Assembly (NCBI GenBank): GCA_003223515.1
Contig: QHVI01000016.1
Coordinates: forward strand, 1-64,000
DNA from: Candidatus Angelobacter sp. Gp1-AA117
GTDB lineage: Bacteria; Acidobacteriota; Terriglobia; Terriglobales; Acidobacteriaceae
Direction of reading: 5' to 3'
Length of the DNA stretch: 64,000 nt
Below, one piece after another: positions 1 to 64,000 of this stretch. A program made the position numbers and the translations under genes. The notes under the pieces are model-generated. The model saw nothing but the letters and a program-made list of their open reading frames with translations. It searched no databases and was not told the origin of the DNA. The stretch's first letter is position 1, and every line of letters starts with the position of its first letter.

Positions 1-769
1 CATTCAAAATGACTTAAAAAACGAAGACAGCAGGCTTTTTCTCGCATGGATTGCCAAGAAGTCTCCTTGCGGCTCGGAAAAGGAGCCCAGGCAGAATCTC
101 AACTTCCCTCGTTCTCATTCCCCATGCAATTTAAACCCTCCGCATTGGCTAGAAAATGCGAAACTGTATTTTTTATTTCCGACAGACTCCTAGATAGGCT
201 TTTTAATCTTTTATGCTTTTTTACGCTTAGATAACCTGGCACACGCAAAGTGGTTCTAAGTCGTCTATGGCCAGAAAGGCGAAAACGCCCCATTCATGCT
301 CAGACCTCTGGATCGCCCCACGATTCAACTTGAAAGGCACTGACGGAGAGCGGGCATGGGATCATCGCTGTGACGGGAATACCAGCGGGTCCCGTTTTCT
401 GGAGCTGGCCGACATAGCTTTGGGACTCAAGAAGGAAACGCGGAAACGTCGTTCCACTGATCAATCCGGAGATAAACAGGGATAAACGGCCTTTAGCTCT
501 TCCAACACCGTTCCTCTCGCTATCCTATGAAAATTACACGGGCAAGAAAAATTTTCCTATTCAGGCCAACCAGCAAGCAGCAGCTTGCATCTTATGGCAA
601 CGAGTCGGTCCTCCCCCATATAACGTTTACTTGCTTGATAACCGGGCCACCAGATTGTGGATGTAGATAGGGTTGACAGTAGTGCAGGGGCATGGATATT
701 CTGCGTGTCATGGGTCGCGCTTCAATCTCCACCCCAAAGGGCGATCTTCCTGTTGTTTCCTGAGATAAC
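1..769. other. Gene-free leader of the gas-vesicle locus
   Basis: No convincing gene is visible. The short open frames here lack ribosome binding sites and recognisable domains, and one long minus-strand frame (592-981) is only the antisense of the first gvp gene. A word of the type GGAGATAAACAGGGATAAACGG lies near 463-488 and recurs near 29281-29300. A candidate promoter at 673-702 is listed separately. Any upstream part of the gas-vesicle cluster would lie beyond the left edge. Confidence 0.5.
673..702 (+). promoter_or_regulatory. Candidate sigma-70 promoter for the gvp operon
   Basis: TTGACA at 673-678 is followed after 18 bases by TATTCT (4 of 6 to consensus) at 697-702, about 67 bases before the first gvp start. 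It is the best match I found upstream of the cluster. I saw no -24/-12 GG-N10-GC element here. Confidence 0.4.
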
Positions 770-1093
770 ATGCAAAGAGTTCCCACGGTTTCCGGAACAA
801 CCAACCTCGTCGATATTCTCGATCGGATTCTCGACAAAGGGCTTGTGATCGCCGGCGATATTCGAATATCACTGGCGAATGTGGAGCTATTGACCATCCG
901 CATTCGTCTGTTGGTTTGTTCTGTGGACAAAGCCGAGCAGATTGGCCTGAATTGGTGGAAGCACGATCCAAATCTGACCACTCCATTGCCTGAAGCTACC
1001 GGAAGACGGGTGCAATTACCCGCACCACCACCGGGAGCCGGGCCAAGAACGCAAAAAGGCGGTCAAACCGCCCGTCGCCGAAAGGCGAAATAG
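770..1093 (+). CDS. Gas vesicle protein, GvpA/GvpJ/GvpS family (accessory type)
   Basis: 107 residues. Residues about 10-60 form the small alpha-beta-beta-alpha Gvp fold: a helix with LVDILDRILDKGLVIAG, strands DIRISL and ELLTIRIRLLV, then VDKAEQIGLNWW. The SVDKA...GLNWW ending is typical of J/S-type minor shell proteins, whereas GvpA itself has SVDTYL. The tail after residue 70 is a Pro/Gly/Arg/Lys-rich extension ending in RRRKAK, probably outside the shell core. It precedes gvpA by 31 bases and probably shares its transcript. In the family such paralogs are thought to cap or nucleate the vesicle. The SD is weak (a GAG about 6 bases before ATG). Family membership is firm; J versus S is not. 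Confidence 0.85.
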   Translation: MQRVPTVSGTTNLVDILDRILDKGLVIAGDIRISLANVELLTIRIRLLVCSVDKAEQIGLNWWKHDPNLTTPLPEATGRRVQLPAPPPGAGPRTQKGGQTARRRKAK

Positions 1094-1124
1094 CGCTTTA
1101 GACTCTGGATGAAGGAGGCCCTCG

Positions 1125-1406
1125 ATGGCCGTTGAACGTGTATCCGGTGGTTCAAGCCTTATAGACGTACTAGACCGGGTATTAGACAAAGGCATAGTGA
1201 TTGATGCCTGGGTCCGAATCTCCCTGGTCGGTATTGACCTGATCACGGTGGAAGCGCGCGTCGTAGTCGCGTCCATTGATACCTATCTGAAGTACGCCGA
1301 TGCTGTCGGTCTCACCGGTCTCGTTTCCCGGCCGCAGTTGGCGGAAGGCGCCGCGGAAGAAGAAGTGGTGGAAGTCAAGCCTCGTCCAACTCGTCGGCGG
1401 CGATAG
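1125..1406 (+). CDS. gvpA: Gas vesicle major structural protein GvpA
   Basis: 93 residues. The core at residues about 8-60 carries the diagnostic words [38 protein letters not shown] and [15 protein letters not shown], matching GvpA, the small hydrophobic subunit that polymerises into the gas-vesicle wall. A C-terminal tail of about 30 residues is acidic and then basic ([16 protein letters not shown]). The SD is very strong: AAGGAGG at 1112-1118, 6 bases before the ATG. It is the best SD in the cluster and fits the large amount of GvpA needed per vesicle. The histidine kinase gene follows within about 20 bases. Confidence 0.92.
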
Positions 1407-1427
1407 AGGTCATCCTTGGGGGCAAAT

Positions 1428-3548
1428 ATGGCCACCGCGGAGATGCGGTTCCAGCCTGAGCAACGGGTTAACGGGCGGCGCGTGACGCCACCACGCCGCC
1501 CGGCAGTTCTTCGTCTGCTTGAAGCAGAACGCTCAGAGGAAATTTTTCCGCTTCTGCTGGAAGAGATCATCGCGCTCGGCTACGCGCGGGCGCTGGCTGT
1601 GGATGTGAATTTCGACACTGGCGACGTCACCCCGGCAGCCGCGCTGAAGTGGCCACGCCAGGGCCTTCAGAACTTCACTACAGCCTTGTGGATGTCAGAG
1701 CACCAGATAGTGAATGTGCTGCATACTGCGCGTCCGGCGGTGCTGCACAAGACCACCCTGCACAACAAGCCGGTCTATATCCATCCCATCCTGTATTCCA
1801 ACCGCAATCTTTGCTGGGAGGCCGACCGCCTGCGCACCGCCAGTTGTCTGGCTGTGCAGAATTTCCGCAAAGAGAAGCGCATTCGCCTGGAAGACCAGGT
1901 GTGCTCCACCTGCGACATGCGCGCCTATGCCGCAATCGTGGTAGTGGAGGTACCCAAAAACGTAGATCAGCACGCCATTCTCCAATTGGGTGAACTCATC
2001 GAGCTGGCCAACCGCTATCTTTCCCGGCTGTTCAAGGTTGAGCATTACTACAACCGCATGCGCGACATGGAGATCACCATCGCGCAGATGGGCACGGTCA
2101 TGCAGAGCATGGCTGATCCGGTCATCCTCACCGACACGCAGCACCGCGTGATCATGCAGAACAAGGCTGCGGAGCGCTTTTTTAAAGTCCCGGATGAAAT
2201 GACTGAAGGCCTGGTACGCGCCGTGGAGTTGAATAACCTCCTGTTCTCCGCCGCGCTCTCTTCCATGCTGGTTTCAGGCACGGATGCACACCGCGACCTC
2301 ACGCTGGTGGACGCCATTGAAGGCGAAGAAATGTTGTTCGAGGCGGTCTCCGCACCGACTTATGGCCCGGACGGCATCCAGATCGGCACCGTAACCGTGA
2401 TGCGCGATGTTACCGACTTGCGCCGTGCTGACCAGGAATTGCGCTCGAATTATGACAAGTTGCGGGAAGCCGAAGAGGTGGTCCGCCAGGATCGTGACCG
2501 CCTGAACCTGATCATTGAAAACGTTGGCGACCCGATCGTGGTTTGCGACAGCGAAGCCAGGATCGTGCTGGTAGACCCGCTGGCCCAGGAATTGTTTGGC
2601 GCCTCATCGGAGGTGGCCCGCGATGCCACCCAGATCAAGAACCAGGCACAGCTTGCCGCTTACATCAGTTCGTTCACCTACTCGTTTGCCGAGCGTGAAA
2701 CGGCGCCTCTAAAGCTCTTCAGCCCTGCCCTCAAGCAGGAAGTGGAATATGACGCCCGCTCCGGCAAGATCTTCGACGAGCGCGGACAGGTTTCATATAC
2801 CGTGACCGTGTTGCGTGACCTTACTGCGTTGCGCAAGGTGGAGCAGCTCAAGGTCGAGCGCCGCATGCTGGAAATCGAAAAATTTGCGGCTACCGGCCGG
2901 CTGGCCGCCACCATTGCCCATGAGGTCAACAACCCCATGGAGGCGATTAAGAACGCTATTTACCTGCTGGTCGGCTCCATTCCTGAAAGCGCCATGCCGG
3001 TCTACAGCATTCTGAAGTCTGAGACCGAGCGCGTGGCACGTATCGTGCGGCAGATGCTGGGCCTGTACCGGAACACAGAACAGGTCAAGCCCGTAGATGT
3101 GAACACGATCATTGAAGACACATTGCTGCTGCTCAACCGCCAGTTGCAGCGCGCCAATGTGGAGGTTCACAGTGATCTGGGAGTTCTGCCGGATGCCGTA
3201 ATTGCCGCCGACCAGATACGCCAGGTGCTCTCCAACCTGGTGATCAATGCCAAAGATGCCATGCCCAGCGGAGGCAAACTGATGATCCGTTCGCGGCATC
3301 TGCCTACCAGGGATGATCTTCATGGCTGGGTGCGCATCCTGATCGCTGATACCGGAACGGGAATACCTCCGGAGATGGTCAACACGATCTTTGAGCCTTT
3401 TGTGACCACTAAAGGAGAGAAGGGAACCGGATTGGGTCTTTGGATCGTGAAAGGAATCATTGAGAACCACGCAGGCCGGTTGCGCGTGAAGAGCAAGCTG
3501 GGTAAAGGCACTGTATTCAAGATTGATTTACCGGTGGTGAAGGTGTAG
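1428..3548 (+). CDS. PAS-domain sensor histidine kinase of the gas-vesicle locus
   Basis: 706 residues from ATG 1428; a TTG at 1416 with AGAGG upstream is a possible earlier start. The N-terminal region of about 210 residues is GAF-like and has a Cys pair (VCSTC) followed by a predicted helix. Two PAS-type segments follow (about 225-340 and 365-475), then a HisKA box TIAHEVNNPMEAIKN (about 490) and an HATPase_c domain with NLVINAKDAM, DTGTGIP and KGTGLGLWIVKG, so it looks catalytically complete. There are no transmembrane helices, so it is presumably a cytosolic sensor. The response regulator starts 4 bases after its stop. The inference is that this pair senses an intracellular or diffusible cue and controls gas-vesicle formation. 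The signal is unknown. Confidence 0.88.
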   Translation: MATAEMRFQPEQRVNGRRVTPPRRPAVLRLLEAERSEEIFPLLLEEIIALGYARALAVDVNFDTGDVTPAAALKWPRQGLQNFTTALWMSEHQIVNVLHTARPAVLHKTTLHNKPVYIHPILYSNRNLCWEADRLRTASCLAVQNFRKEKRIRLEDQVCSTCDMRAYAAIVVVEVPKNVDQHAILQLGELIELANRYLSRLFKVEHYYNRMRDMEITIAQMGTVMQSMADPVILTDTQHRVIMQNKAAERFFKVPDEMTEGLVRAVELNNLLFSAALSSMLVSGTDAHRDLTLVDAIEGEEMLFEAVSAPTYGPDGIQIGTVTVMRDVTDLRRADQELRSNYDKLREAEEVVRQDRDRLNLIIENVGDPIVVCDSEARIVLVDPLAQELFGASSEVARDATQIKNQAQLAAYISSFTYSFAERETAPLKLFSPALKQEVEYDARSGKIFDERGQVSYTVTVLRDLTALRKVEQLKVERRMLEIEKFAATGRLAATIAHEVNNPMEAIKNAIYLLVGSIPESAMPVYSILKSETERVARIVRQMLGLYRNTEQVKPVDVNTIIEDTLLLLNRQLQRANVEVHSDLGVLPDAVIAADQIRQVLSNLVINAKDAMPSGGKLMIRSRHLPTRDDLHGWVRILIADTGTGIPPEMVNTIFEPFVTTKGEKGTGLGLWIVKGIIENHAGRLRVKSKLGKGTVFKIDLPVVKV

Positions 3549-3552
3549 AGGC

Positions 3553-4080
3553 GTGACACAAGCACGCAAATACCGGATTCTGGTAGTGGACGATGAAGCC
3601 TCTGTGCTGATTACCTATCGTCTTATTCTGGAGCAGCAGGGCTATGATGTGACTGCCTGCAGCACCTCGCGTGACGCGATTGCGGCTATTGAAAAGCTGG
3701 ATTTCGACGTGGTGCTGTGTGATTACTCGCTGGAAGAACAGCACACCGGTTTCGAAGTCATTACTGCGGCGAGAAAGCGTAATTCCGAGGTGCCGGCCGC
3801 CCTCCTGACCGGCTATGCCACCAAAGAGACGGCAGATGAGGCCGAAAGCAAGAACATCGGGATCATGTTCAAGCCGATTGAGATACAAGAGTTCCTGGCT
3901 ACAACCTCCAAACTGTTGAGGAGAAACAATGAGTCCGACGATAAGCAGGAAGACCCCGGCGAAAAAGGCCCCGGCACGAAAAACGGCGGTACCGGCACGA
4001 AAAACGGCGGCAACAGAGGGCGGCGCGGCAGCCACGGCAATGCTGGACGCGGCGCCGCATCCGGTCGCACAAAAAGCTGA
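3553..4080 (+). CDS. Single-domain response regulator of the gas-vesicle locus
   Basis: 175 residues from GTG 3553. Residues 7-125 form a receiver domain with the acidic pair VVDDE, phospho-acceptor Asp in VLCDYS, Thr in ALLTGY and Lys in MFKP, all intact. There is no output domain. The last 45 residues are a low-complexity Gly/Lys/Arg/Asn tail (repeated GTKNGG). That tail is read in a different frame from the first 50 codons of the gvpL/F gene, with which it overlaps by 152 bases. The obvious partner is the kinase immediately upstream. The output could be a protein-protein contact, for example with a Gvp protein, rather than DNA binding; this is inference. Confidence 0.85.
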   Translation: MTQARKYRILVVDDEASVLITYRLILEQQGYDVTACSTSRDAIAAIEKLDFDVVLCDYSLEEQHTGFEVITAARKRNSEVPAALLTGYATKETADEAESKNIGIMFKPIEIQEFLATTSKLLRRNNESDDKQEDPGEKGPGTKNGGTGTKNGGNRGRRGSHGNAGRGAASGRTKS

Positions 4081-4861
4081 GCCATCGGGCCGCGCCCAGT
4101 CTGAAGGCCGATATGTTTACGGGGTCATCGAGTCCCGCATGCCAGTGACCTTTGGCAAGAGCAGCATTGGCGGCGTGAACGAAGATGTGTATACCGTCCA
4201 TTACGGTGATATCACGGCTGTGGTCAGCCGCACCCCGGTATTCATCTTCGATCCGACCCGTGACAACGCTCTGGCCCACGAACACGTGATCGAATCGGTG
4301 ATGAAGAATTACACCATCATTCCCATGAGCTTCGGAACGGTGTTTCGCACCGATGATGATATCCGCGAGGTGCTCAAGAGCATCTACACGTCGCTCAAAG
4401 ACGTGCTCAAGCAGATGACCGGCAAACTCGAATTCGGCCTGAAAGTGACCTGGGACCGCGACCGCATCATCGAGGAACTCAAGCGCGAGCACGAGGAGAT
4501 CCATCGCTTTCACCAGGAACTCACGCGCAAGCACCTGCAATCGACATATTTTGCCCGCATGCAGTTGGGCCGCATGATCGATAAAGCTCTGGCCGAATTG
4601 GCCGCCAACTACGTGCGTGAAATCTACGACGGCCTGCGCAGCGTATGCGTGGCCTCGCGCGACAATAAGCCCATCGGCGACAAGATGATCATGAACGCCG
4701 CCTTCCTGATTCAGAAGGAACGTGAAGCCGAGTTCGATGCTGCCGTGAACCGCGTGGCGCAGAAATTCGGCGAGCGCCTGAACTTCAAATACACCGGCCC
4801 CTGGCCGCCTTATAACTTTGTAAACATTCGCCTCAAACTGGAGAGAGGAAACGCAGGCTGA
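3929..4861 (+). CDS. Gas vesicle protein GvpL/GvpF
   Basis: 310 residues. After a basic, Ala/Lys/Pro-rich leader (KKAPARKTAVPARKT, residues 8-30, histone-tail-like) the GvpL/GvpF domain starts at about residue 60 with RYVYGVIES. It continues with HYGDITAVVSRTP, AHEHVIESVMKNYTIIPMSFGTVF and the C-terminal YTGPWPPYNFVNIRL, all hallmark words of the family. GvpF/L proteins are accessory factors that bind GvpA and help nucleate vesicles. The ATG lies inside the response regulator gene, so the two are translationally coupled. Its stop overlaps the gvpG start by one base. Confidence 0.9.
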   Translation: MSPTISRKTPAKKAPARKTAVPARKTAATEGGAAATAMLDAAPHPVAQKAEPSGRAQSEGRYVYGVIESRMPVTFGKSSIGGVNEDVYTVHYGDITAVVSRTPVFIFDPTRDNALAHEHVIESVMKNYTIIPMSFGTVFRTDDDIREVLKSIYTSLKDVLKQMTGKLEFGLKVTWDRDRIIEELKREHEEIHRFHQELTRKHLQSTYFARMQLGRMIDKALAELAANYVREIYDGLRSVCVASRDNKPIGDKMIMNAAFLIQKEREAEFDAAVNRVAQKFGERLNFKYTGPWPPYNFVNIRLKLERGNAG

Positions 4862-5199
4862 TGTTGCTGATCGATGATCTGCTGTTCGCGCCTTTCAGCG
4901 GCTGGAACTTCATCATGCGCACCTTGCTCAAGGTAGCTGAAGAGCAATGGACGGATGATGCGCCGCTGAAAGAGCAGCTTCTTGAGCTGCAAGTGCAGCT
5001 CGAAGGCGGCGAGATCACCGAAGAGCAGTATCTCGAGGCCGAAGCTGCCATCCTGCGCGAAATCCGTGAAGTGCAGCGCCGCAAGATCCAACTTGCAGGC
5101 GGCGATCCTGACGCCCTCGAAGGCGGCCTTTCCGGCAAAGTCCAGGAGGGCTCCGGCGCTTCACTCACCTGGGACCCGAATGAAAGCACTCAGGAATAG
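4861..5199 (+). CDS. gvpG: Gas vesicle protein GvpG
   Basis: 112 residues. The N-terminal 80 residues match GvpG: a short hydrophobic start MLLIDDLLFAPFSGW, then a helical, charged segment with EEQWTDDAPLKEQLLELQ and GEITEEQYLEAEA, probably coiled coil. The remaining 30 residues are a Gly/Ser-rich acidic tail. GvpG is an accessory assembly protein usually encoded next to gvpF/L, as here (TGATG overlap). It is the last gene of the cluster. No gvpN, gvpK, gvpO or gvpC is visible. Confidence 0.88.
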   Translation: MLLIDDLLFAPFSGWNFIMRTLLKVAEEQWTDDAPLKEQLLELQVQLEGGEITEEQYLEAEAAILREIREVQRRKIQLAGGDPDALEGGLSGKVQEGSGASLTWDPNESTQE

Positions 5200-5762
5200 C
5201 TTCCGGTTGCGCATTTCACCTCTGTCACCCTGAGAGGTTGTGATTTCTGCTTTCAGGCGCTGCGTTCGATTGGATGATAAAAATGACGAAGCGTTGGTCA
5301 ATGGAAGTGGCACCAGCACGCCACCTGCCTATTTTATCCGTCCTTTGAAAAAATGCGCAAAGAACCGGAACACGGAACAAACGAGGTTAACTCATTTGCC
5401 TGCAATCAGATTCCCTGTTCCGGTTCGCGTTCCGTGTTCCGGTTCAGAAGTGGAACAGCCCCAGTTCATGCCAAAATTTGAGTAGTGGGACCGATGGATT
5501 CATCGTCCAGGGCCGCAGACGGTTTTCTGAGGCACCCTTTCGAGCGGGAATGGGGGAGGGCAAGCACACTTCAAGCGTGTATCTTTTAAATATTCGGTTG
5601 TCAAAGAACTAACTTGCGCTTCCGCCTGGGCGGAGCATTGTTTATTATAGTAATAGTTCTAATGAAGTCAAGAAAAAAGCGCGAGAATTGGGGGTGTAAT
5701 TCTTCGCAGCCTGAGACGAATTTGCTGGTTAGCAATACTAAAGAGCAATCAGGTTGAGAGAA
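5200..5762. other. Spacer between gvpG and hyuB with two hairpins
   Basis: No gene is supported. A perfect 17-bp inverted repeat (GAACCGGAACACGGAAC at 5362-5378, complement at 5429-5445) encloses about 50 bases. A second hairpin (GCTTCCGCC-TG-GGCGGAGC, about 5618-5636, one G.T pair) is followed by ATTGTTTATTATAG and could act as a terminator. Around 5699-5740 lies a short copy of the genome's TTCTTCGCAG...GACGAATTT...TTAGCAAT intergenic repeat. Confidence 0.5.
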
Positions 5763-7385
5763 ATGCATAGGAATAGTATTTCACCTACAATCTCTCCCAT
5801 GCGCGATCCCGTAGAACTGGAAATTTTCAAGAATATTTTCCACTCCATCGCAGAAGAAATGGGCGCATCTCTTCGGCGCACCGCGTTCTCTCCCAACATC
5901 AAGGAGCGCCGTGATTATTCCTGCGCGGTTTTCGACGGGCGGGGAGAAGTGCTGGCCATGGGCGACCACATGCCGGTGCATCTTGGCTCCATGCCCATGT
6001 CGGTCAGGGCGGCTATCGACAAACTGGAACTGAATCCGGGCGATGTGGCCATCCTGAATGATCCATTCTGCGGAGGAACGCACCTGCCGGACATCACGCT
6101 GGTGGCTCCCGTCTTCCTGAAGAAATCAAAGCAGCCCGCCTTCTACGTGGCTTCGCGCGCCCATCATGCCGATGTCGGGGGCACGTACGCTGGTTCCATG
6201 GGCATCTGCCGTGAAATCTACCAGGAAGGGGTGCGTATTCCGCCCATCAAGCTGATGCAGGCAGGCAAGCTGCAGCAGGATGTCTTCCGATTGTTACTGA
6301 ACAATGTCCGCACGCCGGAAGAGCGGGAAGGCGATCTCAATGCCCAGCTTGCCGCCTGCCACACCGGAGCCGTGCGCCTGCAGGAAGTGGTGGAGCGCTA
6401 TGGCCTGACGCGTGTGCAGCGCGTGATGGAGCACCTGCAGGACTACTCCGAGAAAATGATGCGCGCCTTTCTGGGCAAAGTTCCGCACGGACGCTACCAG
6501 GCGGAAGATTTCCTCGATGACGATGGAACAGGTTCCGGTCCTGTGCGCATCGCGGTGAGCTTGCAGTTTCAAAAGGCGCCGGCGGGCAAGCCGCTGGTGA
6601 CCGTAGACTTTACCGGCAGCTCTCCGCAGGTCAGGGGCAGCATCAATGCCGTGGAGGCGATTACCTACTCGGCCTGCTTCTATGTTTTCCGCTGCCTGCT
6701 GGCGGAAGACGTTCCTGCTGCTGCGGGGCTGATGCGTCCGGTACGCCTGATCGCTCCGACGGGAACGATTGTGAACTCTCGACCACCTGCCGCGGTGGCC
6801 GGCGGCAACGTAGAAACCTCACAACGCATTGTCGATGTGCTGCTGCGGGCGCTGGCCCAGGCACTCCCGGATCGTGTGCCTGCTGGTTCATCCGGCACGA
6901 TGAACAATCTCACTATTGGCGGCATGGACACGCGCACCGGAGAACCCTTCGCCTACTACGAAACGATTGCCGGAGGCATGGGTGCCCGGCCGGACAGGGC
7001 GGGCGTAAGCGGCGTTCACACGCATATGACCAACTCGCTCAACACTCCGGCCGAGGCGCTGGAGTACGCATATCCTCTGCGGGTTACGGAATATTCATTG
7101 CGAAAGGGAAGCGGTGGCCCAGGCAAGTTCACTGGCGGGAATGGCATCGTGCGCGAGATCGAACTGCTGGCCGATGCAGATGTAACCCTGCTCGCCGACC
7201 GCCGCTCACGTGGTCCGTATGGACTGCAGGGCGGTACAGACGGCGCTCCGGGAAGAACCCACATCGTTCGCCACAATGGCACTCGCGAAGCCCTCCCCGG
7301 CAAAGCCAGCGTGCACCTGAAGAAAGGCGAGCGGATCAGGATTGAATCGCCAGGTGGCGGAGGTTGGGGTTACGAACGACAATAA
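5763..7385 (+). CDS. Hydantoinase B / 5-oxoprolinase, B-type subunit
   Basis: 540 residues from ATG 5763 (GAGAG just upstream); ATG 5799 gives the usual family N-terminus MRDPVELEIF. Hydantoinase_B family markers: FSPNIKERRDYSCAVFD, AMGDHMPVHLGSM, NDPFCGGTHLPDI, ASRAHHADVGG (metal-binding His pair) and the glycine-rich end GGPGKFTGGNG...ESPGGGGWG. The family couples ATP-dependent opening of hydantoins or 5-oxoproline, normally with a HyuA partner of about 650-700 residues. No hyuA is adjacent, so this copy is solitary and its substrate cannot be named. Confidence 0.88.
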   Translation: MHRNSISPTISPMRDPVELEIFKNIFHSIAEEMGASLRRTAFSPNIKERRDYSCAVFDGRGEVLAMGDHMPVHLGSMPMSVRAAIDKLELNPGDVAILNDPFCGGTHLPDITLVAPVFLKKSKQPAFYVASRAHHADVGGTYAGSMGICREIYQEGVRIPPIKLMQAGKLQQDVFRLLLNNVRTPEEREGDLNAQLAACHTGAVRLQEVVERYGLTRVQRVMEHLQDYSEKMMRAFLGKVPHGRYQAEDFLDDDGTGSGPVRIAVSLQFQKAPAGKPLVTVDFTGSSPQVRGSINAVEAITYSACFYVFRCLLAEDVPAAAGLMRPVRLIAPTGTIVNSRPPAAVAGGNVETSQRIVDVLLRALAQALPDRVPAGSSGTMNNLTIGGMDTRTGEPFAYYETIAGGMGARPDRAGVSGVHTHMTNSLNTPAEALEYAYPLRVTEYSLRKGSGGPGKFTGGNGIVREIELLADADVTLLADRRSRGPYGLQGGTDGAPGRTHIVRHNGTREALPGKASVHLKKGERIRIESPGGGGWGYERQ

Positions 7386-7413
7386 CAGAAGCCCCTGAAA
7401 TCCGGCATAATGT

Positions 7414-7695
7414 ATGAGTATGATCCATAAAACCAAAGATCTGTCCCCCGACCAAAGGACTGTTATTGAAGGTTTGCTTGGGCGGCCACTCTCCGAGCAG
7501 GAGGAAATCAGCCTTCATGTTCTTCCGCCATCGAAGGAAATTTCCCCGGAGCGCCGCCAGGAGACTCTGGATGGCTTAAATTCCTATTTTGCTCACATTG
7601 ATGCAAAACGCAAGCCGGTTTCTGAAGAAGAGGAAAATGAGATCATCAACGAAGCTCTCCGCTCCACACGTCCTAACTATCGGCCCATTCGTTGA
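7414..7695 (+). CDS. Small conserved-looking hypothetical protein
   Basis: 93 residues, hydrophilic and strongly charged, with no membrane segment. Words such as LSPDQRTVIEGLLGRPLSEQEE resemble small antitoxin-like or DUF proteins, but no toxin gene follows and I do not recognise the family. It starts 28 bases after hyuB and lacks a clear SD. Coding status rests on continuous amphipathic helix-like composition and the absence of a competing frame. Confidence 0.55.
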   Translation: MSMIHKTKDLSPDQRTVIEGLLGRPLSEQEEISLHVLPPSKEISPERRQETLDGLNSYFAHIDAKRKPVSEEEENEIINEALRSTRPNYRPIR

Positions 7696-7830
7696 GAATT
7701 CCCAGAATTTACAATAGATTACAACTCAAGCTCTCCACTTTGAGAGTACGCTTGAGATTGCGGTTCCAGCAGTTGGGCCTTGCGGGAAGTATTGCCGAAA
7801 TATCCGGCCCCTTCCACTCCGGCTGCGCCT

Positions 7831-7896
7831 GAATCACCGCATCGTGATTTCACATCTAAGCGAGAATCACCGCATCCTGATTTCACATCTAATGTA
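7831..7896 (+). repeat. Two-copy 33-bp direct tandem repeat
   Basis: The word GAATCACCGCATC(G/C)TGATTTCACATCTAA occurs at 7831 and again at 7864, nearly identical, directly before the dienelactone hydrolase-like gene. No function is apparent. It may be a replication-slippage product. Confidence 0.7.
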
Positions 7897-7900
7897 ATCA

Positions 7901-8545
7901 ATGACTTCATTCCAGAGCGGAAACAAACAGGTCCGCATTGATCATTATCCACCGGCCAAAGCCGGAACATCTCCTGCCGTTATCCTGGTGCATGGCTCCG
8001 GCGGGCCTTTTCCTGGCATCGATCCTTACGCGCAGCAGGCCGCCGCATTTGGCGTGCATGTCTTCGCGCTGCATTACTTCGACCGTACCGGACATAGCTG
8101 GGTCTATCCCAGCCAGATTGAACCGTTTTTTCTCGAATGGCTTGAGACTCTGAAAGACGCGGTGACCTTCGTTGCCACTCAGCCCGGTGTCGATACCCGG
8201 CGCATTGGCCTGCTGGGATTCTCGCTGGGCGCATATCTTTCTCTTTCCCTGGCCACGCAGGACAACCGCATTGCGGCCGTTGCCGACTTGTTTGGCGGCT
8301 TACCGGATCATTTCGTCAAAGATGCCGGGAATCTGCCGCCGGTGCTTATCCTGCATGGCGGGCAGGACAATACTGTTCCGGTCAAGGAAGCGCATACGCT
8401 CGAAAGCCTTCTGAAGCAGCGCGGCATTTCTTACGAGATCAAAATCTATCCCGACCAGGGGCACATCTTTCGCGGCCTCGCTCAACTTGACGCCATGCGG
8501 CGCGTGGTTGGCTTCTTCCGTAACTACTTAACTAGAGCTGCGTAG
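7901..8545 (+). CDS. Alpha/beta hydrolase, dienelactone hydrolase family
   Basis: 214 residues, typical length for the family. The oxyanion region is VILVHGSGGPFPG. The nucleophile elbow is GFSLGA, with Ser where dienelactone hydrolases classically have Cys. The acid is Asp in HGGQDNTVP and the catalytic His is in DQGHIF. There is no signal peptide, so it is cytoplasmic. The Ser nucleophile points to a general carboxylester hydrolase rather than a true carboxymethylenebutenolidase. The gene stands alone, bounded by repeat-rich spacers. Confidence 0.85.
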   Translation: MTSFQSGNKQVRIDHYPPAKAGTSPAVILVHGSGGPFPGIDPYAQQAAAFGVHVFALHYFDRTGHSWVYPSQIEPFFLEWLETLKDAVTFVATQPGVDTRRIGLLGFSLGAYLSLSLATQDNRIAAVADLFGGLPDHFVKDAGNLPPVLILHGGQDNTVPVKEAHTLESLLKQRGISYEIKIYPDQGHIFRGLAQLDAMRRVVGFFRNYLTRAA

Positions 8546-8743
8546 CATAGCCGCAACCAAAAACCTTTTACCGCAGAGGACGCAGAGGTAACAAAAGTGT
8601 TGAGTGTATTGAATTTGGCGGTGTGTTGCTCCCTGCGTTCTCTGCGCCTTCTGCGGTTCACGATGCTCATTGCCAGTTTGCTTGTTTCCTTTGCGCCCTT
8701 GCGGTGAATGAATACCAGGATGTGCGTGCTGCTAAACTGAACT
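8546..8743. repeat. Intergenic CGCAGAGGACGC-type repeat
   Basis: Contains the consensus run ACCTTTTACCGCAGAGGACG...AGGTAACAAAAG followed by GGCGGTGTGTTGCTCCCTGCG and then the same purine word on the opposite strand (TTCTCTGCGCCTTCTGCGG), giving hairpin potential. It is one of several copies of the same repeat family in this window. Confidence 0.7.
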
Positions 8744-9478
8744 GTGCCCGAACGGAAAATCTATATTGCGCAGTTGAAGCGCGCTATCCGGTTGTCGCAG
8801 CAGACCCGCCACATGGAATTTGCCGTTCAGGATGTGGATCAATTCAGTTTTACCCCGGGCCAGTTTCTCTCTTTGCTGGCCGATAAAGAAGGACGCGAGA
8901 TCACCCGCGCCTACTCCATCGCTTCCGCTCCATACAATAACCCGCAGTTCGATCTCTGCCTGAACCGTGTGGAAAATGGCTTTTTTTCCAATCTTCTTTG
9001 CGATATGCCTGAAGGGGAGACCATCCGTTTTCATGGTCCCCATGGATTGTTCACTCTGCGCGATCCGCTGAAGGATTCCATGTTTATCTGCACCGGTACC
9101 GGCGTGGCGCCTATACGCGGCTTCGTTCAGTGGCTCTTCGATGGGCCGGACCGCAGCCAGGGACGCGAGTTCTGGCTGGTCTACGGCACGCGCTATGAAG
9201 AAAGCATCTATTATCGCGACTATTTCGAAAAGATCGCGGCACGACACCCGAACTTTCATTACATCATCACGCTGAGCCGGGGCGGCAAATCCTGGAGAGG
9301 ACTGCAAGGCTATGTGCAGGATCATGTTCGCGCGATTCTGGAGCGGATGCCGGCGGAGAAGCGCGTCGACATTCATGCCTATATCTGTGGCCTGAACCAC
9401 ATGATCAAAGCCAACCGCACCATGCTCATGGAACTGGGGCTGGAGCGGAAGAGCGTGATTTATGAGCGGTATGACTGA
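8744..9478 (+). CDS. FAD/NAD(P)-binding oxidoreductase, ferredoxin-NADP reductase type
   Basis: 244 residues from GTG 8744. The N-terminal FAD-binding barrel has the RAYSIASAP motif (RxYS binds the FAD phosphate). The C-terminal NAD(P) domain begins with FICTGTGVAPIRG and YGTRYEESIYYRD, ends with ICGLNHMIKANR, and has a C-terminal ERYD. There is no [2Fe-2S] domain, so it should pass electrons between NAD(P)H and a separate ferredoxin, flavodoxin or oxygenase. No partner is nearby. The GTG start lies close behind repeat DNA and lacks an obvious SD. Confidence 0.85.
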   Translation: MPERKIYIAQLKRAIRLSQQTRHMEFAVQDVDQFSFTPGQFLSLLADKEGREITRAYSIASAPYNNPQFDLCLNRVENGFFSNLLCDMPEGETIRFHGPHGLFTLRDPLKDSMFICTGTGVAPIRGFVQWLFDGPDRSQGREFWLVYGTRYEESIYYRDYFEKIAARHPNFHYIITLSRGGKSWRGLQGYVQDHVRAILERMPAEKRVDIHAYICGLNHMIKANRTMLMELGLERKSVIYERYD

Positions 9479-10008
9479 GGGCTTTACCATAGCGTGGCGA
9501 GCCACAACCAAAACCTTTTACCACAGCGTGGCGAGCCACAACCAAACGGCTTTAACCGCAGAGGTCGCAGAGGACGCAGAGGTCGCAGAGGTAACAAAAG
9601 TAGTTGATGTGTATTGAATTTGGGGGTGCGTTGCTCCCTATGGACAGCACCCGCCCTTGGCTGCGCGGGAGAATTCGTCGCAAGGAGAGAAGAATTCGAC
9701 TGTTAGTAATGCAGAGGACGCAAAGGACGCAGAGGAAGCAAAAGTAAGTTTATGTGTGTTTAATCTGGCACGCTTTTGTTCCTCAAGATTTTCAGGTCGC
9801 CAAAGCTCGACTTGCAAGGATGAAATTCTTCACAGGAAAACAAGAATTTTGTAGGTAGCAATGCAGAGAACGCAGAGGCCGCAGAGGGGAATGAGGTAAG
9901 TGGGTAATTTGGTAAATGAGTCAATGAAAACCTGCGGGGCAAAATGCAATCCGCGGAACAACAATTTACCCATTTACTACTCATTCCACTTTCGTGCTAC
10001 CCTACAGC
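9479..10008. repeat. Block of tandem intergenic repeats
   Basis: A 530-base gene-free spacer made almost wholly of repeat words. Two copies of ACCA(T/C)AGCGTGGCGAGCCACAACC open it (about 9486-9545). Then come runs of CGCAGAGG, a segment with GCACCCGCCCTTGGCTGCG (about 9640-9665) that recurs near 31034, a segment from about 9706 to 9870 that recurs at 14459-14630, and an inverted repeat of TGGGTAAAT words (9896-9926 against 9961-9987). No ORF here is credible. Confidence 0.75.
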
Positions 10009-11007
10009 ATGGAAGTCCTTCCGAAGATTGAACTCCACCTGCATCTTGACTGTTCTCTGAGCTACAAAGTCGTTTCCTGTTTAAATTCCCAGATTTCTGA
10101 AGACCAATACCGCCGGGATTTCATTGCTCCCCGGCGATGCAGCAGCCTGGCTGAATATCTGGCCCACGCTCCGCATGCTACACAGCTCATGCAATCCAAA
10201 GAAGCTCTGAAACTGGTGGTGGAAGACGTTTTCGAGCAACTTGCCGCCGATAACATGATCTACGCCGAACTTCGTTACGCGCCGCTGCTGCATGTGGATC
10301 GCGGACTCAAGGCCGAAGAGGTTGTAGAAGCGGTGGATCGCGCAGCAGAAGAATGCATCCGGCAGGCGGGGGTTGAGGCGCGCCTGATTCTCTGTACCTT
10401 GAGGCACTACACCCGTGAGCAGAGCCTCCAGACTGCCCGGCTGGTGGAGCGCGCGAAAGGAAGCCGCACCGTGGCCCTGGACATTGCCGGCGATGAGGCG
10501 GCATATCCTCTGGCCCCGCACAAAGCGGCATATGACTATGCTCATGAGCGCGGGCTGTACATGACCGCCCACGCCGGTGAAGCCGGTGGCGCGGAGAGCG
10601 TCTGGGAAACTTTACGTGATCTTGCCCCATCGCGCATCGGGCATGGAGTGCGCAGCATTGAAGATCCGGATTTGATCACTCATCTAAAGCAGCAGGGCAT
10701 TCATCTGGAGATTTGCCCCAGCAGTAATGTGCAGACCGCCGTCTGCTCTTCGCTCGCCGAGCACCCGGTGGATCGACTGTACCGGGACGGGGTTTCTTTG
10801 AGCATCAACACGGATTCACGGACGATCAATGACACCACCCTGGAGCGCGAATACCAGGAGCTGGAGCAGACATTTGCCTGGAGACGTGAAGAACTCCTGC
10901 GCTGCAACCTGGAAGCAATGAAGGCAGCCTTTCTTCCTTCCAGCGAGAAGCGGCGGCTGGAAGCGCGCCTCCTGCAAGCCTATTCCGCGCAGCCGATGGT
11001 GCAGTAA
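10009..11007 (+). CDS. add: Adenosine deaminase family protein
   Basis: 332 residues from ATG 10009; a GTG 15 bases upstream is less likely. The amidohydrolase TIM barrel carries the metal-binding HLHLDCS near the N-terminus, catalytic HAGEAGG (His plus Glu) at about 187, IGHGVRS, and NTDSRTIND with the last metal-binding Asp. These are the residues used for hydrolytic deamination of adenosine to inosine in purine salvage. HLHLDCS in place of HLHLDGS is typical of a bacterial sub-branch. Aminofutalosine deaminase is an alternative in the same family. The next gene starts immediately after its stop. Confidence 0.85.
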   Translation: MEVLPKIELHLHLDCSLSYKVVSCLNSQISEDQYRRDFIAPRRCSSLAEYLAHAPHATQLMQSKEALKLVVEDVFEQLAADNMIYAELRYAPLLHVDRGLKAEEVVEAVDRAAEECIRQAGVEARLILCTLRHYTREQSLQTARLVERAKGSRTVALDIAGDEAAYPLAPHKAAYDYAHERGLYMTAHAGEAGGAESVWETLRDLAPSRIGHGVRSIEDPDLITHLKQQGIHLEICPSSNVQTAVCSSLAEHPVDRLYRDGVSLSINTDSRTINDTTLEREYQELEQTFAWRREELLRCNLEAMKAAFLPSSEKRRLEARLLQAYSAQPMVQ

Positions 11008-11367
11008 ATGAGCCTCTTCAGTGGATTGGTTACCATTGGTGTAAATGACGTAGCCGCAGCCACCGCGTGGTACAAGGAGAAGTTTGGGTTGCGAGAATCA
11101 GGCCAGAATTTTGAGGAAGGCAGTCCGGAGGATACCGAACTCATATCCTCACCCAATCGCGAATTCGGCGTTATTCTGTTAGCGGGAGTGGAAGAATCCG
11201 GCGATCCCCCGCCCGTCTTAAATACTTCTGACATTGCTAAAGCCCGGGAATGGTTGGCCCTCCGGGGCGTGAACGTCACCCCGGTGCAGACCGACCGCCA
11301 GGGCACCCATTACATCGAAATGCGAGATTTAGAAAACAACCTCATCGAGATTTCTGAAGAGCCATAA
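11008..11367 (+). CDS. VOC (glyoxalase/bleomycin-resistance fold) protein
   Basis: 119 residues, a single VOC domain with two beta-alpha-beta-beta-beta halves: GLVTIGVNDVAAATAWYKEKFGL at the start and GTHYIEMRDLENNLIEI at the end, with Glu in the final strand as a possible metal ligand. No substrate can be assigned. The ATG abuts the add stop codon, so the two are probably cotranscribed, without implying a shared pathway. Confidence 0.8.
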   Translation: MSLFSGLVTIGVNDVAAATAWYKEKFGLRESGQNFEEGSPEDTELISSPNREFGVILLAGVEESGDPPPVLNTSDIAKAREWLALRGVNVTPVQTDRQGTHYIEMRDLENNLIEISEEP

Positions 11368-11497
11368 AGATTCTGGAGGCGCAGGTTTATGTCGCCCCTC
11401 CGCGCTTTCAATAGCTTCGTGAGAACGCCTTGTTACAGCATCCAAGAGCCAAGAGCCGTTTTTCTGCAACCTCCACCCACTTCAGTCCATCTAACAA

Positions 11498-11527
11498 CTT
11501 GACAATAAGTCACTCAACTCTCATAAT
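11498..11527 (+). promoter_or_regulatory. dnaK promoter overlapped by a HAIR-like HspR operator
   Basis: TTGACA (11499-11504), 17-base spacer, CATAAT (11522-11527). Superposed on it is CTTGACA-N7-ACTCAAC (11498-11518), a close match to the HspR-associated inverted repeat CTTGAGT-N7-ACTCAAG. An HspR-like regulator is encoded at 15908-16315, so repressor binding would cover the -35 box and spacer. Confidence 0.7.
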
Positions 11528-11592
11528 ACACTTGTTGTGAACAGAGTTCCCGTTGATTTGCAAGCACTTATAAGCAGGAGGCACCCCAGGCC

Positions 11593-13530
11593 ATGGGAAA
11601 AATTATAGGAATTGACTTAGGCACCACGAACTCCGTGGTGGCGGTGATGGAAGGCGGCGAGCCCAAGGTCATTGAGAATGAAGAAGGTGGCCGCACTACT
11701 CCATCGGTCGTAGGGTTCACGAAAGCCGGTGAGCGCCTAGTGGGCCAGGTGGCAAAGCGCCAGGCGATTACCAACCCCGAAAACACCGTTTATTCCATCA
11801 AGAGATTCATGGGACGTCGTTTTGAAGAAGTGAACGACGAGATGAAGATGGTTCCCTACAAGGTAGTTCGGCAGGGGGACCACGTGGCAATTGTGGCGGA
11901 GGGGAAGGAATATACCCCGCCCCAGGTTTCAGCCATGATTCTGCAAAAGTTGAAGAAGGCGGCTGAGAACTACCTCGGGCAGACTGTGACCGAGGCGGTC
12001 ATTACCGTCCCGGCGTACTTCAATGACGCCCAGCGCCAAGCCACCAAGGATGCGGGCAAGATTGCCGGCCTGGACGTGAAGCGCATCGTCAACGAGCCCA
12101 CCGCAGCCGCCCTGGCCTACGGTTTGGACAAGAAGAAAGACGAGACCATCGCCGTGTACGACTTCGGCGGCGGCACCTTCGATATCTCCGTTCTGGAGGT
12201 AGGCGAAGGCGTGATCGAGGTGAAGTCCACCAACGGCGATACGCACCTGGGCGGTGACAACATCGACCAGCGGATTGTGGATTGGCTGGTAGACGAATTC
12301 AAGAAAGAAGAAGGACTGGATCTGCGCAGCAAGGGCAACGAAATGGCCCTACAGCGCCTGCGCGACGCGGCGGAAAAGGCCAAGATCGAGCTTTCCACCA
12401 CCATGGAAACCGAGATCAACCTGCCCTTTATCACCGCTGACGCAACCGGCCCAAAGCACCTGGTGAAGAAGCTGACCCGCGCCAAGCTGGAGCAGATGAT
12501 TGAAGACATCATCCAGCGCTCGGTTGGGCCATGCCGCCAGGCGATGAAAGATGCGGGCGTTGAAGCCAAGGACATCGACGAGGTGGTGCTGGTCGGCGGC
12601 CAGACGCGTATGCCTCGCATCCAGCAGATCGTAAAAGACCTGTTCGGCAAAGAGCCGCACAAGGGCGTAAACCCTGATGAAGTGGTGGCGATTGGCGCAG
12701 CGGTGCAGGCAGGCGTGCTGGCAGGAGACGTGAAAGACCTGCTGCTGCTCGATGTGACCCCGCTCACGCTCTCGATTGAGACGCTGGGTGGCGTGGCGAC
12801 CTCGATGATTCCGCGCAACACTACGATTCCGACGCGCAAATCGGAGACGTTCTCCACCGCGGCTGACAGCCAGACCTCGGTTGAGGTGCATGTGCTGCAG
12901 GGTGAGCGTCCGCTGGCCAGGGACAACCGCACTCTGGGCAAGTTCCACCTGACCGGCATTCCGCCGGCGCCACGTGGCGTGCCCCAGGTTGAGGTGATCT
13001 TTGACATTGACGCCAACGGTATCCTCAACGTGACGGCCAAAGACAAGGCCACCAGCAAAGAGCAGAAGATCGTCATTACTTCTTCTTCCGGCCTCAGCAA
13101 GGAAGAAGTCGAGCGCATGGCCAAGGAAGCCGAAGCGCATTCGGCGGAAGACAAGGCCAAGCGCGAAGAGATCGAGGCCCGCAACCAGCTCGACAGCATG
13201 GTCTACCAGATCGAAAAGATGCTGAAAGAGCATGGCGACAAGATCTCCGGGACGGAGCGCAGTGATGTGGAAACCGCAGTTGCTGACGCGAAGAAAGCCC
13301 TGGAAGGCACGGACGCGGCGGCGATGAATGCTGCCCGCGAACGGCTGACCCAGGCTTCGCACAAGCTGGCTGAAGTCATGTATCGCGCTCAGCAGGAGCC
13401 AGGGGCCGCTCCGGGCGCAGCCGGACCGCAGGCCGATGCGTCAACCAATGGGGCCACCGGCAGCGCAGGCCAGAAGAAAGACGAAGGCGTGATCGATGCC
13501 GAGTACGTAGACGTAGAAGACAAAAAGTAA
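11593..13530 (+). CDS. dnaK: Molecular chaperone DnaK (Hsp70)
   Basis: 645 residues, full length. The ATPase domain (1-385) shows [50 protein letters not shown] and [11 protein letters not shown] linker with [12 protein letters not shown] leads into the substrate-binding domain and helical lid. The tail ends in Gly/Ala-rich sequence and the acidic [11 protein letters not shown] typical of bacterial DnaK. It folds client proteins with DnaJ and GrpE. An SD (GCAGGAGG) lies about 11 bases before ATG. It is not linked to grpE, which sits with hrcA 10 kb away, but it has an HspR-type site. Confidence 0.98.
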
Positions 13531-13565
13531 ATGATCTGACGTGCACAGCGCCAAAGGAAGAACAA

Positions 13566-13597
13566 GCAGAGGGCGGCTGGTATCAGCCGCCCTCTGC
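13566..13597 (+). terminator. Strong GC hairpin after dnaK
   Basis: A 14-bp perfect stem (GCAGAGGGCGGCTG / CAGCCGCCCTCTGC) with a GTAT loop, 35 bases after the dnaK stop. There is no U-tract, so it is a terminator-like or mRNA-stabilising hairpin rather than a textbook intrinsic terminator. Confidence 0.65.
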
Positions 13598-13611
13598 CAT
13601 AAGGGACCCCG

Positions 13612-13779
13612 ATGAAACAATACTTAGTAGTGAAAGTAGCGCATGGATTGAACCAGGTTGCGAACCTGGTTGCCTTGCCGGGACTGTACACGCTGGAAGC
13701 CGCGCAGGAGTTCATCAGCCGGGCAACGGATGCGGAGCCAGAATCGACATTTTTGATCCAGGAAGTGGGCGCGGCGTAA
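13612..13779 (+). CDS. Possible 55-residue protein downstream of dnaK
   Basis: ATG 13612 preceded by AAGGGA 7 bases upstream. It encodes MKQYLVVKVAHG...FLIQEVGAA with a continuous frame and plausible composition. A perfect hairpin (ACCAGGTTGCGAACCTGGT) lies within codons 14-20. There is no recognised family. It falls between the dnaK hairpin and the next gene, so it needs its own promoter or readthrough. Confidence 0.4.
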   Translation: MKQYLVVKVAHGLNQVANLVALPGLYTLEAAQEFISRATDAEPESTFLIQEVGAA

Positions 13780-13814
13780 TCCAAAAATTCAAAAAGCAGT
13801 AACGGAGTTGCTTG

Positions 13815-14321
13815 ATGAAATACATGAAACGGCGTGGGTTGAAGTTGTTCGCAGTGGCAGCCCTGCTTCCCTTGATGGCTGCCAATGCCTCTTCCCAGAG
13901 CGCACAGCCTGCAGCTAAGATTTCGAGCGTAGACCAGGCTGCAATCCAACAGGTCACAAAGCTGCTGAAAGATTTTCTGGCAGCAGTGCCGCAAAGCGAC
14001 AAACAGGTATTCGACAGCTTCTTTGCCGACGACGTGATTTACACTCGTGCCGCCGGGGTTACGGTAAACAAGGTTGAGATCATCAGAAACATCGATGTGC
14101 GCGCCGTAAACCAGCCCAAAGCGACTTATGAGGCTGATGACATTACCGTGCATCCTTACGGTGACACGGTGATTGTGAATTTCCGGCTGGTTCAGCACAA
14201 TGAGAAAGACGGCAAACAGGAGACGACCTATTTCCGGAACACCGGAGCATTCCTGAAGCGCAACGGCAAATGGCAGGTTGTGGCCTGGCAGGCGACCAAA
14301 GTTCCGGAACAGAGCAAATAG
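13815..14321 (+). CDS. Secreted DUF4440/SnoaL-like protein
   Basis: 168 residues. A signal peptide (MKRRGLKLFAVAALLPLMA, cleavage after NASSQ or nearby) is followed by an NTF2-like domain: LLKDFLAAVPQSDKQVFDSFFADDVIYTRAAG, then beta strands including VIVNFRLVQ and ending KWQVVAWQATKVP. DUF4440 proteins are small cone-shaped folds with varied or no enzymatic roles, and the periplasmic location is inferred. The ATG at 13815 is preferred over the TTG directly before it. Confidence 0.75.
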   Translation: MKYMKRRGLKLFAVAALLPLMAANASSQSAQPAAKISSVDQAAIQQVTKLLKDFLAAVPQSDKQVFDSFFADDVIYTRAAGVTVNKVEIIRNIDVRAVNQPKATYEADDITVHPYGDTVIVNFRLVQHNEKDGKQETTYFRNTGAFLKRNGKWQVVAWQATKVPEQSK

Positions 14322-14682
14322 GGGATTAACCACAGCGTGGCGAGCCACAACCAAAGCCTTTTACCGCAGTCGGACATGGGACTAACGTCCCACCCAGAAA
14401 ACATGAAAATTGCGCTTCGGGTTAAGGTATCCACCGTAAGCACCCAGCTATTTTTAGGGCAGAGGACGCAAAGGACGCAGAGGAAACAAAAGTAGTTTAT
14501 GTGTATTTGATCTGGCACTGTTTTGTTCCCTCAAGATTTTCGGTCCGCCAAAGCTGGACTTGGAAGAGGTAAAAGCAGCATGAAAATTCTTCGCAGGAAT
14601 ACAAGAATTTTGGATATAGCAATGCTAAGGACGCTAAGGAACAAAGAACTAAATACTAAAAACTAAGTACTAACTACTATCA
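14322..14682. repeat. Repeat-rich spacer before dnaJ
   Basis: Starts with ACCACAGCGTGGCGAGCCAC (about 14330), then a stretch (14459-14630) homologous to about 9706-9870, including GATCTGGCACNNTTTTGTTCC, CAAGATTTTCGG and GAATACAAGAATTTTG. It ends with tandem CTAAATACTA/CTAAGTACTA words directly before the dnaJ start. There is no gene and no HAIR or CIRCE element. Confidence 0.7.
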
Positions 14683-15894
14683 ATGGCGGCTACCACACAA
14701 AAAGATTATTACGGCGCTCTGGGAGTGAAGAAGAATGCCTCCCCGGAGGAGATTCGCAAGGCTTTCCGGAAGCTCGCCAGAAAGTATCATCCAGACGTCA
14801 ATCCCAATGACAAGAAGGCGGAAGAGAAGTTCAAGGAAATCTCTGAAGCCAATGATGTGCTGAGCGATCCTAAGAAGCGCAAGATCTACGATCAACTCGG
14901 GTTCTATTCTGACAATATCGATCCGGCGGCCGCCGAAGCCTATGCGCGCGGCGGAGGTTTTGGAGCGGGTGGATTTGGACAAGGCCCGAGTGCAGGCAGC
15001 GGACAGGGACAAGGTGTCCCTTTCGATTTCAGCGGGTTTGATTTCTCCGACCTGGGGGGCGGAGGAAGACAAGGCACCGGCGGCTTCCGCGATATTTTCT
15101 CCGGCATGTTCAGCGGTGGACGTGGCGGCGCCGCCGTAGACGAACGGCCTGCATCCGGCAGCGATCTCGAGTATCAGGTGAACATCGGTTTCTGGGATGC
15201 CATTCGCGGCACCGTGAAGCGCCTGAACATCTCACGCATGGCAACCTGTGACAACTGCTCGGGTAAGGGCTACGTGGGCGCGGTCAGCACCTGTCCCGAA
15301 TGCGGAGGCACCGGCCAGGTCACACCCGATACGGGACGCATGAAGTTCAGCATGCAGTGTCCGCGTTGCCATGGTACAGGCAAGGCGCAGAGCCGCTGCC
15401 AGGTGTGTCACGGGGAAGGAGTGGTCGAGCGCACCGAGCCTATTGAGATTCGGATTAAGCCGGGCACGCGCGACGGCCAGCGCATCCGTCTGGGGGGCAA
15501 AGGCAATGCCGGAACGCGCGGCGGCCCTCCGGGTGATCTTTACATCATCCTCCGCACAGGTGAGCATCCGGTCTTCCACCGTGAAGGCGATGATATCTAC
15601 GTGACCGTGCCGGTGAGCGCTCCCGAGGCAGCGCTGGGCGCCAAAATTGAAGTGCCGACAATCGATGGGCGTTCGCAGTTGAAGGTGCCACCCGGCACGC
15701 AGAGCGGGCAGAAGCTGCGTCTGCGGGAAAAAGGCGTTCCCTCGGCGACCAGAGAAGGAGCGCGCGGCGATCAAATCGTGGAAATCAAGATCATCGTGCC
15801 GGAAGCGCGTGATCTGAAAGCGCGCGAACTGTGGCAGGAACTGCAGAAGCTCGATCCTATTGATCCACGGCAAGAGCTATGGGCGAAGGTGTGA
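14683..15894 (+). CDS. dnaJ: DnaJ-type co-chaperone (Hsp40), HspR-linked copy
   Basis: 403 residues. J domain (8-72) with the HPD tripeptide (KYHPDVNP); Gly/Phe-rich linker (about 85-150); zinc domain with four CxxCxGxG repeats ([32 protein letters not shown]); and C-terminal peptide-binding barrels. All elements of a type I DnaJ are intact. It stimulates DnaK ATP hydrolysis and delivers clients. A second dnaJ at 24607 belongs to the hrcA operon. This one is followed after 13 bases by hspR, an order seen in HspR-type dnaK operons, though dnaK is here separated by several genes. Confidence 0.95.
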
Positions 15895-15907
15895 ACAGGG
15901 AATCTGC

Positions 15908-16315
15908 ATGACCGCGAAACGCAAATCCAAAGGCGCGTACATGATCTCGGCAGTGGCTGAGATGTACGGCATTCATCCGCAGACCCTGCGCCTTTATGAG
16001 CGTGAAGGACTGCTCAAGCCCTCGCGCACCGAGGGTAACACTCGTCTCTACACGGAAGAAGATTTGCAGCGGCTGGAATTCATTCTGTCACTGGCCCGCG
16101 ACCTGGGCGTGAACATTGCCGGAATCGCCATCATCCTGCAGATGCGGGAACGCATGGAAGAGATGAACCGGCAGATGCAGGAATTTGTCCGCTTCGTTCA
16201 GCAGGAAGTGGCCAACCGGGTAAGCCACGCGCAAGCTGATGCCAGCCAGGGCGCAATAGTCCCCATTCGCAGGCCTTCCATTCCAGCTCCAGCAACTCGC
16301 GATAAAAAGAGATAA
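15908..16315 (+). CDS. hspR: MerR-family heat-shock repressor HspR
   Basis: 135 residues from ATG 15908. The MerR winged helix is explicit: YMISAVAEMYGIHPQTLRLYEREGLLKPSRTEGN, TRLYTEEDLQRLEFI, then a helix LGVNIAGIAIILQMRERMEEM. HspR binds HAIR inverted repeats and is assisted by DnaK in the classical model, giving feedback repression of dnaK. The predicted operator is present 4.4 kb upstream over the dnaK promoter. The C-terminal 40 residues are flexible. Confidence 0.92.
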   Translation: MTAKRKSKGAYMISAVAEMYGIHPQTLRLYEREGLLKPSRTEGNTRLYTEEDLQRLEFILSLARDLGVNIAGIAIILQMRERMEEMNRQMQEFVRFVQQEVANRVSHAQADASQGAIVPIRRPSIPAPATRDKKR

Positions 16316-16344
16316 ATCGGGGCTTCAGGCCCGGCGGGAATTAG

Positions 16345-16394
16345 AAAGAAATAGCCGGCGGCTGCATGATACAGGCCACCGGCTATTCTTTCAG
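16345..16394. terminator. Bidirectional terminator-like hairpin between hspR and a convergent gene
   Basis: AATAGCCGGCGGC and GCCACCGGCTATT pair around a loop of about 12 bases (one mismatch). On the minus strand the stem is followed by TCTTTCTAAT and on the plus strand by CTTTC. It lies between two convergent genes. Confidence 0.6.
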
Positions 16395-16400
16395 CAGGGG

Positions 16401-16697
16401 CTAGGCGGCAAACCGATCGTGGACATCGCGTCCGTGAATCGAGACGATTGGTTTGCGTGCTTCGGTTTCCGCAGGCGGACTAATGCCCGCAGGGATTCCC
16501 TGGTCTACTGTGTCCAGCTCATGTTCTTCCTGTGTCTGAGCTGAAGAAGGATTTTGCAGTTTCTGAGGGTATACGCGCCACCGCTGACGTATGCGGCGCT
16601 CCATATCCCCCCACTCTTCGCGTGCCCGTTCCATGCCGCGGCGTACTGCCTTCACGCTCTTCCGCTCAGCATGGCGCAGATTCTCGAGCAGACGCAT
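16401..16697 (-). CDS. Hypothetical basic/charged small protein
   Basis: 98 residues, start at 16697 with a good SD (AAAGGGGGA about 8 bases upstream). The N-terminal half is Arg/Glu-rich and predicted helical (RRGMERAREEWGDMERRIRQRW); the second half is Pro/Glu-rich and ends with a short conserved-looking block KPIVSIHGRDVHDRF. No family is recognised. Convergent with hspR across a hairpin. Confidence 0.6.
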   Translation of the reverse strand: MRLLENLRHAERKSVKAVRRGMERAREEWGDMERRIRQRWRVYPQKLQNPSSAQTQEEHELDTVDQGIPAGISPPAETEARKPIVSIHGRDVHDRFAA

Positions 16698-17023
16698 TAA
16701 ACGGTTCCCCCTTTCCGGGCCCGATCAATGAATGCTTTTGCGGGTCTGATCAAATTGGATGCCTGGGTTTGACGATTGGAAACTGCTGCTGGACAGAGCT
16801 GCTGAAGAATCGGGTGATCTGGAGATCGGGTTATCTGGTGATCGGAACAGCAAAACCCCTATTGGATTGTTTTGCTTCTCGACCATGATTCTTTTGGACA
16901 CAGCAGGTGTTCCGATTCCCCGAGCGCCCGATCACGGTGCCCCCCCGATTCTCTACGCGCGCGAGTCACTGGTCAGGCAAGAGAATCCCGATCCAGAGAA
17001 TGACGGGGGCAGTACAATAAACT
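16698..17023. repeat. Inverted repeat built from ATCGGGTGATCTGG words
   Basis: The left arm (16806-16851) has several tandem variants of GATCGGGTGATCTGG. The right arm (16911-16954) carries their complement (CCGATTCCCCGAGCGCCCGATC...CCCCGATTCTC). About 60 bases lie between. There is no credible gene. TACAAT at 17013-17018 may be the -10 box of the next gene, only 5 bases before its GTG, which would imply a leaderless or near-leaderless mRNA. Confidence 0.55.
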
Positions 17024-18034
17024 GTGAGTACCCGCCGCATCTTTGGTTATGCTGGTTATGCTGGTTATGCTGATTATGCTTCTGTGGCTGCGCTGCTCAG
17101 TGCTCTTCTCCTGCGAGTACTTTCGCCGCGTCATTCAGGTTCTGCTCTTCTGATTACACTCTGCGTCTGCGTTCTCCGGCTGCTTATCGCATCCTTTGAT
17201 GTCCTGAATAAGAAAATCCCCTGGGGCAGGATTCTGCTGCCACTGATCATCAGCGTTGAACTGGGCCGCATCGCTCTGGGCCGGACGTCGCGCACAGACG
17301 CCAACCTGACCCTGATTCTGCTGGAGCTTGGATTCATGCTGGCAGCGGTAATCTTCGTGATCGTCCGTTGGCAGCAGTTCCGGGCCGTGGCGCACCTTGA
17401 AGATGTTTTCGAGAAGGTTTTTGCCCAGTTCCTGCCGGAGAGAGTGGCTGCTCTTACGGCGCGTGAACTGGTGCTGCTCTGGTCAGGGCTGGCATGGGCT
17501 TTACGGGGATTCCGTCTTAAGCCTGAGCCGGGATTTGGCTACATCGAGGACTCTCTGATCAAGTACCTGCCGGTGCTGATTCCTATGCTGGTGCTGTTTG
17601 AAGGCACGGCCTACGAACTGCTGGCACACAAGCATCCGGTGCTGCGGCTGGTGCTGCATGTGATTGAGTTGTGGGCTGTCCTGTGGTCGTTTGGCATGTA
17701 TGCCATCATGAAATCGCGCCCGCACCAGTTGAACGGCGGCCACGTGCTATTGCGCTGCGGCTTCGGCTGCTGCGAATTCGAAGCAGACTCACTGCTGGAG
17801 ATCAGGCGGCTGCCGGAAGAAGAGCTGCGCCGCGACAGGAATGTTGCCCGGCTCAGAGTCAAAGGCGTTCCTGCCCTGGAGGTGCGGCTGCGGGAGGCGG
17901 TGATGGTCCGCAGCATGTTCGGCCGCGTGAAATCCTGCGACCGAATCCAGGTTTCAGCCGATGATCCGGCAGGGCTTACCAAAGCCATTCTGGCGCTGAA
18001 GCCGAGCCCCGCAGCCACTTACGCTAACGGGTAA
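17024..18034 (+). CDS. Hypothetical multi-pass membrane protein
   Basis: 336 residues from GTG 17024. Residues 1-20 are a repeat-encoded GYAGYAGYADYA run (four 9-bp units, 17045-17080). There follow about 5-6 hydrophobic segments within 20-230 (for example LLSALLLRVLS, LLITLCVCVLRLLI, LILLELGFMLAAVIFVIV, LPVLIPMLVLFEG, VIELWAVLWSFGMYAIM). A soluble C-terminal domain of about 90 residues has paired Cys (LRCGFGCCEFEAD) and a beta-rich LRVKGVPALEVRL segment. No family is recognised; it is probably inner membrane. It converges with the cupin gene, with an 11-base overlap. Confidence 0.7.
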   Translation: MSTRRIFGYAGYAGYADYASVAALLSALLLRVLSPRHSGSALLITLCVCVLRLLIASFDVLNKKIPWGRILLPLIISVELGRIALGRTSRTDANLTLILLELGFMLAAVIFVIVRWQQFRAVAHLEDVFEKVFAQFLPERVAALTARELVLLWSGLAWALRGFRLKPEPGFGYIEDSLIKYLPVLIPMLVLFEGTAYELLAHKHPVLRLVLHVIELWAVLWSFGMYAIMKSRPHQLNGGHVLLRCGFGCCEFEADSLLEIRRLPEEELRRDRNVARLRVKGVPALEVRLREAVMVRSMFGRVKSCDRIQVSADDPAGLTKAILALKPSPAATYANG

Positions 18035-18395
18035 CTGCCGGTTCGCTGTTGCGCAGATAGGCGTCCGATTTGTCGAGCCAGTCCTGGCGCGGCGGGTAGA
18101 AGACGTCCAGATCCACTGTGTCTTCCAGCGCTTCAGCCTTGTGCGGCATGTTGGACGGAATACAGAGCACCTCGCCTGCGCCAACGACGATTTCCTTGCC
18201 GTCAATCCAGAACTTCAGCGCACCTTCCACGATGTAGGTAAGCTGCTCGTTGACATGGCTGTGTTCCGGCACCACGCAGCCTTTTTTGAGCAGCACGCGC
18301 GCCAGCATCAGCTCTTTGCCGGTGATTAGCTGCCGGTCGAGCAGGGGATTGAGCTTTTCCAGTTCAACGTCATTCCAGCGAATATGTTTGAGCAT
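18024..18395 (-). CDS. Cupin-domain protein
   Basis: 123 residues, a single cupin barrel: motif 1 G-x5-HSHVNEQLTYIVEGALKFWI supplies the His/His/Glu metal ligands, and motif 2 AGEVLCIPSNMPHKAEA supplies the last His. It is a metal-binding sugar- or ligand-sensing fold of unknown substrate. The 3' end overlaps the convergent membrane-protein gene by 11 bases. Confidence 0.85.
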   Translation of the reverse strand: MLKHIRWNDVELEKLNPLLDRQLITGKELMLARVLLKKGCVVPEHSHVNEQLTYIVEGALKFWIDGKEIVVGAGEVLCIPSNMPHKAEALEDTVDLDVFYPPRQDWLDKSDAYLRNSEPAVTR

Positions 18396-18429
18396 GAGAA
18401 ATTTTACCGCAGCGCAGGCAGCTTGGCGG

Positions 18430-18545
18430 AATGATAACCAAAAACCCTTACCGCAGAGAACGCAAAGGACGCAGAGGATTTGGAGATTAATTCTTCCTTA
18501 ATCAGCCTTTATCTGCGTTCATCAGCGGCTAAGAATCCGACCTGC
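18430..18545. repeat. Intergenic repeat words
   Basis: AACCAAAAACCCTTACCGCAGAGAACGCAAAGGACGCAGAGG followed by AATCAGCCTTTATCTGCGTTCATCAGCGG. Both words recur in other spacers of the window (for example 42588 and 47531). Confidence 0.6.
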
Positions 18546-18590
18546 TCCCCTTTGCGTTCTTAACACCTTTGCTATAAATTCGGGTGCATC

Positions 18591-19412
18591 ATGAAACTAC
18601 AAGGGAAAGTGGCAGTCATTACCGGGGCCTCCATGGGCATTGGCGAGGAGATCGCCAAACTCTTCGGCCAGGAAGGCGCAAAGCTGGTGCTGTGTTCACG
18701 CGATCGGGCGCGCACCGAAGCGGCCCGCCAGCGAATCGGCGCGCAGGATGCCATCAGCGTGGCCTGCGATGTGAGCCGCCGTGACCAGGTGGACGCGCTG
18801 GTGCGCACGGCCATGGAGAAATACGGGCGAATCGATATCCTGATCAATAATGCCGGGTTCGGGCTCAATGATTCACTCGCCAATCTCGACATGGGGCAGG
18901 CCAAGCAGCTTTTCGATACCAATCTGTTCGGCGCCATGGAGTGCATGCAGGCCGTGATTCCCATCATGAAAAAGCAAGGCGGCGGGGACATCGTGAATGT
19001 CTCTTCGGTCTCCGGCCACATCGCAACTCCTTATATGTCCATTTATGCGGCCAGTAAACATGCGATGCAGGCGATTGGCAGGGCATCGCGCATGGAACTG
19101 CAGCGGCACAACATCAATGTGCTGACGGTCTCACCAGGATATATTGCAACTGATTTCTCGAAAAATATGCTGAAAGGCCGCAGCGCCCAGCGGGTGAGCG
19201 GTTCCGTGAAATATGCAGTCAGCGCAGAGGTGGTAGCCAAAGCTACTCTGCACGGCGTGCTCAAGCGCAAGAGAGAAGTAGTGGTTCCCTGGTTTTACCG
19301 GCCACTCATCAAGCTCTATGAGAGTTTTCCCGGCCTGGTGGAGTGGAGCTTCCGCAGATCGATGCGTCCTACTCAGGAACTCCTGGCGGATGCGGCAGCC
19401 AAGCAAAAGTAA
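18591..19412 (+). CDS. Short-chain dehydrogenase/reductase
   Basis: 273 residues, classical SDR. Residues 8-18 hold the Rossmann GASMGIGEEIA (TGxxxGIG), then CDVSR, the NNAGF motif, the Ser in NVSSVSG, and the catalytic YAASK pair (Y-x3-K). The C-terminal 60 residues are longer and more basic than the minimal SDR, with a hydrophobic amphipathic stretch (VPWFYRPLIKLYESFPGL), as in membrane-associated SDRs of lipid metabolism. The substrate is not assignable. Cofactor preference is unclear, though Arg after the second strand favours NADP. Confidence 0.88.
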   Translation: MKLQGKVAVITGASMGIGEEIAKLFGQEGAKLVLCSRDRARTEAARQRIGAQDAISVACDVSRRDQVDALVRTAMEKYGRIDILINNAGFGLNDSLANLDMGQAKQLFDTNLFGAMECMQAVIPIMKKQGGGDIVNVSSVSGHIATPYMSIYAASKHAMQAIGRASRMELQRHNINVLTVSPGYIATDFSKNMLKGRSAQRVSGSVKYAVSAEVVAKATLHGVLKRKREVVVPWFYRPLIKLYESFPGLVEWSFRRSMRPTQELLADAAAKQK

Positions 19413-19454
19413 GATCGCTCCCCTGTGGCGGATGGTTCGCTGTAAGCTGATCTC

Positions 19455-19724
19455 ATGCTCCGCTGGATCATCGCCGTTCTGCTGATTGCCTTTTCAGCCT
19501 TGGCCATCATCGCCAACGGCCACCTCGCGCTGCAGCGGCTGCGCGCTAAAAACTCCGGATCGTTCGCGATGATTATGGGCGGAGTGCTGGGCGCAATCGG
19601 CATCCTGCTGCTACCGGTTTCCGGCGCCCATAAATGGTTCTGGCTTCCAGCAGTGCTGGATTTCGGCTGTCTGCCATACTTTGTGATGTTAGCGTGGTTC
19701 TCCCTCTCCCAGCGGAAAACCTGA
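19455..19724 (+). CDS. Small hypothetical membrane protein
   Basis: 89 residues with three predicted transmembrane helices (LRWIIAVLLIAFSALAIIA, FAMIMGGVLGAIGILLLP, WLPAVLDFGCLPYFVMLAWF). No family is recognised. It is 42 bases after the SDR gene on the same strand, so possibly cotranscribed. Confidence 0.65.
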   Translation: MLRWIIAVLLIAFSALAIIANGHLALQRLRAKNSGSFAMIMGGVLGAIGILLLPVSGAHKWFWLPAVLDFGCLPYFVMLAWFSLSQRKT

Positions 19725-19751
19725 AGCCTTACGCAAAGGAGGTGAAGTGAG

Positions 19752-19850
19752 GATTGAGTAAATGAGTAAATTGGCAAATGAGTAATTGAGAATATCTTCC
19801 ATCGCGGTTCCTCATTTACCCACTTACCAATTTGCCCAAGTACCATTTGG
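19752..19850. repeat. Inverted repeat of TGAGTAAAT words
   Basis: The left arm 19752-19791 (tandem GAGTAAATGAGTAAATTGGCAA words) is complementary in kind to the right arm 19810-19850 (CTCATTTACCCACTTACCAATTTGCCC). The loop is about 20 bases. It lies between the membrane protein gene and the convergent TPR gene, where a terminator would be expected. Confidence 0.65.
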
Positions 19851-19909
19851 GATTGATCCGCGTCAATTCGGCTTCGTTCGCGTTCATTGGCGGCCGGCTT
19901 TTCTGTGGT

Positions 19910-20227
19910 TCAAGAGAGTTCGTCCAGCATGGCCTGCATTTCGGAGAGAGCATGCCGGTTGCCGGTGCGCTGGGCTGATTCGATTCCCTGGTTGAGCATC
20001 ACTTTGGCTTCTTCCGGGCGATCGGCTTTTGCCAGTGTCTGGGCAGCCATGAAGTATCCGTTGGTGTAATCCGGATGAAGCTCCAGCAGTTTGCTGAACT
20101 GCTGCAACGCCGTTTCGGTTTGGCCCATGTTGGAGTATTCCATCGCCAGTCCATAGCGGGCGAAGGCATCATTAGGGTTCTGCTCCAGGATATGAGTGAG
20201 CATCTGCAGGCGGTTCATCTCAGGCAT
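19910..20227 (-). CDS. Short TPR-repeat protein
   Basis: 105 residues from ATG at 20227. Two to three tetratricopeptide units: NPNDAFARYGLAMEYSNMGQTETALQQFSKLLELHPDY, then GYFMAAQTLAKADRPEEAKVMLNQGIESA. It is a soluble helical scaffold, probably for protein-protein contacts. The reading frame stays open upstream to 20506, but that extension runs over the divergent gene and lacks TPR character, so the short start is preferred. A TPR protein with similar phrasing is cut by the right window edge. Confidence 0.78.
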   Translation of the reverse strand: MPEMNRLQMLTHILEQNPNDAFARYGLAMEYSNMGQTETALQQFSKLLELHPDYTNGYFMAAQTLAKADRPEEAKVMLNQGIESAQRTGNRHALSEMQAMLDELS

Positions 20228-20277
20228 AGAAAAAAATCTACCATATCCACAGCAAACAGCACTAAGATGGGCCTGTT

Positions 20278-20688
20278 GTGGCGTGCCCATATTTCTTTCC
20301 CACCGAAAAAAGCACAAATATCCTGTGGTCATTTCCGCAGCGCCTTCCGCTGGGAGCGGGATTCTGCGGAAACTGCACTGCCGGGCCTGTGCACAGCACG
20401 CCTGAAGACGCTGAACTGAAGGACCTCTGCAATTTGGGCTATGCCCGCCAGTGCCGCCGGATTCCTGCCGGCCGGCAGCTTGATTCAGTGCGGTTTGCCA
20501 TAGCAAAGGATGGCGGTGACCGCGTCCTGCTGCATTACTCCTGTGAGCGCGAGCATGCTCCCATGGAACATGGCCAGCTTCAGTACGATTGCGTGTCGCG
20601 GACGTGGCATGTGCCTCATCGTGATCCCAACATCCAGCGCCAGGCAGAGTGTTTCGTTTCTACGTATCTGGAGCGACGAGCGCGCTGA
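20278..20688 (+). CDS. Conserved hypothetical protein with Cys-rich N-terminus
   Basis: 136 residues from GTG 20278. The pattern CPYF.P...ILWSFPQRLPLGAGFCGNCTAG..., then LCNLGYARQCRRIPAG, then a beta-rich part SVRFAIAKDGGDRVLLHYSCEREHAPMEHGQLQYD recalls a small protein I have seen in Acidobacteria genomes (from memory; no function known). Six Cys in the first 60 residues could bind a metal. It is divergent from the TPR gene, with 50 bases between. Confidence 0.68.
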   Translation: MACPYFFPTEKSTNILWSFPQRLPLGAGFCGNCTAGPVHSTPEDAELKDLCNLGYARQCRRIPAGRQLDSVRFAIAKDGGDRVLLHYSCEREHAPMEHGQLQYDCVSRTWHVPHRDPNIQRQAECFVSTYLERRAR

Positions 20689-20722
20689 TTGTATGAGAGC
20701 CATCCGCGCAGCCGAGGGCGGC

Positions 20723-21053
20723 TAATGTCACTTACTTAAGACAATTTAGCCTGATTGTGTCGCCCCTAACGGGCTCTGTTCTTCGATCTAACTTTTTTCC
20801 CACGTCTTCCGACGTGGGCTCAATAATCACGCGCCTCCGGCGCTCGGCTTATCGTGACCTTTTCTGCGCTCTTTCCCAAGCTTTTGCACATTCGAGCATG
20901 AATTTAAAAGAATTTTCGCATGGGCGGGCAGCAGCGGGGCAGATTCCTCCGCCCTACTCACGCGCTGAAGAAAACGCGCGTGAGCTTAACGGGCGTTCGG
21001 AATGACATCTCTCATTGGGATACAGCATGGTGTTCCTAAAGTAAGTGACATTA
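20723..21053. mobile_element. MITE-like element, long copy (331 bp)
   Basis: Terminal inverted repeats TAATGTCACTTACTT (20723-20737) and AAGTAAGTGACATTA (21039-21053). It is flanked by a perfect 12-bp direct repeat GCCGAGGGCGGC (20711-20722 and 21054-21065) that reads as a target-site duplication. It encodes no protein. Internal hairpins include CCCACGTC/GACGTGGG and CTCACGCGC/GCGCGTGAG. The right 171 bases are about 98% identical to a second copy at 42654-42837. Confidence 0.8.
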
Positions 21054-21134
21054 GCCGAGGGCGGCTGCGATCCAAAAAGTTTTTGGCGGGTACCCAAATT
21101 TCAAATTTCAACTTTTAAATTTAAAATCGGTGTC

Positions 21135-21650
21135 ATGACTGACGGCAATCATCACCACCTTGCTCCGCGCACGGTGCAGGAATCACAATCGGAGATGGCA
21201 GAGGTTGTTCTGCCCAACGACGCTAATCCTTTAGGCAATCTGCTCGGCGGACGGCTGATGCATCTGATCGACATTGCCGGGGCCATGGCCGCGCATCGCC
21301 ACGCCCGCAGCTATGTAGTAACGGCATCCATGGATCACATTGATTTTCTTTCTCCAGTGCACATCGGTGATCTGCTGATCCTGCGTTCGTCAGTCAATCG
21401 CGCCTTTCGCACATCGATGGAGATCGGCGTGAAGTGCTGGGTGGAAAACTATATTGCCGGAACCAGCCGCCATGTGGCCTCGGCTTATCTGACTTTCGTT
21501 GCCGTAGATAAACACGGACACCACCAGCCCGTGCCCCAGATCATTCCTGAAACCGAAGAAGAGAAGCAGCGCTATGAAGGCGCAGGCCGCCGGCGCGAGA
21601 TACGCAAGGAAGAGCAGGAGCGGAGGCGGACCCTCAAGAAAAATGGGTAA
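21135..21650 (+). CDS. Acyl-CoA thioesterase, hotdog (YciA/BACH) type
   Basis: 171 residues from ATG 21135. The hotdog core has LPNDANPLGNLLGGRLMHLID (catalytic Asp region), AAMAAHRHARSYVVTASMDHIDFLSPVHIGDLL and VASAYLTFVAVD, all hallmarks of the 4HBT acyl-CoA hydrolase branch. It cleaves fatty acyl-CoA to free acid and CoA. A charged C-terminal helix (EEEKQRYEGAGRRREIRKEEQERRR) follows. The last residues KKNG and the stop codon are contributed by the TGGGTAA intergenic repeat. Confidence 0.88.
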   Translation: MTDGNHHHLAPRTVQESQSEMAEVVLPNDANPLGNLLGGRLMHLIDIAGAMAAHRHARSYVVTASMDHIDFLSPVHIGDLLILRSSVNRAFRTSMEIGVKCWVENYIAGTSRHVASAYLTFVAVDKHGHHQPVPQIIPETEEEKQRYEGAGRRREIRKEEQERRRTLKKNG

Positions 21651-21806
21651 ATGGGTAATTTGGAATGGGTAAATTGAAGATCGGGTGATCTGGTGACCGG
21701 GTGATCGGGTGATCGGAACCAGGCATCAACTGCGTCGCTAATGGGTGCTACATGGGCGCGAGTAGTGGCGGTATTCAATTTCCAAATTACCCATTTACCA
21801 AATTCT
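21641..21806. repeat. Composite inverted repeat (TGGGTAAAT and GATCGGGTGATC words)
   Basis: The left arm 21641-21679 and right arm 21773-21804 are complementary runs of AAATGGGTAAATGGG / TTACCCATTTACC words. Between them lies a tandem GATCGGGTGATCTGGTGACC block (about 21678-21718). It overlaps the last codons of the thioesterase gene. Confidence 0.65.
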
Positions 21807-21870
21807 TCTTCGCGGCAAGCTGCTTATGCTGAGAGGCTCTCTGCCCGTGCCGTATAATCAACTTAACCAC

Positions 21871-22716
21871 ATGGCTCACGGACACACACATGGCGCGCCG
21901 CAGCCCGGCCCTACACCGTTGCCGGGCATCAAAAACATTGTCGCAATCGGTTCAGGCAAAGGTGGAGTCGGAAAGACCACCGTCGCCGTGAACCTCGCTG
22001 TAGCCCTGGCGAAAATGGGTTACCGCACCGGACTGCTCGATGGCGACGTCTACGGCCCCAATGTCCCACTGATGATGAACACCAACATGCAGCCGCGGGT
22101 GCTGGGTGAGAACCGCATCGAGCCGCTGCAGAGTTATGGAGTGAAGATCATCTCCGTAGGCTTTCTGAATCCCGGCGACAAGCCTCTGGTATGGCGCGGC
22201 CCCATGCTGCACTCGATCATTCGCCAGTTCCTGCAGCAGGTAGAGTGGGGGGAGTTGGATTATCTCATCGTTGATCTGCCGCCAGGCACCGGAGACGTGG
22301 TGATCTCGCTTTTCCAGACGGTTCCACTCACGGGCGCGGTGGTGGTCTCAACTCCTTCTGATGTTTCTCTTCAGGATGGACGCAAGGCCATCGAAATGTT
22401 CCGCACTGCTCGCGTAGACATTCTGGGGCTGGTGGAAAACATGAGCCACTTTGTCTGCCCGCATTGCCACCATGAGATCGACATCTTTTCCAAAGGCGGA
22501 GTGGCGCGTACCGCAGAGCAGTTCAGCGTTCCATTCCTGGGATCGATTGAGCTTGATCCTGACATCCGTAAAGGCGGCGACAGCGGCAGACCGGCGGTGC
22601 TGGAAGGTGAGAACTCTCCGCATTCAAAGTCACTGTACGAATTCACACGCAAGCTGATCGAGCGCGTGGAGCAGGTGAACGGGACGCAGAGTGATAGCGT
22701 GATTCAGATTCAATGA
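21871..22716 (+). CDS. Mrp/NBP35-family P-loop ATPase (Fe-S carrier)
   Basis: 281 residues from ATG 21871; an in-frame ATG at 21826 is possible, but a TATAAT at 21851-21856 favours the downstream start. There is a His-rich leader (MAHGHTHGAP), a deviant Walker A GSGKGGVGKTTVAVNLAVALA, switch DGDVYGPNVP, DLPPGTGD, and a C-terminal CPHC motif (VCPHCHHEI) that in the family bridges a 4Fe-4S cluster between two subunits. It acts in Fe-S cluster delivery. No DUF59 domain is fused at the N-terminus. Confidence 0.92.
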   Translation: MAHGHTHGAPQPGPTPLPGIKNIVAIGSGKGGVGKTTVAVNLAVALAKMGYRTGLLDGDVYGPNVPLMMNTNMQPRVLGENRIEPLQSYGVKIISVGFLNPGDKPLVWRGPMLHSIIRQFLQQVEWGELDYLIVDLPPGTGDVVISLFQTVPLTGAVVVSTPSDVSLQDGRKAIEMFRTARVDILGLVENMSHFVCPHCHHEIDIFSKGGVARTAEQFSVPFLGSIELDPDIRKGGDSGRPAVLEGENSPHSKSLYEFTRKLIERVEQVNGTQSDSVIQIQ

Positions 22717-22717
22717 A

Positions 22718-22745
22718 GCTTCTAGAAGCTAGAAGCCAGCAGCTT
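22718..22745 (+). terminator. Terminator-like palindrome after mrp
   Basis: GAAGCTTCTAGAAGCTAGAAGC followed by AGCTTTCTTT. Similar AGCTTCTAGCTAG words sit just after the rpsT and udgX genes. Confidence 0.4.
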
Positions 22746-22748
22746 TCT

Positions 22749-22808
22749 TTAGCACTCTTGCCGTCCCTCTGCTAATACTTGACACTAAGTGGCTAATATT
22801 CCTACAAT
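22749..22808 (+). promoter_or_regulatory. CIRCE-like operator and promoter of hrcA
   Basis: TTAGCACTC-N9-CTCTGCTAA at 22749-22775: the left half is a perfect CIRCE half-site and the right half matches GAGTGCTAA at 6 of 9. A promoter follows: TTGACA (22779-22784), 18 bases, TACAAT (22803-22808). HrcA bound here would sit just upstream of -35. CTTGACA also begins a HAIR-like half-site, but no second half is present. Confidence 0.6.
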
Positions 22809-22877
22809 TTAGCTGCTGACAGAAACTGAATCTCCCAGCTAAGTTTCTGCATCTAAAGAACTTAGACGTATAAGACT

Positions 22878-23924
22878 ATGCCAACCCCGGCACAAATCGG
22901 GCATCGTGAGCGGGAGATCCTTACTGCCATCATTGAGACTTATATTTCCAATGGCGAACCCGTAGGATCTCGCACCCTCTCGCGCTTGAATAAAGACGGG
23001 CTAAGCCCGGCTACCATCCGCAATGTGATGGCTGACCTGGTGGATGCCGGCTTTCTCGAGCAGCCGCACACCTCTGCGGGACGTGTGCCCACGGCGGCGG
23101 CGTATCGCTATTACGTCGACCAGATTTCCGGCAAGGCGATACTGGCGCCCGCGGACCAGAGCCTGATTTCCGAGAACCTGGAAGGTGTGGTCAGCATCCA
23201 GGAATTTCTAGAGCGCACCTCGCATGTGCTTTCGCAGGTATCGAGCGGGGTGGGAGTGGCGATCGGCCATACCGGCGCAACCAACGCGCTGGAGCACGTA
23301 TATTTTTCCCGGCAGGGACCAAACAAAGTTCTGGCAGTGGTAGTGACTAAATCCGGCATCGTCCATGACCGCATGATGCGGCTGGAGAACGACCTTTCGC
23401 AGAGCGATCTGGATACCGCCGCCCGCTACATCAACGAAAATTTCAGCGGCTGGACCATGGACGCGATAAAGACTGAACTGGCGCGCCGCATCGAAAAAGA
23501 ACGCAACGAATATGACCGGCTGATGAAGAGCCTGGAACAGCTCTACAAAAGCGGCGCCCTGGCTGCCGAAGAGCCGGCCAGGAGCATCTTTGTTGAAGGC
23601 GTAGCCAATCTGGTGGCCAACGAGCAGGACCGTGAGCGCCTGCGCGACTTGCTGAAGACCCTGGAAGAGAAGCAGCGGATGGCAGAGCTGCTTTCCGCTT
23701 ACCTGGATACACAGGGGCAGTCAGTCCGGGTAGTGATCGGGCTGGAAGAGGCTGTTCCGGAGATGCGCAACTTCGTGCTGATCGGAGCTCCGGCCAAGGT
23801 AGGGGATGAAATGCGTGGATCACTGGCGGTCATCGGTCCCACGCGCATGGATTACCAGCATACAATTACGGCGGTTGCCTATATTGCGCAGCTCTTTGAC
23901 AAGCTGCTGAACGAGACCGCGTGA
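22878..23924 (+). CDS. hrcA: Heat-inducible transcription repressor HrcA
   Basis: 348 residues, full length. N-terminal winged helix: HREREILTAIIETYISNGEPVGSRTLSR, SPATIRNVMADLVDAGFLEQPHTSAGRVPT. The C-terminal GAF-like dimerisation domain ends with LAVIGPTRMDYQHTITAVAYIAQLFD. HrcA represses by binding CIRCE and is stabilised by GroE in known systems. It is the first gene of hrcA-grpE-dnaJ with its own CIRCE-like site, so it is probably autoregulated. Confidence 0.96.
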   Translation: MPTPAQIGHREREILTAIIETYISNGEPVGSRTLSRLNKDGLSPATIRNVMADLVDAGFLEQPHTSAGRVPTAAAYRYYVDQISGKAILAPADQSLISENLEGVVSIQEFLERTSHVLSQVSSGVGVAIGHTGATNALEHVYFSRQGPNKVLAVVVTKSGIVHDRMMRLENDLSQSDLDTAARYINENFSGWTMDAIKTELARRIEKERNEYDRLMKSLEQLYKSGALAAEEPARSIFVEGVANLVANEQDRERLRDLLKTLEEKQRMAELLSAYLDTQGQSVRVVIGLEEAVPEMRNFVLIGAPAKVGDEMRGSLAVIGPTRMDYQHTITAVAYIAQLFDKLLNETA

Positions 23925-23959
23925 AAATTCCAATCAAAAGATCAGGTTCAAAGGTAGAG

Positions 23960-24598
23960 ATGAGTAAGTCCAACGGACAAGCGGATATCCGCACAGACGA
24001 ACAGAAGAACGAAGTGCTCGAGCCAGAGCTTCCACCGGCCGATCCCAATGACGGCTTTACCGAAAAGGAGAGTTCCGCGCAGGGAAAAGCCGCGCAGAAT
24101 CCTCCGGCACCGCCGTCCAATGATCCACCGGCTGCCGCAGAGGAACTCCCGAAGCTGCGCGCCGAGCGTGACAATCTTTTAGACCGGCTGGCGCGGCTGC
24201 AGGCGGAGTTTGACAATTACCGCAAGCGCTCCCAGAAGGAGAATGCAGAGTTCCGAGACTACGCGGTTGCCGATGCGGCAAAAAACCTGCTGCCGGTGAT
24301 TGACAACTTTTCGCTGGCATTGAAGAATGCCGCTGCCAATCCTGAGAACTTCAAGAAAGGCGTGGAGTTGATCCATAAGCAGCTTCAGGATGTGCTGCAG
24401 AAGATGAACGTGCAGCGCGTTCCGGCCCAGGGGCAGCCATTCGATCCGCGCATTCACGAGGCCATTGAGATGGTGGACAGCTCTGAGGTGCCGGACAATC
24501 ACGTGCTGGAAGAGCTGCAACCCGGCTACAAAATCAAGGAACGTCTCCTGCGTCCTGCCATGGTGCGGGTTGCGAAGAACCACAATTCAGTCAACTGA
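23960..24598 (+). CDS. grpE: Nucleotide exchange factor GrpE
   Basis: 212 residues from ATG 23960 (AAAGG upstream); a GTG at 23921 overlaps the hrcA stop as GTGA and could be used instead. An acidic, disordered N-terminus is followed by a long coiled coil (LPKLRAERDNLLDRLARLQAEFDNYRKRSQKE) and the GrpE head with KGVELIHKQLQDVLQKMNV, FDPRIHEAIEMVDS and the terminal GYKIKERLLRPAMVRVAKN. It releases ADP from DnaK. Confidence 0.95.
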   Translation: MSKSNGQADIRTDEQKNEVLEPELPPADPNDGFTEKESSAQGKAAQNPPAPPSNDPPAAAEELPKLRAERDNLLDRLARLQAEFDNYRKRSQKENAEFRDYAVADAAKNLLPVIDNFSLALKNAAANPENFKKGVELIHKQLQDVLQKMNVQRVPAQGQPFDPRIHEAIEMVDSSEVPDNHVLEELQPGYKIKERLLRPAMVRVAKNHNSVN

Positions 24599-24606
24599 GG
24601 TAGATT

Positions 24607-25737
24607 TTGGCCACACAGGTAAAACGCGATTATTACGAGGTGCTCTCTGTTCAGCGCACCGCAAGCGAGCAGGAGATCAAGAGCGCCTACCGCAAGCTCG
24701 CTATGCAGTACCATCCTGACCGCAATCCCGGCAACCCGGAGGCGGAGGAGAAATTCAAGGAATGCACCGAGGCTTACAGCGTTCTGATTGATTCGGAGAA
24801 GCGCGCCCGCTATGACCAGTTTGGCCATGCCGGAGTAAGCAACGGCGCAGGCGGCTTCAGCGGTTTTGATCCTGCGAACTTCGGCGACTTCAGCGATATC
24901 TTTGGCGACATCGTCAGTGACTTCTTCGGTGTGAACACCGGCCGCCGGGGCGGCAGCCGCGTGCAGCGCGGTGGAGACGCGCGCGCCGATCTCAACCTGA
25001 CTTTTGAAGAAGCAGCCTTCGGCAAAAAAACTGAAATAAAAGTCCGGCGCTACGAGACCTGCGAGCAATGCAAAGGCTCAGGTTCTGCTCCGGGCAAAGG
25101 TCCCACCACATGCTCCACCTGCGGAGGCCATGGCCAGGTACGCTATCAACAGGGATTTTTCAGCATTGCCCGCACCTGCCCAACCTGCCAGGGCTCAGGA
25201 CGAGTCGTTTCCGATCCGTGCACCAAGTGCAAAGGCGAGACGCGGGTGATGCGCGAACGCACCGTTCCGGTCTCGGTGCCTGCGGGCGTGGAAGATGGAA
25301 CGCGCATCCGTTACCAGGAGCAGGGCGATTTTGGAGCGAGTGGCGGTACTGCGGGTGATCTGTACATAGTCCTGCATGTGAAGCCGCATGCTTTCTTTGA
25401 GCGTGAAGGCAAAGACCTGTTCTGCTCTGTGCCGATCTCTTTCAGCCAGGCGGCTCTGGGCGCGGAGATCACCATCCCTACGCTTGAAGGTGAGCACAAG
25501 TTGAAGATTGCTGAAGGCACGCAGTCGGGCACAGTATTCCGGGTGAAAGGTAAAGGTGTTCCTTCGATCAAGGGTGGCGGCAAGGGCGACCTGCATGTTC
25601 AGGTAAGAGTGCAGACGCCTGCCAAGCTGACGAAAAAGCAGCGTGAGCTGCTAGAAGAATTGGGCGGCGCTTCTTCGATTGAGAACAAACCCGAACCCCG
25701 CGGGCTGTTCGAGAAAGTGAAAGAGATCTTTGGTTAG
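24607..25737 (+). CDS. dnaJ: Chaperone DnaJ (hrcA-operon copy)
   Basis: 376 residues from TTG 24607 with GAGGTAG just upstream and only 8 bases after grpE. J domain with HPD (QYHPDRNP), short G/F region, four CxxCxGxG zinc repeats ([32 protein letters not shown], the last with Glu in place of Gly) and a complete C-terminal domain. This is the canonical DnaJ length. It is the second type I DnaJ in the window; the other is HspR-linked. Confidence 0.95.
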
Positions 25738-26110
25738 ATTTGCCCACCTTTACATGTGGTTCGTAATTATTGTGGCAGGCATTTCCGGGCTTCCCCGGCT
25801 TCTGCTGGCCCGCCGTTTCGCAGAACTGCAAAAGGCCAAATTGCAGCAGAAAAGTTCCATCCGCCGCAACCGCATTCTCGGTTTTGGCACTCTGCTGGTC
25901 GTGGTTTCTTTTATTGCTCTGTATTTCAGCCGCTGGGGGCATGAAATCTGGATCGAGATTGCCATTGTCTTCTCGATTCTCAGCGCCGCCGAATTTTTCC
26001 TTCAGTCGCAGTTTCCCAATGTTGAATCTCTGGTCTTCCAGAACCGCCTGCTGGGCATTCTCTATCTCGGTCTCTCCATCGGCTCTTACATCCTGTTATC
26101 CCGTGTATGA
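25730..26110 (+). CDS. Small hypothetical membrane protein in the heat-shock operon
   Basis: 126 residues from TTG 25730, overlapping the dnaJ end; ATG 25754 is the alternative. Four hydrophobic helices ([72 protein letters not shown]) flank a basic loop [21 protein letters not shown]. No family is recognised. Its stop overlaps the rsmE start as ATGA, which supports translation and coupling. Confidence 0.7.
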
Positions 26111-26838
26111 CGCGCCGCCGCTGGATTGCCGACCGCGTACTTGGCGACCGCGCCTGGCTCACTGGAACAAATGCCGCGCACCTCGCAAAAGTCTTAAGAG
26201 CAAAAGAAGGGCAGCAGTTCGATATCGCTGCTGAAGGCCTGCTGCGCGAGGGCACGATCGTCTCGATTACTCCTGAACAGGTTGAATTTGAGTTAGGAGC
26301 AGCGGTGGAAAGCACTCCGCTGCCGGAAATTTCTGTGCTGCTGAGCATCTTCAAGTTCGATCGCCTGGAGTGGGCGGTTGAGAAGCTGACTGAATTGGGC
26401 GTGAGCAGAATCATTCCTGTAGTTTCACGGCGCACGGAGCCCCATCTGGCCAGGGCGGCGGAAAAACGCGTGGAGCGCTGGCATAAGATCGCTCATGAAG
26501 CCGCACAGCAGGCCCGCAGGCTGCAACCGCCTGAGGTTTCTTCTCCGCTGCCGCTGAAGAAAGCTCTGCCACAGACAAGTGGCTGCCGCATCGTGCTCTC
26601 GGAAGTGGAAGAGACTGCCTCGGTGAAGTTGGCTGTAGCTCAATGCCAGCCGCCGGTCACTCTGGCTTTCGGCCCCGAGGGTGGATGGGCATCTGAAGAA
26701 CTCGATTTCTTCCGCGAGACCGGCTGGAAGGCAGCATCGCTGGGCGGCACGATCTTGCGTACAGAAACGGCGGTTATCGCGGCAGTAGCGATTGCGATTT
26801 CAGAGTTGGCAGAAGGCTTTGCCGCTGATCAACGCTGA
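26107..26838 (+). CDS. rsmE: 16S rRNA (uracil-1498-N3)-methyltransferase RsmE
   Basis: 243 residues. N-terminal PUA-like barrel (HLAKVLRAKEGQQFDIAAEG). C-terminal SPOUT methyltransferase knot with KFDRLEWAVEKLTELGVSRIIPVVSRR, KIAHEAAQQARRLQPPEV, LAFGPEGGWASEELDFF and the SAM-binding LGGTILRTETA. It methylates U1498 of 16S rRNA. ATGA coupling to the upstream membrane-protein gene places it at the end of the hrcA operon. Confidence 0.94.
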   Translation: MTRRRWIADRVLGDRAWLTGTNAAHLAKVLRAKEGQQFDIAAEGLLREGTIVSITPEQVEFELGAAVESTPLPEISVLLSIFKFDRLEWAVEKLTELGVSRIIPVVSRRTEPHLARAAEKRVERWHKIAHEAAQQARRLQPPEVSSPLPLKKALPQTSGCRIVLSEVEETASVKLAVAQCQPPVTLAFGPEGGWASEELDFFRETGWKAASLGGTILRTETAVIAAVAIAISELAEGFAADQR

Positions 26839-26924
26839 TGAACGCTGAAAAATCAAAATCCCCCCAATTTCCTCTGCGCTCTCTGCGGCCTCTGCGGTTG
26901 AAGTTTTGTTACACTCTCAAACCG

Positions 26925-27767
26925 ATGACCCCCAAGATTGTTTTCGATGGCCTGGCCTTTCCTGAAGGGCCGCGCTGGCATGAGGATGCACTCTATTTTT
27001 CCGACATGCATGATGGCATTGTCTGGAGGCTCACGCCTGAAGGAGTGGCGACGAAGGTTGCAGAGGCGCCCGGCCTGCCCTCCGGGTTGGGATGGCTTCC
27101 GGATGGCTCGCTGTGCGTGGTTTCGATGCTCGACCGCCTCCTGCTCAGACATAACGGCCAGGGCTTCACCACATATGCGAAGCTTACATTCGACACGCCA
27201 TACCCGATCAACGATATGGTCATAGACCGCACGGGCCGCGCCTACATTGGCGGATTTGGCTTTGATCTCAACAAGCGTGAAGCACCTCGTCCCAGTGTGC
27301 TCTTCTGTGTAGAAGCCTATGGCAGTGTCAGAGTAGTTGCTGAGAATCTTCTGTTTCCCAACGGCATGGTGATTACGCCCGATGACAAAGCCCTGATTGT
27401 GGCGGAGACGTTTGGTACAAAACTGACGGCGTTTACGATTCACAATGATGGCAGCCTCACAGACCGGCGCACCTTCGCCGATCTGAACGGCATTGCCCCT
27501 GACGGAATCTGCCTGGATGAAGAGGGTGGCATCTGGGTGGCTTGTCCAACCACTGACACAATCCTTCGCGTGACAGAGGGCGGCAAAGTGACCGACACCA
27601 TTGCTTTGCCCGGACGCCATTCCTATGCCTGCATGCTGGGCGGCAGTGACCGCCGTGATCTCTATATCTGCACAGCGCAGAGCTTCTATCCCGAGCAGAC
27701 AAAGATGCAGCGCGCGGGAAAGATCGAAGTGGTGCGCGTGCAGGTGCCGGGCGCAGGATTGCCGTAA
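26925..27767 (+). CDS. SMP-30/gluconolactonase/LRE-family protein
   Basis: 280 residues from ATG 26925. The frame is open back to 26838, but that stretch is translated intergenic repeat (CTCTGCGGCCTCTGCGG). Six-bladed propeller features: LAFPEGPRWHEDALYFSDMHDG with the metal-binding Glu, PYPINDMVIDRTGRAYIGGFGFD, FPNGMVITPDDKALIVAETF and PDGICLDEEGGIWVA. The family hydrolyses sugar lactones using a divalent metal; the exact substrate is unknown. Confidence 0.87.
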   Translation: MTPKIVFDGLAFPEGPRWHEDALYFSDMHDGIVWRLTPEGVATKVAEAPGLPSGLGWLPDGSLCVVSMLDRLLLRHNGQGFTTYAKLTFDTPYPINDMVIDRTGRAYIGGFGFDLNKREAPRPSVLFCVEAYGSVRVVAENLLFPNGMVITPDDKALIVAETFGTKLTAFTIHNDGSLTDRRTFADLNGIAPDGICLDEEGGIWVACPTTDTILRVTEGGKVTDTIALPGRHSYACMLGGSDRRDLYICTAQSFYPEQTKMQRAGKIEVVRVQVPGAGLP

Positions 27768-27873
27768 AACACGACTTCAAGATTTATTGCAAAGAACGCA
27801 AAGGGCGCAAAGATAGCAAGCTTTTGGGGAGTGCTTGCTATACTTCTTCTTCACTTTCCATCAGGAGCTATGA

Positions 27874-29214
27874 ATGCCGCGTCGCCTTCTTCTCGTCTGT
27901 GCCCTCCTGGCCAGCGTCTTTACTTTTGCTCAACAGCCGCCTGCTCCGGCAGCGGCAAAGCCTGCGCCCAGGATCACCTATATCCGCGCAGGCAGGCTGT
28001 TTGATGGAACCAGCGACAGCACACGCGAGAACGTGGTGATTGTTGTGCAGGATGAGCGGATTCAAAGCATAGGTCCGGCCGCGTCAACGAAGTTTCCCGC
28101 AGGAGCAACCGTCATTGATCTTTCTCACGCCACGGTGCTGCCCGGATTGATTGATTGCCACACGCATCTGGGCGCGCGCGCCGATCGTTACGACGAGATT
28201 TCCCGCTTCAAAGACTCGCCCTTTCAATCCGCCTTTGCCGCTGTCGTCAATGCGCGCAAGACCCTGGAGGCCGGATTCACCAGTGTTCGCGATGTCGGCT
28301 CGCATCCATTCCTGGCGGTTGATCTGCGCAATTCCATCAAAGAAGGACTGGTGCCCGGCCCGCGTATCGTGGCCAGCGGTCCGGCAATCTCGATTACCGG
28401 CGGCCACGGCGACCTGAACAACTACTCGCCGCAGACCCGGGTGATCATGTTCCCTGAAGAACGCGACTTTGCCATTGCCGATGGCGTTGACCAGATTCGC
28501 CACGTGGTGCGGGCACAGGTGAAATACGGAGTAGATGTAATCAAGATCATTGCCACCGGTGGCGTGCTCTCGAAAGGTGATAGTCCGGGCGCGCCGCAGT
28601 TTACCCCGGAAGAGTTGAAGGCCGCTGCTGATGAAGCACACATGGCCGGACGAAAGATTGCCGCGCACGCCCATGGAACGCAGGGCATCAAGAATGCCAT
28701 TCTCGCCGGGATCGACTCCATCGAACATGCCAGCCTGATCGATGAGGAAGGCATCCGCCTGGCCAAAGAGCACGGCACATACCTGGTGATGGATATCTAC
28801 AACGACGATTACATCCTCGGCATGGCGCCGCAGTTTGGCCTGCCACAGGAGAACATCGATAAGGAAAAGATGGTAGGCCGCCTGCAGCGCGAAAACTTCC
28901 AGAAGGCTTTTCAGGCCGGGGCGAAGATGGCCTTTGGTACGGATGCCGGCGTGTATCCGCACGGCGATAATGCCAAACAGTTCTTCTACATGGTGAAGTT
29001 CGGGATGACTCCGGCCCAGGCAATCCACGCAGCTACCACGAATGCGGCTGATTTGATTGGCCGATCAAAAGACGTGGGCAGCATAGAACCGGGGAAGTAT
29101 GCGGATATCATCGCGGTATCCGCCGATCCGTTGCAGGACGTGCGCGTCCTGGAGAATGTCGGCTTCGTGATGAAGGGCGGCGTGGTGTACAAAAACCTGA
29201 TTGCGGGGAAATAG
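27874..29214 (+). CDS. Secreted/periplasmic amidohydrolase, imidazolonepropionase/prolidase-like
   Basis: 446 residues. A signal peptide (MPRRLLLVCALLASVFTFAQ) is followed by a proline-rich spacer, then an amidohydrolase: DCHTHLG (HxH metal ligands), Lys in GVDVIKIIATGG, HAHGTQG and IEHAS (His ligands), and FGTDAGVYPHGDN (final Asp). This set belongs to the Xaa-Pro dipeptidase-like amidohydrolase clade common in Acidobacteria. The preferred start follows AGGAG by 6 bases; an overlapping out-of-frame ATG lies 4 bases upstream. Confidence 0.88.
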   Translation: MPRRLLLVCALLASVFTFAQQPPAPAAAKPAPRITYIRAGRLFDGTSDSTRENVVIVVQDERIQSIGPAASTKFPAGATVIDLSHATVLPGLIDCHTHLGARADRYDEISRFKDSPFQSAFAAVVNARKTLEAGFTSVRDVGSHPFLAVDLRNSIKEGLVPGPRIVASGPAISITGGHGDLNNYSPQTRVIMFPEERDFAIADGVDQIRHVVRAQVKYGVDVIKIIATGGVLSKGDSPGAPQFTPEELKAAADEAHMAGRKIAAHAHGTQGIKNAILAGIDSIEHASLIDEEGIRLAKEHGTYLVMDIYNDDYILGMAPQFGLPQENIDKEKMVGRLQRENFQKAFQAGAKMAFGTDAGVYPHGDNAKQFFYMVKFGMTPAQAIHAATTNAADLIGRSKDVGSIEPGKYADIIAVSADPLQDVRVLENVGFVMKGGVVYKNLIAGK

Positions 29215-29236
29215 CAAAAGCAAAATCTTACCGCTT

Positions 29237-29272
29237 GATGATACTGATGACAATGATGATACTGATGACAAT
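29237..29272 (+). repeat. Two-copy 18-bp tandem repeat
   Basis: GATGATACTGATGACAAT occurs twice without gap at 29237-29254 and 29255-29272, followed by a GATTAACAGGGATAAAC word that resembles one at about 463-488. Confidence 0.8.
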
Positions 29273-29324
29273 GATAAGACCGATTAACAGGGATAAACCT
29301 GATGAAGTCTGTGTAATGGCGACC

Positions 29325-30881
29325 CTATTCACTTGAGCCTGCCGGCTTGATTGTCCCATCAGGCAGGCGTTGCAGCGCGGGAGCGTATTCGCCCATGAGT
29401 TCACGCCGCCACCACAATCCTTCGCGGCGTTTGCTGGCCAAGTCGGTAAACCAGTACTGCCAGATGACCATCCTGATATTTTCCGGCGGTTTGCCGTGGA
29501 AGGGATTTCCGGCGAACAGTTCGAGGACATCATGGTCGTTCTGAAGCAATCGTGCAGCGGTCTGCAGGACAAACGGATTCTCACGCCAGCTTCCCAGCGA
29601 GGCAAACCACAAGTTCCAGTCGAGGCGTGGCTGATACGGCGCATAGATGCCCGGCTGCTTCTTGGGGTCTTGCGGCTTGTAGCGGAATGGATAGGCTGTC
29701 CAGGTCTGGCCATCATGCGAGCCCTGAAATTCAATTTCATAGCGCGCGTGGGTCATCACTGCGAATAGCCCGTAACTATTGGCGATCCTGAATGGCTCCA
29801 GGGCAAGCACCGGGGCCCGTGGCAGCCGCGGAAAGTTCGGTAACGTGGCAAAGAGTAGAGCAGTGGTGACATAGAAGACCCACGCGAGCACCAATGCGGT
29901 CAGGCCAAGCCGCACATCGGAGACCCATTGCGGGAGTCGGGACGGACGTGCTTCTGCGGTATCGGTCATCTTGCGCCAGCGTTCCGGCAAAACCGAGCGC
30001 AGGAATCCATCATCGAGCAGAAGAAAACCGAGCACGAGGACCAGGTAATTCAGAAAGGTGTAATTGGCGGTGAGGATGATGCCGATCTGAAAAGGCGTGA
30101 GGATCAGAAAGCACACAATGCGCCAGCGGCGCGGCAGAAACAGCATGAAGACCAGTACCAATTCCGCCAGGAATGTGACGATCACGGTAAACGCATGGAG
30201 CTTATGCGGAAGGTGCTGCACGTACCAGCCAATCCAGGCAGGCAGAGGACAGTTCTGGTAATAATCATCCATGGCGGTGAGGTGCCGCCAGGAGTAGTCG
30301 CCGCTGGCCAGTTTGACCACGCCCGATTCGAAATAAATGCGGAACCACTCCCATTGCAGAAGGAAACGGCTGGCGCGGGAAGGGAAGTGTGCCGGGCCCA
30401 GGCCGGGGCGCAATCCCGGAGGCGCGAAGAACCAGGAGATGAACCCGGCCTCCAACAGCATGCCGTCTGACTGATAGCCGGAGAAATCCTGAGCAGCGGC
30501 CACAAAGGAAAGAAAACATGCAAAACAGATGGCCAGAGCCGCTCTCGGCCACAAATTAAGTACCAGCGCTATCGAGGCCAGTAATCCCACCCAGCACAGC
30601 AGCATAAGCATGCCATTGCTGGAAGAGAACCAGAGCAACGTAGGCGCGAACCAGAAATGCTTTATTCCGGGAAAATACTTGGCAACATCCACCAGGTATT
30701 CGCCTGCAGGAAGAATTCCCGTGGGGCCAATCAGACCTTTGATCTGGAAGAGCAGCGAGTAAAAAGCGGAGAAGTAGATCAGCCCCAGGAAGCGCAAAAA
30801 GATCCAGCGCGGCAGCAGGTGAGTATAGATGCTTTCTTCTGCCGCTTCAGGCACAAATAGCCATGAGATGATCTTGCGCAT
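29325..30881 (-). CDS. Lipase maturation factor (LMF/DUF1222) family membrane protein
   Basis: 518 residues from ATG at 30881. A longer start at 30959 would begin inside the ACAGCGTAGCGGAGCCAC intergenic repeat and is rejected. Multiple transmembrane helices fill residues 20-390, followed by a C-terminal soluble region with FQGSHDGQTWTAYPFRYKPQDPKK and YQPRLDWNLWFASLG, the conserved LMF carboxy-terminal words. Vertebrate LMF1 matures dimeric lipases in the ER; the bacterial role is unknown. Nothing in the neighbourhood points to a lipase partner. Confidence 0.85.
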   Translation of the reverse strand: MRKIISWLFVPEAAEESIYTHLLPRWIFLRFLGLIYFSAFYSLLFQIKGLIGPTGILPAGEYLVDVAKYFPGIKHFWFAPTLLWFSSSNGMLMLLCWVGLLASIALVLNLWPRAALAICFACFLSFVAAAQDFSGYQSDGMLLEAGFISWFFAPPGLRPGLGPAHFPSRASRFLLQWEWFRIYFESGVVKLASGDYSWRHLTAMDDYYQNCPLPAWIGWYVQHLPHKLHAFTVIVTFLAELVLVFMLFLPRRWRIVCFLILTPFQIGIILTANYTFLNYLVLVLGFLLLDDGFLRSVLPERWRKMTDTAEARPSRLPQWVSDVRLGLTALVLAWVFYVTTALLFATLPNFPRLPRAPVLALEPFRIANSYGLFAVMTHARYEIEFQGSHDGQTWTAYPFRYKPQDPKKQPGIYAPYQPRLDWNLWFASLGSWRENPFVLQTAARLLQNDHDVLELFAGNPFHGKPPENIRMVIWQYWFTDLASKRREGLWWRRELMGEYAPALQRLPDGTIKPAGSSE

Positions 30882-30934
30882 GACCGGGTCTTTCGAATCG
30901 GATGCTACTCCAATGGCCAAAGTTTTGCCCCCGA

Positions 30935-31125
30935 TTACCACAGCGTAGCGGAGCCACAACCAGAACCTTTTACCGCAGAGGACGCAAAGGACGCAAAGGT
31001 AATAAAAGTAGTTGGCGGTGTGTTGCTCCCTATGGACCGCACCCGCCCTTGGCTGCGCGGGAGAATTCGTTGCAAGCAGAGAAGAATTCGAACGTTAGCA
31101 ATGCAAAGGGCGGGAAGGACGCTAA
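30935..31125. repeat. Composite intergenic repeat
   Basis: ACCACAGCGTAGCGGAGCCAC, then CTTTTACCGCAGAGGACGC, then GGTGTGTTGCTCCCTATGGA, then CACCCGCCCTTGGCTGCGC, GAATTCGTTGCAAGCAGAGA and TTAGCAATGCAAAGG, in the same order as at 9540-9715. This shows the repeat is a composite element with fixed internal order. Confidence 0.75.
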
Positions 31126-31133
31126 GGTAACTG

Positions 31134-31373
31134 TTAGTGTTCGTTGTACCACTGCTTCAGCAGATTGATGCGGTCACGTCCTTGCGAATGGCGGAAATTC
31201 TTTGCCTGCTCATCCGTAAGTCGAGTGAAATACACGCCCGCTCCTTCATACTCTGAAGATTCCTGCAAATAGTAAGCGCCGCAGGAAAGGCACTGTTTCA
31301 GGTCCCAGTCTACAGATTCAGCGTGACCAAGTTCCTCAACCAATTTGTATTTTGGACTTTCGCAGCAAGCCAT
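31134..31373 (-). CDS. Small Cys-containing hypothetical protein
   Basis: 79 residues: MACCESPKY near the start and QCLSCGAYYLQ in the middle give a CC...CxxC set that could bind zinc. The rest is charged and helical (LTDEQAKNFRHSQGRDRINLLKQWYNEH). No family is recognised and there is no clear SD, but composition favours a real gene. Confidence 0.55.
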   Translation of the reverse strand: MACCESPKYKLVEELGHAESVDWDLKQCLSCGAYYLQESSEYEGAGVYFTRLTDEQAKNFRHSQGRDRINLLKQWYNEH

Positions 31374-31876
31374 AGTTTGATGTCAAAGTACCTCTGTAAC
31401 CTGCAACCCCGAATTCTTTGAAATCTTAAACTACCTGTGGGAAATTCTCGAAAGCAGAGACTCACGTTTGAGCGCTTGCAGAGATTCACATTGCCCGCCC
31501 TGGTATTTACTTTGGCCCAAATCAGGACACTACCGCCGCCAGCAGGGCAATCGCATTTGAAAACAGAGTTGGCGGGGAGAACCACTCTTGGACCTAAATA
31601 CAATTGATTTTGATTGCCAATCCTCCCGAAACGCCGTCAAGATGAACCAATCGAGTAATCTCTATCGTGCCAAATGTCTTTGTCGCGCCGCTGATCCATG
31701 GCCGTTCCATGCCTATGGCGCAGGACGGATGACTCCACTGGCTGTGAAATTCCAAATGCGATTGCCCTGCCGCCGCCAGGGTGTGTTTCCCGTACATCGT
31801 TTCCCTGTGAAATAATCATCTGTTTTGCCTTGACCATAAAAGCGGCAGGGTTGCCCCTGCGCCTTCAGGAGGCTTC
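31374..31876. other. 503-base gene-poor spacer
   Basis: No convincing gene. Two overlapping short frames (31310-31603 minus, 31588-31815 plus) have no SD and random-looking composition. AGGAGG at 31867-31872 is the SD of the next gene. Confidence 0.45.
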
Positions 31877-33019
31877 TTGGATTTTCAACTCAACGACGAG
31901 CAGGTACAGCTTCGCAAGTCCATTCGGGAATTCGCCGAGCGCGAAATCGCTCCCCACGTTATGGAATGGGACGAAGCCTCACGCTTCCCGATGGAGACCA
32001 TCAAAGAGCTAGGCAAGATGGGAGTGCTGGGAACCATTTTTCCGGCGGAATATGGCGGGGCGGGGCTGGGCTACATCGAATATGTGATTGCCATCGAGGA
32101 ACTGTCGCGCGTGGATGGCTCGGTAGGCATCATCGTGGCCGCTCATAATTCGCTGTGCAGCAATCATATTTTCCTGGCGGGCAACGAGCAGCAGAAGCGG
32201 AAATACATACCTAAGCTGGCCACCGGAGAGTTCATTGGCGCGTGGGGATTGACTGAGCCCGGTTCCGGCTCCGATGCCGGCGGGGCCCGCATGAGCGCGG
32301 TCCGCAAAAATAACGGATGGGTGCTGAACGGAACCAAGACCTTCATCACCAATGGCCATTATGCGGACGTGATCGTGGTGATTGCAGTCACAGACAAGAC
32401 TGCCCATACCCACGGCCTTTCGGCGTTCGTGGTTGAGAAGAATACCAAAGGTTTTCGCGCAGGCAAGAAAGAAAACAAGCTGGGGCTGCGGGCCAGTGAT
32501 ACCTCAGAGCTGATTTTTGAAGATTGCTGGGTGCCCACCGATGCCCTGCTGGGCAAAGAAGGTGATGGCTTCATCGATGCCATGCGTGTCCTGGATGGCG
32601 GACGCATCTCGATTGCAGCGCTGGGGCTGGGTATGGCGCAAGGGGCCTATGAAGCGGCGCTGAAGTATTCCAAACAGCGCCAGCAGTTTGGAAAAAGCAT
32701 CAGCGAATTTCAGGCCATACAATGGAAGCTGGCGGACATGGCCACCGAGATCGATGCGGCGCGGCTGCTCACCATGCGCGCTGCCGCCATGAAAGACGCA
32801 GGCATGAAGACCACTCTGGAATCGTCCATGGCCAAGCTGTATACCGCTGAAGTGGCGGTAAAGTGCGCCAATGAATCCGTGCAGATTCACGGCGGCTATG
32901 GCTTTATCAAAGATTATCCGGCAGAGAAGTTTTATCGCGATGTGAAGCTCTGCACCATTGGCGAAGGCACCAGCGAGATACAGAGGCTGGTGATTGCAAG
33001 GCAGATATTGAAGGATTGA
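31877..33019 (+). CDS. Acyl-CoA dehydrogenase
   Basis: 380 residues from TTG 31877, with AGGAGG 4 bases upstream. Standard three-part fold: helical N-terminus ([20 protein letters not shown]), FAD/substrate motif [53 protein letters not shown], and the C-terminal [40 protein letters not shown]. The catalytic Glu of short/butyryl-type dehydrogenases falls in this last block (IGEGTSEIQ). It oxidises acyl-CoA to enoyl-CoA, passing electrons to ETF. The meaB and epimerase genes follow, so a short or branched-chain substrate is likely. Confidence 0.93.
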
Positions 33020-33135
33020 GAAGATCGGGTCATCTGGTCATCGAAGAATGGGTAAATGAGTAATTTAATATTGGGTAAATGAAACCCATCTGATACTTCC
33101 ATTACCCATTTACCAACTTACCCATTTGCCCAATC
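33020..33135. repeat. Inverted repeat of TGGGTAAAT words with GATCGGGT block
   Basis: GATCGGGTCATCTGGTCATCG (33023-33043), then left arm 33046-33081 (GAATGGGTAAATGAG...TTGGGTAAATG) against right arm 33098-33134 (CATTACCCATTTACC...TTACCCATTTGCCCAAT). The loop is about 16 bases. Confidence 0.65.
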
Positions 33136-33193
33136 GGGCCCGGGTGAATGCAGGAGTCATAAGACGAACAATCAGGCGACCATTCACGATTGG

Positions 33194-34144
33194 GTGGAGC
33201 GCATCCGCAAGGGTGAGGTGCGGGCGCTGGCGCGCGCCATCAGCGTCATTGAAGACAGCGCGCCCGAATCCACCGCTCTGCTGAAGTCGCTTTTTGCTCA
33301 TAGCGGCAAGGCCCGCGTCATCGGTCTTACCGGAGCGCCCGGCGCAGGCAAGAGCACGCTGGTGGACCATCTTGCCCGCGAATACCGCAAGCAGGAGAAG
33401 ACAGTCGGCATTGTGGCGGTTGATCCCACCAGCCCTTATACCGGTGGCGCGATTCTGGGCGACCGCATTCGCATGCAGGCTCATCATGCTGATCCGGGCA
33501 TCTACATCCGCAGCATGGCGACACGGGGATTTCTCGGCGGCCTGGCGCGCACCACCAACGATGTTGCCACGGCACTCGACGCCAGCGGCAAAGACATCAT
33601 CCTGATTGAGACCGTGGGCGTGGGGCAGGATGAGGTGGATATTGTGCGGCTCGCGGATATCACCGTGGTGATTCTGGTTCCCGGTATGGGCGACGACGTG
33701 CAGACCATCAAGGCCGGCATCATGGAGATCGCCGACATCTTTGTGATCAACAAAAGCGACCGCGAAGGGGCGGACCGCGTAGAACGCGAAATTCGCGCCA
33801 TGCAGACCCTCGCCATCCGCAAAGACCAGTGGACGCCGCCGATCGTGAAGACTGTGGCCAGTGAAGGCAAGGGAATTACAGACCTGGCTGCGGTGATCAG
33901 CAACTATGAGAAATTCCTGCAGCAGAAGAACCTGCTTCTAAAGAAAAAGATCAGCAACTGGCAGGAGCGGCTGGTGGAGATGCTCCGGGATGCGCTGCTT
34001 GACCGGTTGATCAACGAACGGATGCAGAAGGGCGACGTGGCACGGCTGGCTGCGGATGTTGCCGAGCACCGCCGCGACCCGTATTCTCTGGTGGAGGAGA
34101 TCGTGAATACTTATACGGGATTGGGGGATCGGGGGATCGGTTGA
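33194..34144 (+). CDS. meaB: Methylmalonyl-CoA mutase-associated GTPase MeaB
   Basis: 316 residues from GTG 33194. No in-frame ATG or GTG precedes it before non-family sequence. The G3E P-loop GTPase MeaB/ArgK carries GLTGAPGAGKSTLVDHL (Walker A), VDPTSPYTGGAILGDRIRM, SMATRGFLGGLA, IETVGVGQDEVDI and NKSDREGAD. MeaB protects methylmalonyl-CoA mutase and helps load B12. The final residues (TGLGDRGIG) and the stop are translated from GATCGGGGGATCGG intergenic repeats, so the native C-terminus has been rewritten. Confidence 0.93.
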   Translation: MERIRKGEVRALARAISVIEDSAPESTALLKSLFAHSGKARVIGLTGAPGAGKSTLVDHLAREYRKQEKTVGIVAVDPTSPYTGGAILGDRIRMQAHHADPGIYIRSMATRGFLGGLARTTNDVATALDASGKDIILIETVGVGQDEVDIVRLADITVVILVPGMGDDVQTIKAGIMEIADIFVINKSDREGADRVEREIRAMQTLAIRKDQWTPPIVKTVASEGKGITDLAAVISNYEKFLQQKNLLLKKKISNWQERLVEMLRDALLDRLINERMQKGDVARLAADVAEHRRDPYSLVEEIVNTYTGLGDRGIG

Positions 34145-34262
34145 TCTGGAGATCGGGGCATCGGGTTATTGGAATGGGTAAATGAGTGATTTGGTAAGTG
34201 GATAAATGAAATCATGGATCGGCTGAAAATCACAAAATTACCAATTACAACTTCGCCCGATT
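34122..34262. repeat. Repeat block overlapping the meaB 3' end
   Basis: Tandem GGGGATCGG/GATCTGGAGATCGGGG words (34122-34168), then TGGGTAAATGAG arm 34171-34209 opposed by AAATTACCAATTAC (34235-34250). A CTGCGCCCTTTGCGTCCTCTGCGG copy of the other repeat follows at about 34268-34291. Confidence 0.6.
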
Positions 34263-34326
34263 TCCTGTGCGCCCTTTGCGTCCTCTGCGGTAAAAAATTG
34301 GAAGGATGTGTACCCAGGAGCCACGT

Positions 34327-34734
34327 ATGCACATGATTGACCATCTTGGTATTGCGGTGAAGTCACTTGTCCAAGCGCGCAAGTTTTATGAGCAACTCGG
34401 GTTGGAAGTGATTACAGAAGAAGAAGTGAAGCACGAAAAGGTGAAGGTGGCCATGATCCCGGTGGGCGAGAGCCGCATTGAGCTGCTGGAGGCCACCAGC
34501 GACGATTCAGTGATTGCCAAATTCTTGCAGAAGCGTGGCGAGGGGCTCCATCATGTGGCCATTCATGTTCCGGACTTGTCTCATGCGGTAGAGACACTCA
34601 AGGCCAATGGTGCGCGTTTTATTACAGATGAAATCAAAATTGGGGCCGGAGGACACCTCTATGTCTTCGTGCATCCATCAAGCGCTGGTGGAGTCCTGGT
34701 CGAGCTGGTACAGGATGCTCCATCGGCAGTCTGA
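34327..34734 (+). CDS. mce: Methylmalonyl-CoA epimerase
   Basis: 135 residues from ATG 34327 (CAGGAG 6 bases upstream; GTG 34306 less likely). VOC fold with MIDHLGIAVKSL (His ligand), VAMIPVGESRIELLE, GLHHVAIHVPDL (His) and the terminal FVHPSSAGGVLVELVQ (Glu), the standard metal-ligand pattern of the epimerase. It interconverts (R)- and (S)-methylmalonyl-CoA. With MeaB upstream it completes the accessory part of the propionyl-CoA route; the mutase itself is not in the window. Confidence 0.92.
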   Translation: MHMIDHLGIAVKSLVQARKFYEQLGLEVITEEEVKHEKVKVAMIPVGESRIELLEATSDDSVIAKFLQKRGEGLHHVAIHVPDLSHAVETLKANGARFITDEIKIGAGGHLYVFVHPSSAGGVLVELVQDAPSAV

Positions 34735-34775
34735 TGCGCACAGATCAGAGCAAGTGCGAGTTGAGAATCTGGTCA

Positions 34776-34859
34776 TTGAATAGTTTGGTAATTGTGTAAA
34801 TTTTCTTCGCAAAAGATTTTCCATTTACCCATTTACCAATTTACTCAGTTACCCATTGC
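34776..34859. repeat. Inverted repeat of TTGGTAATT/ACCAATTTAC words
   Basis: Left arm 34776-34803, right arm 34820-34859 (CCATTTACCCATTTACC...ACTCAGTTACCCATTG). It ends 4 bases before the tsaB ATG and so forms its 5' leader. Confidence 0.6.
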
Positions 34860-34863
34860 TTTC

Positions 34864-35544
34864 ATGCTCCTCGTCTCCATCGACACATCCGGCAAATCGG
34901 GCGGCATCACCCTGGCTGAAGGTGATCGCAACGGGTTCCGTGTGCTCGAATCGTCTTCTATTGCCGGAGGAACTTTTTCGGCGCAGCTTGTTCCTACCCT
35001 GGCATCGCTGCTTCAAAGACATGGTTTCACCGCCAGGGAGATTGGCGGATTTGCGGCCGTCTCCGGTCCGGGATCATTCACCGGCTTGCGCGTGGGATTA
35101 AGCGCCATCAAAGGTTTGGCCGAAGTGCTGAAACTACCGATTGCTACGGTTTCTCTGCTGGAGGCTCTGGCTACTTCTTCCTATCAGCAAGGCACAATCG
35201 CCACAGCGCTGGATGCAGGCCGCTCTGAGGTTTACTTCGGGCTTTTCAGTTTCTCGAATGGACGCGCCAGGAAGATCGCCGAGGAACTGCTCTCGCAAAC
35301 GGAATTTGCCTCTCGATTGACAGAGACAAAGCCGGTACGCCTTGTCACCAGCGACCATGCTGTTGCTGAGTTGTCGTTGGTAACCGGCGCTCAAGTGCAG
35401 GAAGTCACACGGCCCGGCAGTGAAGTGATCGCCCGGATCGGACTGCAAAAGCTGCTTGCAAATGAGACTGTCTCAGTGGAGGCGCTGGACGCCAATTACA
35501 TCCGGCGGTCCGATGCCGAGATTCTTTCAAAGCCGCAACGATAG
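34864..35544 (+). CDS. tsaB: tRNA threonylcarbamoyladenosine biosynthesis protein TsaB
   Basis: 226 residues from ATG 34864; the open frame upstream is repeat. N-terminal ASKHA fold with LVSIDTSGKSGGI, then GFAAVSGPGSFTGLRVGLSAIKGLAE, the TsaB signature, and ALDAGRSEVYFGLF. TsaB is an inactive Kae1 paralog that scaffolds TsaD/TsaE in t6A37 synthesis. In many bacteria it neighbours rimI, as here, but an inverted gene sits between. Confidence 0.92.
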   Translation: MLLVSIDTSGKSGGITLAEGDRNGFRVLESSSIAGGTFSAQLVPTLASLLQRHGFTAREIGGFAAVSGPGSFTGLRVGLSAIKGLAEVLKLPIATVSLLEALATSSYQQGTIATALDAGRSEVYFGLFSFSNGRARKIAEELLSQTEFASRLTETKPVRLVTSDHAVAELSLVTGAQVQEVTRPGSEVIARIGLQKLLANETVSVEALDANYIRRSDAEILSKPQR

Positions 35545-35561
35545 CCGGTGAGCAGCAGTCT

Positions 35562-36482
35562 CTATGCTATACGTTTGAAGATTTTATTCACCGCCTGCCG
35601 CATACGCTCACCCACCGGCAGGGCTTTTTCTTCAATCGCCTTCCAGTAGGCGATATCAACAATCTTTTCGAACTCAAACATGGTTACGCTGTCATAGGGC
35701 GGCATCTGGATTCCAGACTTAAGATCAGCGAGAGCACGCATCATGGCGCGTGTCTGGCGGAAGAGCAGAGTCGTAGGATAAAGAATCATGTTGAAGCCCA
35801 GGCTGTAGAGTTCATCAGGTGGCATCCACGGTGTAACGCCGCCACCTTCAAGAATCGATAGGGCCAGCGGTTCGCCCTTGAAGGCCCGGCCAACAGCGCG
35901 CAACTCTTTCATGTTCCGCGGTCCTTCTACGTATACGCCGTCTGCTCCGGCCTTCAGATATTTCTCACTGCGGCGGATTGCATCATCCACGCCATTCACG
36001 GCGATGGCATCTGTGCGGGCGAGAATAAAAAAGTTGTCGGCACTGCGGCGCGCCGAAACCGCAGCCCGAATTTTGTTGACCATCTCCTGCGGCTCAATTA
36101 CGGTTTTGCCTCCCATGTGTCCACAGCGCTTGGGCGAGCGCTGGTCTTCAATGAAGATCGCAGAGACACCCAGATCGTCATAGACGTGGACCGTGTGCAC
36201 CACGTTCTTTTCGTCTCCATAGCCGTCATCGCAGTCCACCAGCACTGGAAGCGAGCAGGCATGGATAATATCCGCTACTGCGGCAGACTTCTCTCCCAGC
36301 CGGTTTACATCCATATCAGGAAAGCCAAAGCGCATGCCATCCAGCGCGAAGCCGCCTACCTGATACGCGGGAAATCCGGCCTGCTCGATCATCTTTGCGG
36401 TGAGCGCGTCGCAGGCTGAAGGAAGCTGCAGAAGTTTGTGTTCCTGCAGAAGGTGTTTCCAGTTGCGTTTACGGTGTTCCAT
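35562..36482 (-). CDS. Isocitrate lyase / PEP mutase family protein
   Basis: 306 residues from ATG at 36482. TIM barrel with PSACDALTAKMIEQAGFPAYQVGGFA, VDCDDGYGDEKNVVHTV (Mg-binding Asp pair), FIEDQRSPKRCGHMGGKTVI (the catalytic loop KRCGH, with the Cys of isocitrate/methylisocitrate lyases) and ILARTDAIAVNG. The KRCGH motif favours a C-C lyase over a PEP mutase. It could cleave 2-methylisocitrate or oxaloacetate-type substrates; this is not decided by sequence. Oriented against tsaB and rimI. Confidence 0.85.
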   Translation of the reverse strand: MEHRKRNWKHLLQEHKLLQLPSACDALTAKMIEQAGFPAYQVGGFALDGMRFGFPDMDVNRLGEKSAAVADIIHACSLPVLVDCDDGYGDEKNVVHTVHVYDDLGVSAIFIEDQRSPKRCGHMGGKTVIEPQEMVNKIRAAVSARRSADNFFILARTDAIAVNGVDDAIRRSEKYLKAGADGVYVEGPRNMKELRAVGRAFKGEPLALSILEGGGVTPWMPPDELYSLGFNMILYPTTLLFRQTRAMMRALADLKSGIQMPPYDSVTMFEFEKIVDIAYWKAIEEKALPVGERMRQAVNKIFKRIA

Positions 36483-36544
36483 GCTGAATAAGATGCCGAT
36501 CGGGTACAATGCTCTGCCTTGTTCATGGTGCAAATACAGAAGCT

Positions 36545-36994
36545 ATGATTCGCGTCCGTGCTGCTGTTGCCGACGATTTACCGCAGATGATGGAGATCGC
36601 GAAGCGTTCTGTCACCGCTGCGCAATGGACTCCAGAGCAGTACCAGAAGATGCTCTCCTCCGGACGCGTGGTTCTGGTGATTGAAGACGATGCCCGGGTG
36701 ATGGGCTTTATTGCCGGGCGGGGAGCGGCAGAAGAGTGGGAAATTGAAAACGTCGCAGTGGCAGCTCCGGCCCGCCGCCGGGGATTGGGCTCACATCTGC
36801 TGGGAGAGTTTCTGCACCACGTTCGCAACAGGCAGGGGAAAGAGGTCTTTCTGGAGGTGCGCGAATCGAATCATGCGGCGCGCAAGCTCTATGAAAAATG
36901 GGCATTTATCGAGGCCGGTAGGCGCAAATCCTATTATCAGAACCCGCCGGAAGATGCCCTGATCCTGAAATTTTATTTTCCGCAAATGGGCTGA
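36545..36994 (+). CDS. rimI: GNAT acetyltransferase, RimI-like
   Basis: 149 residues from ATG 36545. GNAT core: MIRVRAAVADDLPQMMEIA, VMGFIAGRGAAEEWEIENVAVAAPARRRGLGSHLL (acetyl-CoA pyrophosphate loop RRRGLGS) and FLEVRESNHAARKLYEKWAFIEAGRRKSYYQNPPEDALILKF, which is the RimI end pattern. RimI acetylates the N-terminus of ribosomal protein S18. Proximity to tsaB supports the assignment. Confidence 0.88.
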   Translation: MIRVRAAVADDLPQMMEIAKRSVTAAQWTPEQYQKMLSSGRVVLVIEDDARVMGFIAGRGAAEEWEIENVAVAAPARRRGLGSHLLGEFLHHVRNRQGKEVFLEVRESNHAARKLYEKWAFIEAGRRKSYYQNPPEDALILKFYFPQMG

Positions 36995-37061
36995 ATTTTG
37001 GTTGAACCAGAGTGGCCCATGTGCTAGTTTTTGAGGAGAACAATGCAGGAGGTTCTTCCGG

Positions 37062-37292
37062 ATGGTAAATTCCGTTCGTGAACAGCTTCTTGCCAGCCAC
37101 GATGAATTTCGCCGGCTGGCTCAGGAACATGCCCAATACTCCCAACGCCTCGAATCCCTTATCGAAAAACGTTATCTCAGTGACGACGAAAAGGTGGAAG
37201 AGGTGCGTCTTAAAAAACTCAAGCTGCGGATCAAAGACCAGATGGAAATGATCGAGCAGGAACACAGGCGCGAAAGAGTACACGTAGCTTAA
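37062..37292 (+). CDS. DUF465 (YdcH-like) small helical protein
   Basis: 76 residues, SD AGGAGG about 9 bases upstream. Helical hairpin LLASHDEFRRLAQEHAQYSQRLESLIEK...LSDDEKVEEVRLKKLKLRIKDQMEMI matches the short YdcH/DUF465 family (unknown function, often 70-80 residues). Confidence 0.85.
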   Translation: MVNSVREQLLASHDEFRRLAQEHAQYSQRLESLIEKRYLSDDEKVEEVRLKKLKLRIKDQMEMIEQEHRRERVHVA

Positions 37293-37531
37293 AGCTCGCC
37301 TGGGGAATCTAACCTCTCCGCCTGACAGGGGATCTTGCTCAGGAAGGAGAGGTCTGTTTGGTTTGATTCAACGGGCAGTGGGCACTCGCTGGCGTATCTA
37401 TACGCTGTCCATCTTCTACTCACAAAGCATCCTTTATCGTGGAAAAACCCTCTAATCAAGCAATTGCAGCCTTACCGCTTGCGTCGCTCGCTGACAAAGG
37501 CTTATTTCAACCTATAAAAAGGACAAAGCTC

Positions 37532-37720
37532 ATGAGAGTTACAGCCGAGAGGCTCAAGGCGCGTACTGAACAATTGCGGAAGCAAGGCATCAAGGTGCGT
37601 CCTGTGCTGGGCACCATCACGGATACCACCCAAAAGTTGCCTGAGAGCACTGCCAAGACCAACACCGGGAATGACGCGGAGAAGAAAGCTGTGCAAGAGC
37701 GTACCCGTTTGGCGAGTTGA
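37532..37720 (+). CDS. Small basic hypothetical protein
   Basis: 62 residues from ATG 37532, SD AAAGGA 8 bases upstream. Hydrophilic, MRVTAERLKARTEQLRKQGIKVRP then Thr/Asn-rich. No family is recognised. It is followed 25 bases later by another tiny frame with similar composition. Confidence 0.55.
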   Translation: MRVTAERLKARTEQLRKQGIKVRPVLGTITDTTQKLPESTAKTNTGNDAEKKAVQERTRLAS

Positions 37721-37745
37721 CTAAACTTCATTACCAGGGAACCCA

Positions 37746-37907
37746 ATGCCAAAATCAAACAAATCCAAACCAGAACGTAACACTATCCGGGTACTTACCT
37801 TTCATGCCGATAAACCCGCGGCCCCAACCCCGGCAAATACCAGCACGGATGCGCTGGCAGATGCAATCCGCAAGACGTGGATGCAAAACAAGCTGAAAAC
37901 CGCTTAA
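37746..37907 (+). CDS. 53-residue basic hypothetical protein
   Basis: ATG 37746 to TAA 37907. MPKSNKSKPERN... then Pro/Ala/Thr linker and a helix DALADAIRKTWMQNKLKTA. A plausible SD (AGGGA) lies at about 37735, 6 bases upstream. No recognised family. It may pair with the preceding small gene. Confidence 0.45.
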   Translation: MPKSNKSKPERNTIRVLTFHADKPAAPTPANTSTDALADAIRKTWMQNKLKTA

Positions 37908-38068
37908 AAGCTTTCACCACAGATGAACACTCATAAACCCTGATTTTCTTTCTGTGTTTCATCTCGCTCGTGTCGGTGCGCGGTCTGCGTTGACCTCGGA
38001 TATTACTGCTGCTCCACGATTTTTCAAACTTTACCTGCCATTCACCTGCAATCGCTATAATCTTCATA

Positions 38069-38731
38069 ATGGTCCGTGACGGAATCTTTTATGCCTTAGG
38101 AATGGTGCTGGTGGCTGCCGTGATGTGGTGGCTGGGTGTGCCCTGGCTGGCGGTCATTCCTCTGCTGTTTGCGGCATTCTTTCTGTGGTTCTTTCGTGAT
38201 CCGGAGCGCACAATTCCAGCGGAGGCAGGGCTGATCGTTTCACCGGCGGACGGCAAGATTACGGACATTTCTCCTACGCAACTGAATGGCAAGCCATGCA
38301 CGCGCATCAGCATCTTTCTCAACGTATTCGACGTGCATGTGAACCGCTCGCCGGTTGCCGGTGTAATCAGAGAGGTGGTTTACAAGAGTGGCCAGTTCGC
38401 CAATGCCATGGGTGCAGCTTCTTCTGATGCCAATGAGCAGAATATCGTGACCGTGGAGAGCGAAGGGCAGACCATGGTCTTCAAGCAGATTGCCGGTCTG
38501 CTGGCACGGCGGATTGTATTCACGAAACAAGTGGGAGATGCGGTAGCGCGCGGTGAACGCATCGGACTGATCAAATTCGGTTCGCGTACTGACGTGATTT
38601 TCCCCGCTCCCTCTGAGCTGCGCGTGAAGACAGGAGACCGGGTCAAAGGTGGCGCTTCAATCCTGGCCCAGGTGAAGGTTTCTCAGGATAATCGGCCTGC
38701 AGTGCAGCAGCATTCGGAGGCGATCCAATGA
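38069..38731 (+). CDS. psd: Phosphatidylserine decarboxylase proenzyme (short/archaeal type)
   Basis: 220 residues. Two N-terminal membrane helices ([31 protein letters not shown]) precede the PSD domain: [24 protein letters not shown] and the C-terminal [11 protein letters not shown], where the Ser of the GS motif becomes the pyruvoyl group after self-cleavage. It converts phosphatidylserine to phosphatidylethanolamine. It overlaps pssA by 4 bases, so consecutive steps of PE synthesis are coupled. Confidence 0.93.
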
Positions 38732-39597
38732 ACACCCCGCAACGCCGCTGGGAAGACGAGTTTCCTCAGCAGAAGCGCCGTATGCGCAAAGGCATGTACA
38801 TTCTGCCTTCGCTGTTCACGGCTGCCAACATCGCAGCAGGTTACTATGCGATTGCACAGTCCATGCTGGGTGATGCGCAGAGCTTCTGGCATTTTGATCA
38901 TGCGGCTAAGGCAATCGGGTTCGCTGTGGTAGCGGACGGACTGGATGGCCGTATTGCCCGCATGACCAATACCACCAGCGATTTTGGCCGGGAACTGGAT
39001 TCGCTTGCGGATGTAATTACCTTTGGCGTTGCTCCTGCGATCCTCGCATGGATGTGGGGTTTCCGCATGCTGGCCGATGCTCCCAGCCAGGAGATTCATA
39101 CGCGCCTGATACAACTCGGGCTGATTGCGACGTTTATTTTTCTGGTTGCCGGGGCAAGCCGTCTGGCGCGCTTCAACATCCAGACCAATCCACAGCCTTC
39201 GAATCCGGGAAGGCCAGGAAGAAAATATTTTGTCGGGATGCCTATCCCTGCTGGTGCAGGCGTGGTGGCTGCGGTGGTTCACTTTGATCGTGGACAGCCG
39301 CTGCCCTATTGGTGGCTGGCCCCGGCCTGGCTCGGCATCCTGGTGCTGGTTGCTTTCCTCATGGTGAGCACCTGGCGTTTTTACAGCTTTAAAGATTTGA
39401 ATATGCGCAGCCGCCATCCTTTTCAAATTATCATTCTTATTTGCGGTTCGGGAGCGCTGGTCTGGTTTTACTCAGAGTATGTGCTGTTCATTCTGGCCAT
39501 CAGCTACATGTTGAGCGGTATCATCACCAGATTCTCTTATGCAGTGCGCCGCCGTCGCGCTGAACCTTCATATAAGGAAGCTGCTGAACCCAGATGA
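38728..39597 (+). CDS. pssA: CDP-diacylglycerol-serine O-phosphatidyltransferase
   Basis: 289 residues. CDP-alcohol phosphotransferase motif [26 protein letters not shown] (D-x2-D-G-x2-A-R-x8-G-x3-D-x3-D). Several membrane helices ([65 protein letters not shown]). It makes phosphatidylserine from CDP-DAG and serine in the inner membrane. Start and stop overlaps (4 bases each) join it to psd and to the next gene. Confidence 0.94.
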
Positions 39598-40637
39598 AAA
39601 CTGAAAACCAGAAATGGGGGTTTCGCGCAGCGATTATCGGCGCGGCCACGCTCAAAGGTAAAGAACTGAAAGACGTTCTGGAAGAGCGGAACTTTCCGGC
39701 CATGGACATCAAGCTGCTCGACGACGATGAGTCGCTGGGCCAGCTTGACAACGTTCAGGATGAGGTTGCCTTCGTGCAGCCGGTAGGCCGCGATCAACTC
39801 GATCAGGTAGATTTCACTTTCTTTGCCTCTGAGGAGGCCTTCACCCGCAGAAACTGGAAGATGGCGCGGGATGCCGGCAGCGCGATCGTCGATCTTTCTT
39901 ATGCGCTGGAGACGGAGATGAATGCTCCGGTGCGTTCGCCCTGGATTGATCGCGAATTGGGGCGGCAGGCGCAGATGAACCTGGAATCTACGGCGATCTC
40001 CATCGCGCATCCGGCAGCTATCGTGCTGGCCTTGCTCCTGTTGCGCGCGCAAAAACCAGCGGCTATTCGCAGCAGTATAGCCACCGTCTTCGAGCCGGTT
40101 TCCGAGCAGGGCCGCAGGGGCATGGATGAACTGCATGAGCAGACCGTAAACCTGCTCTCATTCCAGCAGATGCCGACCAATGTCTTTGCCTCCCAGGTAG
40201 CGTTCAACATGGTGGGCCGTTATGGGCAAGGTTCAGGCCTTACGCTGGAATCTGTGGAGCGCCGGATCGGCAGCCACATCCGCAAGCTTTTGGGCGACCG
40301 CGCCCCCGTTCCTTCCCTGATGCTGCTGCAAGCTCCTGTATTTCACGCACACACCTTTTCGGTTTACATTGAGCTTGAGAAAAATATTTCATTGGGTGAT
40401 TTTTCCCAGGCGCTGGCGGGCGAGCACGTAGAAGTCACACGAGCGGCGGAAGATTCGCCCAGCAATGTAAATGTCGCCGGCAAAGACGAGATTCTGGTGG
40501 CGGTACGACGCGATCTGGTGCATGAAAACGGCTTCTGGATATGGGCGGCCGTAGATAACCTGAGACTGGCAGCGATAACTGCGGTAGAATGCGCGACTGT
40601 GCTGGCCGCTGTAAGGCCTCACGGAAAAGTCCAGTGA
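39594..40637 (+). CDS. Aspartate-semialdehyde dehydrogenase-like protein lacking the catalytic Cys
   Basis: 347 residues. Overall ASD fold: N-terminal Rossmann (AAIIGAATLKGKELKDVLEERNFP), FTFFASEEAFTRR, and a dimerisation domain with AFNMVGRYG and FHAHTFSVYIELEK. The active-site NCxT segment reads AHPAAIVLALLLL, so the nucleophilic Cys is absent. This resembles the Usg-1-like branch of non-catalytic ASD homologs. The 4-base overlap with pssA suggests translation together with the PE pathway. The function is unknown. Confidence 0.82.
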   Translation: MKTENQKWGFRAAIIGAATLKGKELKDVLEERNFPAMDIKLLDDDESLGQLDNVQDEVAFVQPVGRDQLDQVDFTFFASEEAFTRRNWKMARDAGSAIVDLSYALETEMNAPVRSPWIDRELGRQAQMNLESTAISIAHPAAIVLALLLLRAQKPAAIRSSIATVFEPVSEQGRRGMDELHEQTVNLLSFQQMPTNVFASQVAFNMVGRYGQGSGLTLESVERRIGSHIRKLLGDRAPVPSLMLLQAPVFHAHTFSVYIELEKNISLGDFSQALAGEHVEVTRAAEDSPSNVNVAGKDEILVAVRRDLVHENGFWIWAAVDNLRLAAITAVECATVLAAVRPHGKVQ

Positions 40638-40679
40638 AGAAGCAGTCAGCATTCAGCCGGCAGAACGAAATCCGTTTTC

Positions 40680-40885
40680 ACCACAGCGTGGCGGAGCCGC
40701 AACCAAAAGGCCTTAACCGCAGAGAACGCAGAGGGCGCAGAGGAAGCCAAGTAAGCCACGAATGACGCGAATAGCGCGAATCGAAGATTAGGTAAAGCGC
40801 AGGAAAGACCTCAGAAATTCTTCGCGGCTTGGGACGAATTTGATTGTTGGCACTACAAAGGACGCAAAGGAAAAGAACGAAAAAA
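40680..40885. repeat. Intergenic repeat block before lptE
   Basis: ACCACAGCGTGGCGGAGCCGC, AACCGCAGAGAACGCAGAGGGCGC, CGAATGACGCGAATAGCGCGAA, AATTCTTCGCGGCTTGGGACGAATTT and CAAAGGACGCAAAGGAAAAG. The last word runs into the lptE SD region. Confidence 0.65.
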
Positions 40886-41434
40886 ATGAAGTCCATGTGT
40901 ACCAAGACCGGCCGTTCTCAATTCCTGACAATTGTCGTTCTGGTACTGTCGGTCACCGTTTGCGGTTGCGGCTACCACACGGCTGGGCATGCAAGCCGTC
41001 TTGCGAAAAACCTGCATGTGATTGCGATTCCCGGATTCACAAATCAGACTCAGACCTACCGCCTTGAACAGTTACTCACGCAGAATGTAGTGCGCGAGTT
41101 CATCAGCCGGACAAATTACCAGGTGTTGAACAGCATGTCAGATTCTGCGGATGCCACCTTGAAAGGCGTGGTGGTTTCTGCCGCAGCTTCACCCTTGACC
41201 TATGACGCGCAGACCGGGCGCGTATCGAGTTCAGTCGTCATTGTGACCATGCGGGTTACCCTGACCAATCGTGCCGGAAAAATTCTCTTTGAAAACCAGA
41301 ATTACACCTTCCGGGAGCAGTACCAGGTTTCCCAGGAGATCGCCAGCTTCTTTAATGAGGAGACGCCCGCGTTGCAGCGCATGTCGCGCGATTTTGCCCG
41401 TACCCTGGTCAGTGACATTCTGGAGGCCTACTGA
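40886..41434 (+). CDS. lptE: LPS-assembly lipoprotein LptE
   Basis: 182 residues from ATG 40886; an earlier GTG/TTG-type start would lie in repeat. A lipoprotein signal ends at VTVCGCGYHTAG, with lipidation probably on the second Cys. The mature part has the LptE/RlpB pattern VIAIPGFTNQTQTYRLEQLLTQNVVREFISRTNYQVL and a C-terminal helix EETPALQRMSRDFARTLVSDILEAY. LptE plugs the LptD outer-membrane barrel that inserts LPS. One-base overlap with holA, a common pairing. Confidence 0.88.
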   Translation: MKSMCTKTGRSQFLTIVVLVLSVTVCGCGYHTAGHASRLAKNLHVIAIPGFTNQTQTYRLEQLLTQNVVREFISRTNYQVLNSMSDSADATLKGVVVSAAASPLTYDAQTGRVSSSVVIVTMRVTLTNRAGKILFENQNYTFREQYQVSQEIASFFNEETPALQRMSRDFARTLVSDILEAY

Positions 41435-42564
41435 TGCCGGGCCGCAGCTTTGCGCCTTCGGAGCGCTTCGTTTCTGAGGTCACAAATAATAAGCTTCGCC
41501 CGGCGTATGTTTTCATAGGCGACGAGGTGTTTTTTCGCGATCACTGCCGCCAGGCGTTGATCCAGCATCTGGTCCCCAACGATCTGCGCGACTTCAGCCT
41601 CCATGATCTCGATCTTTCTGAGGTAAATCTGGCTGAGATTCTCGATGGCGCCCGCACTCCTTCGCTGATGGCGCCTTTCCAGGTGTTCTTTATCCGTGGA
41701 GTCAAGAATCTCTATGGCCGCGGATCGCATGCAGAAGAGTTTGCGGCGATAGAGCAGTATGTGAAAGATCCCAATCCGGCGGCGGTGCTCATCTTTGTGG
41801 CTGATCACATCAGTATTCCCGCAGACGTCCGGCGCATGGACATGCAGGACAAAGAGCGTTATGAGCGCATCCGCGAAACCCTGGGTGAGTACTGCGGTAT
41901 GGTGGAACTGGCGCGCGTGGATGAGAGCGACGGCATGCGCTGGGTTATGGAGCGGGCGCAGAAAGAAGAAGTGAAAATAGACCAGGATGCCGCCCGCGAA
42001 CTGGTAGATGCGTTGGGGGCGGACATGATGCTCATAAGCAGCGAACTGGAAAAATTGATTCTCTACACCGGCGAAAAGAAGCGCATTACCCTGGGCGATG
42101 TGGAAACCATGGTGCTGGCCGCCAAGCAGCGCTCGCTCTACGAACTCACAGAAGCTATTTCAGCGAAAGATAAAATCAAAGCCGTGGCTGTGCTCGATGC
42201 AATGCTTGCGACCGGCGAGGGCGAAGAGGCGGCTATCGGGCATCTTTATATGCTGGCCAAGACTTTTCGGCAGATGCTGGTTATCTCTGAAAAGAACGTC
42301 CGTGATCCCAAGATGATCTGGCAGGCATTGTGGCAGGGCTTCCGCGTTCCACCGTTTGCCGCGGAAGACATCATCCGGCAGGCGCGCCGCTACAAATCCC
42401 GCCGTGAACTCACCCGCGCCTTAAAGCTGATTGCCCGAGCCGACATGGCACTGCGTTCGAATGCGCCCAGCAAGCGGTTAGTGCTGGAACAACTCGTGAT
42501 GCATCTGGCAGAAGAGCCCAAGGCCATGACGAGTGAGTGGATGCAGGATCAACTCCCGGTTTAA
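41434..42564 (+). CDS. holA: DNA polymerase III delta subunit HolA
   Basis: 376 residues. AAA-like clamp-loader fold without Walker A: RPAYVFIGDEVFFRDHCRQAL at the start, a central DMMLISSELEKLILYTG, VETMVLAAKQRSLYELTEAIS, and C-terminal collar helices KSRRELTRALKLIARADMALRSNAPSKRLVLEQLVMHL. Delta opens the beta clamp. The start overlaps the lptE stop. Confidence 0.92.
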   Translation: MPGRSFAPSERFVSEVTNNKLRPAYVFIGDEVFFRDHCRQALIQHLVPNDLRDFSLHDLDLSEVNLAEILDGARTPSLMAPFQVFFIRGVKNLYGRGSHAEEFAAIEQYVKDPNPAAVLIFVADHISIPADVRRMDMQDKERYERIRETLGEYCGMVELARVDESDGMRWVMERAQKEEVKIDQDAARELVDALGADMMLISSELEKLILYTGEKKRITLGDVETMVLAAKQRSLYELTEAISAKDKIKAVAVLDAMLATGEGEEAAIGHLYMLAKTFRQMLVISEKNVRDPKMIWQALWQGFRVPPFAAEDIIRQARRYKSRRELTRALKLIARADMALRSNAPSKRLVLEQLVMHLAEEPKAMTSEWMQDQLPV

Positions 42565-42972
42565 CCGACGCGAAGAGCGCCAAAACCTTCGCCGCTGATG
42601 AACGCATGATGACGCTGGTCTGCTGAAGATGCTTCCGCGCAGGCGAGGACGCCTAATGCCACTTACTTTGCACATTCGAGCATGAATTTAAAAGAATTTT
42701 CGCATGGGCGGGCAGCAGCGGGGCAGATTCCTCCACCCTACTCACGCGCTGAAGAAAACGCGCGTGAGCTTAACGGGCGCTCGGAATGACATCTCTCATT
42801 GGGATACAGCATGGTGTCCCTAAAGTAAGTGACATTAGGCGAGGACGCTTGCGCTCCATAAGCTCTGAATTATTTTCTTTGCTACCTTTGCGTGCTGGGC
42901 GCCCTGCGGTGGAAAAAGAACGAAAAAGCGAAAGCCCGGAACAATCCGGGATTAAAAGCTAGTAGCTAGCAG
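42565..42972. other. Spacer holding the short MITE-like copy
   Basis: 408 bases without a gene. It contains CTTCGCCGCTGATGAACGC (about 42588), the 184-bp MITE-like element (listed separately), and at about 42880-42912 a Cys-repeat word GCTACCTTTGCGTGCTGG. The rpsT terminator-like hairpin closes it. Confidence 0.6.
42654..42837. mobile_element. MITE-like element, short copy (184 bp)
   Basis: Termini TAATGCCACTTACTT (42654-42668) and AAGTAAGTGACATTA (42823-42837), flanked by a 12-bp direct repeat GGCGAGGACGC(C/T) (42642-42653 and 42838-42849, 11 of 12). It equals the long copy at 20723-21053 minus an internal segment of about 147 bases. The shared 171 bases differ at only three positions. Confidence 0.8.
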
Positions 42973-42974
42973 CT
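42950..42974 (-). terminator. Terminator-like hairpin after rpsT
   Basis: Read on the minus strand: AGTAGC-TGCTA-GCTACT followed by AGCTTTTAATC, immediately at the rpsT stop. Confidence 0.5.
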
Positions 42975-43230
42975 ACTTTGCCAGGCGGGCGCTCAGGCGT
43001 GACTTATACCGCGAGCCGGTATTCTTGTGGATGATGCCCTTCTTTACGGCCCTATCAATCATGGAGACCGTCTCTCCAAAGGCAGAGTTGGCCTGTTCCT
43101 TGTTGCCGGACTGCAGGGAGGTGCGGAACTTCCGCAGAGCGGTACGGAACTGGGATTTATTGGCGCGATTCTGCGCAGTACGCTTTTCTGTCTGACGGGC
43201 GCGCTTCAGCGCCGAAAAATGATTTGCCAT
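42973..43230 (-). CDS. rpsT: 30S ribosomal protein S20
   Basis: 85 residues, MANHFSALKRARQTEKRTAQNRANKSQFRT then TVSMIDRAVKKGIIHKNTGSRYKSRLSARLAK: a classic S20 three-helix protein binding 16S rRNA. SD AAAGAGG lies upstream on the minus strand. Monocistronic, with its own promoter. Confidence 0.97.
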   Translation of the reverse strand: MANHFSALKRARQTEKRTAQNRANKSQFRTALRKFRTSLQSGNKEQANSAFGETVSMIDRAVKKGIIHKNTGSRYKSRLSARLAK

Positions 43231-43656
43231 GTTGCTGCTTGTTTCCTCTTTGGAGTGATTTCGGGGGATTAGCCGAAGGTCTTATTTTACTGTGATTTAG
43301 CCGCTTTGGTCAACGGGCAGACGGGCATTTGCGAAGCAATGAATCCGGCCTGTTTCAGGGAAAAATGCCTTAACCCAGACTCCAGCCAGCTCCGCTTATG
43401 GCAATTATCCGAGGTGGAATTTATCCGCAGCTTTGCCTTTAACGGGGGCATCTAACGAATGAGCGGAGGCTCAACGCAAGACTTTGTTGACTTCAAAACC
43501 CAGGGCGGGTACTCTCTCCAATAATGGCACTGCTTCCACGTGCTGGTGGGCGAGCAACACCGCTTCTAAATTTCCAAACAACTTTTTTGCGTTTTATGCG
43601 CGGCCTGTTTTATGCGGGCGTGCGCCTGCGGCCATAGGAGGAAACCGCAACACTGA
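43231..43656. other. rpsT-phoH divergent spacer
   Basis: 426 bases. It holds the rpsT promoter (43284-43313) and the phoH SD (TAGGAGG at about 43636-43642). I see no gene, no repeat-family member and no clear riboswitch in the rest. Confidence 0.45.
43284..43313 (-). promoter_or_regulatory. Sigma-70 promoter of rpsT
   Basis: Minus strand TTGACC (43308-43313), 18-base spacer, TAAAAT (43284-43289), about 55 bases before the rpsT start. Confidence 0.6.
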
Positions 43657-44679
43657 ATGAAGAAAAGTATTGAACTTGTCCCGAACATCGAGAAACTATT
43701 CGGCACTCGCGATGAAAATCTCCACATTATGGAGGTGGGGCTGAATGTAAATGTCGATTTGAGGTCTGACGGCGTTCATATTGAAGGCGCCCCCCGTGAC
43801 GTGTCTCGCGCGGAGCAGATTTTCACCGACTTCGATCACCTGAACCGCACCGGCCATGAATTCAAGAATGGCGACCTGCGGGACATGCTGAAAGTGGTCG
43901 TGTCTGAGGAGAATGCCTCCACGACGTTGCGCGGGCTGGCCGAGGCCGGCAAGCAGCGGTCATTCGGCAAGCGCCAGGTGCAGCCCAAGAGCATCAACCA
44001 GCGGCGCTATCTGGATGCCATTGAGAAGAATGACATGATATTCGGCATCGGCCCTGCCGGTACCGGCAAGACATATCTTGCCGTGGCCATGGCAGTGTCT
44101 GCACTGAACAACAAGAAGGTGAACCGCATTATTCTCGCGCGTCCGGCAGTGGAAGCCGGTGAGCGGCTGGGATTCCTGCCCGGCACTCTTCAGGAGAAAG
44201 TGGATCCGTATCTCCGGCCGCTGTATGACGCTCTGTACGACCTGATGGATCAGGAGCGCGTAGACCGGTGCCTGGAGAAGAACGTGATCGAGATTGCTCC
44301 CATCGCCTTCATGCGTGGCCGCACTTTAAATGATTCGTTTATCATTCTCGACGAGGCGCAGAACACCACATCTGAGCAGATGAAGATGTTCGTGACCCGC
44401 ATGGGCTTCAACTCCAAGGCTGTGATCACCGGCGATATCACGCAGATCGACCTGCCCAACGCCCGCAAGAGCGGCCTGCTGGAAGCTATAGATGTACTGA
44501 AGAACGTGGACGGCATCTCCTTCAACTTTTTTGGCGAGGAAGACGTGGTGCGGCACCACCTGGTGCAGCGGATTGTGCGCGCGTATGATGATCGCGCCAA
44601 GAGCCAGCAGATGTCGCTGGAACTGCCCAAAGAGGCGCAGGTGCAGCAGCAGGAATCGCAGGAACCGCTGCAACAGTAA
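43657..44679 (+). CDS. PhoH-like ATPase (YbeZ)
   Basis: 340 residues. An N-terminal KH-like region (1-100) is followed by the PhoH ATPase: [22 protein letters not shown] (Walker A), [59 protein letters not shown] (Walker B and sensor). The C-terminal 20 residues are a Gln/Glu-rich tail. YbeZ works with YbeY in rRNA maturation and quality control; ybeY is the next gene. Confidence 0.94.
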
Positions 44680-44700
44680 GAATTTAGTAGAATCTTCGAG

Positions 44701-44729
44701 GGAGGGCCGCAACGCCCTCCCATTTGTTT
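44701..44729 (+). terminator. Intrinsic terminator-like hairpin after phoH
   Basis: GGAGGGC-CGCAAC-GCCCTCC followed by CATTTGTTT, 21 bases after the phoH stop and before ybeY. It could attenuate the downstream genes. Confidence 0.6.
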
Positions 44730-44749
44730 ACGGACTATACCGACTGTAC

Positions 44750-45190
44750 GTGATCATTCTGGAAGCATCTCTCGACGATGTGGACGAAGCGGATCTCACC
44801 CGCTTCACCCGCCGGGCACGAAAACTGGCCGGAGTGTCCGGTGAAGTTGCCGTCCTGATTACCGGCAACCGCCAAATTCGGCAGTTGAACCGCCGTTTTC
44901 GCAAAAAAGACAAGCCTACTGACGTGCTCTCCTTCCCGCGTGAGGATGGTGGAGATATAGCCATCTCTGCTCAGATTGCCACCGAAAACGCCAGGCGTTA
45001 TGGCCATGCACCGGCAGACGAGTTCAAGGTGTTGATCCTGCACGGCATGCTGCATCTAGCCGGATACGATCATGAAACCGACCATGGCGCGATGGCGGCG
45101 CAGGAAAGAGGATTGCGAAAAAAACTGAAGCTGCCGGATTCGCTCATCCAGCGCACGCAGGTCGCCGCTTCCCGCAGGAGACCACGATGA
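44750..45190 (+). CDS. ybeY: Endoribonuclease YbeY
   Basis: 146 residues from GTG 44750. The frame is open further upstream, but that part overlaps phoH and the hairpin. UPF0054 core with FRKKDKPTDVLSFPRED and the zinc signature HGMLHLAGYDHETD (H-x3-H-x5-H). It cleaves and matures the 16S rRNA 3' end and acts in late 70S quality control. It overlaps the next gene by 4 bases. Confidence 0.93.
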   Translation: MIILEASLDDVDEADLTRFTRRARKLAGVSGEVAVLITGNRQIRQLNRRFRKKDKPTDVLSFPREDGGDIAISAQIATENARRYGHAPADEFKVLILHGMLHLAGYDHETDHGAMAAQERGLRKKLKLPDSLIQRTQVAASRRRPR

Positions 45191-46461
45191 CCTGGCTGAT
45201 CTACGCGGGAATCGCGGTATTATGCGCTTTGCTGGCGTTTGTTTCCTATGTGGAGAGGCTTTACACCGAAAGCGGTAAATTTCTCTCGCGTGAATTCCAG
45301 GAAAACATTGAAGCTTTTGAAAACCTGGTGGAGCCTCGCCTGAGCGCCGCCAGCAAACGAGCCATGCTGGCCACGATGGTGCTGGTGCAGTTGGCGACCG
45401 CGGCCATTGCCATGCTGCTTGCCTTTCTGCTTTTTTCCAGGGGCACATGGCTGTGGCTGGAAGTAGTGCAGGCCATCGTCGGCATCATTGTCATTATCAT
45501 TGTCTTCAATCGCCTGCTGCCTTACATGATGTTCACACGTACGCGCGGTGAATGGCTGGTCAGATTCATTCCTGTGCTGAAGATGCTCATCTACCTGATG
45601 CTGCCGGTCACGCTCATCTTAGGGTTCAGCTTGTCCGTGGCAGCACTGGCCGAGCCGCACGAACCGGAAGAACCCGAGCATCCGTCAGAAGCCGTAGACG
45701 CTTTGATCGAAGCCGGACAGGAAGAGGGCATCCTGGAAGAGAGTGACCGCGAGTTGATTCAATCGGTGGTCGAATTCGGCGACAAAACCGTGCGCGAGGT
45801 GATGACAGCGCGTCCCGATGTCTTTGCCATGCCCGCTGATACCACTATCGAAGAATTTACTATGATGCTGCGCGAAAGGCCGCATTCGCGGGTGCCGGTC
45901 TATGTGGCCACTATCGATCAGATACAGGGGATGGTGCTCGCTCAGGATGTGATTCAAATTCCCGATGAAGAAGCCAAGGTTACCATGGTGCGCAAGCTGA
46001 TGCGCCCGGTGATTTTCGTGCCGGAGACGAAGAAAACTGCTGAGTTGCTGCGCGAGATGCAGCGCGGGAACATTCATTTGGCTATCGTGATTGATGAATA
46101 CGGTTCAGTGGCCGGCATCGTTACTCTCGAAGACCTGCTGGAGGAAATTGTCGGCGAAATACGCGACGAGCATGAACAGGGCGGCGATGTTGTGCCTGAA
46201 GGTGACAGCGCATATGTCATGCGGGGCAACGTGGATGTCGACCGCCTTCAAGACCTGTTCGACCTGCGCCTTGAACCCAAGGACGCCACCACCGTTGGAG
46301 GGCTCGTAAGCGAGATGATGGGAAGAATTCCACGCCCCGGCGAAACTATTGAAGAGGATGGCCTGCGGTTTGAAATTCTTGAATCGACCGACAGGAAGAT
46401 TGACAAAATCAGGGTCAGCCGTTCGCATCCCCGGCCACCCGCGAAAGAGATGCTGGCATAA
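45187..46461 (+). CDS. CNNM/CorC-family transporter-associated protein (DUF21 + CBS pair + CorC/HlyC)
   Basis: 424 residues. DUF21-like membrane domain with 3-4 helices (MTWLIYAGIAVLCALLAFVSYV, MLATMVLVQLATAAIAMLLAFLLF, LEVVQAIVGIIVIIIVF, VLKMLIYLMLPVTLILGFSLSVAAL). A CBS pair follows (TVREVMTARPDVFAMPADTT; VRKLMRPVIFVPETKKTAELLREMQRGNIHLAIVIDEYGSVAGIVTLEDLLEEIVGEI), then the CorC_HlyC domain. Such proteins affect Mg2+/Co2+ homeostasis. The position between ybeY and era is widely conserved. Confidence 0.92.
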   Translation: MTWLIYAGIAVLCALLAFVSYVERLYTESGKFLSREFQENIEAFENLVEPRLSAASKRAMLATMVLVQLATAAIAMLLAFLLFSRGTWLWLEVVQAIVGIIVIIIVFNRLLPYMMFTRTRGEWLVRFIPVLKMLIYLMLPVTLILGFSLSVAALAEPHEPEEPEHPSEAVDALIEAGQEEGILEESDRELIQSVVEFGDKTVREVMTARPDVFAMPADTTIEEFTMMLRERPHSRVPVYVATIDQIQGMVLAQDVIQIPDEEAKVTMVRKLMRPVIFVPETKKTAELLREMQRGNIHLAIVIDEYGSVAGIVTLEDLLEEIVGEIRDEHEQGGDVVPEGDSAYVMRGNVDVDRLQDLFDLRLEPKDATTVGGLVSEMMGRIPRPGETIEEDGLRFEILESTDRKIDKIRVSRSHPRPPAKEMLA

Positions 46462-47412
46462 ATGGCGTTCCGCTCCGGTTTTGTCTCCATTATTGGCCGC
46501 CCAAACGCAGGCAAGAGCACCCTTCTCAATGCGCTGGTAGGCGAAAAAATCGCCATAGTCACGGAGAAGCCTCAGACCACGCGCACGCGTATCCAGGGCA
46601 TGGTGAATGTAAAAGCGCAGAAAGGCCGGCCTGCCGGGCAGATCGTCTTTATCGATACTCCCGGCGTCCATAGGCCTGACAGCCGCCTGAACCGCAAGAT
46701 GATGCGCGAGATTTACGATGCGCTCGACAGTCGCGACCTGATCCTGCTGATTGTGGATGCGGCCGAGAAGTTCGGCCCCGGGGACGAGCATGTACTGGAA
46801 CTGGTGAAGAAAACCGGAGGCCCGGTCTTTCTGCTGCTCAACAAAGTGGACAAGCTGCAGAAGGAAAAACTGCTCCCGCTTATTGATCGCTACAGCAGAC
46901 TCCATGACTTTCAGGAAATCATTCCTATCTCAGCGGTCAAGGAGCAGGGCCTGGATATCCTGCTCGACAAGATCATCCGTGCTCTGCCCGATGGACCGCG
47001 CTACTTCCCTGAAGATCAGCTTACCGATCAACCGGAGCGCTTTCTCGCTTCCGAGATCATTCGCGAGAAAGTGTTGCTCAAGACCGGCAAGGAAGTCCCT
47101 TATGCTATAGCCGTGATCGTCGAACGTTACGAAGAACTGGAAAAGCTCATCCGCATTGCCGCTGCCATCTTTTGTGAACGCGAAGGCCAGAAGGGAATTC
47201 TCATCGGAAAGAAGGGCGAGCGGCTGAAAGAGATTGGTACCGCTGCGCGCCAGGAACTGGAGCGCCTGCTGGGCAAAAAGGTTTACCTGGAATTATTTGT
47301 GAAAGTAAAGCCCGGCTGGCGTCAGTCCGCCTCGTTCGTTGAGGATCTGGACTGGCGGAAGCAGTTGGAGCACTTGCAGACTCCAAACCTCAACACCGAG
47401 GAAAGCGATTAA
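46462..47412 (+). CDS. era: GTPase Era
   Basis: 316 residues. G1 GRPNAGKSTLLNALVG, G2 region PQTTRTRIQG, G3 DTPGVHRP, G4 NKVDKL, and a C-terminal KH domain with the RNA-binding GKKGERLKEIGTAARQELERLLGKKVYLELFVKVKPGW. Era binds the 3' end of 16S rRNA in 30S assembly. Starts one base after the preceding stop. Confidence 0.96.
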   Translation: MAFRSGFVSIIGRPNAGKSTLLNALVGEKIAIVTEKPQTTRTRIQGMVNVKAQKGRPAGQIVFIDTPGVHRPDSRLNRKMMREIYDALDSRDLILLIVDAAEKFGPGDEHVLELVKKTGGPVFLLLNKVDKLQKEKLLPLIDRYSRLHDFQEIIPISAVKEQGLDILLDKIIRALPDGPRYFPEDQLTDQPERFLASEIIREKVLLKTGKEVPYAIAVIVERYEELEKLIRIAAAIFCEREGQKGILIGKKGERLKEIGTAARQELERLLGKKVYLELFVKVKPGWRQSASFVEDLDWRKQLEHLQTPNLNTEESD

Positions 47413-47726
47413 AGTACAGCCCACCCGCGGCCTGATGCAATGCTGATTTACTGATAACGCAAATTTTTATTCGATCCTCTGCGATACTGTTGCGGTGACA
47501 TGAAGCTGTTTGAGTCACGAAAATCGATCTTCGTTAATCAGTGTCATCAGCGGTAAGGTCCTGGTTTTTCCTTCAAATTCCTCTGCGCCCTCTGCGTCCT
47601 CTGCTGTTAAAAGGTGTTTGGTTGTGGCTCCGCTACGCTGTGTCCTTTGTTCCTTACTCTTTCACCGCAATTCCCAGCGTCTTCATCTTCCTGTAGAGAT
47701 GAATGTGCTTCCAAGCCAAGACACTG
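47413..47726. repeat. Spacer with intergenic repeats and a decayed ntrX 3' end
   Basis: TTAATCAGTGTCATCAGCGG (about 47534), the repeat family on the opposite strand (CTCTGCGCCCTCTGCGTCC...GTTGTGGCTCCGCTACGC, 47580-47640), then a pseudogene fragment at 47655-47721. No complete gene. Confidence 0.65.
47655..47721 (-). pseudogene. Remnant of the 3' end of an ntrX-type gene
   Basis: Read on the minus strand it ends HLYRKMKTLGIAVKE followed by a stop, identical in protein to the last 15 residues of the ntrX gene at 48910. The first 47 bases match that gene's end at 44 of 47 positions. Upstream of this the similarity decays through compensating small indels. It lies 1.26 kb from the intact copy, on the same strand, with the Mrr-like nuclease gene between. 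Confidence 0.75.
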
Positions 47727-48809
47727 TTATTTCGAGGTTAGTAATTGGTATGGTGTGATTGCTTGCTTGTGCAGAAATAGTTCATCGAACGCCTCAATTG
47801 ACTCTAAAATGATAGAGGCATCCTTCAAAAAAATTACTTCAGGTATACCTGATTCATACAACATCACGTTGTCAGTATCTTGGATAGAAAATATTCGACA
47901 TTCTAACGGGCGGATGTCTGAAAAAACTTCAAGTGGTACGATTTTGCACGTTAGGCCAAGCTGGCTCTGCTTAGCGCAATAGTAAACAAAAGACTGGAAG
48001 GCAGCAGGATTTACTTTTTCTAACTCAAAATCGAAGACATAGATTCTATGAAGCACCACATTTTTATGCAGCAACTCAAGATTCATATCTAAATACGGCC
48101 CTCCTTGTCCTGTAAACCAAAACAGAGGAATCTCGGTATCGAGAGACATAACCCTTAAGTAGCTGTGCGTTGACCGATAGAATAATCTTGCAATCCTATA
48201 CCATTCTGCTACCGAATTTATTTGGCTAATGCCTTCATCTTCAAGGAGGTCGGAAACATACAATTTTGATTCAGATCTTTGAATCCGATTCAAGATTCGA
48301 TCCATTTTGTGATCTTCGAATGGAATTTCAGTAGGGTGCGTAAGTGAGTTAAGTGGCTTAATCGGCGGGATGGGGGCCGTAGCGATCTCCCATGCTTCTG
48401 GATGTCTCGCCAATCGCGATATGCACCAAGAGCCCCCCAAAATCTCGTATTCCGCAGTGGATAACCCCAATGTTTTGGCAATCTCACCTATTGCCGCAGT
48501 TTGTGGAGCCGTAAGATTTGTCGAAAAGCAAAGTATGATCTTCTTCCACCCAACTTCTGTTCGGTGTATGCAGGCCGACCGCAATGATTTTTCAATATCT
48601 TTTTGAAGGATGTTTTTCCTGGGCAACTTGTAGTGCTTGCATTGGTAGGCGAAAACAGTTTTTCCTTCTCGGCGCAGAATATCGATACCCCAATCTGGTG
48701 GTCTAAAATGTTGAATCTGGGATCTCGGATGCTCGTGCCGCAACAGTATATACACCAAAAGCTCGAATGCCTCGGGAGATGGCAGGAAATGAGGGATATA
48801 AAAAGTCAT
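47727..48809 (-). CDS. Mrr-like PD-(D/E)xK nuclease fused to an unknown sensor-like domain
   Basis: 360 residues, visibly more A+T-rich than its neighbours. Residues 10-70 hold a restriction-endonuclease fold: PSPEAFELLVYILL, then DWGIDILRREGKTVFAYQCKHYK, giving the D...QxK catalytic set of Mrr-type enzymes. Residues 70-150 continue the fold (KKIILCFSTNLTAPQTAAIGEIA). The C-terminal 180 residues (AEWYRIARLFYRSTHSYLRVMSLD, LELLHKNVVLHRIYVFDFE, ILESIEAFDELFLHK) look like a phospholipase-D-like or ligand-sensing domain I cannot name. There is no methyltransferase or partner gene. It is probably a defence nuclease with built-in sensing (inference). Confidence 0.7.
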   Translation of the reverse strand: MTFYIPHFLPSPEAFELLVYILLRHEHPRSQIQHFRPPDWGIDILRREGKTVFAYQCKHYKLPRKNILQKDIEKSLRSACIHRTEVGWKKIILCFSTNLTAPQTAAIGEIAKTLGLSTAEYEILGGSWCISRLARHPEAWEIATAPIPPIKPLNSLTHPTEIPFEDHKMDRILNRIQRSESKLYVSDLLEDEGISQINSVAEWYRIARLFYRSTHSYLRVMSLDTEIPLFWFTGQGGPYLDMNLELLHKNVVLHRIYVFDFELEKVNPAAFQSFVYYCAKQSQLGLTCKIVPLEVFSDIRPLECRIFSIQDTDNVMLYESGIPEVIFLKDASIILESIEAFDELFLHKQAITPYQLLTSK

Positions 48810-48909
48810 GATAAATCTATTGAATGTCCGAGATAACTAGCAGGCACAGAAATGGGACCTGACTAGAATGCATTCCGTATAGAACTTTAAGAATCCAATA
48901 TAGTAATAA

Positions 48910-50262
48910 CTACTCTTTGACCGCAATCCCCAGCGTCTTCATCTTCCTGTATAGATGGCTGCGCTCCAGGCCGAGAACCTCGGCCGTGCGCGTGACATTG
49001 CCGTGGTTCTCATCCAGTTTCTTCAGGATGTAATCGCGCTCATAAGCGGCACGGGCCTGGTGCAGGCTGGAAAACCCTGCTGCATTGCGGCCTGCGCTTT
49101 CGCGGTGCACCAGCGGCGGCAGGTGCTTGCGCTCGATCTTGTGCACCGTCGGGTTCATGATCACCACGCGTTCCACCACGTTGCGCAGTTCACGCACGTT
49201 GCCCGGCCAGGAGTAGCGCATCAGGGTATCGATAGCATCGTCAGTGATTTCCTTGGGACGGCGGCTGTAAGCGGCAGAGAACTCTTTGAGAAAGTGCCGT
49301 GCCAGCATGGGAATGTCTTCTCGGCGTTCGCGCAGCGGCGGGACATAAAAAGGAATCACGTTCAGGCGGTAGAAAAGGTCTTCACGGAAATTGCCCCTGG
49401 AAATTTCTTCTTCCAAATCTTTATTAGTCGCGGCAATCACCCGCACGTCAACCTGAATGGCCTCGTCATCGCCTACGCGCGTGAACCGCTGCTCATCCAG
49501 CGCGTGCAAGACCTTGGACTGCGTCTTCAGGCTCATGTCGCCGACTTCATCCAGAAAAAGGGTACCAGCGTCTGCCTTTTGGAATTTTCCTTCTTTATCG
49601 CCTGCCGCGGCGGGCAGCGCTCCCTTGCGATGGCCGAATAGTTCGCTCTCAATCCAGTCTTCAGGAATGGCGGCGCAGTTGATCTCCACAAACAGGTTGT
49701 CTTTGCGCAGGCTGTGCGCGTGAATCGCCATGGCGACAAGCTCTTTCCCGGTGCCGGACTCGCCATAGATCAGCACCCGTCCATTGGTGGGCGCCATGAT
49801 GGAAATCTGCTGGCGCAGGGCCTTGATGGGAATGCTCTCGCCCACGATGACGCTTTTCGACTGAATCTGCTTCTTGAATTCCGCGTTTTCGCGGCGCAGA
49901 CGATGGGCTTCGAGCGCGTTCTTGATGAGAATGAGCGTCTTTTCCAGCGAGAGCGGTTTTTCCAGGAAATCAAACGCGCCCAGCTTGGTGGCGCGAACGG
50001 CAGTCTCAATGGTGCCGTGCCCGGAAATCATGATCACTTCCGGGCCATCTTCCATTTGCTTGATGCGCTCGAGGGTTTCCAGGCCATCCATGCCGGGAAG
50101 CCAGATATCGAGCAGGGCGATCTCGCAACTGCGTTTCTTCAGGACTTCGAGGCAGGCTTCGCCGCTTTCGGCCAGCAGCACCTTGTAGCCTTCATCTTCC
50201 AGGATTCCCCGAAGCGACTCTCGAATATCGCGCTCATCATCCACCACCAGGATGCTATGCAT
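48910..50262 (-). CDS. NtrX/NtrC-family response regulator with an altered GAFTGA loop
   Basis: 450 residues. Receiver (1-120: VVDDERD, phospho-Asp in LLDIWLP, Lys in EKPLS), AAA+ core with Walker A YGESGTGKE, Walker B LFLDEVGD, R-finger FREDLFYRLNVIPF, and C-terminal FIS-type helix-turn-helix (GNVTRTAEVLGLERSHLYRKMK). The sigma-54 contact loop, usually GAFTGA, reads KGALPAAAGD (codons on about 49600-49625). Contact with sigma-54 is therefore doubtful. It overlaps the upstream ntrY-like kinase gene by 8 bases; together they form an NtrY/NtrX-type two-component system. Confidence 0.9.
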   Translation of the reverse strand: MHSILVVDDERDIRESLRGILEDEGYKVLLAESGEACLEVLKKRSCEIALLDIWLPGMDGLETLERIKQMEDGPEVIMISGHGTIETAVRATKLGAFDFLEKPLSLEKTLILIKNALEAHRLRRENAEFKKQIQSKSVIVGESIPIKALRQQISIMAPTNGRVLIYGESGTGKELVAMAIHAHSLRKDNLFVEINCAAIPEDWIESELFGHRKGALPAAAGDKEGKFQKADAGTLFLDEVGDMSLKTQSKVLHALDEQRFTRVGDDEAIQVDVRVIAATNKDLEEEISRGNFREDLFYRLNVIPFYVPPLRERREDIPMLARHFLKEFSAAYSRRPKEITDDAIDTLMRYSWPGNVRELRNVVERVVIMNPTVHKIERKHLPPLVHRESAGRNAAGFSSLHQARAAYERDYILKKLDENHGNVTRTAEVLGLERSHLYRKMKTLGIAVKE

Positions 50263-52525
50263 TCTTCTGCATCTCCGCTGCAGGCGCCTGCTCGGGTTGC
50301 GGGGCCAATGGTAACTCCACCACGAAGCGCGTTCCGAGAGGCTGGTTTTCTTCCACGCGGACAGAGCCGCGATGATCTTCCACGATACGCCTCACAATCG
50401 CCAGCCCCAGACCGGTGCCGCGTCTCTTGGTAGAGAAGTAAGGAAGAAAAAGCTTCTCTTTCACTTCACGGGTCACGCCATGTCCGGTATCAGCCACGGC
50501 GATTTCCACTGCATCTTTGCTTTCCACCAGCATGGTTGAGATATGAATTTCGCGCAGCAGGGAACCCTGCATGGCCTCAGCAGCATTATCGATCAGGTTG
50601 GCCAGCGCCCTGCGAATCGCCTCCGGATCAGCCATGGCCAACGGCAGGGCCGGTTCAAGCTGTGTCTCTACGCGGATGCCATCGAGCCTGCCATTGAACA
50701 TTCCCAGCGTGGTCTCTACGATCTCATTCACGTCAAAAGGACGCGGCTGCGCGGTAGGGAAGCGGGCCAGGGACGAAAACTCATCCACCAACGAGCGCAC
50801 CGTTTCTACCGCTCCGGCAATGGTTTCAGCACACCCATGGATTACAGCCAGTGAAGCATCATCGGGCGCAGCGCCTTTGTCCAGATGGCGGCGAATTCTC
50901 TCCGCCGAAAGCGCAATGGGCGTGAGCGGATTCTTGATCTCATGGGCAACGCGGCGCGCCACCTCACGCCATGCGGCTTCACGCTGGGCCTTCATCAGAT
51001 CGCTGAAATCTTCAAACACAATAATGTAGCCCAGGCGCTGCTTGCCATGCTGCACTGAAGATACAGTCGCGGCCACATTGAGCTTGTGTTTGGGCGCCGG
51101 AATCTCAAGCTGGGCCGAGGTCACAGACATGCGATCAGCCTTGCGCAGCAGATGATCAAGGTCGGTAGCCACATCCGGCGGAAATACCTCGCGCAGGCGG
51201 GAACCGATGATCGGCAGCCCTCCATTGGGCCCGAACATGCGTCCAAAGGCCACGTTGCTGTGAGAGACGCGTTTTTCCGGATCAAGCGACAGCACGCCCG
51301 TAGGAATATTTTCCAGAATGGTTTCGATGTGCCGCCGCCGCTGCTCCAACTCGGTATTGGTTTCCGAGAGGGCACGCGCCGACTGTTCAATCTTCTTGCG
51401 GCTGGATTCCAGATCGGCGGCCATGCGATTGAACGACGATACCAGTTCGCCCAGTTCATCGGCAGCCGAGATATCCACCCGGTGCCCCAGGTGGCCCTGC
51501 GCGATTTCGCGTGTGGCCTCGGCCAGCGCCGCCACCGGACGCGTGACCAGCTTCGCCACAAAGAGCGATACCCACGTGGCAATGAACAGAATGAGCACCG
51601 TGAGCAGCGTGAGCTGCAACATGTACAGCCCGCGGATGCGCTTATTCTGCCGGCTCAGCGCCAGAAAGCTGGTCTGATTCTTCTGCATCTGCTCCAGAGT
51701 GGGGGCAAAGTTTTTTGGAAGGGGCATTCCCACCAGGATTCCGTCTTTGCCCTGTACCGCTGCTGCGCCCAGCAGGTACTCCACATTGCCGAGTGTCCAT
51801 TTTTGCGGATGCGCTTCAATCTGTTGCAGTGGTGGGAAGCGCCTTTGCAACTCGCCCCAGGCTCCCGGCAGATGCCAGCTTGTCGCCTGGTCACCATCGA
51901 TCAGAGCGATGGCGAACCCCCCTTGCAGCGTCGGCTCATGTTGCCGGAATTCCTGCAGCACTCCGGTGAAATTTCGCGTCTGGAAGGCGCGCTGCGTCTC
52001 GGGCGAGCGCGCGATCTCAACGGCCTCCTGCTGGGCATTTTCTCCCGCATAGTCGGAAAGGATTTTGGCGATTGATCCGGAGTCCTGCTGAATCTGCTCT
52101 ACCGGCCCTGAGAACCATTTGTCAATGGAGCGGTTCATCAGTCCATAGGCATACATAAACATGAGCAGGCAGGGAGCAAACGAGAGCAGCAGTGCGCCGA
52201 TGACCATGCGCGTACGGAAGCGCGAACCCAGCACTCCAAGCTGCCGCTCTGCATAAAGCTTGAGCAGGTTGCGCAGCAGGACGAAAGTCAGCGTCACCAG
52301 CACCAGGAACACCAGTGCTGAGAGCGTGACCAGGAAGAGAGTTTGTTCCACTCCGCCGGGCCGCAGAGCCTTGAGGTTGAATGCAGTCTGCGAGAAAACC
52401 AGGCCAAACAGGATAAGAACAGCTACCGCCAGCAGAATAAGCATGGCGCGCCGTTGCGTCAAAGGCACCGGGGCTTCGCGTTGTTCCTGATTAGATGTAG
52501 CCACAACAATAGCTGAGTGCTGCAA
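50255..52525 (-). CDS. NtrY-type membrane sensor histidine kinase
   Basis: 756 residues. N-terminal membrane helices (RRAMLILLAVAVLILFGLVF, LFLVTLSALVFLVLVTLTFVL, MVIGALLLSFAPCLLMFMYAY), a large extracytoplasmic region (about 110-300), another helix (LQLTLLTVLILFIATWVSLFV), HAMP (RPVAALAEATREIAQGHLGHRVDI), PAS (LENIPTGVLSLDPEKRVSHSN), HisKA (VAHEIKNPLTPIALSAERIRRHLD) and HATPase_c (NLIDNAAEAM, DTGHGV, RGTGLGLAIV). All catalytic boxes are intact. This is the canonical NtrY layout; NtrY/NtrX link nitrogen or redox status to transcription in other phyla. Confidence 0.92.
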   Translation of the reverse strand: MQHSAIVVATSNQEQREAPVPLTQRRAMLILLAVAVLILFGLVFSQTAFNLKALRPGGVEQTLFLVTLSALVFLVLVTLTFVLLRNLLKLYAERQLGVLGSRFRTRMVIGALLLSFAPCLLMFMYAYGLMNRSIDKWFSGPVEQIQQDSGSIAKILSDYAGENAQQEAVEIARSPETQRAFQTRNFTGVLQEFRQHEPTLQGGFAIALIDGDQATSWHLPGAWGELQRRFPPLQQIEAHPQKWTLGNVEYLLGAAAVQGKDGILVGMPLPKNFAPTLEQMQKNQTSFLALSRQNKRIRGLYMLQLTLLTVLILFIATWVSLFVAKLVTRPVAALAEATREIAQGHLGHRVDISAADELGELVSSFNRMAADLESSRKKIEQSARALSETNTELEQRRRHIETILENIPTGVLSLDPEKRVSHSNVAFGRMFGPNGGLPIIGSRLREVFPPDVATDLDHLLRKADRMSVTSAQLEIPAPKHKLNVAATVSSVQHGKQRLGYIIVFEDFSDLMKAQREAAWREVARRVAHEIKNPLTPIALSAERIRRHLDKGAAPDDASLAVIHGCAETIAGAVETVRSLVDEFSSLARFPTAQPRPFDVNEIVETTLGMFNGRLDGIRVETQLEPALPLAMADPEAIRRALANLIDNAAEAMQGSLLREIHISTMLVESKDAVEIAVADTGHGVTREVKEKLFLPYFSTKRRGTGLGLAIVRRIVEDHRGSVRVEENQPLGTRFVVELPLAPQPEQAPAAEMQKNA

Positions 52526-52651
52526 GTATTATAGCGTCAGGGGGTCAGGACGAAAGGGAGGAATGCCTTTGTCGCCGCTGATCAGATGGTAAGAAGTGTT
52601 AAGGACGGTTCTACACGGTCCAGACATGTGCTGGAACTGAAAGGCCTTCAT

Positions 52652-53338
52652 TCAGACTTTGGATTCGAGTTGCTGTATCCAATACGCGAAATGAGGGCAG
52701 TGTGCTCGAATCTGGCCTAATCCAATCTCAAGCGCGGCCAGCGTGCCAAGCAGGGGCTTCTCGTATCCAGGCACCAAATTTTCAATACGTCTGGAGGCAC
52801 AGTTTATCGGCGAATCATTGATGTCTTCTGGAGTTTCGAAGGAGTTTCGGATTTGCTGGAAATCAGATTCTAAATCGCTTCGGGCTATACCTCTTGCGAA
52901 TGCTGCACAATCGCTGAACAATAATCCTTCGAATTCATGCATAACAACGAATGGAATGAAGCGTCTGGAGTCGACCTCATGGCCAAATGAATGAATTAGA
53001 TCGTCCAGCAACGCGCGTTCCACATGTAAAGCTTTTCCCGCTTGAACCAGGGCTGCGCTTGCACGCCCTGGCCACTGGCCCACGCCTTCTTGAGGAAGCC
53101 CGTAGTAATCCACCATTGTTGTTGATATGCAGCCGGGATCCTGGCGAAGGTGGTTCATTATGTCTTTTTTAACTGAGGGCCATGGGCGAATGCCGCCGCG
53201 GCGTCGTCGCAATCGGGCATTCCCTATAATTCTCGCGCTTACCGATTCGTATCCCACGCTGATCAAGTAATCTCGAAGGAGTTCGTTGACAAAAGCTTCT
53301 TCTGTTTGCCCTTCAACGTGAACCAATAAACGTGCCAT
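52652..53338 (-). CDS. DUF4276 (TOPRIM-like) protein, partner of an AAA ATPase
   Basis: 228 residues. VEGQTEEAFVNELL near the N-terminus, TTMVDYYGLP at about 95 and VVMHEFEGLLFSD at about 155 are the conserved words of DUF4276. The E...DxY/D arrangement is TOPRIM-like and suggests a metal-dependent nuclease. Its start lies 2 bases after the stop of the AAA ATPase gene upstream, a recurrent pairing in defence islands. It ends 127 bases before the ntrY start region. The nuclease role is inferred. Confidence 0.8.
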   Translation of the reverse strand: MARLLVHVEGQTEEAFVNELLRDYLISVGYESVSARIIGNARLRRRRGGIRPWPSVKKDIMNHLRQDPGCISTTMVDYYGLPQEGVGQWPGRASAALVQAGKALHVERALLDDLIHSFGHEVDSRRFIPFVVMHEFEGLLFSDCAAFARGIARSDLESDFQQIRNSFETPEDINDSPINCASRRIENLVPGYEKPLLGTLAALEIGLGQIRAHCPHFAYWIQQLESKV

Positions 53339-53340
53339 GT

Positions 53341-54462
53341 TTATTCAGGAACCGGTCGTCCTTCTAATTCATTCTTTTCCCAAAGCTGTCCTAAGCTGTA
53401 GTCCCTTAACCACTCAGTCAATTGGGAAGCGTCCAAACGTTCGATCTGTGTCCCACCGCTCTTGCGATTGGCAACCAGCACATCCACAGGATCGAAGTGA
53501 TCAAGAAGAAGAGATGACTGAGTCGATACAAGCACTTGAGCGTTTTGCGACGCATGACGTATAAGGCCTGCCAGGATCCCGATTGCTACGGGATGCAGGC
53601 CTAACTCAGGCTCGTCTACCAGAATGACGGATGGAAGATAATTCTTCGGCTGTAAAAAAAGCGTCGCTAGTGCAATAAATCTGAGAGTCCCATCTGAGAG
53701 AGACGATGCATCAAAATATTGATCGGAGCTTTTGTGTATCCATTCGAGTTTGATATCGTCGGGGTTCAGGTTGAGGGGCCTCAATCTGAAATCCTCGAAA
53801 AAAGGCGCGACTTGCTGAACCGTTCTCCGAATCAGATTATAGGAAGTCGGTTCCCGCTCCTGAAGCAAGTACAAGAATGAGGCAAGATTGGAGCCGTCTG
53901 GCCGCAGGAAATCATTATCCGCAACCTTGTTTGTTTTGCGCATTGGAGAAGATTTGCTTGTGTCGTGCACGTGGTAGACCCGCCAACCGCCGAGACGAAA
54001 CTTCACCCATCCAGGAATTCCCTTCAGTTCAGGGTCGCTAATGCCGCCTTCGCGCCCTTGTTGGCGCGATGATAACGGATACTCATACGGGGTTTTATAA
54101 CGATCTTTATCGCCCCAAAAGAAGGCTTGCTCAGATGATGGATACAAGCCATCATCCTGAGTGGGGGCAAGTGTCAGTTCATATTGGTTCACTTCACTTC
54201 CAAAGGAGAGGTGGATAAAAATCTCTTTAGTTGCTTTTGAGCCGAAGTGCAAAATTTTTTCTGCACCGCCCGCTTCAATCACATAATCGCGCAACCTTCC
54301 TTCTCGAACAGCGTGAAGAAACGAGAAAACACCAATGAAATTGGATTTTCCTGAACCATTCGGCCCAATAAAAATATTAACGGGATTCAGGCGGAGCTTT
54401 TCGATGGCAGTTATGCTCTTGAAGCCTTGAACCGTAATGTAATCAAGCGCATTAGAATCCAT
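53341..54462 (-). CDS. SMC/OLD-type AAA ATPase (AAA_21/AAA_15)
   Basis: 373 residues. Walker A FIGPNGSGKSNF at 35, ABC-type signature SLSDGTLRFIALATLFLQP at about 265, Walker B VILVDEPELGLHP, H-loop region VLVSTQSS. The central 150 residues are a variable, aromatic-rich insertion (EQAFFWGDKDRYKTPYEYPL). No TOPRIM domain is fused at the C-terminus; that activity appears to sit on the separate DUF4276 gene 2 bases downstream. The pair thus resembles a split OLD-family or PARIS-like system, which trigger abortive infection in known examples. Confidence 0.85.
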   Translation of the reverse strand: MDSNALDYITVQGFKSITAIEKLRLNPVNIFIGPNGSGKSNFIGVFSFLHAVREGRLRDYVIEAGGAEKILHFGSKATKEIFIHLSFGSEVNQYELTLAPTQDDGLYPSSEQAFFWGDKDRYKTPYEYPLSSRQQGREGGISDPELKGIPGWVKFRLGGWRVYHVHDTSKSSPMRKTNKVADNDFLRPDGSNLASFLYLLQEREPTSYNLIRRTVQQVAPFFEDFRLRPLNLNPDDIKLEWIHKSSDQYFDASSLSDGTLRFIALATLFLQPKNYLPSVILVDEPELGLHPVAIGILAGLIRHASQNAQVLVSTQSSLLLDHFDPVDVLVANRKSGGTQIERLDASQLTEWLRDYSLGQLWEKNELEGRPVPE

Positions 54463-54568
54463 GGATTTACGAGCGACGCGCTCTCCTCATGATAGTGCTC
54501 AACACCAACATCTTAGAATAAATCATTCTGCACTGATCGGAATGCTGCTTTGGGTTACATTGTGATTG

Positions 54569-55681
54569 CTACAACAGCGTGGTCACTTCCTTGACCGGGC
54601 GATTCTGCGATTCGGCGACCGCCGGATAGGTCACGTGTCCCTTGAACGTATTCACACCTTCGCGAATCCCGTTGTCTCCCTGGATGGCGGCTGCAGGTCC
54701 CATTTGGGCCAGCTTCATCACATAGGGCAAGGTCGCATTCGTGAGCGCCAGCGTTGAAGTGTGGGGCACAGCGGCAGGCATGTTAGTGACGCAATAATGG
54801 ACCACTCCCTGTTCTACATAAGAAGGATTGCTGTGCGTGGTGGGCCGGGCAGTCTCGATGCATCCACCCTGGTCGATGGCTACATCCACGATGACCGCGC
54901 CTTTTTTCATGCGTGAAACCATCTGCCGGGTAACCAGTTTGGGAGCAGAGGCGCCGGGAATCAACACCCCACCGATGAGAAGATCAGCCGTAGAAGTCGA
55001 GTGTGCAATCGAATAGGAATTGGAAGCCAGTGTGTAAATGCGGCCATTGAAGATGTCATCAATCTCGCGCAGGCGGTTCAGGTTGAGATCGATCAGGGTG
55101 ACGATTGCACCCATGCCCAGGGCCATCTTGGCAGCATTGGTGCCCACGATTCCGCCGCCGATTATGGTGACCTGCGCCGGGGGAACTCCCGGTACGCCGC
55201 CGAGCAGAACACCTCGTCCGCCGTGCTCTTTCTCAAGATAAGCGGCGCCTACTTGTACGGACATGCGTCCCGCAACTTCGGACATGGGAGTGAGCAGCGG
55301 CAGGGTATGGCTGCGGTCGCGAATCGTTTCGTAAGCGATGCCGGTCACCTTCTTTTGCAAGAGCATTTCCGTCAGTTCCGGCAGCGGCGCCAGATGCAGG
55401 TAGGTAAACAGGACCAGTCCTTCGCGAAAGTACGGATACTCTTTCTCAATTGGCTCTTTAACTTTTACGACGATATCGGCCCGCTTCCATACTTCAGCGG
55501 CTGAGGCGACGATCTCCGCACCGGCTGATTTGTAGTCCTCATCGGGCATGGAAGAGAGTCCGCCAGCGCTGGTTTCTACGATGACTTTGTGCCCTACATC
55601 CACAAGGGCTTTTACGCCGGAAGGCACAATACCTACCCGCGACTCGTGATCTTTTACTTCTTTAGGAACGCCAATGAGCAT
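54569..55681 (-). CDS. ald: Alanine dehydrogenase
   Basis: 370 residues, full length. MLIGVPKEVKDHESRVGIVPSGV at the start, catalytic region with Lys in VVKVKEP and His in FTYLHLAP, NAD-binding VTIIGGGIVGTNAAKMALGMGA, then VDVAIDQGGCIETARPTTHSNPSY. It interconverts L-alanine and pyruvate plus ammonia with NAD(H). It is followed on the same strand by nothing related; the aldehyde dehydrogenase lies upstream. Confidence 0.95.
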   Translation of the reverse strand: MLIGVPKEVKDHESRVGIVPSGVKALVDVGHKVIVETSAGGLSSMPDEDYKSAGAEIVASAAEVWKRADIVVKVKEPIEKEYPYFREGLVLFTYLHLAPLPELTEMLLQKKVTGIAYETIRDRSHTLPLLTPMSEVAGRMSVQVGAAYLEKEHGGRGVLLGGVPGVPPAQVTIIGGGIVGTNAAKMALGMGAIVTLIDLNLNRLREIDDIFNGRIYTLASNSYSIAHSTSTADLLIGGVLIPGASAPKLVTRQMVSRMKKGAVIVDVAIDQGGCIETARPTTHSNPSYVEQGVVHYCVTNMPAAVPHTSTLALTNATLPYVMKLAQMGPAAAIQGDNGIREGVNTFKGHVTYPAVAESQNRPVKEVTTLL

Positions 55682-55790
55682 GAGTTTCTTCGCCTTTTAC
55701 CTGGACCGATTCAAACACCCTATCCCTTTGTCATCCGAAGGGCGCCATTTTTGCGCCCCTCCGGATCTATGCATCTCTTGCGTAAATTCA

Positions 55791-57323
55791 TCATTCGCCG
55801 GTATCGATCTGGGCACGCTGCAGTTTGTCAGAAAAATCCACGTAGATCGATTTCCACTGCGTGTAAAAGTCAATGGCTCCCAGGCCACCTTCGCGATGTC
55901 CGTTGCCTGTCGCCTTGGTGCCGCCGAAGGGCAGATGCACCTCCGCGCCAATGGTGGGCGCGTTGATGTAAGTGATGCCCGCATAGATGTCGCGCATGGC
56001 TTTGAAAGCGTTATTCACGTCGCGCGTGTACACCGATGACGAGAGACCGTAAACCACGTTGTTGGAGATGTGAATCGCTTCATCAAAACTGTCACACGGA
56101 ATCACGCTGACCACCGGTCCGAAGATTTCTTCCTGGGCAATACGCATCTCCGGGCGGACATCGGCATACACCGTCGGCTCAAAGAACCAGCCATGGGCGT
56201 GGTCTGTATCGGAAAGCCGCTGGCCACCGGACTTCAACTGTGCACCCTCGTTCCTGCCGATGTCCACGTACTTCTGCGTGGTTTCCACCTGCTGCTGATT
56301 GATCTGCGGACCTACCTGCATACTTTCGTCCAGCCCGCTTCCTACTTTCAGCTCTTTGCTGCGTGAGACAAGGCCATCCACGAACTTTTTGTAGATACCT
56401 TTTTGTGCAATCACGCGGCTGGTAGCGGTGCAGCGTTGTCCGGTGGTGCCGAACGCGCCCCACAGAACACCATCAAGCGCCAGATCGAGGTTGGCATCAT
56501 CCAGAATGATGATGGCATTCTTGCCGCCCATCTCCAGCGAACAGGGCTTGAAGGTGCGGGCCGCCGCCTCGCCTACGATTCTTCCCACTTCGCTCGACCC
56601 GGTAAACGATAGCGCGCGCACATCCGGGTGTTCGACAACAGGCGCGCCTGCCTCCGGACCAAATCCGGTTACGATGTTCACCACGCCCTTAGGCAGGCCT
56701 GCCTCCATCAATGCCGTTACTAAATTGATGGTAGAGAGCGGGGTGTCCTCCGCAGGTTTAATCACGCAGGTATTGCCGCAAACCAATGCCGGCAGCAGCT
56801 TCCATGAAGGAATGGCCATGGGAAAATTCCACGGCGTAATCATGCCGCACACGCCGATCGGCATCCTCACGGCCATAGCAAACTTGTTGGGCAGCTCTGA
56901 AGGCACGGTCGCGCCGAACAGGCGGCGTCCTTCACCCGCCATATAGTAGGCGGTATCGATGGCTTCCTGAACGTCGCCGCGTGTTTCCTTGAGCACCTTG
57001 CCCATTTCCCGGGTCATATCGCGGGCGTACTGCTCTTTGCGCTCCTGCACAATCTCTGCCGCGCGGAAGATGATCTCTGCCCGTTTTGGCGCGGGCACCA
57101 GCCGCCACAGTTCAAAGGCTTTCCTGGCGGCTGCCACCGCGTCATCGACATCGCGCTTGTCGGAACGCTGGAATACACCAACGACGTCGCGGGTATCGGC
57201 AGGGTTGAGGTTTTCAAAAGTCTGGCCACTGCGGGAGCTTATCCACTCGCCGCCAATCAGGTTCTTATAAGTTTTTTGAGACACAGTACTGAAGGTCACC
57301 TTTCGCAATCCAAAACTCTTCAT
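55791..57323 (-). CDS. NAD(P)-dependent aldehyde dehydrogenase
   Basis: 510 residues. [67 protein letters not shown], catalytic Glu in [10 protein letters not shown] and nucleophilic Cys in [24 protein letters not shown] and a C-terminal [12 protein letters not shown]-like end. The residue pattern fits the semialdehyde branch, such as alpha-ketoglutarate-semialdehyde or aminoadipate-semialdehyde dehydrogenases. The exact substrate is not decided. It is 110 bases upstream of ald on the same strand. Confidence 0.9.
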
Positions 57324-57364
57324 CGTACAAGATTCAGGGGCATTCGGAAACTGTGACCTTACTT

Positions 57365-57886
57365 TCAGCGCGGTTTGGCAGGTAATAAGTGTTTATCCAG
57401 AAATGTCCCAATGACCGGGCACGCGATCTCCGGCATCAGCCCGCCAGGATGACCTTTGCCGCTGTTGACTTCCGCTGTTTCCCATCCCAATTTCTGAAGC
57501 GCCTCGTTGTTTTTGCGTAAGCGCCCGATGAAATCAGTATCCCCGGTGTCGCTGGTATCGATGTAGTTGAGCCTGGGGCATTTGAGCCTGGCCACCTCAT
57601 CGCGCTCCCGCCAGTTCTGCAGGCTCCTGTAGTAGTTCACATAACGAACTACCTCGGGCCGATCAGGAGATTCCCGATGCAACTTCTCGGTGGTTTGCAG
57701 CAGAAGATCGTAAGGGCCATCGAGCACCGGCCATCCTCCAACCGCTAGCGCATTGACTCGTTGCGAACGTGTGGCAAGCTGTAACACGCTGTTCCCGCCC
57801 CATGAATAGCCAATGGCCGCAAAGCGATCGATTCCCGCTGCGTCGGCAATTGCCAAGTAGTCTTTGCAGACTTTCTCTACCGTCAT
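57365..57886 (-). pseudogene. C-terminal part of a frameshifted alpha/beta hydrolase
   Basis: 173 codons, starting MTVEKVCKDYLAIADAAGID, with the nucleophile elbow GYSWGG, acid region CPRLNYIDTSDTGD and terminal His in GKGHPGG. Lacks the first beta strands and oxyanion loop, which lie in the next frame upstream (57883-58224). The two overlap as ATGA. Confidence 0.65.
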
Positions 57887-58224
57887 CGATTCGTCCTGGT
57901 CTTTGCCGTCGCAGCGATGTGCGGATAATCAGACATCAGCAGCTTGTAACGGTCACCCAGCCGCTTGATGTATCCCTCTTTAATTTGTGTTTGAAGAGCA
58001 GCATTGGCCGGGTTAGGTGTTTTGGAAAAGACGGGGCCAGTCATAAAGAGAGAGGGCCCTTCAGACTTTCCGTGTACCTCAAAATACGCACTGCCCAGGC
58101 TGGTTTTCGCCGAACTCCTGCGCAGTAATGTCGAATCCGGGTTTACCCATAAGGGCGTCGACTCAGAGTTTGCCGCGAGCACGCCGCTGGCAACTAATCC
58201 AAACAGAAACTCACGCCTGTGCAT
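57883..58224 (-). pseudogene. N-terminal part of a frameshifted alpha/beta hydrolase with signal peptide
   Basis: 113 codons: MHRREFLFGLVASGVLAANS (Sec- or Tat-like signal with RR), then AYFEVHGKSEGPSLFMTGPVF and YIKRLGDRYKLLMSDYPHI, the first half of a hydrolase fold. It ends TKTRTNR with a stop 4 bases into the C-terminal part. In family members I know, these halves form one chain, so a -1 shift would restore the gene. A coupled two-gene arrangement is the alternative. Confidence 0.6.
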
Positions 58225-58522
58225 AGGAAACTAGGTTTCTCATAACGATCATCGGAAAGTGGCGAATCTATTCCACTGGATATATAATGCCTTGTTTTAT
58301 TAGGTTAAATGCCTGATATCTTTCAGCTTTGTTAAAAAGATAGAATCTCAAGCCAATCATAGGTAGGGAAGTAGATTGGAATTCAGTTTGTCTGAGTTGT
58401 TCCAAAATGGGAATGCATTTCAAAATATTGGAATTTTTTTAAGCAAAACTATCATTATTGGATTTTAATAGGCACTCATGTACTCCACTGATCAGGCGAC
58501 GGCACCCACGCAAAGGACTACC

Positions 58523-59950
58523 ATGTCAATCCTATTGGCAGACGATGATGTTCATCTGGCTACCTTCCTTTCCAAATCTTTGGAATCGGAAGGGTATTCG
58601 GTTCACACGGCGCTCGACGAAGAAAGTGTTCTGGCTGAACTCCGGCGGCAAAACTACAAATTGATTATCCTTGATCTAAACTTCGGCCAGACAGATGGTC
58701 TGAAACTACTGGAGAAACTAAGATCAGAGGGGCTGGCTACACCCGTAATGGTGCTCAGCGCCCGCAATAAAGTTTCTGACCGCATTCAATCGCTGAACCT
58801 GGGCGCCGATGACTACGTCACCAAGCCTTTCTCCTTTCAGGAACTGGCGGCGCGCGCCAATGCCCTGCTGCGCCGTAAATCCGATCCGGCGCTCAACGTA
58901 TTGCGCGTGGAAGACCTGGAACTCGACCCGGCCTTGCGCAAAATCAGCCGCAACGACCGGGACATCAAGCTGAGTCCGAAAGAATTCGACCTGTTGCACC
59001 TGCTGATGCGCCGTTCTGGACACACCGTGACGCGCCACGAACTACTGCAGCAGGCCTGGGGACTGCAGCCGGAATCCGACAGCAACCTGGTCGATGTCTA
59101 CGTCAACTATCTGCGCAAAAAAGTGGATGCGTCGAACGAAGAGAAGTTGATTCATACAGTCCGCGGATCTGGATATCGAATCGGGCGTCCTGCGCCAACG
59201 GCCCATTCGGCAGAGATGGGGGCAATGACTTTTGAGCCTTCCCATAGCAAGCTGTCGGGCCAGTCGCCGCAGATTTATGCTGCGGAACCGGCCATGGTTC
59301 AGCAGACGCCCTGGCGTGCCCTGGTAAACTCTGTTGCTCACGACCTGGCCCAGCCACTCACCAGCGTGCGCTGCTTCCTTGAAGTGGCTGCCATGCGCAA
59401 CAGTACTGTTTCCATAGCCAACAGCGACCTCAAAAATATTGAACAGCAGGCTGACCGGGCCATCGCTCTGGCCAAAACTATTTCTTCATTGGTGCGCGAA
59501 ATCTCTGTGCCTACCGGCCCGTGGGTTTTGCTCGACTCGCTGATGGACGAGGTCTTCAATGACTTCGTGGTGCTGCTGCACTCCGGCATGCTCACGCTGG
59601 AGCGCCAGTGGGACCTTTCCATTCAGATCACCAGCAGTCCGGTGCTGCGCCAGTTACTGGTGCTGCTGATCGGCAAGCTGATAGGAAAGAACACCCGGCC
59701 GCTGATCCTGACGGTTACCTCAAGCATGAAGAGCGGGCGTTGCAACCTCGGTCTGCGCTGGGCAGCCACAGATCAAGGTCCCGTACAGGATCCCAAAACT
59801 GTCCTGGGCAAAGAACTCATGCACATCCAGGAGATGGTCTACTCCATTGGCGGCGAACTGCATCCCGAAGGCGAAAACGAGTTCATCCTGAGGCTGCCGG
59901 CCGCGCCCCAGCCCAACATGGGCGGCCCAGGCAAAGAATTGCTGCAGTAG
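58523..59950 (+). CDS. Response regulator fused to OmpR-type DNA-binding domain and a degenerate histidine kinase
   Basis: 475 residues from ATG 58523 (AAAGGA 5 bases upstream; an earlier ATG lies at 58478). Residues 1-120: receiver (LLADDDVHL, phospho-Asp in LILDLNF, Lys in TKPFSF). 125-220: winged helix of the OmpR/PhoB family (RKISRNDRDIKLSPKEFDLLHLLM, VDVYVNYLRKKVD, IHTVRGSGYRIG). About 270-345: HisKA-like helix pair with SVAHDLAQPLTSVRCFLEVA. About 350-465: an HATPase-like fold in which the N-box Asn (here LLIGKLIGK) and the DxGxG box are lost. The order REC-wHTH-HisKA-pseudoATPase is unusual. It is monocistronic. Confidence 0.88.
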   Translation: MSILLADDDVHLATFLSKSLESEGYSVHTALDEESVLAELRRQNYKLIILDLNFGQTDGLKLLEKLRSEGLATPVMVLSARNKVSDRIQSLNLGADDYVTKPFSFQELAARANALLRRKSDPALNVLRVEDLELDPALRKISRNDRDIKLSPKEFDLLHLLMRRSGHTVTRHELLQQAWGLQPESDSNLVDVYVNYLRKKVDASNEEKLIHTVRGSGYRIGRPAPTAHSAEMGAMTFEPSHSKLSGQSPQIYAAEPAMVQQTPWRALVNSVAHDLAQPLTSVRCFLEVAAMRNSTVSIANSDLKNIEQQADRAIALAKTISSLVREISVPTGPWVLLDSLMDEVFNDFVVLLHSGMLTLERQWDLSIQITSSPVLRQLLVLLIGKLIGKNTRPLILTVTSSMKSGRCNLGLRWAATDQGPVQDPKTVLGKELMHIQEMVYSIGGELHPEGENEFILRLPAAPQPNMGGPGKELLQ

Positions 59951-60031
59951 ATATAAACTATGTCGTCTTCCCGAGGGTTCTCCAGGTAGTGGAGAATCGG
60001 AGGGCTGTGTTGAATTCACCCTGCTGCCTTC

Positions 60032-60445
60032 CTACTCCCCCATCACATAAACCAAAACACGTTTCGACCGCTGTCCGTCGAATTCCGCGTAAAAAACCCG
60101 CTGCCATGTGCCCAGCACCAGCTTGCCGCTGGTGAATGGCAGAATCACCTGATGATGCACCAGGATAGCCTTCAGGTGTGAGTCGCCGTTGTCTTCCCCA
60201 GTCTGATGGTGCTGGTACTCTTTTCGGAAGGGCGCCAGCTTCTCCAGCCACGCGTCAATATCTTCAATCAATCCATCTTCATTGTCGTTCACATAAACTC
60301 CGGCAGTAATGTGCATGGCCGAAACCAGCACCATGCCGTTTTTCATGCCGCTGTTGTGAAGAATACGCTCCACCTGCGGCGTGATATGCACATACTCGCG
60401 GTGGTTTCTGGTGTTAAACGTGAGATATTCAGTATGGAATTTCAT
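60032..60445 (-). CDS. YjbQ/UPF0047 family protein
   Basis: 137 residues. [82 protein letters not shown]: the complete UPF0047 pattern with conserved His and Asp residues around a metal site. E. coli YjbQ has weak thiamine-phosphate synthase activity, but its real role is unclear. Monocistronic. Confidence 0.9.
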
Positions 60446-60659
60446 GCGTGGCCTCTCTCTTCAACATGTATCACAGAATCCAGCTTTTAGATTCAGCAAC
60501 AAACCAGAGAGCCGGGCAATCACATGAAAGATGTTCAACCTAAAACGATACTGCCTCCCATCTGTCATCCATTCTTCTGCGCGGACAAGGGCGGCCACGC
60601 TCCCTAATAAGTTTCGTTTGTAGTTCAACGGGTTTTGGACGACCAGCATCCAAACTCTT

Positions 60660-61310
60660 ATGCCCAAGCTCATCCAAGCGACTGCCGCACCATTGATTCC
60701 GCCTTCACCCACTCTCAAAACCCTGCATGAAGCCGCCGTTCAATGCAGAGCCTGCGACCTGTGGAAGCTGGGCACGCAAACGGTTTTTGGCGAGGGAAGC
60801 CGGCACTCGCGTGTGATGATGGTAGGTGAGCAGCCGGGCGATAAAGAAGATCTTGCCGGAAGACCCTTTGTCGGTCCTGCAGGAGCAGTATTGGATAAAG
60901 CCCTGGCTGCAGCCGGCATTGATCGTAAAGATGTCTACGTCACCAACATTGTGAAGCACTTCAAATGGGAGCCACGCGGCAAGCGCCGCATCCATAAGAA
61001 GCCCAATGCAGCGCAAATTACAGCGTGTCGTCCCTGGCTGGATGCCGAAATCAGAGTCGTACAGCCTGAAGTTGTCATCCTGCTGGGAGCAACGGCAGCC
61101 CAGGGTGTTTTAGGACGCGATTTCCGCGTCACGCAGCATCGCGGCGAGTGGGTCCAATCATCCATTGCGACCTACGTGATGGCGACGGTGCATCCATCGT
61201 CGATCCTGCGCGCCCCTGACGACGAGAGTCGCCACGAAGAGATGCGCAAATTCATCGACGATCTGAAGAAGGTAGCAGCACAGATACGGAGCAACCGGAA
61301 AGCAGCGTAG
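60660..61310 (+). CDS. UdgX-type uracil-DNA glycosylase (family 4-like)
   Basis: 216 residues. N-terminal CRACDLWKLGTQTVFGEG (Fe-S Cys pair), motif GEQPGDKEDLAGRPFVGPAG, TNIVKHFKWEPRGKRRIHKKPN, CRPWLDAEIRVVQPEVVILLGATAA and ATVHPSSILRA. The insert KRRIH after the motif-A/Asn region is the signature of UdgX, whose His forms a covalent bond with uracil-containing DNA. Only UdgX proteins, and not ordinary family 4 UDGs, carry it. The protein should excise or trap uracil in DNA during repair. Confidence 0.9.
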   Translation: MPKLIQATAAPLIPPSPTLKTLHEAAVQCRACDLWKLGTQTVFGEGSRHSRVMMVGEQPGDKEDLAGRPFVGPAGAVLDKALAAAGIDRKDVYVTNIVKHFKWEPRGKRRIHKKPNAAQITACRPWLDAEIRVVQPEVVILLGATAAQGVLGRDFRVTQHRGEWVQSSIATYVMATVHPSSILRAPDDESRHEEMRKFIDDLKKVAAQIRSNRKAA

Positions 61311-61435
61311 AAGCAGCTATTAGCTGCTAGCTTCTAGCTTATGCTTCGAGTGGATTAACTTGAAAACAGAGTTTTTCGGCTTTCACCCTGTATGGGTTCC
61401 TCTTGGAAAAAGAACTAGCAGCTACAAGCTAGTGG
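61311..61435. repeat. AGCTGCTAGCTTCTAGC repeat hairpins after udgX
   Basis: AGCAGCT-ATT-AGCTGCT at about 61313-61329 followed by AGCTTCTAGCTT, and a second hairpin ACTAGCAGCTAC-AAGCTAGT at 61416-61434. Similar words lie after mrp and rpsT. Possibly terminator-like. Confidence 0.5.
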
Positions 61436-61508
61436 CCAGGAACTGCTGTTCTCGATTTCACCCATCCGGCCCTGAATTCTCGTCATCTATATTAAACGGA
61501 GGACTGCC

Positions 61509-61871
61509 ATGGCGAACCGCAAACCGAATCCAAACAGAAAAGAGGAAGATCCGCACGTTCAGGGACAGGGTGGACGCATGACGGAATCAAGCCCTAATCC
61601 ACATGGACAGGCCAAGGTCATTCAAATGCCGAATCCCGAACAGCGGCAGCAAACCAGAAAGAACATTCCTCAGAGCACCAGCACAGCAGAGAACATCATG
61701 AATCCCTCTGTCACCAGCCCGCTGAAAGAAGGCCATGAAGGCCTCGATGATGACAGCATATTCAACAGTGCTGATCCGCAGGTCACAGGCAAAAACCCAA
61801 CCGTAGATCGTCCGGGAACCGAAGGCGCAGGCGACCTCCGCCGCAAAGACAAAAAGAAAAAGCTCGGATAA
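61509..61871 (+). CDS. Disordered hydrophilic hypothetical protein
   Basis: 120 residues, SD GGAGGA 5 bases upstream. Low-complexity, Asn/Pro/Gln/Lys-rich (MANRKPNPNRKEEDPHVQGQGG), ending in RRKDKKKKLG, with no hydrophobic core. It resembles stress-related disordered proteins only in composition. No family is recognised. Confidence 0.6.
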   Translation: MANRKPNPNRKEEDPHVQGQGGRMTESSPNPHGQAKVIQMPNPEQRQQTRKNIPQSTSTAENIMNPSVTSPLKEGHEGLDDDSIFNSADPQVTGKNPTVDRPGTEGAGDLRRKDKKKKLG

Positions 61872-61903
61872 CAGCTTTACCGCAGGGACGCAGAGGAGAG
61901 AAG

Positions 61904-62060
61904 TAGTACTTAGTACTTGGTATTTAGTATTTAGGAAAAACCAAATTACCGAGCAGCCGCCGATTCACATGACCGTTGATAAGTGTGATGACGTTAAGTT
62001 GAGCAGTAGAGCTGGCAGAATTAAAGTCTTTGGCTAAGTACTCAATACTAAGTACTTGTT
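61904..62060. repeat. Inverted repeat of CTAAGTACTA words
   Basis: Left arm AGTAGTACTTAGTACTTGG...GTATTTAG (61904-61934) and right arm GGCTAAGTACTCAATACTAAGTACTTG (62032-62058) enclose about 100 bases. It lies between the disordered-protein gene and glmU, overlapping the glmU stop. Confidence 0.6.
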
Positions 62061-63472
62061 TTCACCTTCTTCTCTCTTCTCGCCTTCACCCATCCCTCTT
62101 TCACCGCCTGCCGTGCGCGTCCTACGGCCAGTGAATCGGCAGGCACATCGTCGGTAATGGTAGAGCCTGCGGCGGTGTAGGCTCCTTTACCGATGCGTAC
62201 CGGCGCAACCAGCGTGGAATCGCTGCCGATGAATGCGCCGTCTTCTATGGTAGTAACGTGCTTGTGCGCGCCATCATAGTTGCAGGTGATGGTTCCCGCG
62301 CCCACATTCACTCCTGCTCCAATTTCAGCATCGCCAAGGTAGGTAAGATGATTGGCCTTCGATCCTTTGCCCATTCGAACTTTCTTGGTCTCGACAAAGT
62401 TTCCAATGTGTGCGCCCTCACCGATCTCACTGCCGGGACGAAGATGTGAATATGGCCCAAGAATGGCCTGGGCAGAAATGCGCGCCTGGTCGATCACGCA
62501 GCCCGGCTTGATAGTGACCCCGTTTTCGATATGCGAGTCGCTGATCACAGAATAAGAGCGAATGCGGCAGTCGGAGCCGATGTGCGTATTGCCCAGCACC
62601 TGCACGAATGGCTCAATGATGGTGTCCGCGCCTATCTCTACCTGCGAATCGATCACGCACGTTTCCGGCTTGTAAATGCTCACGCCATTGGCCATCAGCT
62701 CCCGGCACTTGCGCATGCGCATGGCGGCATCGAGTTCTGATAACTCGACCAGTGTGTTTGCCCCCAGAATCTCAGCAGAGTCTTCTGCTTTGAGGGCCAC
62801 CACTCTGGCTTTCTCGCCAACCAGCAGCGCCGCCATATCGGTCAGGTAAAACTCTTTCTGCGCATTGTTCGAGGTAAGGCGGTCAATGTTCGCGAACAGT
62901 ACCTTGCTTGAGAATGCATAGATGCCGGAATTAATCTCGCCTACCTTCTCTTGCTTCGGCTTCAGGTCTTTCTGCTCCACAATGGCTGTTACTTCGTCAC
63001 TCGTAGAAGAGGCCCTGAGCACGCGTCCATAACCAAAGGGGTCAGCAGGTTCGGCCGTGAGGATGGTCATGGCTGCCTTCTGGGCCAGATGAAAATCGCG
63101 CAGCTTACGAATTGTTTCTTCGCGAATCAGCGGCACATCGCCTGACAATACCAGCAGGTGGTCATGATGCTGCACCTGTTCGCGCGCGCACTGCAGGGCG
63201 TGGCCGGTGCCGTTTTGCGGCGACTGCAGCACAAAATTCACCCCAGTGTGCTTCACCGCCTCACGCACGCTCTCTGCCTGGTGGCCAATGATCACGTAGA
63301 TGTTTGCTGCAGGAACGATTTTGCCGGCTGCAGAGATGACATGGGCCACAAGCGGTTTGCCGCCAATCTCGTGCAGCACTTTAGGGCGTTTGGATTTCAG
63401 CCGCGTGCCTTTGCCGGCGGCCATGATCACAATGGCAAAGGCATGATCAGGAGTCATTGTTCTGGAATGCAT
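62048..63472 (-). CDS. glmU: Bifunctional UDP-GlcNAc pyrophosphorylase / GlcN-1-P acetyltransferase
   Basis: 474 residues (an internal ATG at 63457 is an alternative start). N-terminal uridylyltransferase: VIMAAGKGTRLKSKRPKVLHEIGGKP, QNGTGHALQCA. C-terminal left-handed beta-helix with repeated hexapeptides (RPGSEIGEGAHIGNFVETKKVRMGKGSKANHLTYLGDAEIGAGVNVGAGTITCNYDG) and the catalytic His/Asn of the acetyltransferase site. It makes UDP-GlcNAc for peptidoglycan and LPS. The gene's 3' end runs through the CTAAGTACTA repeat. Confidence 0.95.
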   Translation of the reverse strand: MHSRTMTPDHAFAIVIMAAGKGTRLKSKRPKVLHEIGGKPLVAHVISAAGKIVPAANIYVIIGHQAESVREAVKHTGVNFVLQSPQNGTGHALQCAREQVQHHDHLLVLSGDVPLIREETIRKLRDFHLAQKAAMTILTAEPADPFGYGRVLRASSTSDEVTAIVEQKDLKPKQEKVGEINSGIYAFSSKVLFANIDRLTSNNAQKEFYLTDMAALLVGEKARVVALKAEDSAEILGANTLVELSELDAAMRMRKCRELMANGVSIYKPETCVIDSQVEIGADTIIEPFVQVLGNTHIGSDCRIRSYSVISDSHIENGVTIKPGCVIDQARISAQAILGPYSHLRPGSEIGEGAHIGNFVETKKVRMGKGSKANHLTYLGDAEIGAGVNVGAGTITCNYDGAHKHVTTIEDGAFIGSDSTLVAPVRIGKGAYTAAGSTITDDVPADSLAVGRARQAVKEGWVKARREKKVKTST

Positions 63473-63550
63473 TGAATCATCATCTTAACGCTTGCTCTGA
63501 AAAAATAGCATTTGCATGATCAGCGTAGACCAATGATTTTGGCAATGGAT

Positions 63551-64000
63551 TTAGTGCTTGCCCCCAAATCCCGGCTCTCCCGGCTCCGGATAGAGCAACT
63601 CGGTGAACCGCGGATCGTCCGCCATGTTCTGGAAATCTGAATCATTGCGGGCCTGAAAGCGGTTCTGCGGGTTCAGCCGGATGGCCTCATTCAGGTTCTT
63701 CAACGCGCTTTCCACCTGGGTGGTCAGGCAATCAAGCACCGCCAGACCATAGAACGCGAAATCAGCCTTGGGATTCTGCTTGAGGATCTTTTCCATATGG
63801 CTGCGCGACTGCTCATACTGGCCGAAATTCATCAGCGAGACGGCGTAGTCAAAGTGCTCATCCTGGCTTTTGAAGGTGGTGGAGCTACTGGCCAGTTGCT
63901 GATTGCAATTGTTGAGATACAGGCGCGCACGGTCTGCCAGTTCCTTGGGGCCGCTGGCAATAATCTTCTCCATGAGCGGCCTGGCTTTTTCGAATTTGTG
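63551..64000 (-). CDS. TPR-repeat protein, truncated at the window edge
   Basis: The frame is open to the right edge (64000), so the N-terminus is missing. The visible part of about 149 residues holds TPR helices: FEKARPLMEKIIASGPKELADRARLYLNNCNQQL, HFDYAVSLMNFGQYEQSRSHMEKILKQNPKADFAFYGLAVLDCLTTQVESALKNLNEAIRLNPQN, ending FTELLYPEPGEPGFGGKH. It probably acts as a protein-interaction scaffold; no more can be said. Confidence 0.8.
   Translation of the reverse strand, partial: HKFEKARPLMEKIIASGPKELADRARLYLNNCNQQLASSSTTFKSQDEHFDYAVSLMNFGQYEQSRSHMEKILKQNPKADFAFYGLAVLDCLTTQVESALKNLNEAIRLNPQNRFQARNDSDFQNMADDPRFTELLYPEPGEPGFGGKH

What the first reader, a model, noticed from the sequence alone, without database searches (positions are those of the whole stretch)
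58523..59950. Reversed-order two-component fusion: receiver, DNA-binding domain, then HisKA with a broken ATPase
A classic OmpR/PhoB-type regulator (receiver plus wHTH) carries a C-terminal HisKA-like helix pair with an intact His (SVAHDLAQPLTSV) and an ATPase-like domain that has lost the N-box Asn and DxGxG. A transcription factor with a C-terminal pseudo-kinase could use the His as a phosphate sink, a dimerisation switch or a docking site for another kinase. I know of no characterised example of this order.
Basis: partly seen in the sequence, partly recalled or inferred. Interest (0 to 1): 0.7.

Follow-up and report, generated by a model that had tools for sequence, protein, structure and literature searches.

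The report
Gene switch fused to pseudo-kinase relay
A bacterial DNA-binding switch protein carries on its tail a dead sensor kinase that keeps its phosphate-accepting histidine; in related genera the same two parts are two neighbouring genes, often at the head of the flagellar genes, so the tail is most likely a built-in phosphate relay or eraser for the switch.

Summary
Window 58523-59950 (+) is one 475-aa ORF: receiver, OmpR wHTH, HisKA-like hairpin with His273, ATPase-like domain lacking the N, G1 and G2 boxes. It is not an assembly fusion. Seven of the nine genus genomes held carry it full length under purifying selection; one contig ends inside it, and one keeps only the C-terminal half at the same place. 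In other genera of the family the parts are two adjacent, often stop-start-overlapping genes: all 32 small pseudo-kinases examined directly follow an OmpR regulator. About ten of these pairs head a flagellar cluster: pair, HTH-less sigma-54 activator, often a PAS kinase and NtrC-like regulator, then flgB-flgC-fliE-fliF. Across 40 C-terminal halves His and Gln(+4) are invariant, while the acidic +1 residue and ATP motifs are not kept. A confident model keeps the Bergerat fold. Best reading: a Spo0B/ChpT/PhyT-type pseudo-kinase, probably relaying phosphate to the receiver and possibly removing it, fused to its regulator. Biochemistry is untested. New variant of a known kind; the conserved pair matters more than the fusion.

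The parts
58523..59950 (+). Whole gene, 475 aa plus stop (alternative upstream ATG at 58478)
   Evidence: start chosen from orthologues
58529..58858 (+). Receiver domain (residues 3-112)
   Evidence: Pfam Response_reg E 1.8e-26
58673..58675 (+). Phospho-acceptor Asp51 codon
   Evidence: sequence; invariant in fused orthologues
58958..59182 (+). OmpR-type winged helix DNA-binding domain (residues 146-220)
   Evidence: Pfam Trans_reg_C E 6e-26
59189..59299 (+). Fast-evolving linker (residues 223-259)
59309..59500 (+). DHp-like helical hairpin (residues 263-326)
   Evidence: HisKA match; model helices
59339..59341 (+). His273 codon, invariant phospho-acceptor candidate
   Evidence: 40/40
59351..59353 (+). 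Gln277 codon (His+4), invariant, phosphatase-type position
   Evidence: 40/40
59516..59908 (+). Pseudo-ATPase (CA-like) domain, residues 332-462, ATP motifs lost

Best explanation
The protein is an OmpR/PhoB-type response regulator translationally fused to a pseudo-histidine kinase of the Spo0B/ChpT/PhyT kind. The C-terminal half dimerises as a DHp four-helix bundle, cannot use ATP, and uses His273 to take phosphate from another receiver (of a hybrid kinase or single-domain regulator) and pass it to Asp51 of the receiver in the same protein, switching DNA binding on; the invariant Gln277 could let the same hairpin run the reverse or phosphatase reaction. Shown here: architecture, conservation of His/Gln with loss of ATP motifs, genetic linkage of the two parts, purifying selection, fold. 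Inferred: dimerisation, phosphotransfer, direction, donor, targets.
For: His 40/40 and Gln(+4) 40/40, against Asp/Glu at +1 in only 13/40 and loss of the ATP boxes: selection keeps the phospho-acceptor hairpin, not autokinase. All 32 small pseudo-kinases follow an OmpR regulator 45-50% identical to the window's, several with GTGA/ATGA overlap. Fused, unfused-paralogue and split regulators form one clade, 99/95. omega about 0.01-0.23 in the structured parts of the fused gene. CA fold kept, Z 15.0. Precedents: ChpT, an HK-like dimer that does not autophosphorylate and phosphorylates the DNA-binding regulator CtrA (PMC3433190); PhyT, a degenerate HK encoded at the phyR locus that transfers phosphate from SdrG to PhyR (PMC5898713).
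Against: No phosphotransfer data. No donor kinase is evident next to the fused gene. No member matches Pfam HPTransfase (ChpT family). In one species the C-terminal half persists without its receiver, so cis transfer is not essential there. A phosphatase-only role fits the invariant Gln equally well.
Confidence: 0.5

Rival explanations
1. Phosphatase or phosphate sink: the hairpin removes phosphate from the fused receiver (through Gln277, or by back-transfer to His273), keeping the regulator off until an unknown condition changes the pseudo-ATPase domain.
For: Gln at His+4 is invariant in 40/40, the position of the Thr/Asn/Gln that HisKA phosphatases use (general knowledge); fusion to the receiver favours a cis reaction; the acid at +1, used in kinase activity, is not conserved.
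Against: A pure phosphatase would tolerate loss of His in some of 40 diverged copies, and none has lost it. PhyT, first called a phosphatase, proved to be a phosphotransferase in vitro (PMC5898713).
Confidence: 0.27
2. Dimerisation or docking module: the hairpin only holds two regulators together or recruits a partner kinase, without phosphate chemistry.
For: Fold retained; DHp hairpins dimerise (general knowledge); the half persists alone in G184.
Against: Does not explain invariant His and Gln in stand-alone copies.
Confidence: 0.17
3. Still an ATP-dependent kinase by a non-canonical site.
For: Some split members keep the N-box Asn (4 of 32) and 8 of 40 members match HATPase_c weakly.
Against: Fused copies have Lys for the N-box Asn and Trp for the G1 Asp, and no G2 box.
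Confidence: 0.04
4. Assembly or frameshift artefact joining two genes.
For: In other genera the parts are two adjacent genes.
Against: Same frame in seven genomes of the genus, with selection across the whole frame.
Confidence: 0.01

Closest known systems
ChpT (Caulobacter crescentus histidine phosphotransferase; partner CtrA)
   [quoted passage not shown] CckA-ChpT-CtrA controls flagellar genes in several alphaproteobacteria (PMC3433190, PMC3692519)
   Different: Stand-alone, not fused; none of these proteins matches Pfam HPTransfase, while 37 of 40 match HisKA
PhyT/PhyP (Sphingomonas melonis)
   Same: Histidine kinase with degenerate ATPase domain, encoded beside its response regulator, transfers phosphate from a single-domain regulator (PMC5898713)
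LvrB and other Rec-controlled histidine kinases (hybrid response regulators)
   Same: Receiver N-terminal to DHp and CA in one chain (PMC13269768; found by fold search)
   Different: Active CA, no DNA-binding domain in between
OmpR/PhoB response regulators
   Same: N-terminal 220 residues are a complete member
   Different: Extra 250-residue C-terminal pseudo-kinase

Membership tests
OmpR/PhoB response regulator | Receiver with acidic pair, phospho-Asp, Ser/Thr and Lys | tested here: met
   D8/D9, D51, S79, K101 invariant in fused orthologues
OmpR/PhoB response regulator | Trans_reg_C winged helix after the receiver | tested here: met
   E 6e-26, above cut-off, though not at the C-terminus here
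Pseudo-HK histidine phosphotransferase (Spo0B/ChpT/PhyT type) | DHp hairpin with conserved His | tested here: met
   40/40; helical hairpin in the model
Pseudo-HK histidine phosphotransferase (Spo0B/ChpT/PhyT type) | Kinase-like CA domain that has lost the ATP site | tested here: met
Pseudo-HK histidine phosphotransferase (Spo0B/ChpT/PhyT type) | Dimer through DHp | not tested
   only monomer models were made
Pseudo-HK histidine phosphotransferase (Spo0B/ChpT/PhyT type) | Phosphotransfer Asp-His-Asp without ATP | not testable with these tools
   needs biochemistry
ChpT family (Pfam HPTransfase PF10090) | Match to the HPTransfase profile | tested here: not met
   none of 40 members at E 0.1
Canonical HisKA histidine kinase | HATPase_c with N, G1 and G2 boxes | tested here: not met
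Rec-controlled HK (LvrB type) | Rec followed by an active DHp-CA | tested here: not met
   the order is met but with a wHTH between, and the CA is degenerate
Hybrid histidine kinase | Kinase core N-terminal to the receiver | tested here: not met
   reverse order

The most novel reading that the evidence does not exclude
A previously undescribed pseudo-kinase phosphotransferase lineage, paired with an OmpR-type regulator and placed at the head of many flagellar clusters in one bacterial family (an analogue of ChpT-CtrA), has in one genus fused with a copy of its regulator into a one-chain DNA-binding phosphorelay terminus that outlived the flagellum.
Probability: 0.45. Interest if true: 0.72.

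Novelty: new variant of a known kind. Interest (0 to 1): 0.55.

Why it matters
If true, a ChpT-CtrA-like arrangement (degenerate-kinase phosphotransferase plus OmpR-type regulator tied to flagella) exists outside the alphaproteobacteria as a separate degeneration of a HisKA kinase. The lineage shows graded loss of the ATP site (four members keep the N-box Asn), which makes the question of how kinases become phosphotransferases testable. The fused protein gives a single-chain system for measuring His-to-Asp transfer and dephosphorylation by an ATP-dead hairpin.

Tried and rejected
Assembly fusion: rejected by seven genomes. Other fusions: longer open frames in G669, G637, G545, G649 and G084 were read and are overlapping or N-filled split pairs. 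Distribution outside the family: at E <= 1e-26 over 297 genomes of the phylum only three weak hits lay outside the family, full-size kinases with canonical motifs; at 1e-27 no hit outside the family among 249 genomes of the order. ChpT family by Pfam: no match; ChpT is also not among the rows shown, which excludes nothing. Strict flagellar role: not supported; the window genome (scored 100% complete) has no FliF or FliE hit, and by hand count about half of the genomes with a split pair have FliF, against 93 of 200 overall. No relative covering 80% of the protein among the best 5000 plasmid records. The full-length model (mean pLDDT 64) is too poor for domain-interface claims. Remnant of the receiver upstream of the lone C-terminal gene in G184: none found. 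Attempt to name the organism through a neighbouring gene: uninformative.

Full report
What is there. Window 58523-59950 (+) encodes one 475-residue protein. Pfam gives Response_reg 3-112, Trans_reg_C 146-220 and HisKA 265-323, the last 1.5 bits under its cut-off, and nothing over the last third. That last third folds with high confidence (block pLDDT mostly 93-97) as a Bergerat ATPase domain: 119 residues at 2.1 A and Z 15.0 to the ThkA CA domain. The Asn of the N box is Lys, the Asp of G1 is Trp, and the G2 box is absent in all fused copies.

Is it real. The genus has nine genomes in the collection. Seven, the window's included, carry the full frame (regulator part 76-85% identical to the window's, C-terminal part 58-64%), all beside the same aldehyde-dehydrogenase-like gene and most also beside a YjbQ-like gene (families were clustered here, their names read from sequence). 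In G583 the contig ends inside the gene. In G184 only the C-terminal half stands at the same place, and it branches inside the fused clade (97/92), so the regulator half was lost there; no remnant was found. For the closest pair (dS about 0.36) omega is 0.02 in the receiver, 0.06 in the wHTH, 0.15 in the hairpin, 0.11 in the pseudo-ATPase and 0.25 in the linker.

Where it comes from. In other genera of the same family the C-terminal part is a separate gene of about 215-270 residues. All 32 such genes examined directly follow an OmpR-type regulator that is 45-50% identical to the window's regulator half, in several cases with GTGA or ATGA stop-start overlap. A search of 398 family genomes found over 50 genomes of other genera with small pseudo-kinases, and full-length fusions only in this genus (longer frames checked). 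The regulators of fused, split and unfused-paralogue type form one clade (99/95), with the fused ones on a long stem beside the unfused genus paralogues (88/81). In the C-terminal tree the 11 canonical kinases lie apart on one branch (97/95). Species G153 is informative: it is flagellated, and a cluster there has the regulator, the sigma-54 activator, a PAS kinase and an NtrC-like gene but no pseudo-kinase, while the fused gene lies elsewhere. The simplest history is duplication, fusion and relocation in the genus ancestor; this order of events is inferred.

Context. In about ten genomes the split pair heads a flagellar cluster: regulator, pseudo-kinase, a sigma-54 activator with a degenerate receiver and no HTH, often a PAS kinase and an NtrC-like regulator with a Fis HTH, then flgB, flgC, fliE and fliF. 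In several further genomes only the activator remains beside the pair. The window genome, scored 100% complete, has neither FliF nor FliE, so the fused protein has some other target there.

How it probably works. Over 40 C-terminal halves, His and Gln at His+4 are invariant, Pro +5 likewise, and Cys +11 is kept in 37; the acidic residue at +1 is present in only 13. Four split members keep the N-box Asn and 8 match HATPase_c weakly, so the family shows graded decay of a former kinase. This is the pattern of pseudo-kinase phosphotransferases: ChpT (PMC3433190), Spo0B and PhyT (PMC5898713, which itself places the three together as degenerate kinases). I therefore favour a relay end: unknown receiver-P to His273 to Asp51 to DNA binding (0.5), with phosphatase or sink (0.27) and dimerisation/docking (0.17) as rivals. 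Reaction, direction and donor are inferred, not shown.

Compared with the known. Rec-DHp-CA chains exist (LvrB, PMC13269768) but are active kinases without a wHTH. ChpT and PhyT are not fused to their regulators. The ChpT-CtrA pair also controls flagella (PMC3692519), a parallel in function; Pfam does not place these proteins in the ChpT family. I found no paper in the searched library describing this pair, which covers open-licence papers only and was searched by title and abstract of the top hits. I rate the finding as a new variant of a known kind: the conserved pair is the more interesting object, and the fusion is its lineage-specific form.

Noticed in passing
L162:6198-7394, L161:6509-7660, L163:5734-7062, L167:6168-7457: Sigma-54 activators beside the split pairs have a degenerate or unrecognisable receiver and an AAA+ domain but no HTH; the neighbouring OmpR regulator might supply DNA binding.
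   Followed up: partly
window about 58397-58407: A GTTC(C/T)A(A/G)AAT-like block roughly 100-125 nt before the start is the clearest conserved stretch in the leader of the seven fused genes (GTATTCCAGAGTT in L011); the window also has an imperfect TTCCAAAAT/ATATTGGAA inverted repeat there. Possible regulatory site.
   Followed up: partly
window 59372-59374: Cys at His+11 of the DHp helix is kept in 37 of 40 pseudo-kinases and absent in the 11 canonical kinases compared; possible redox or packing role.
   Followed up: no
L155:7643-8302: A species of the genus keeps only the pseudo-kinase half at the syntenic place, so it can persist without its fused receiver.
   Followed up: partly
L235:80-4825: In flagellated G153 the regulator, sigma-54 activator, PAS kinase and NtrC-like genes are present but the pseudo-kinase gene is missing between regulator and activator.
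   Followed up: partly
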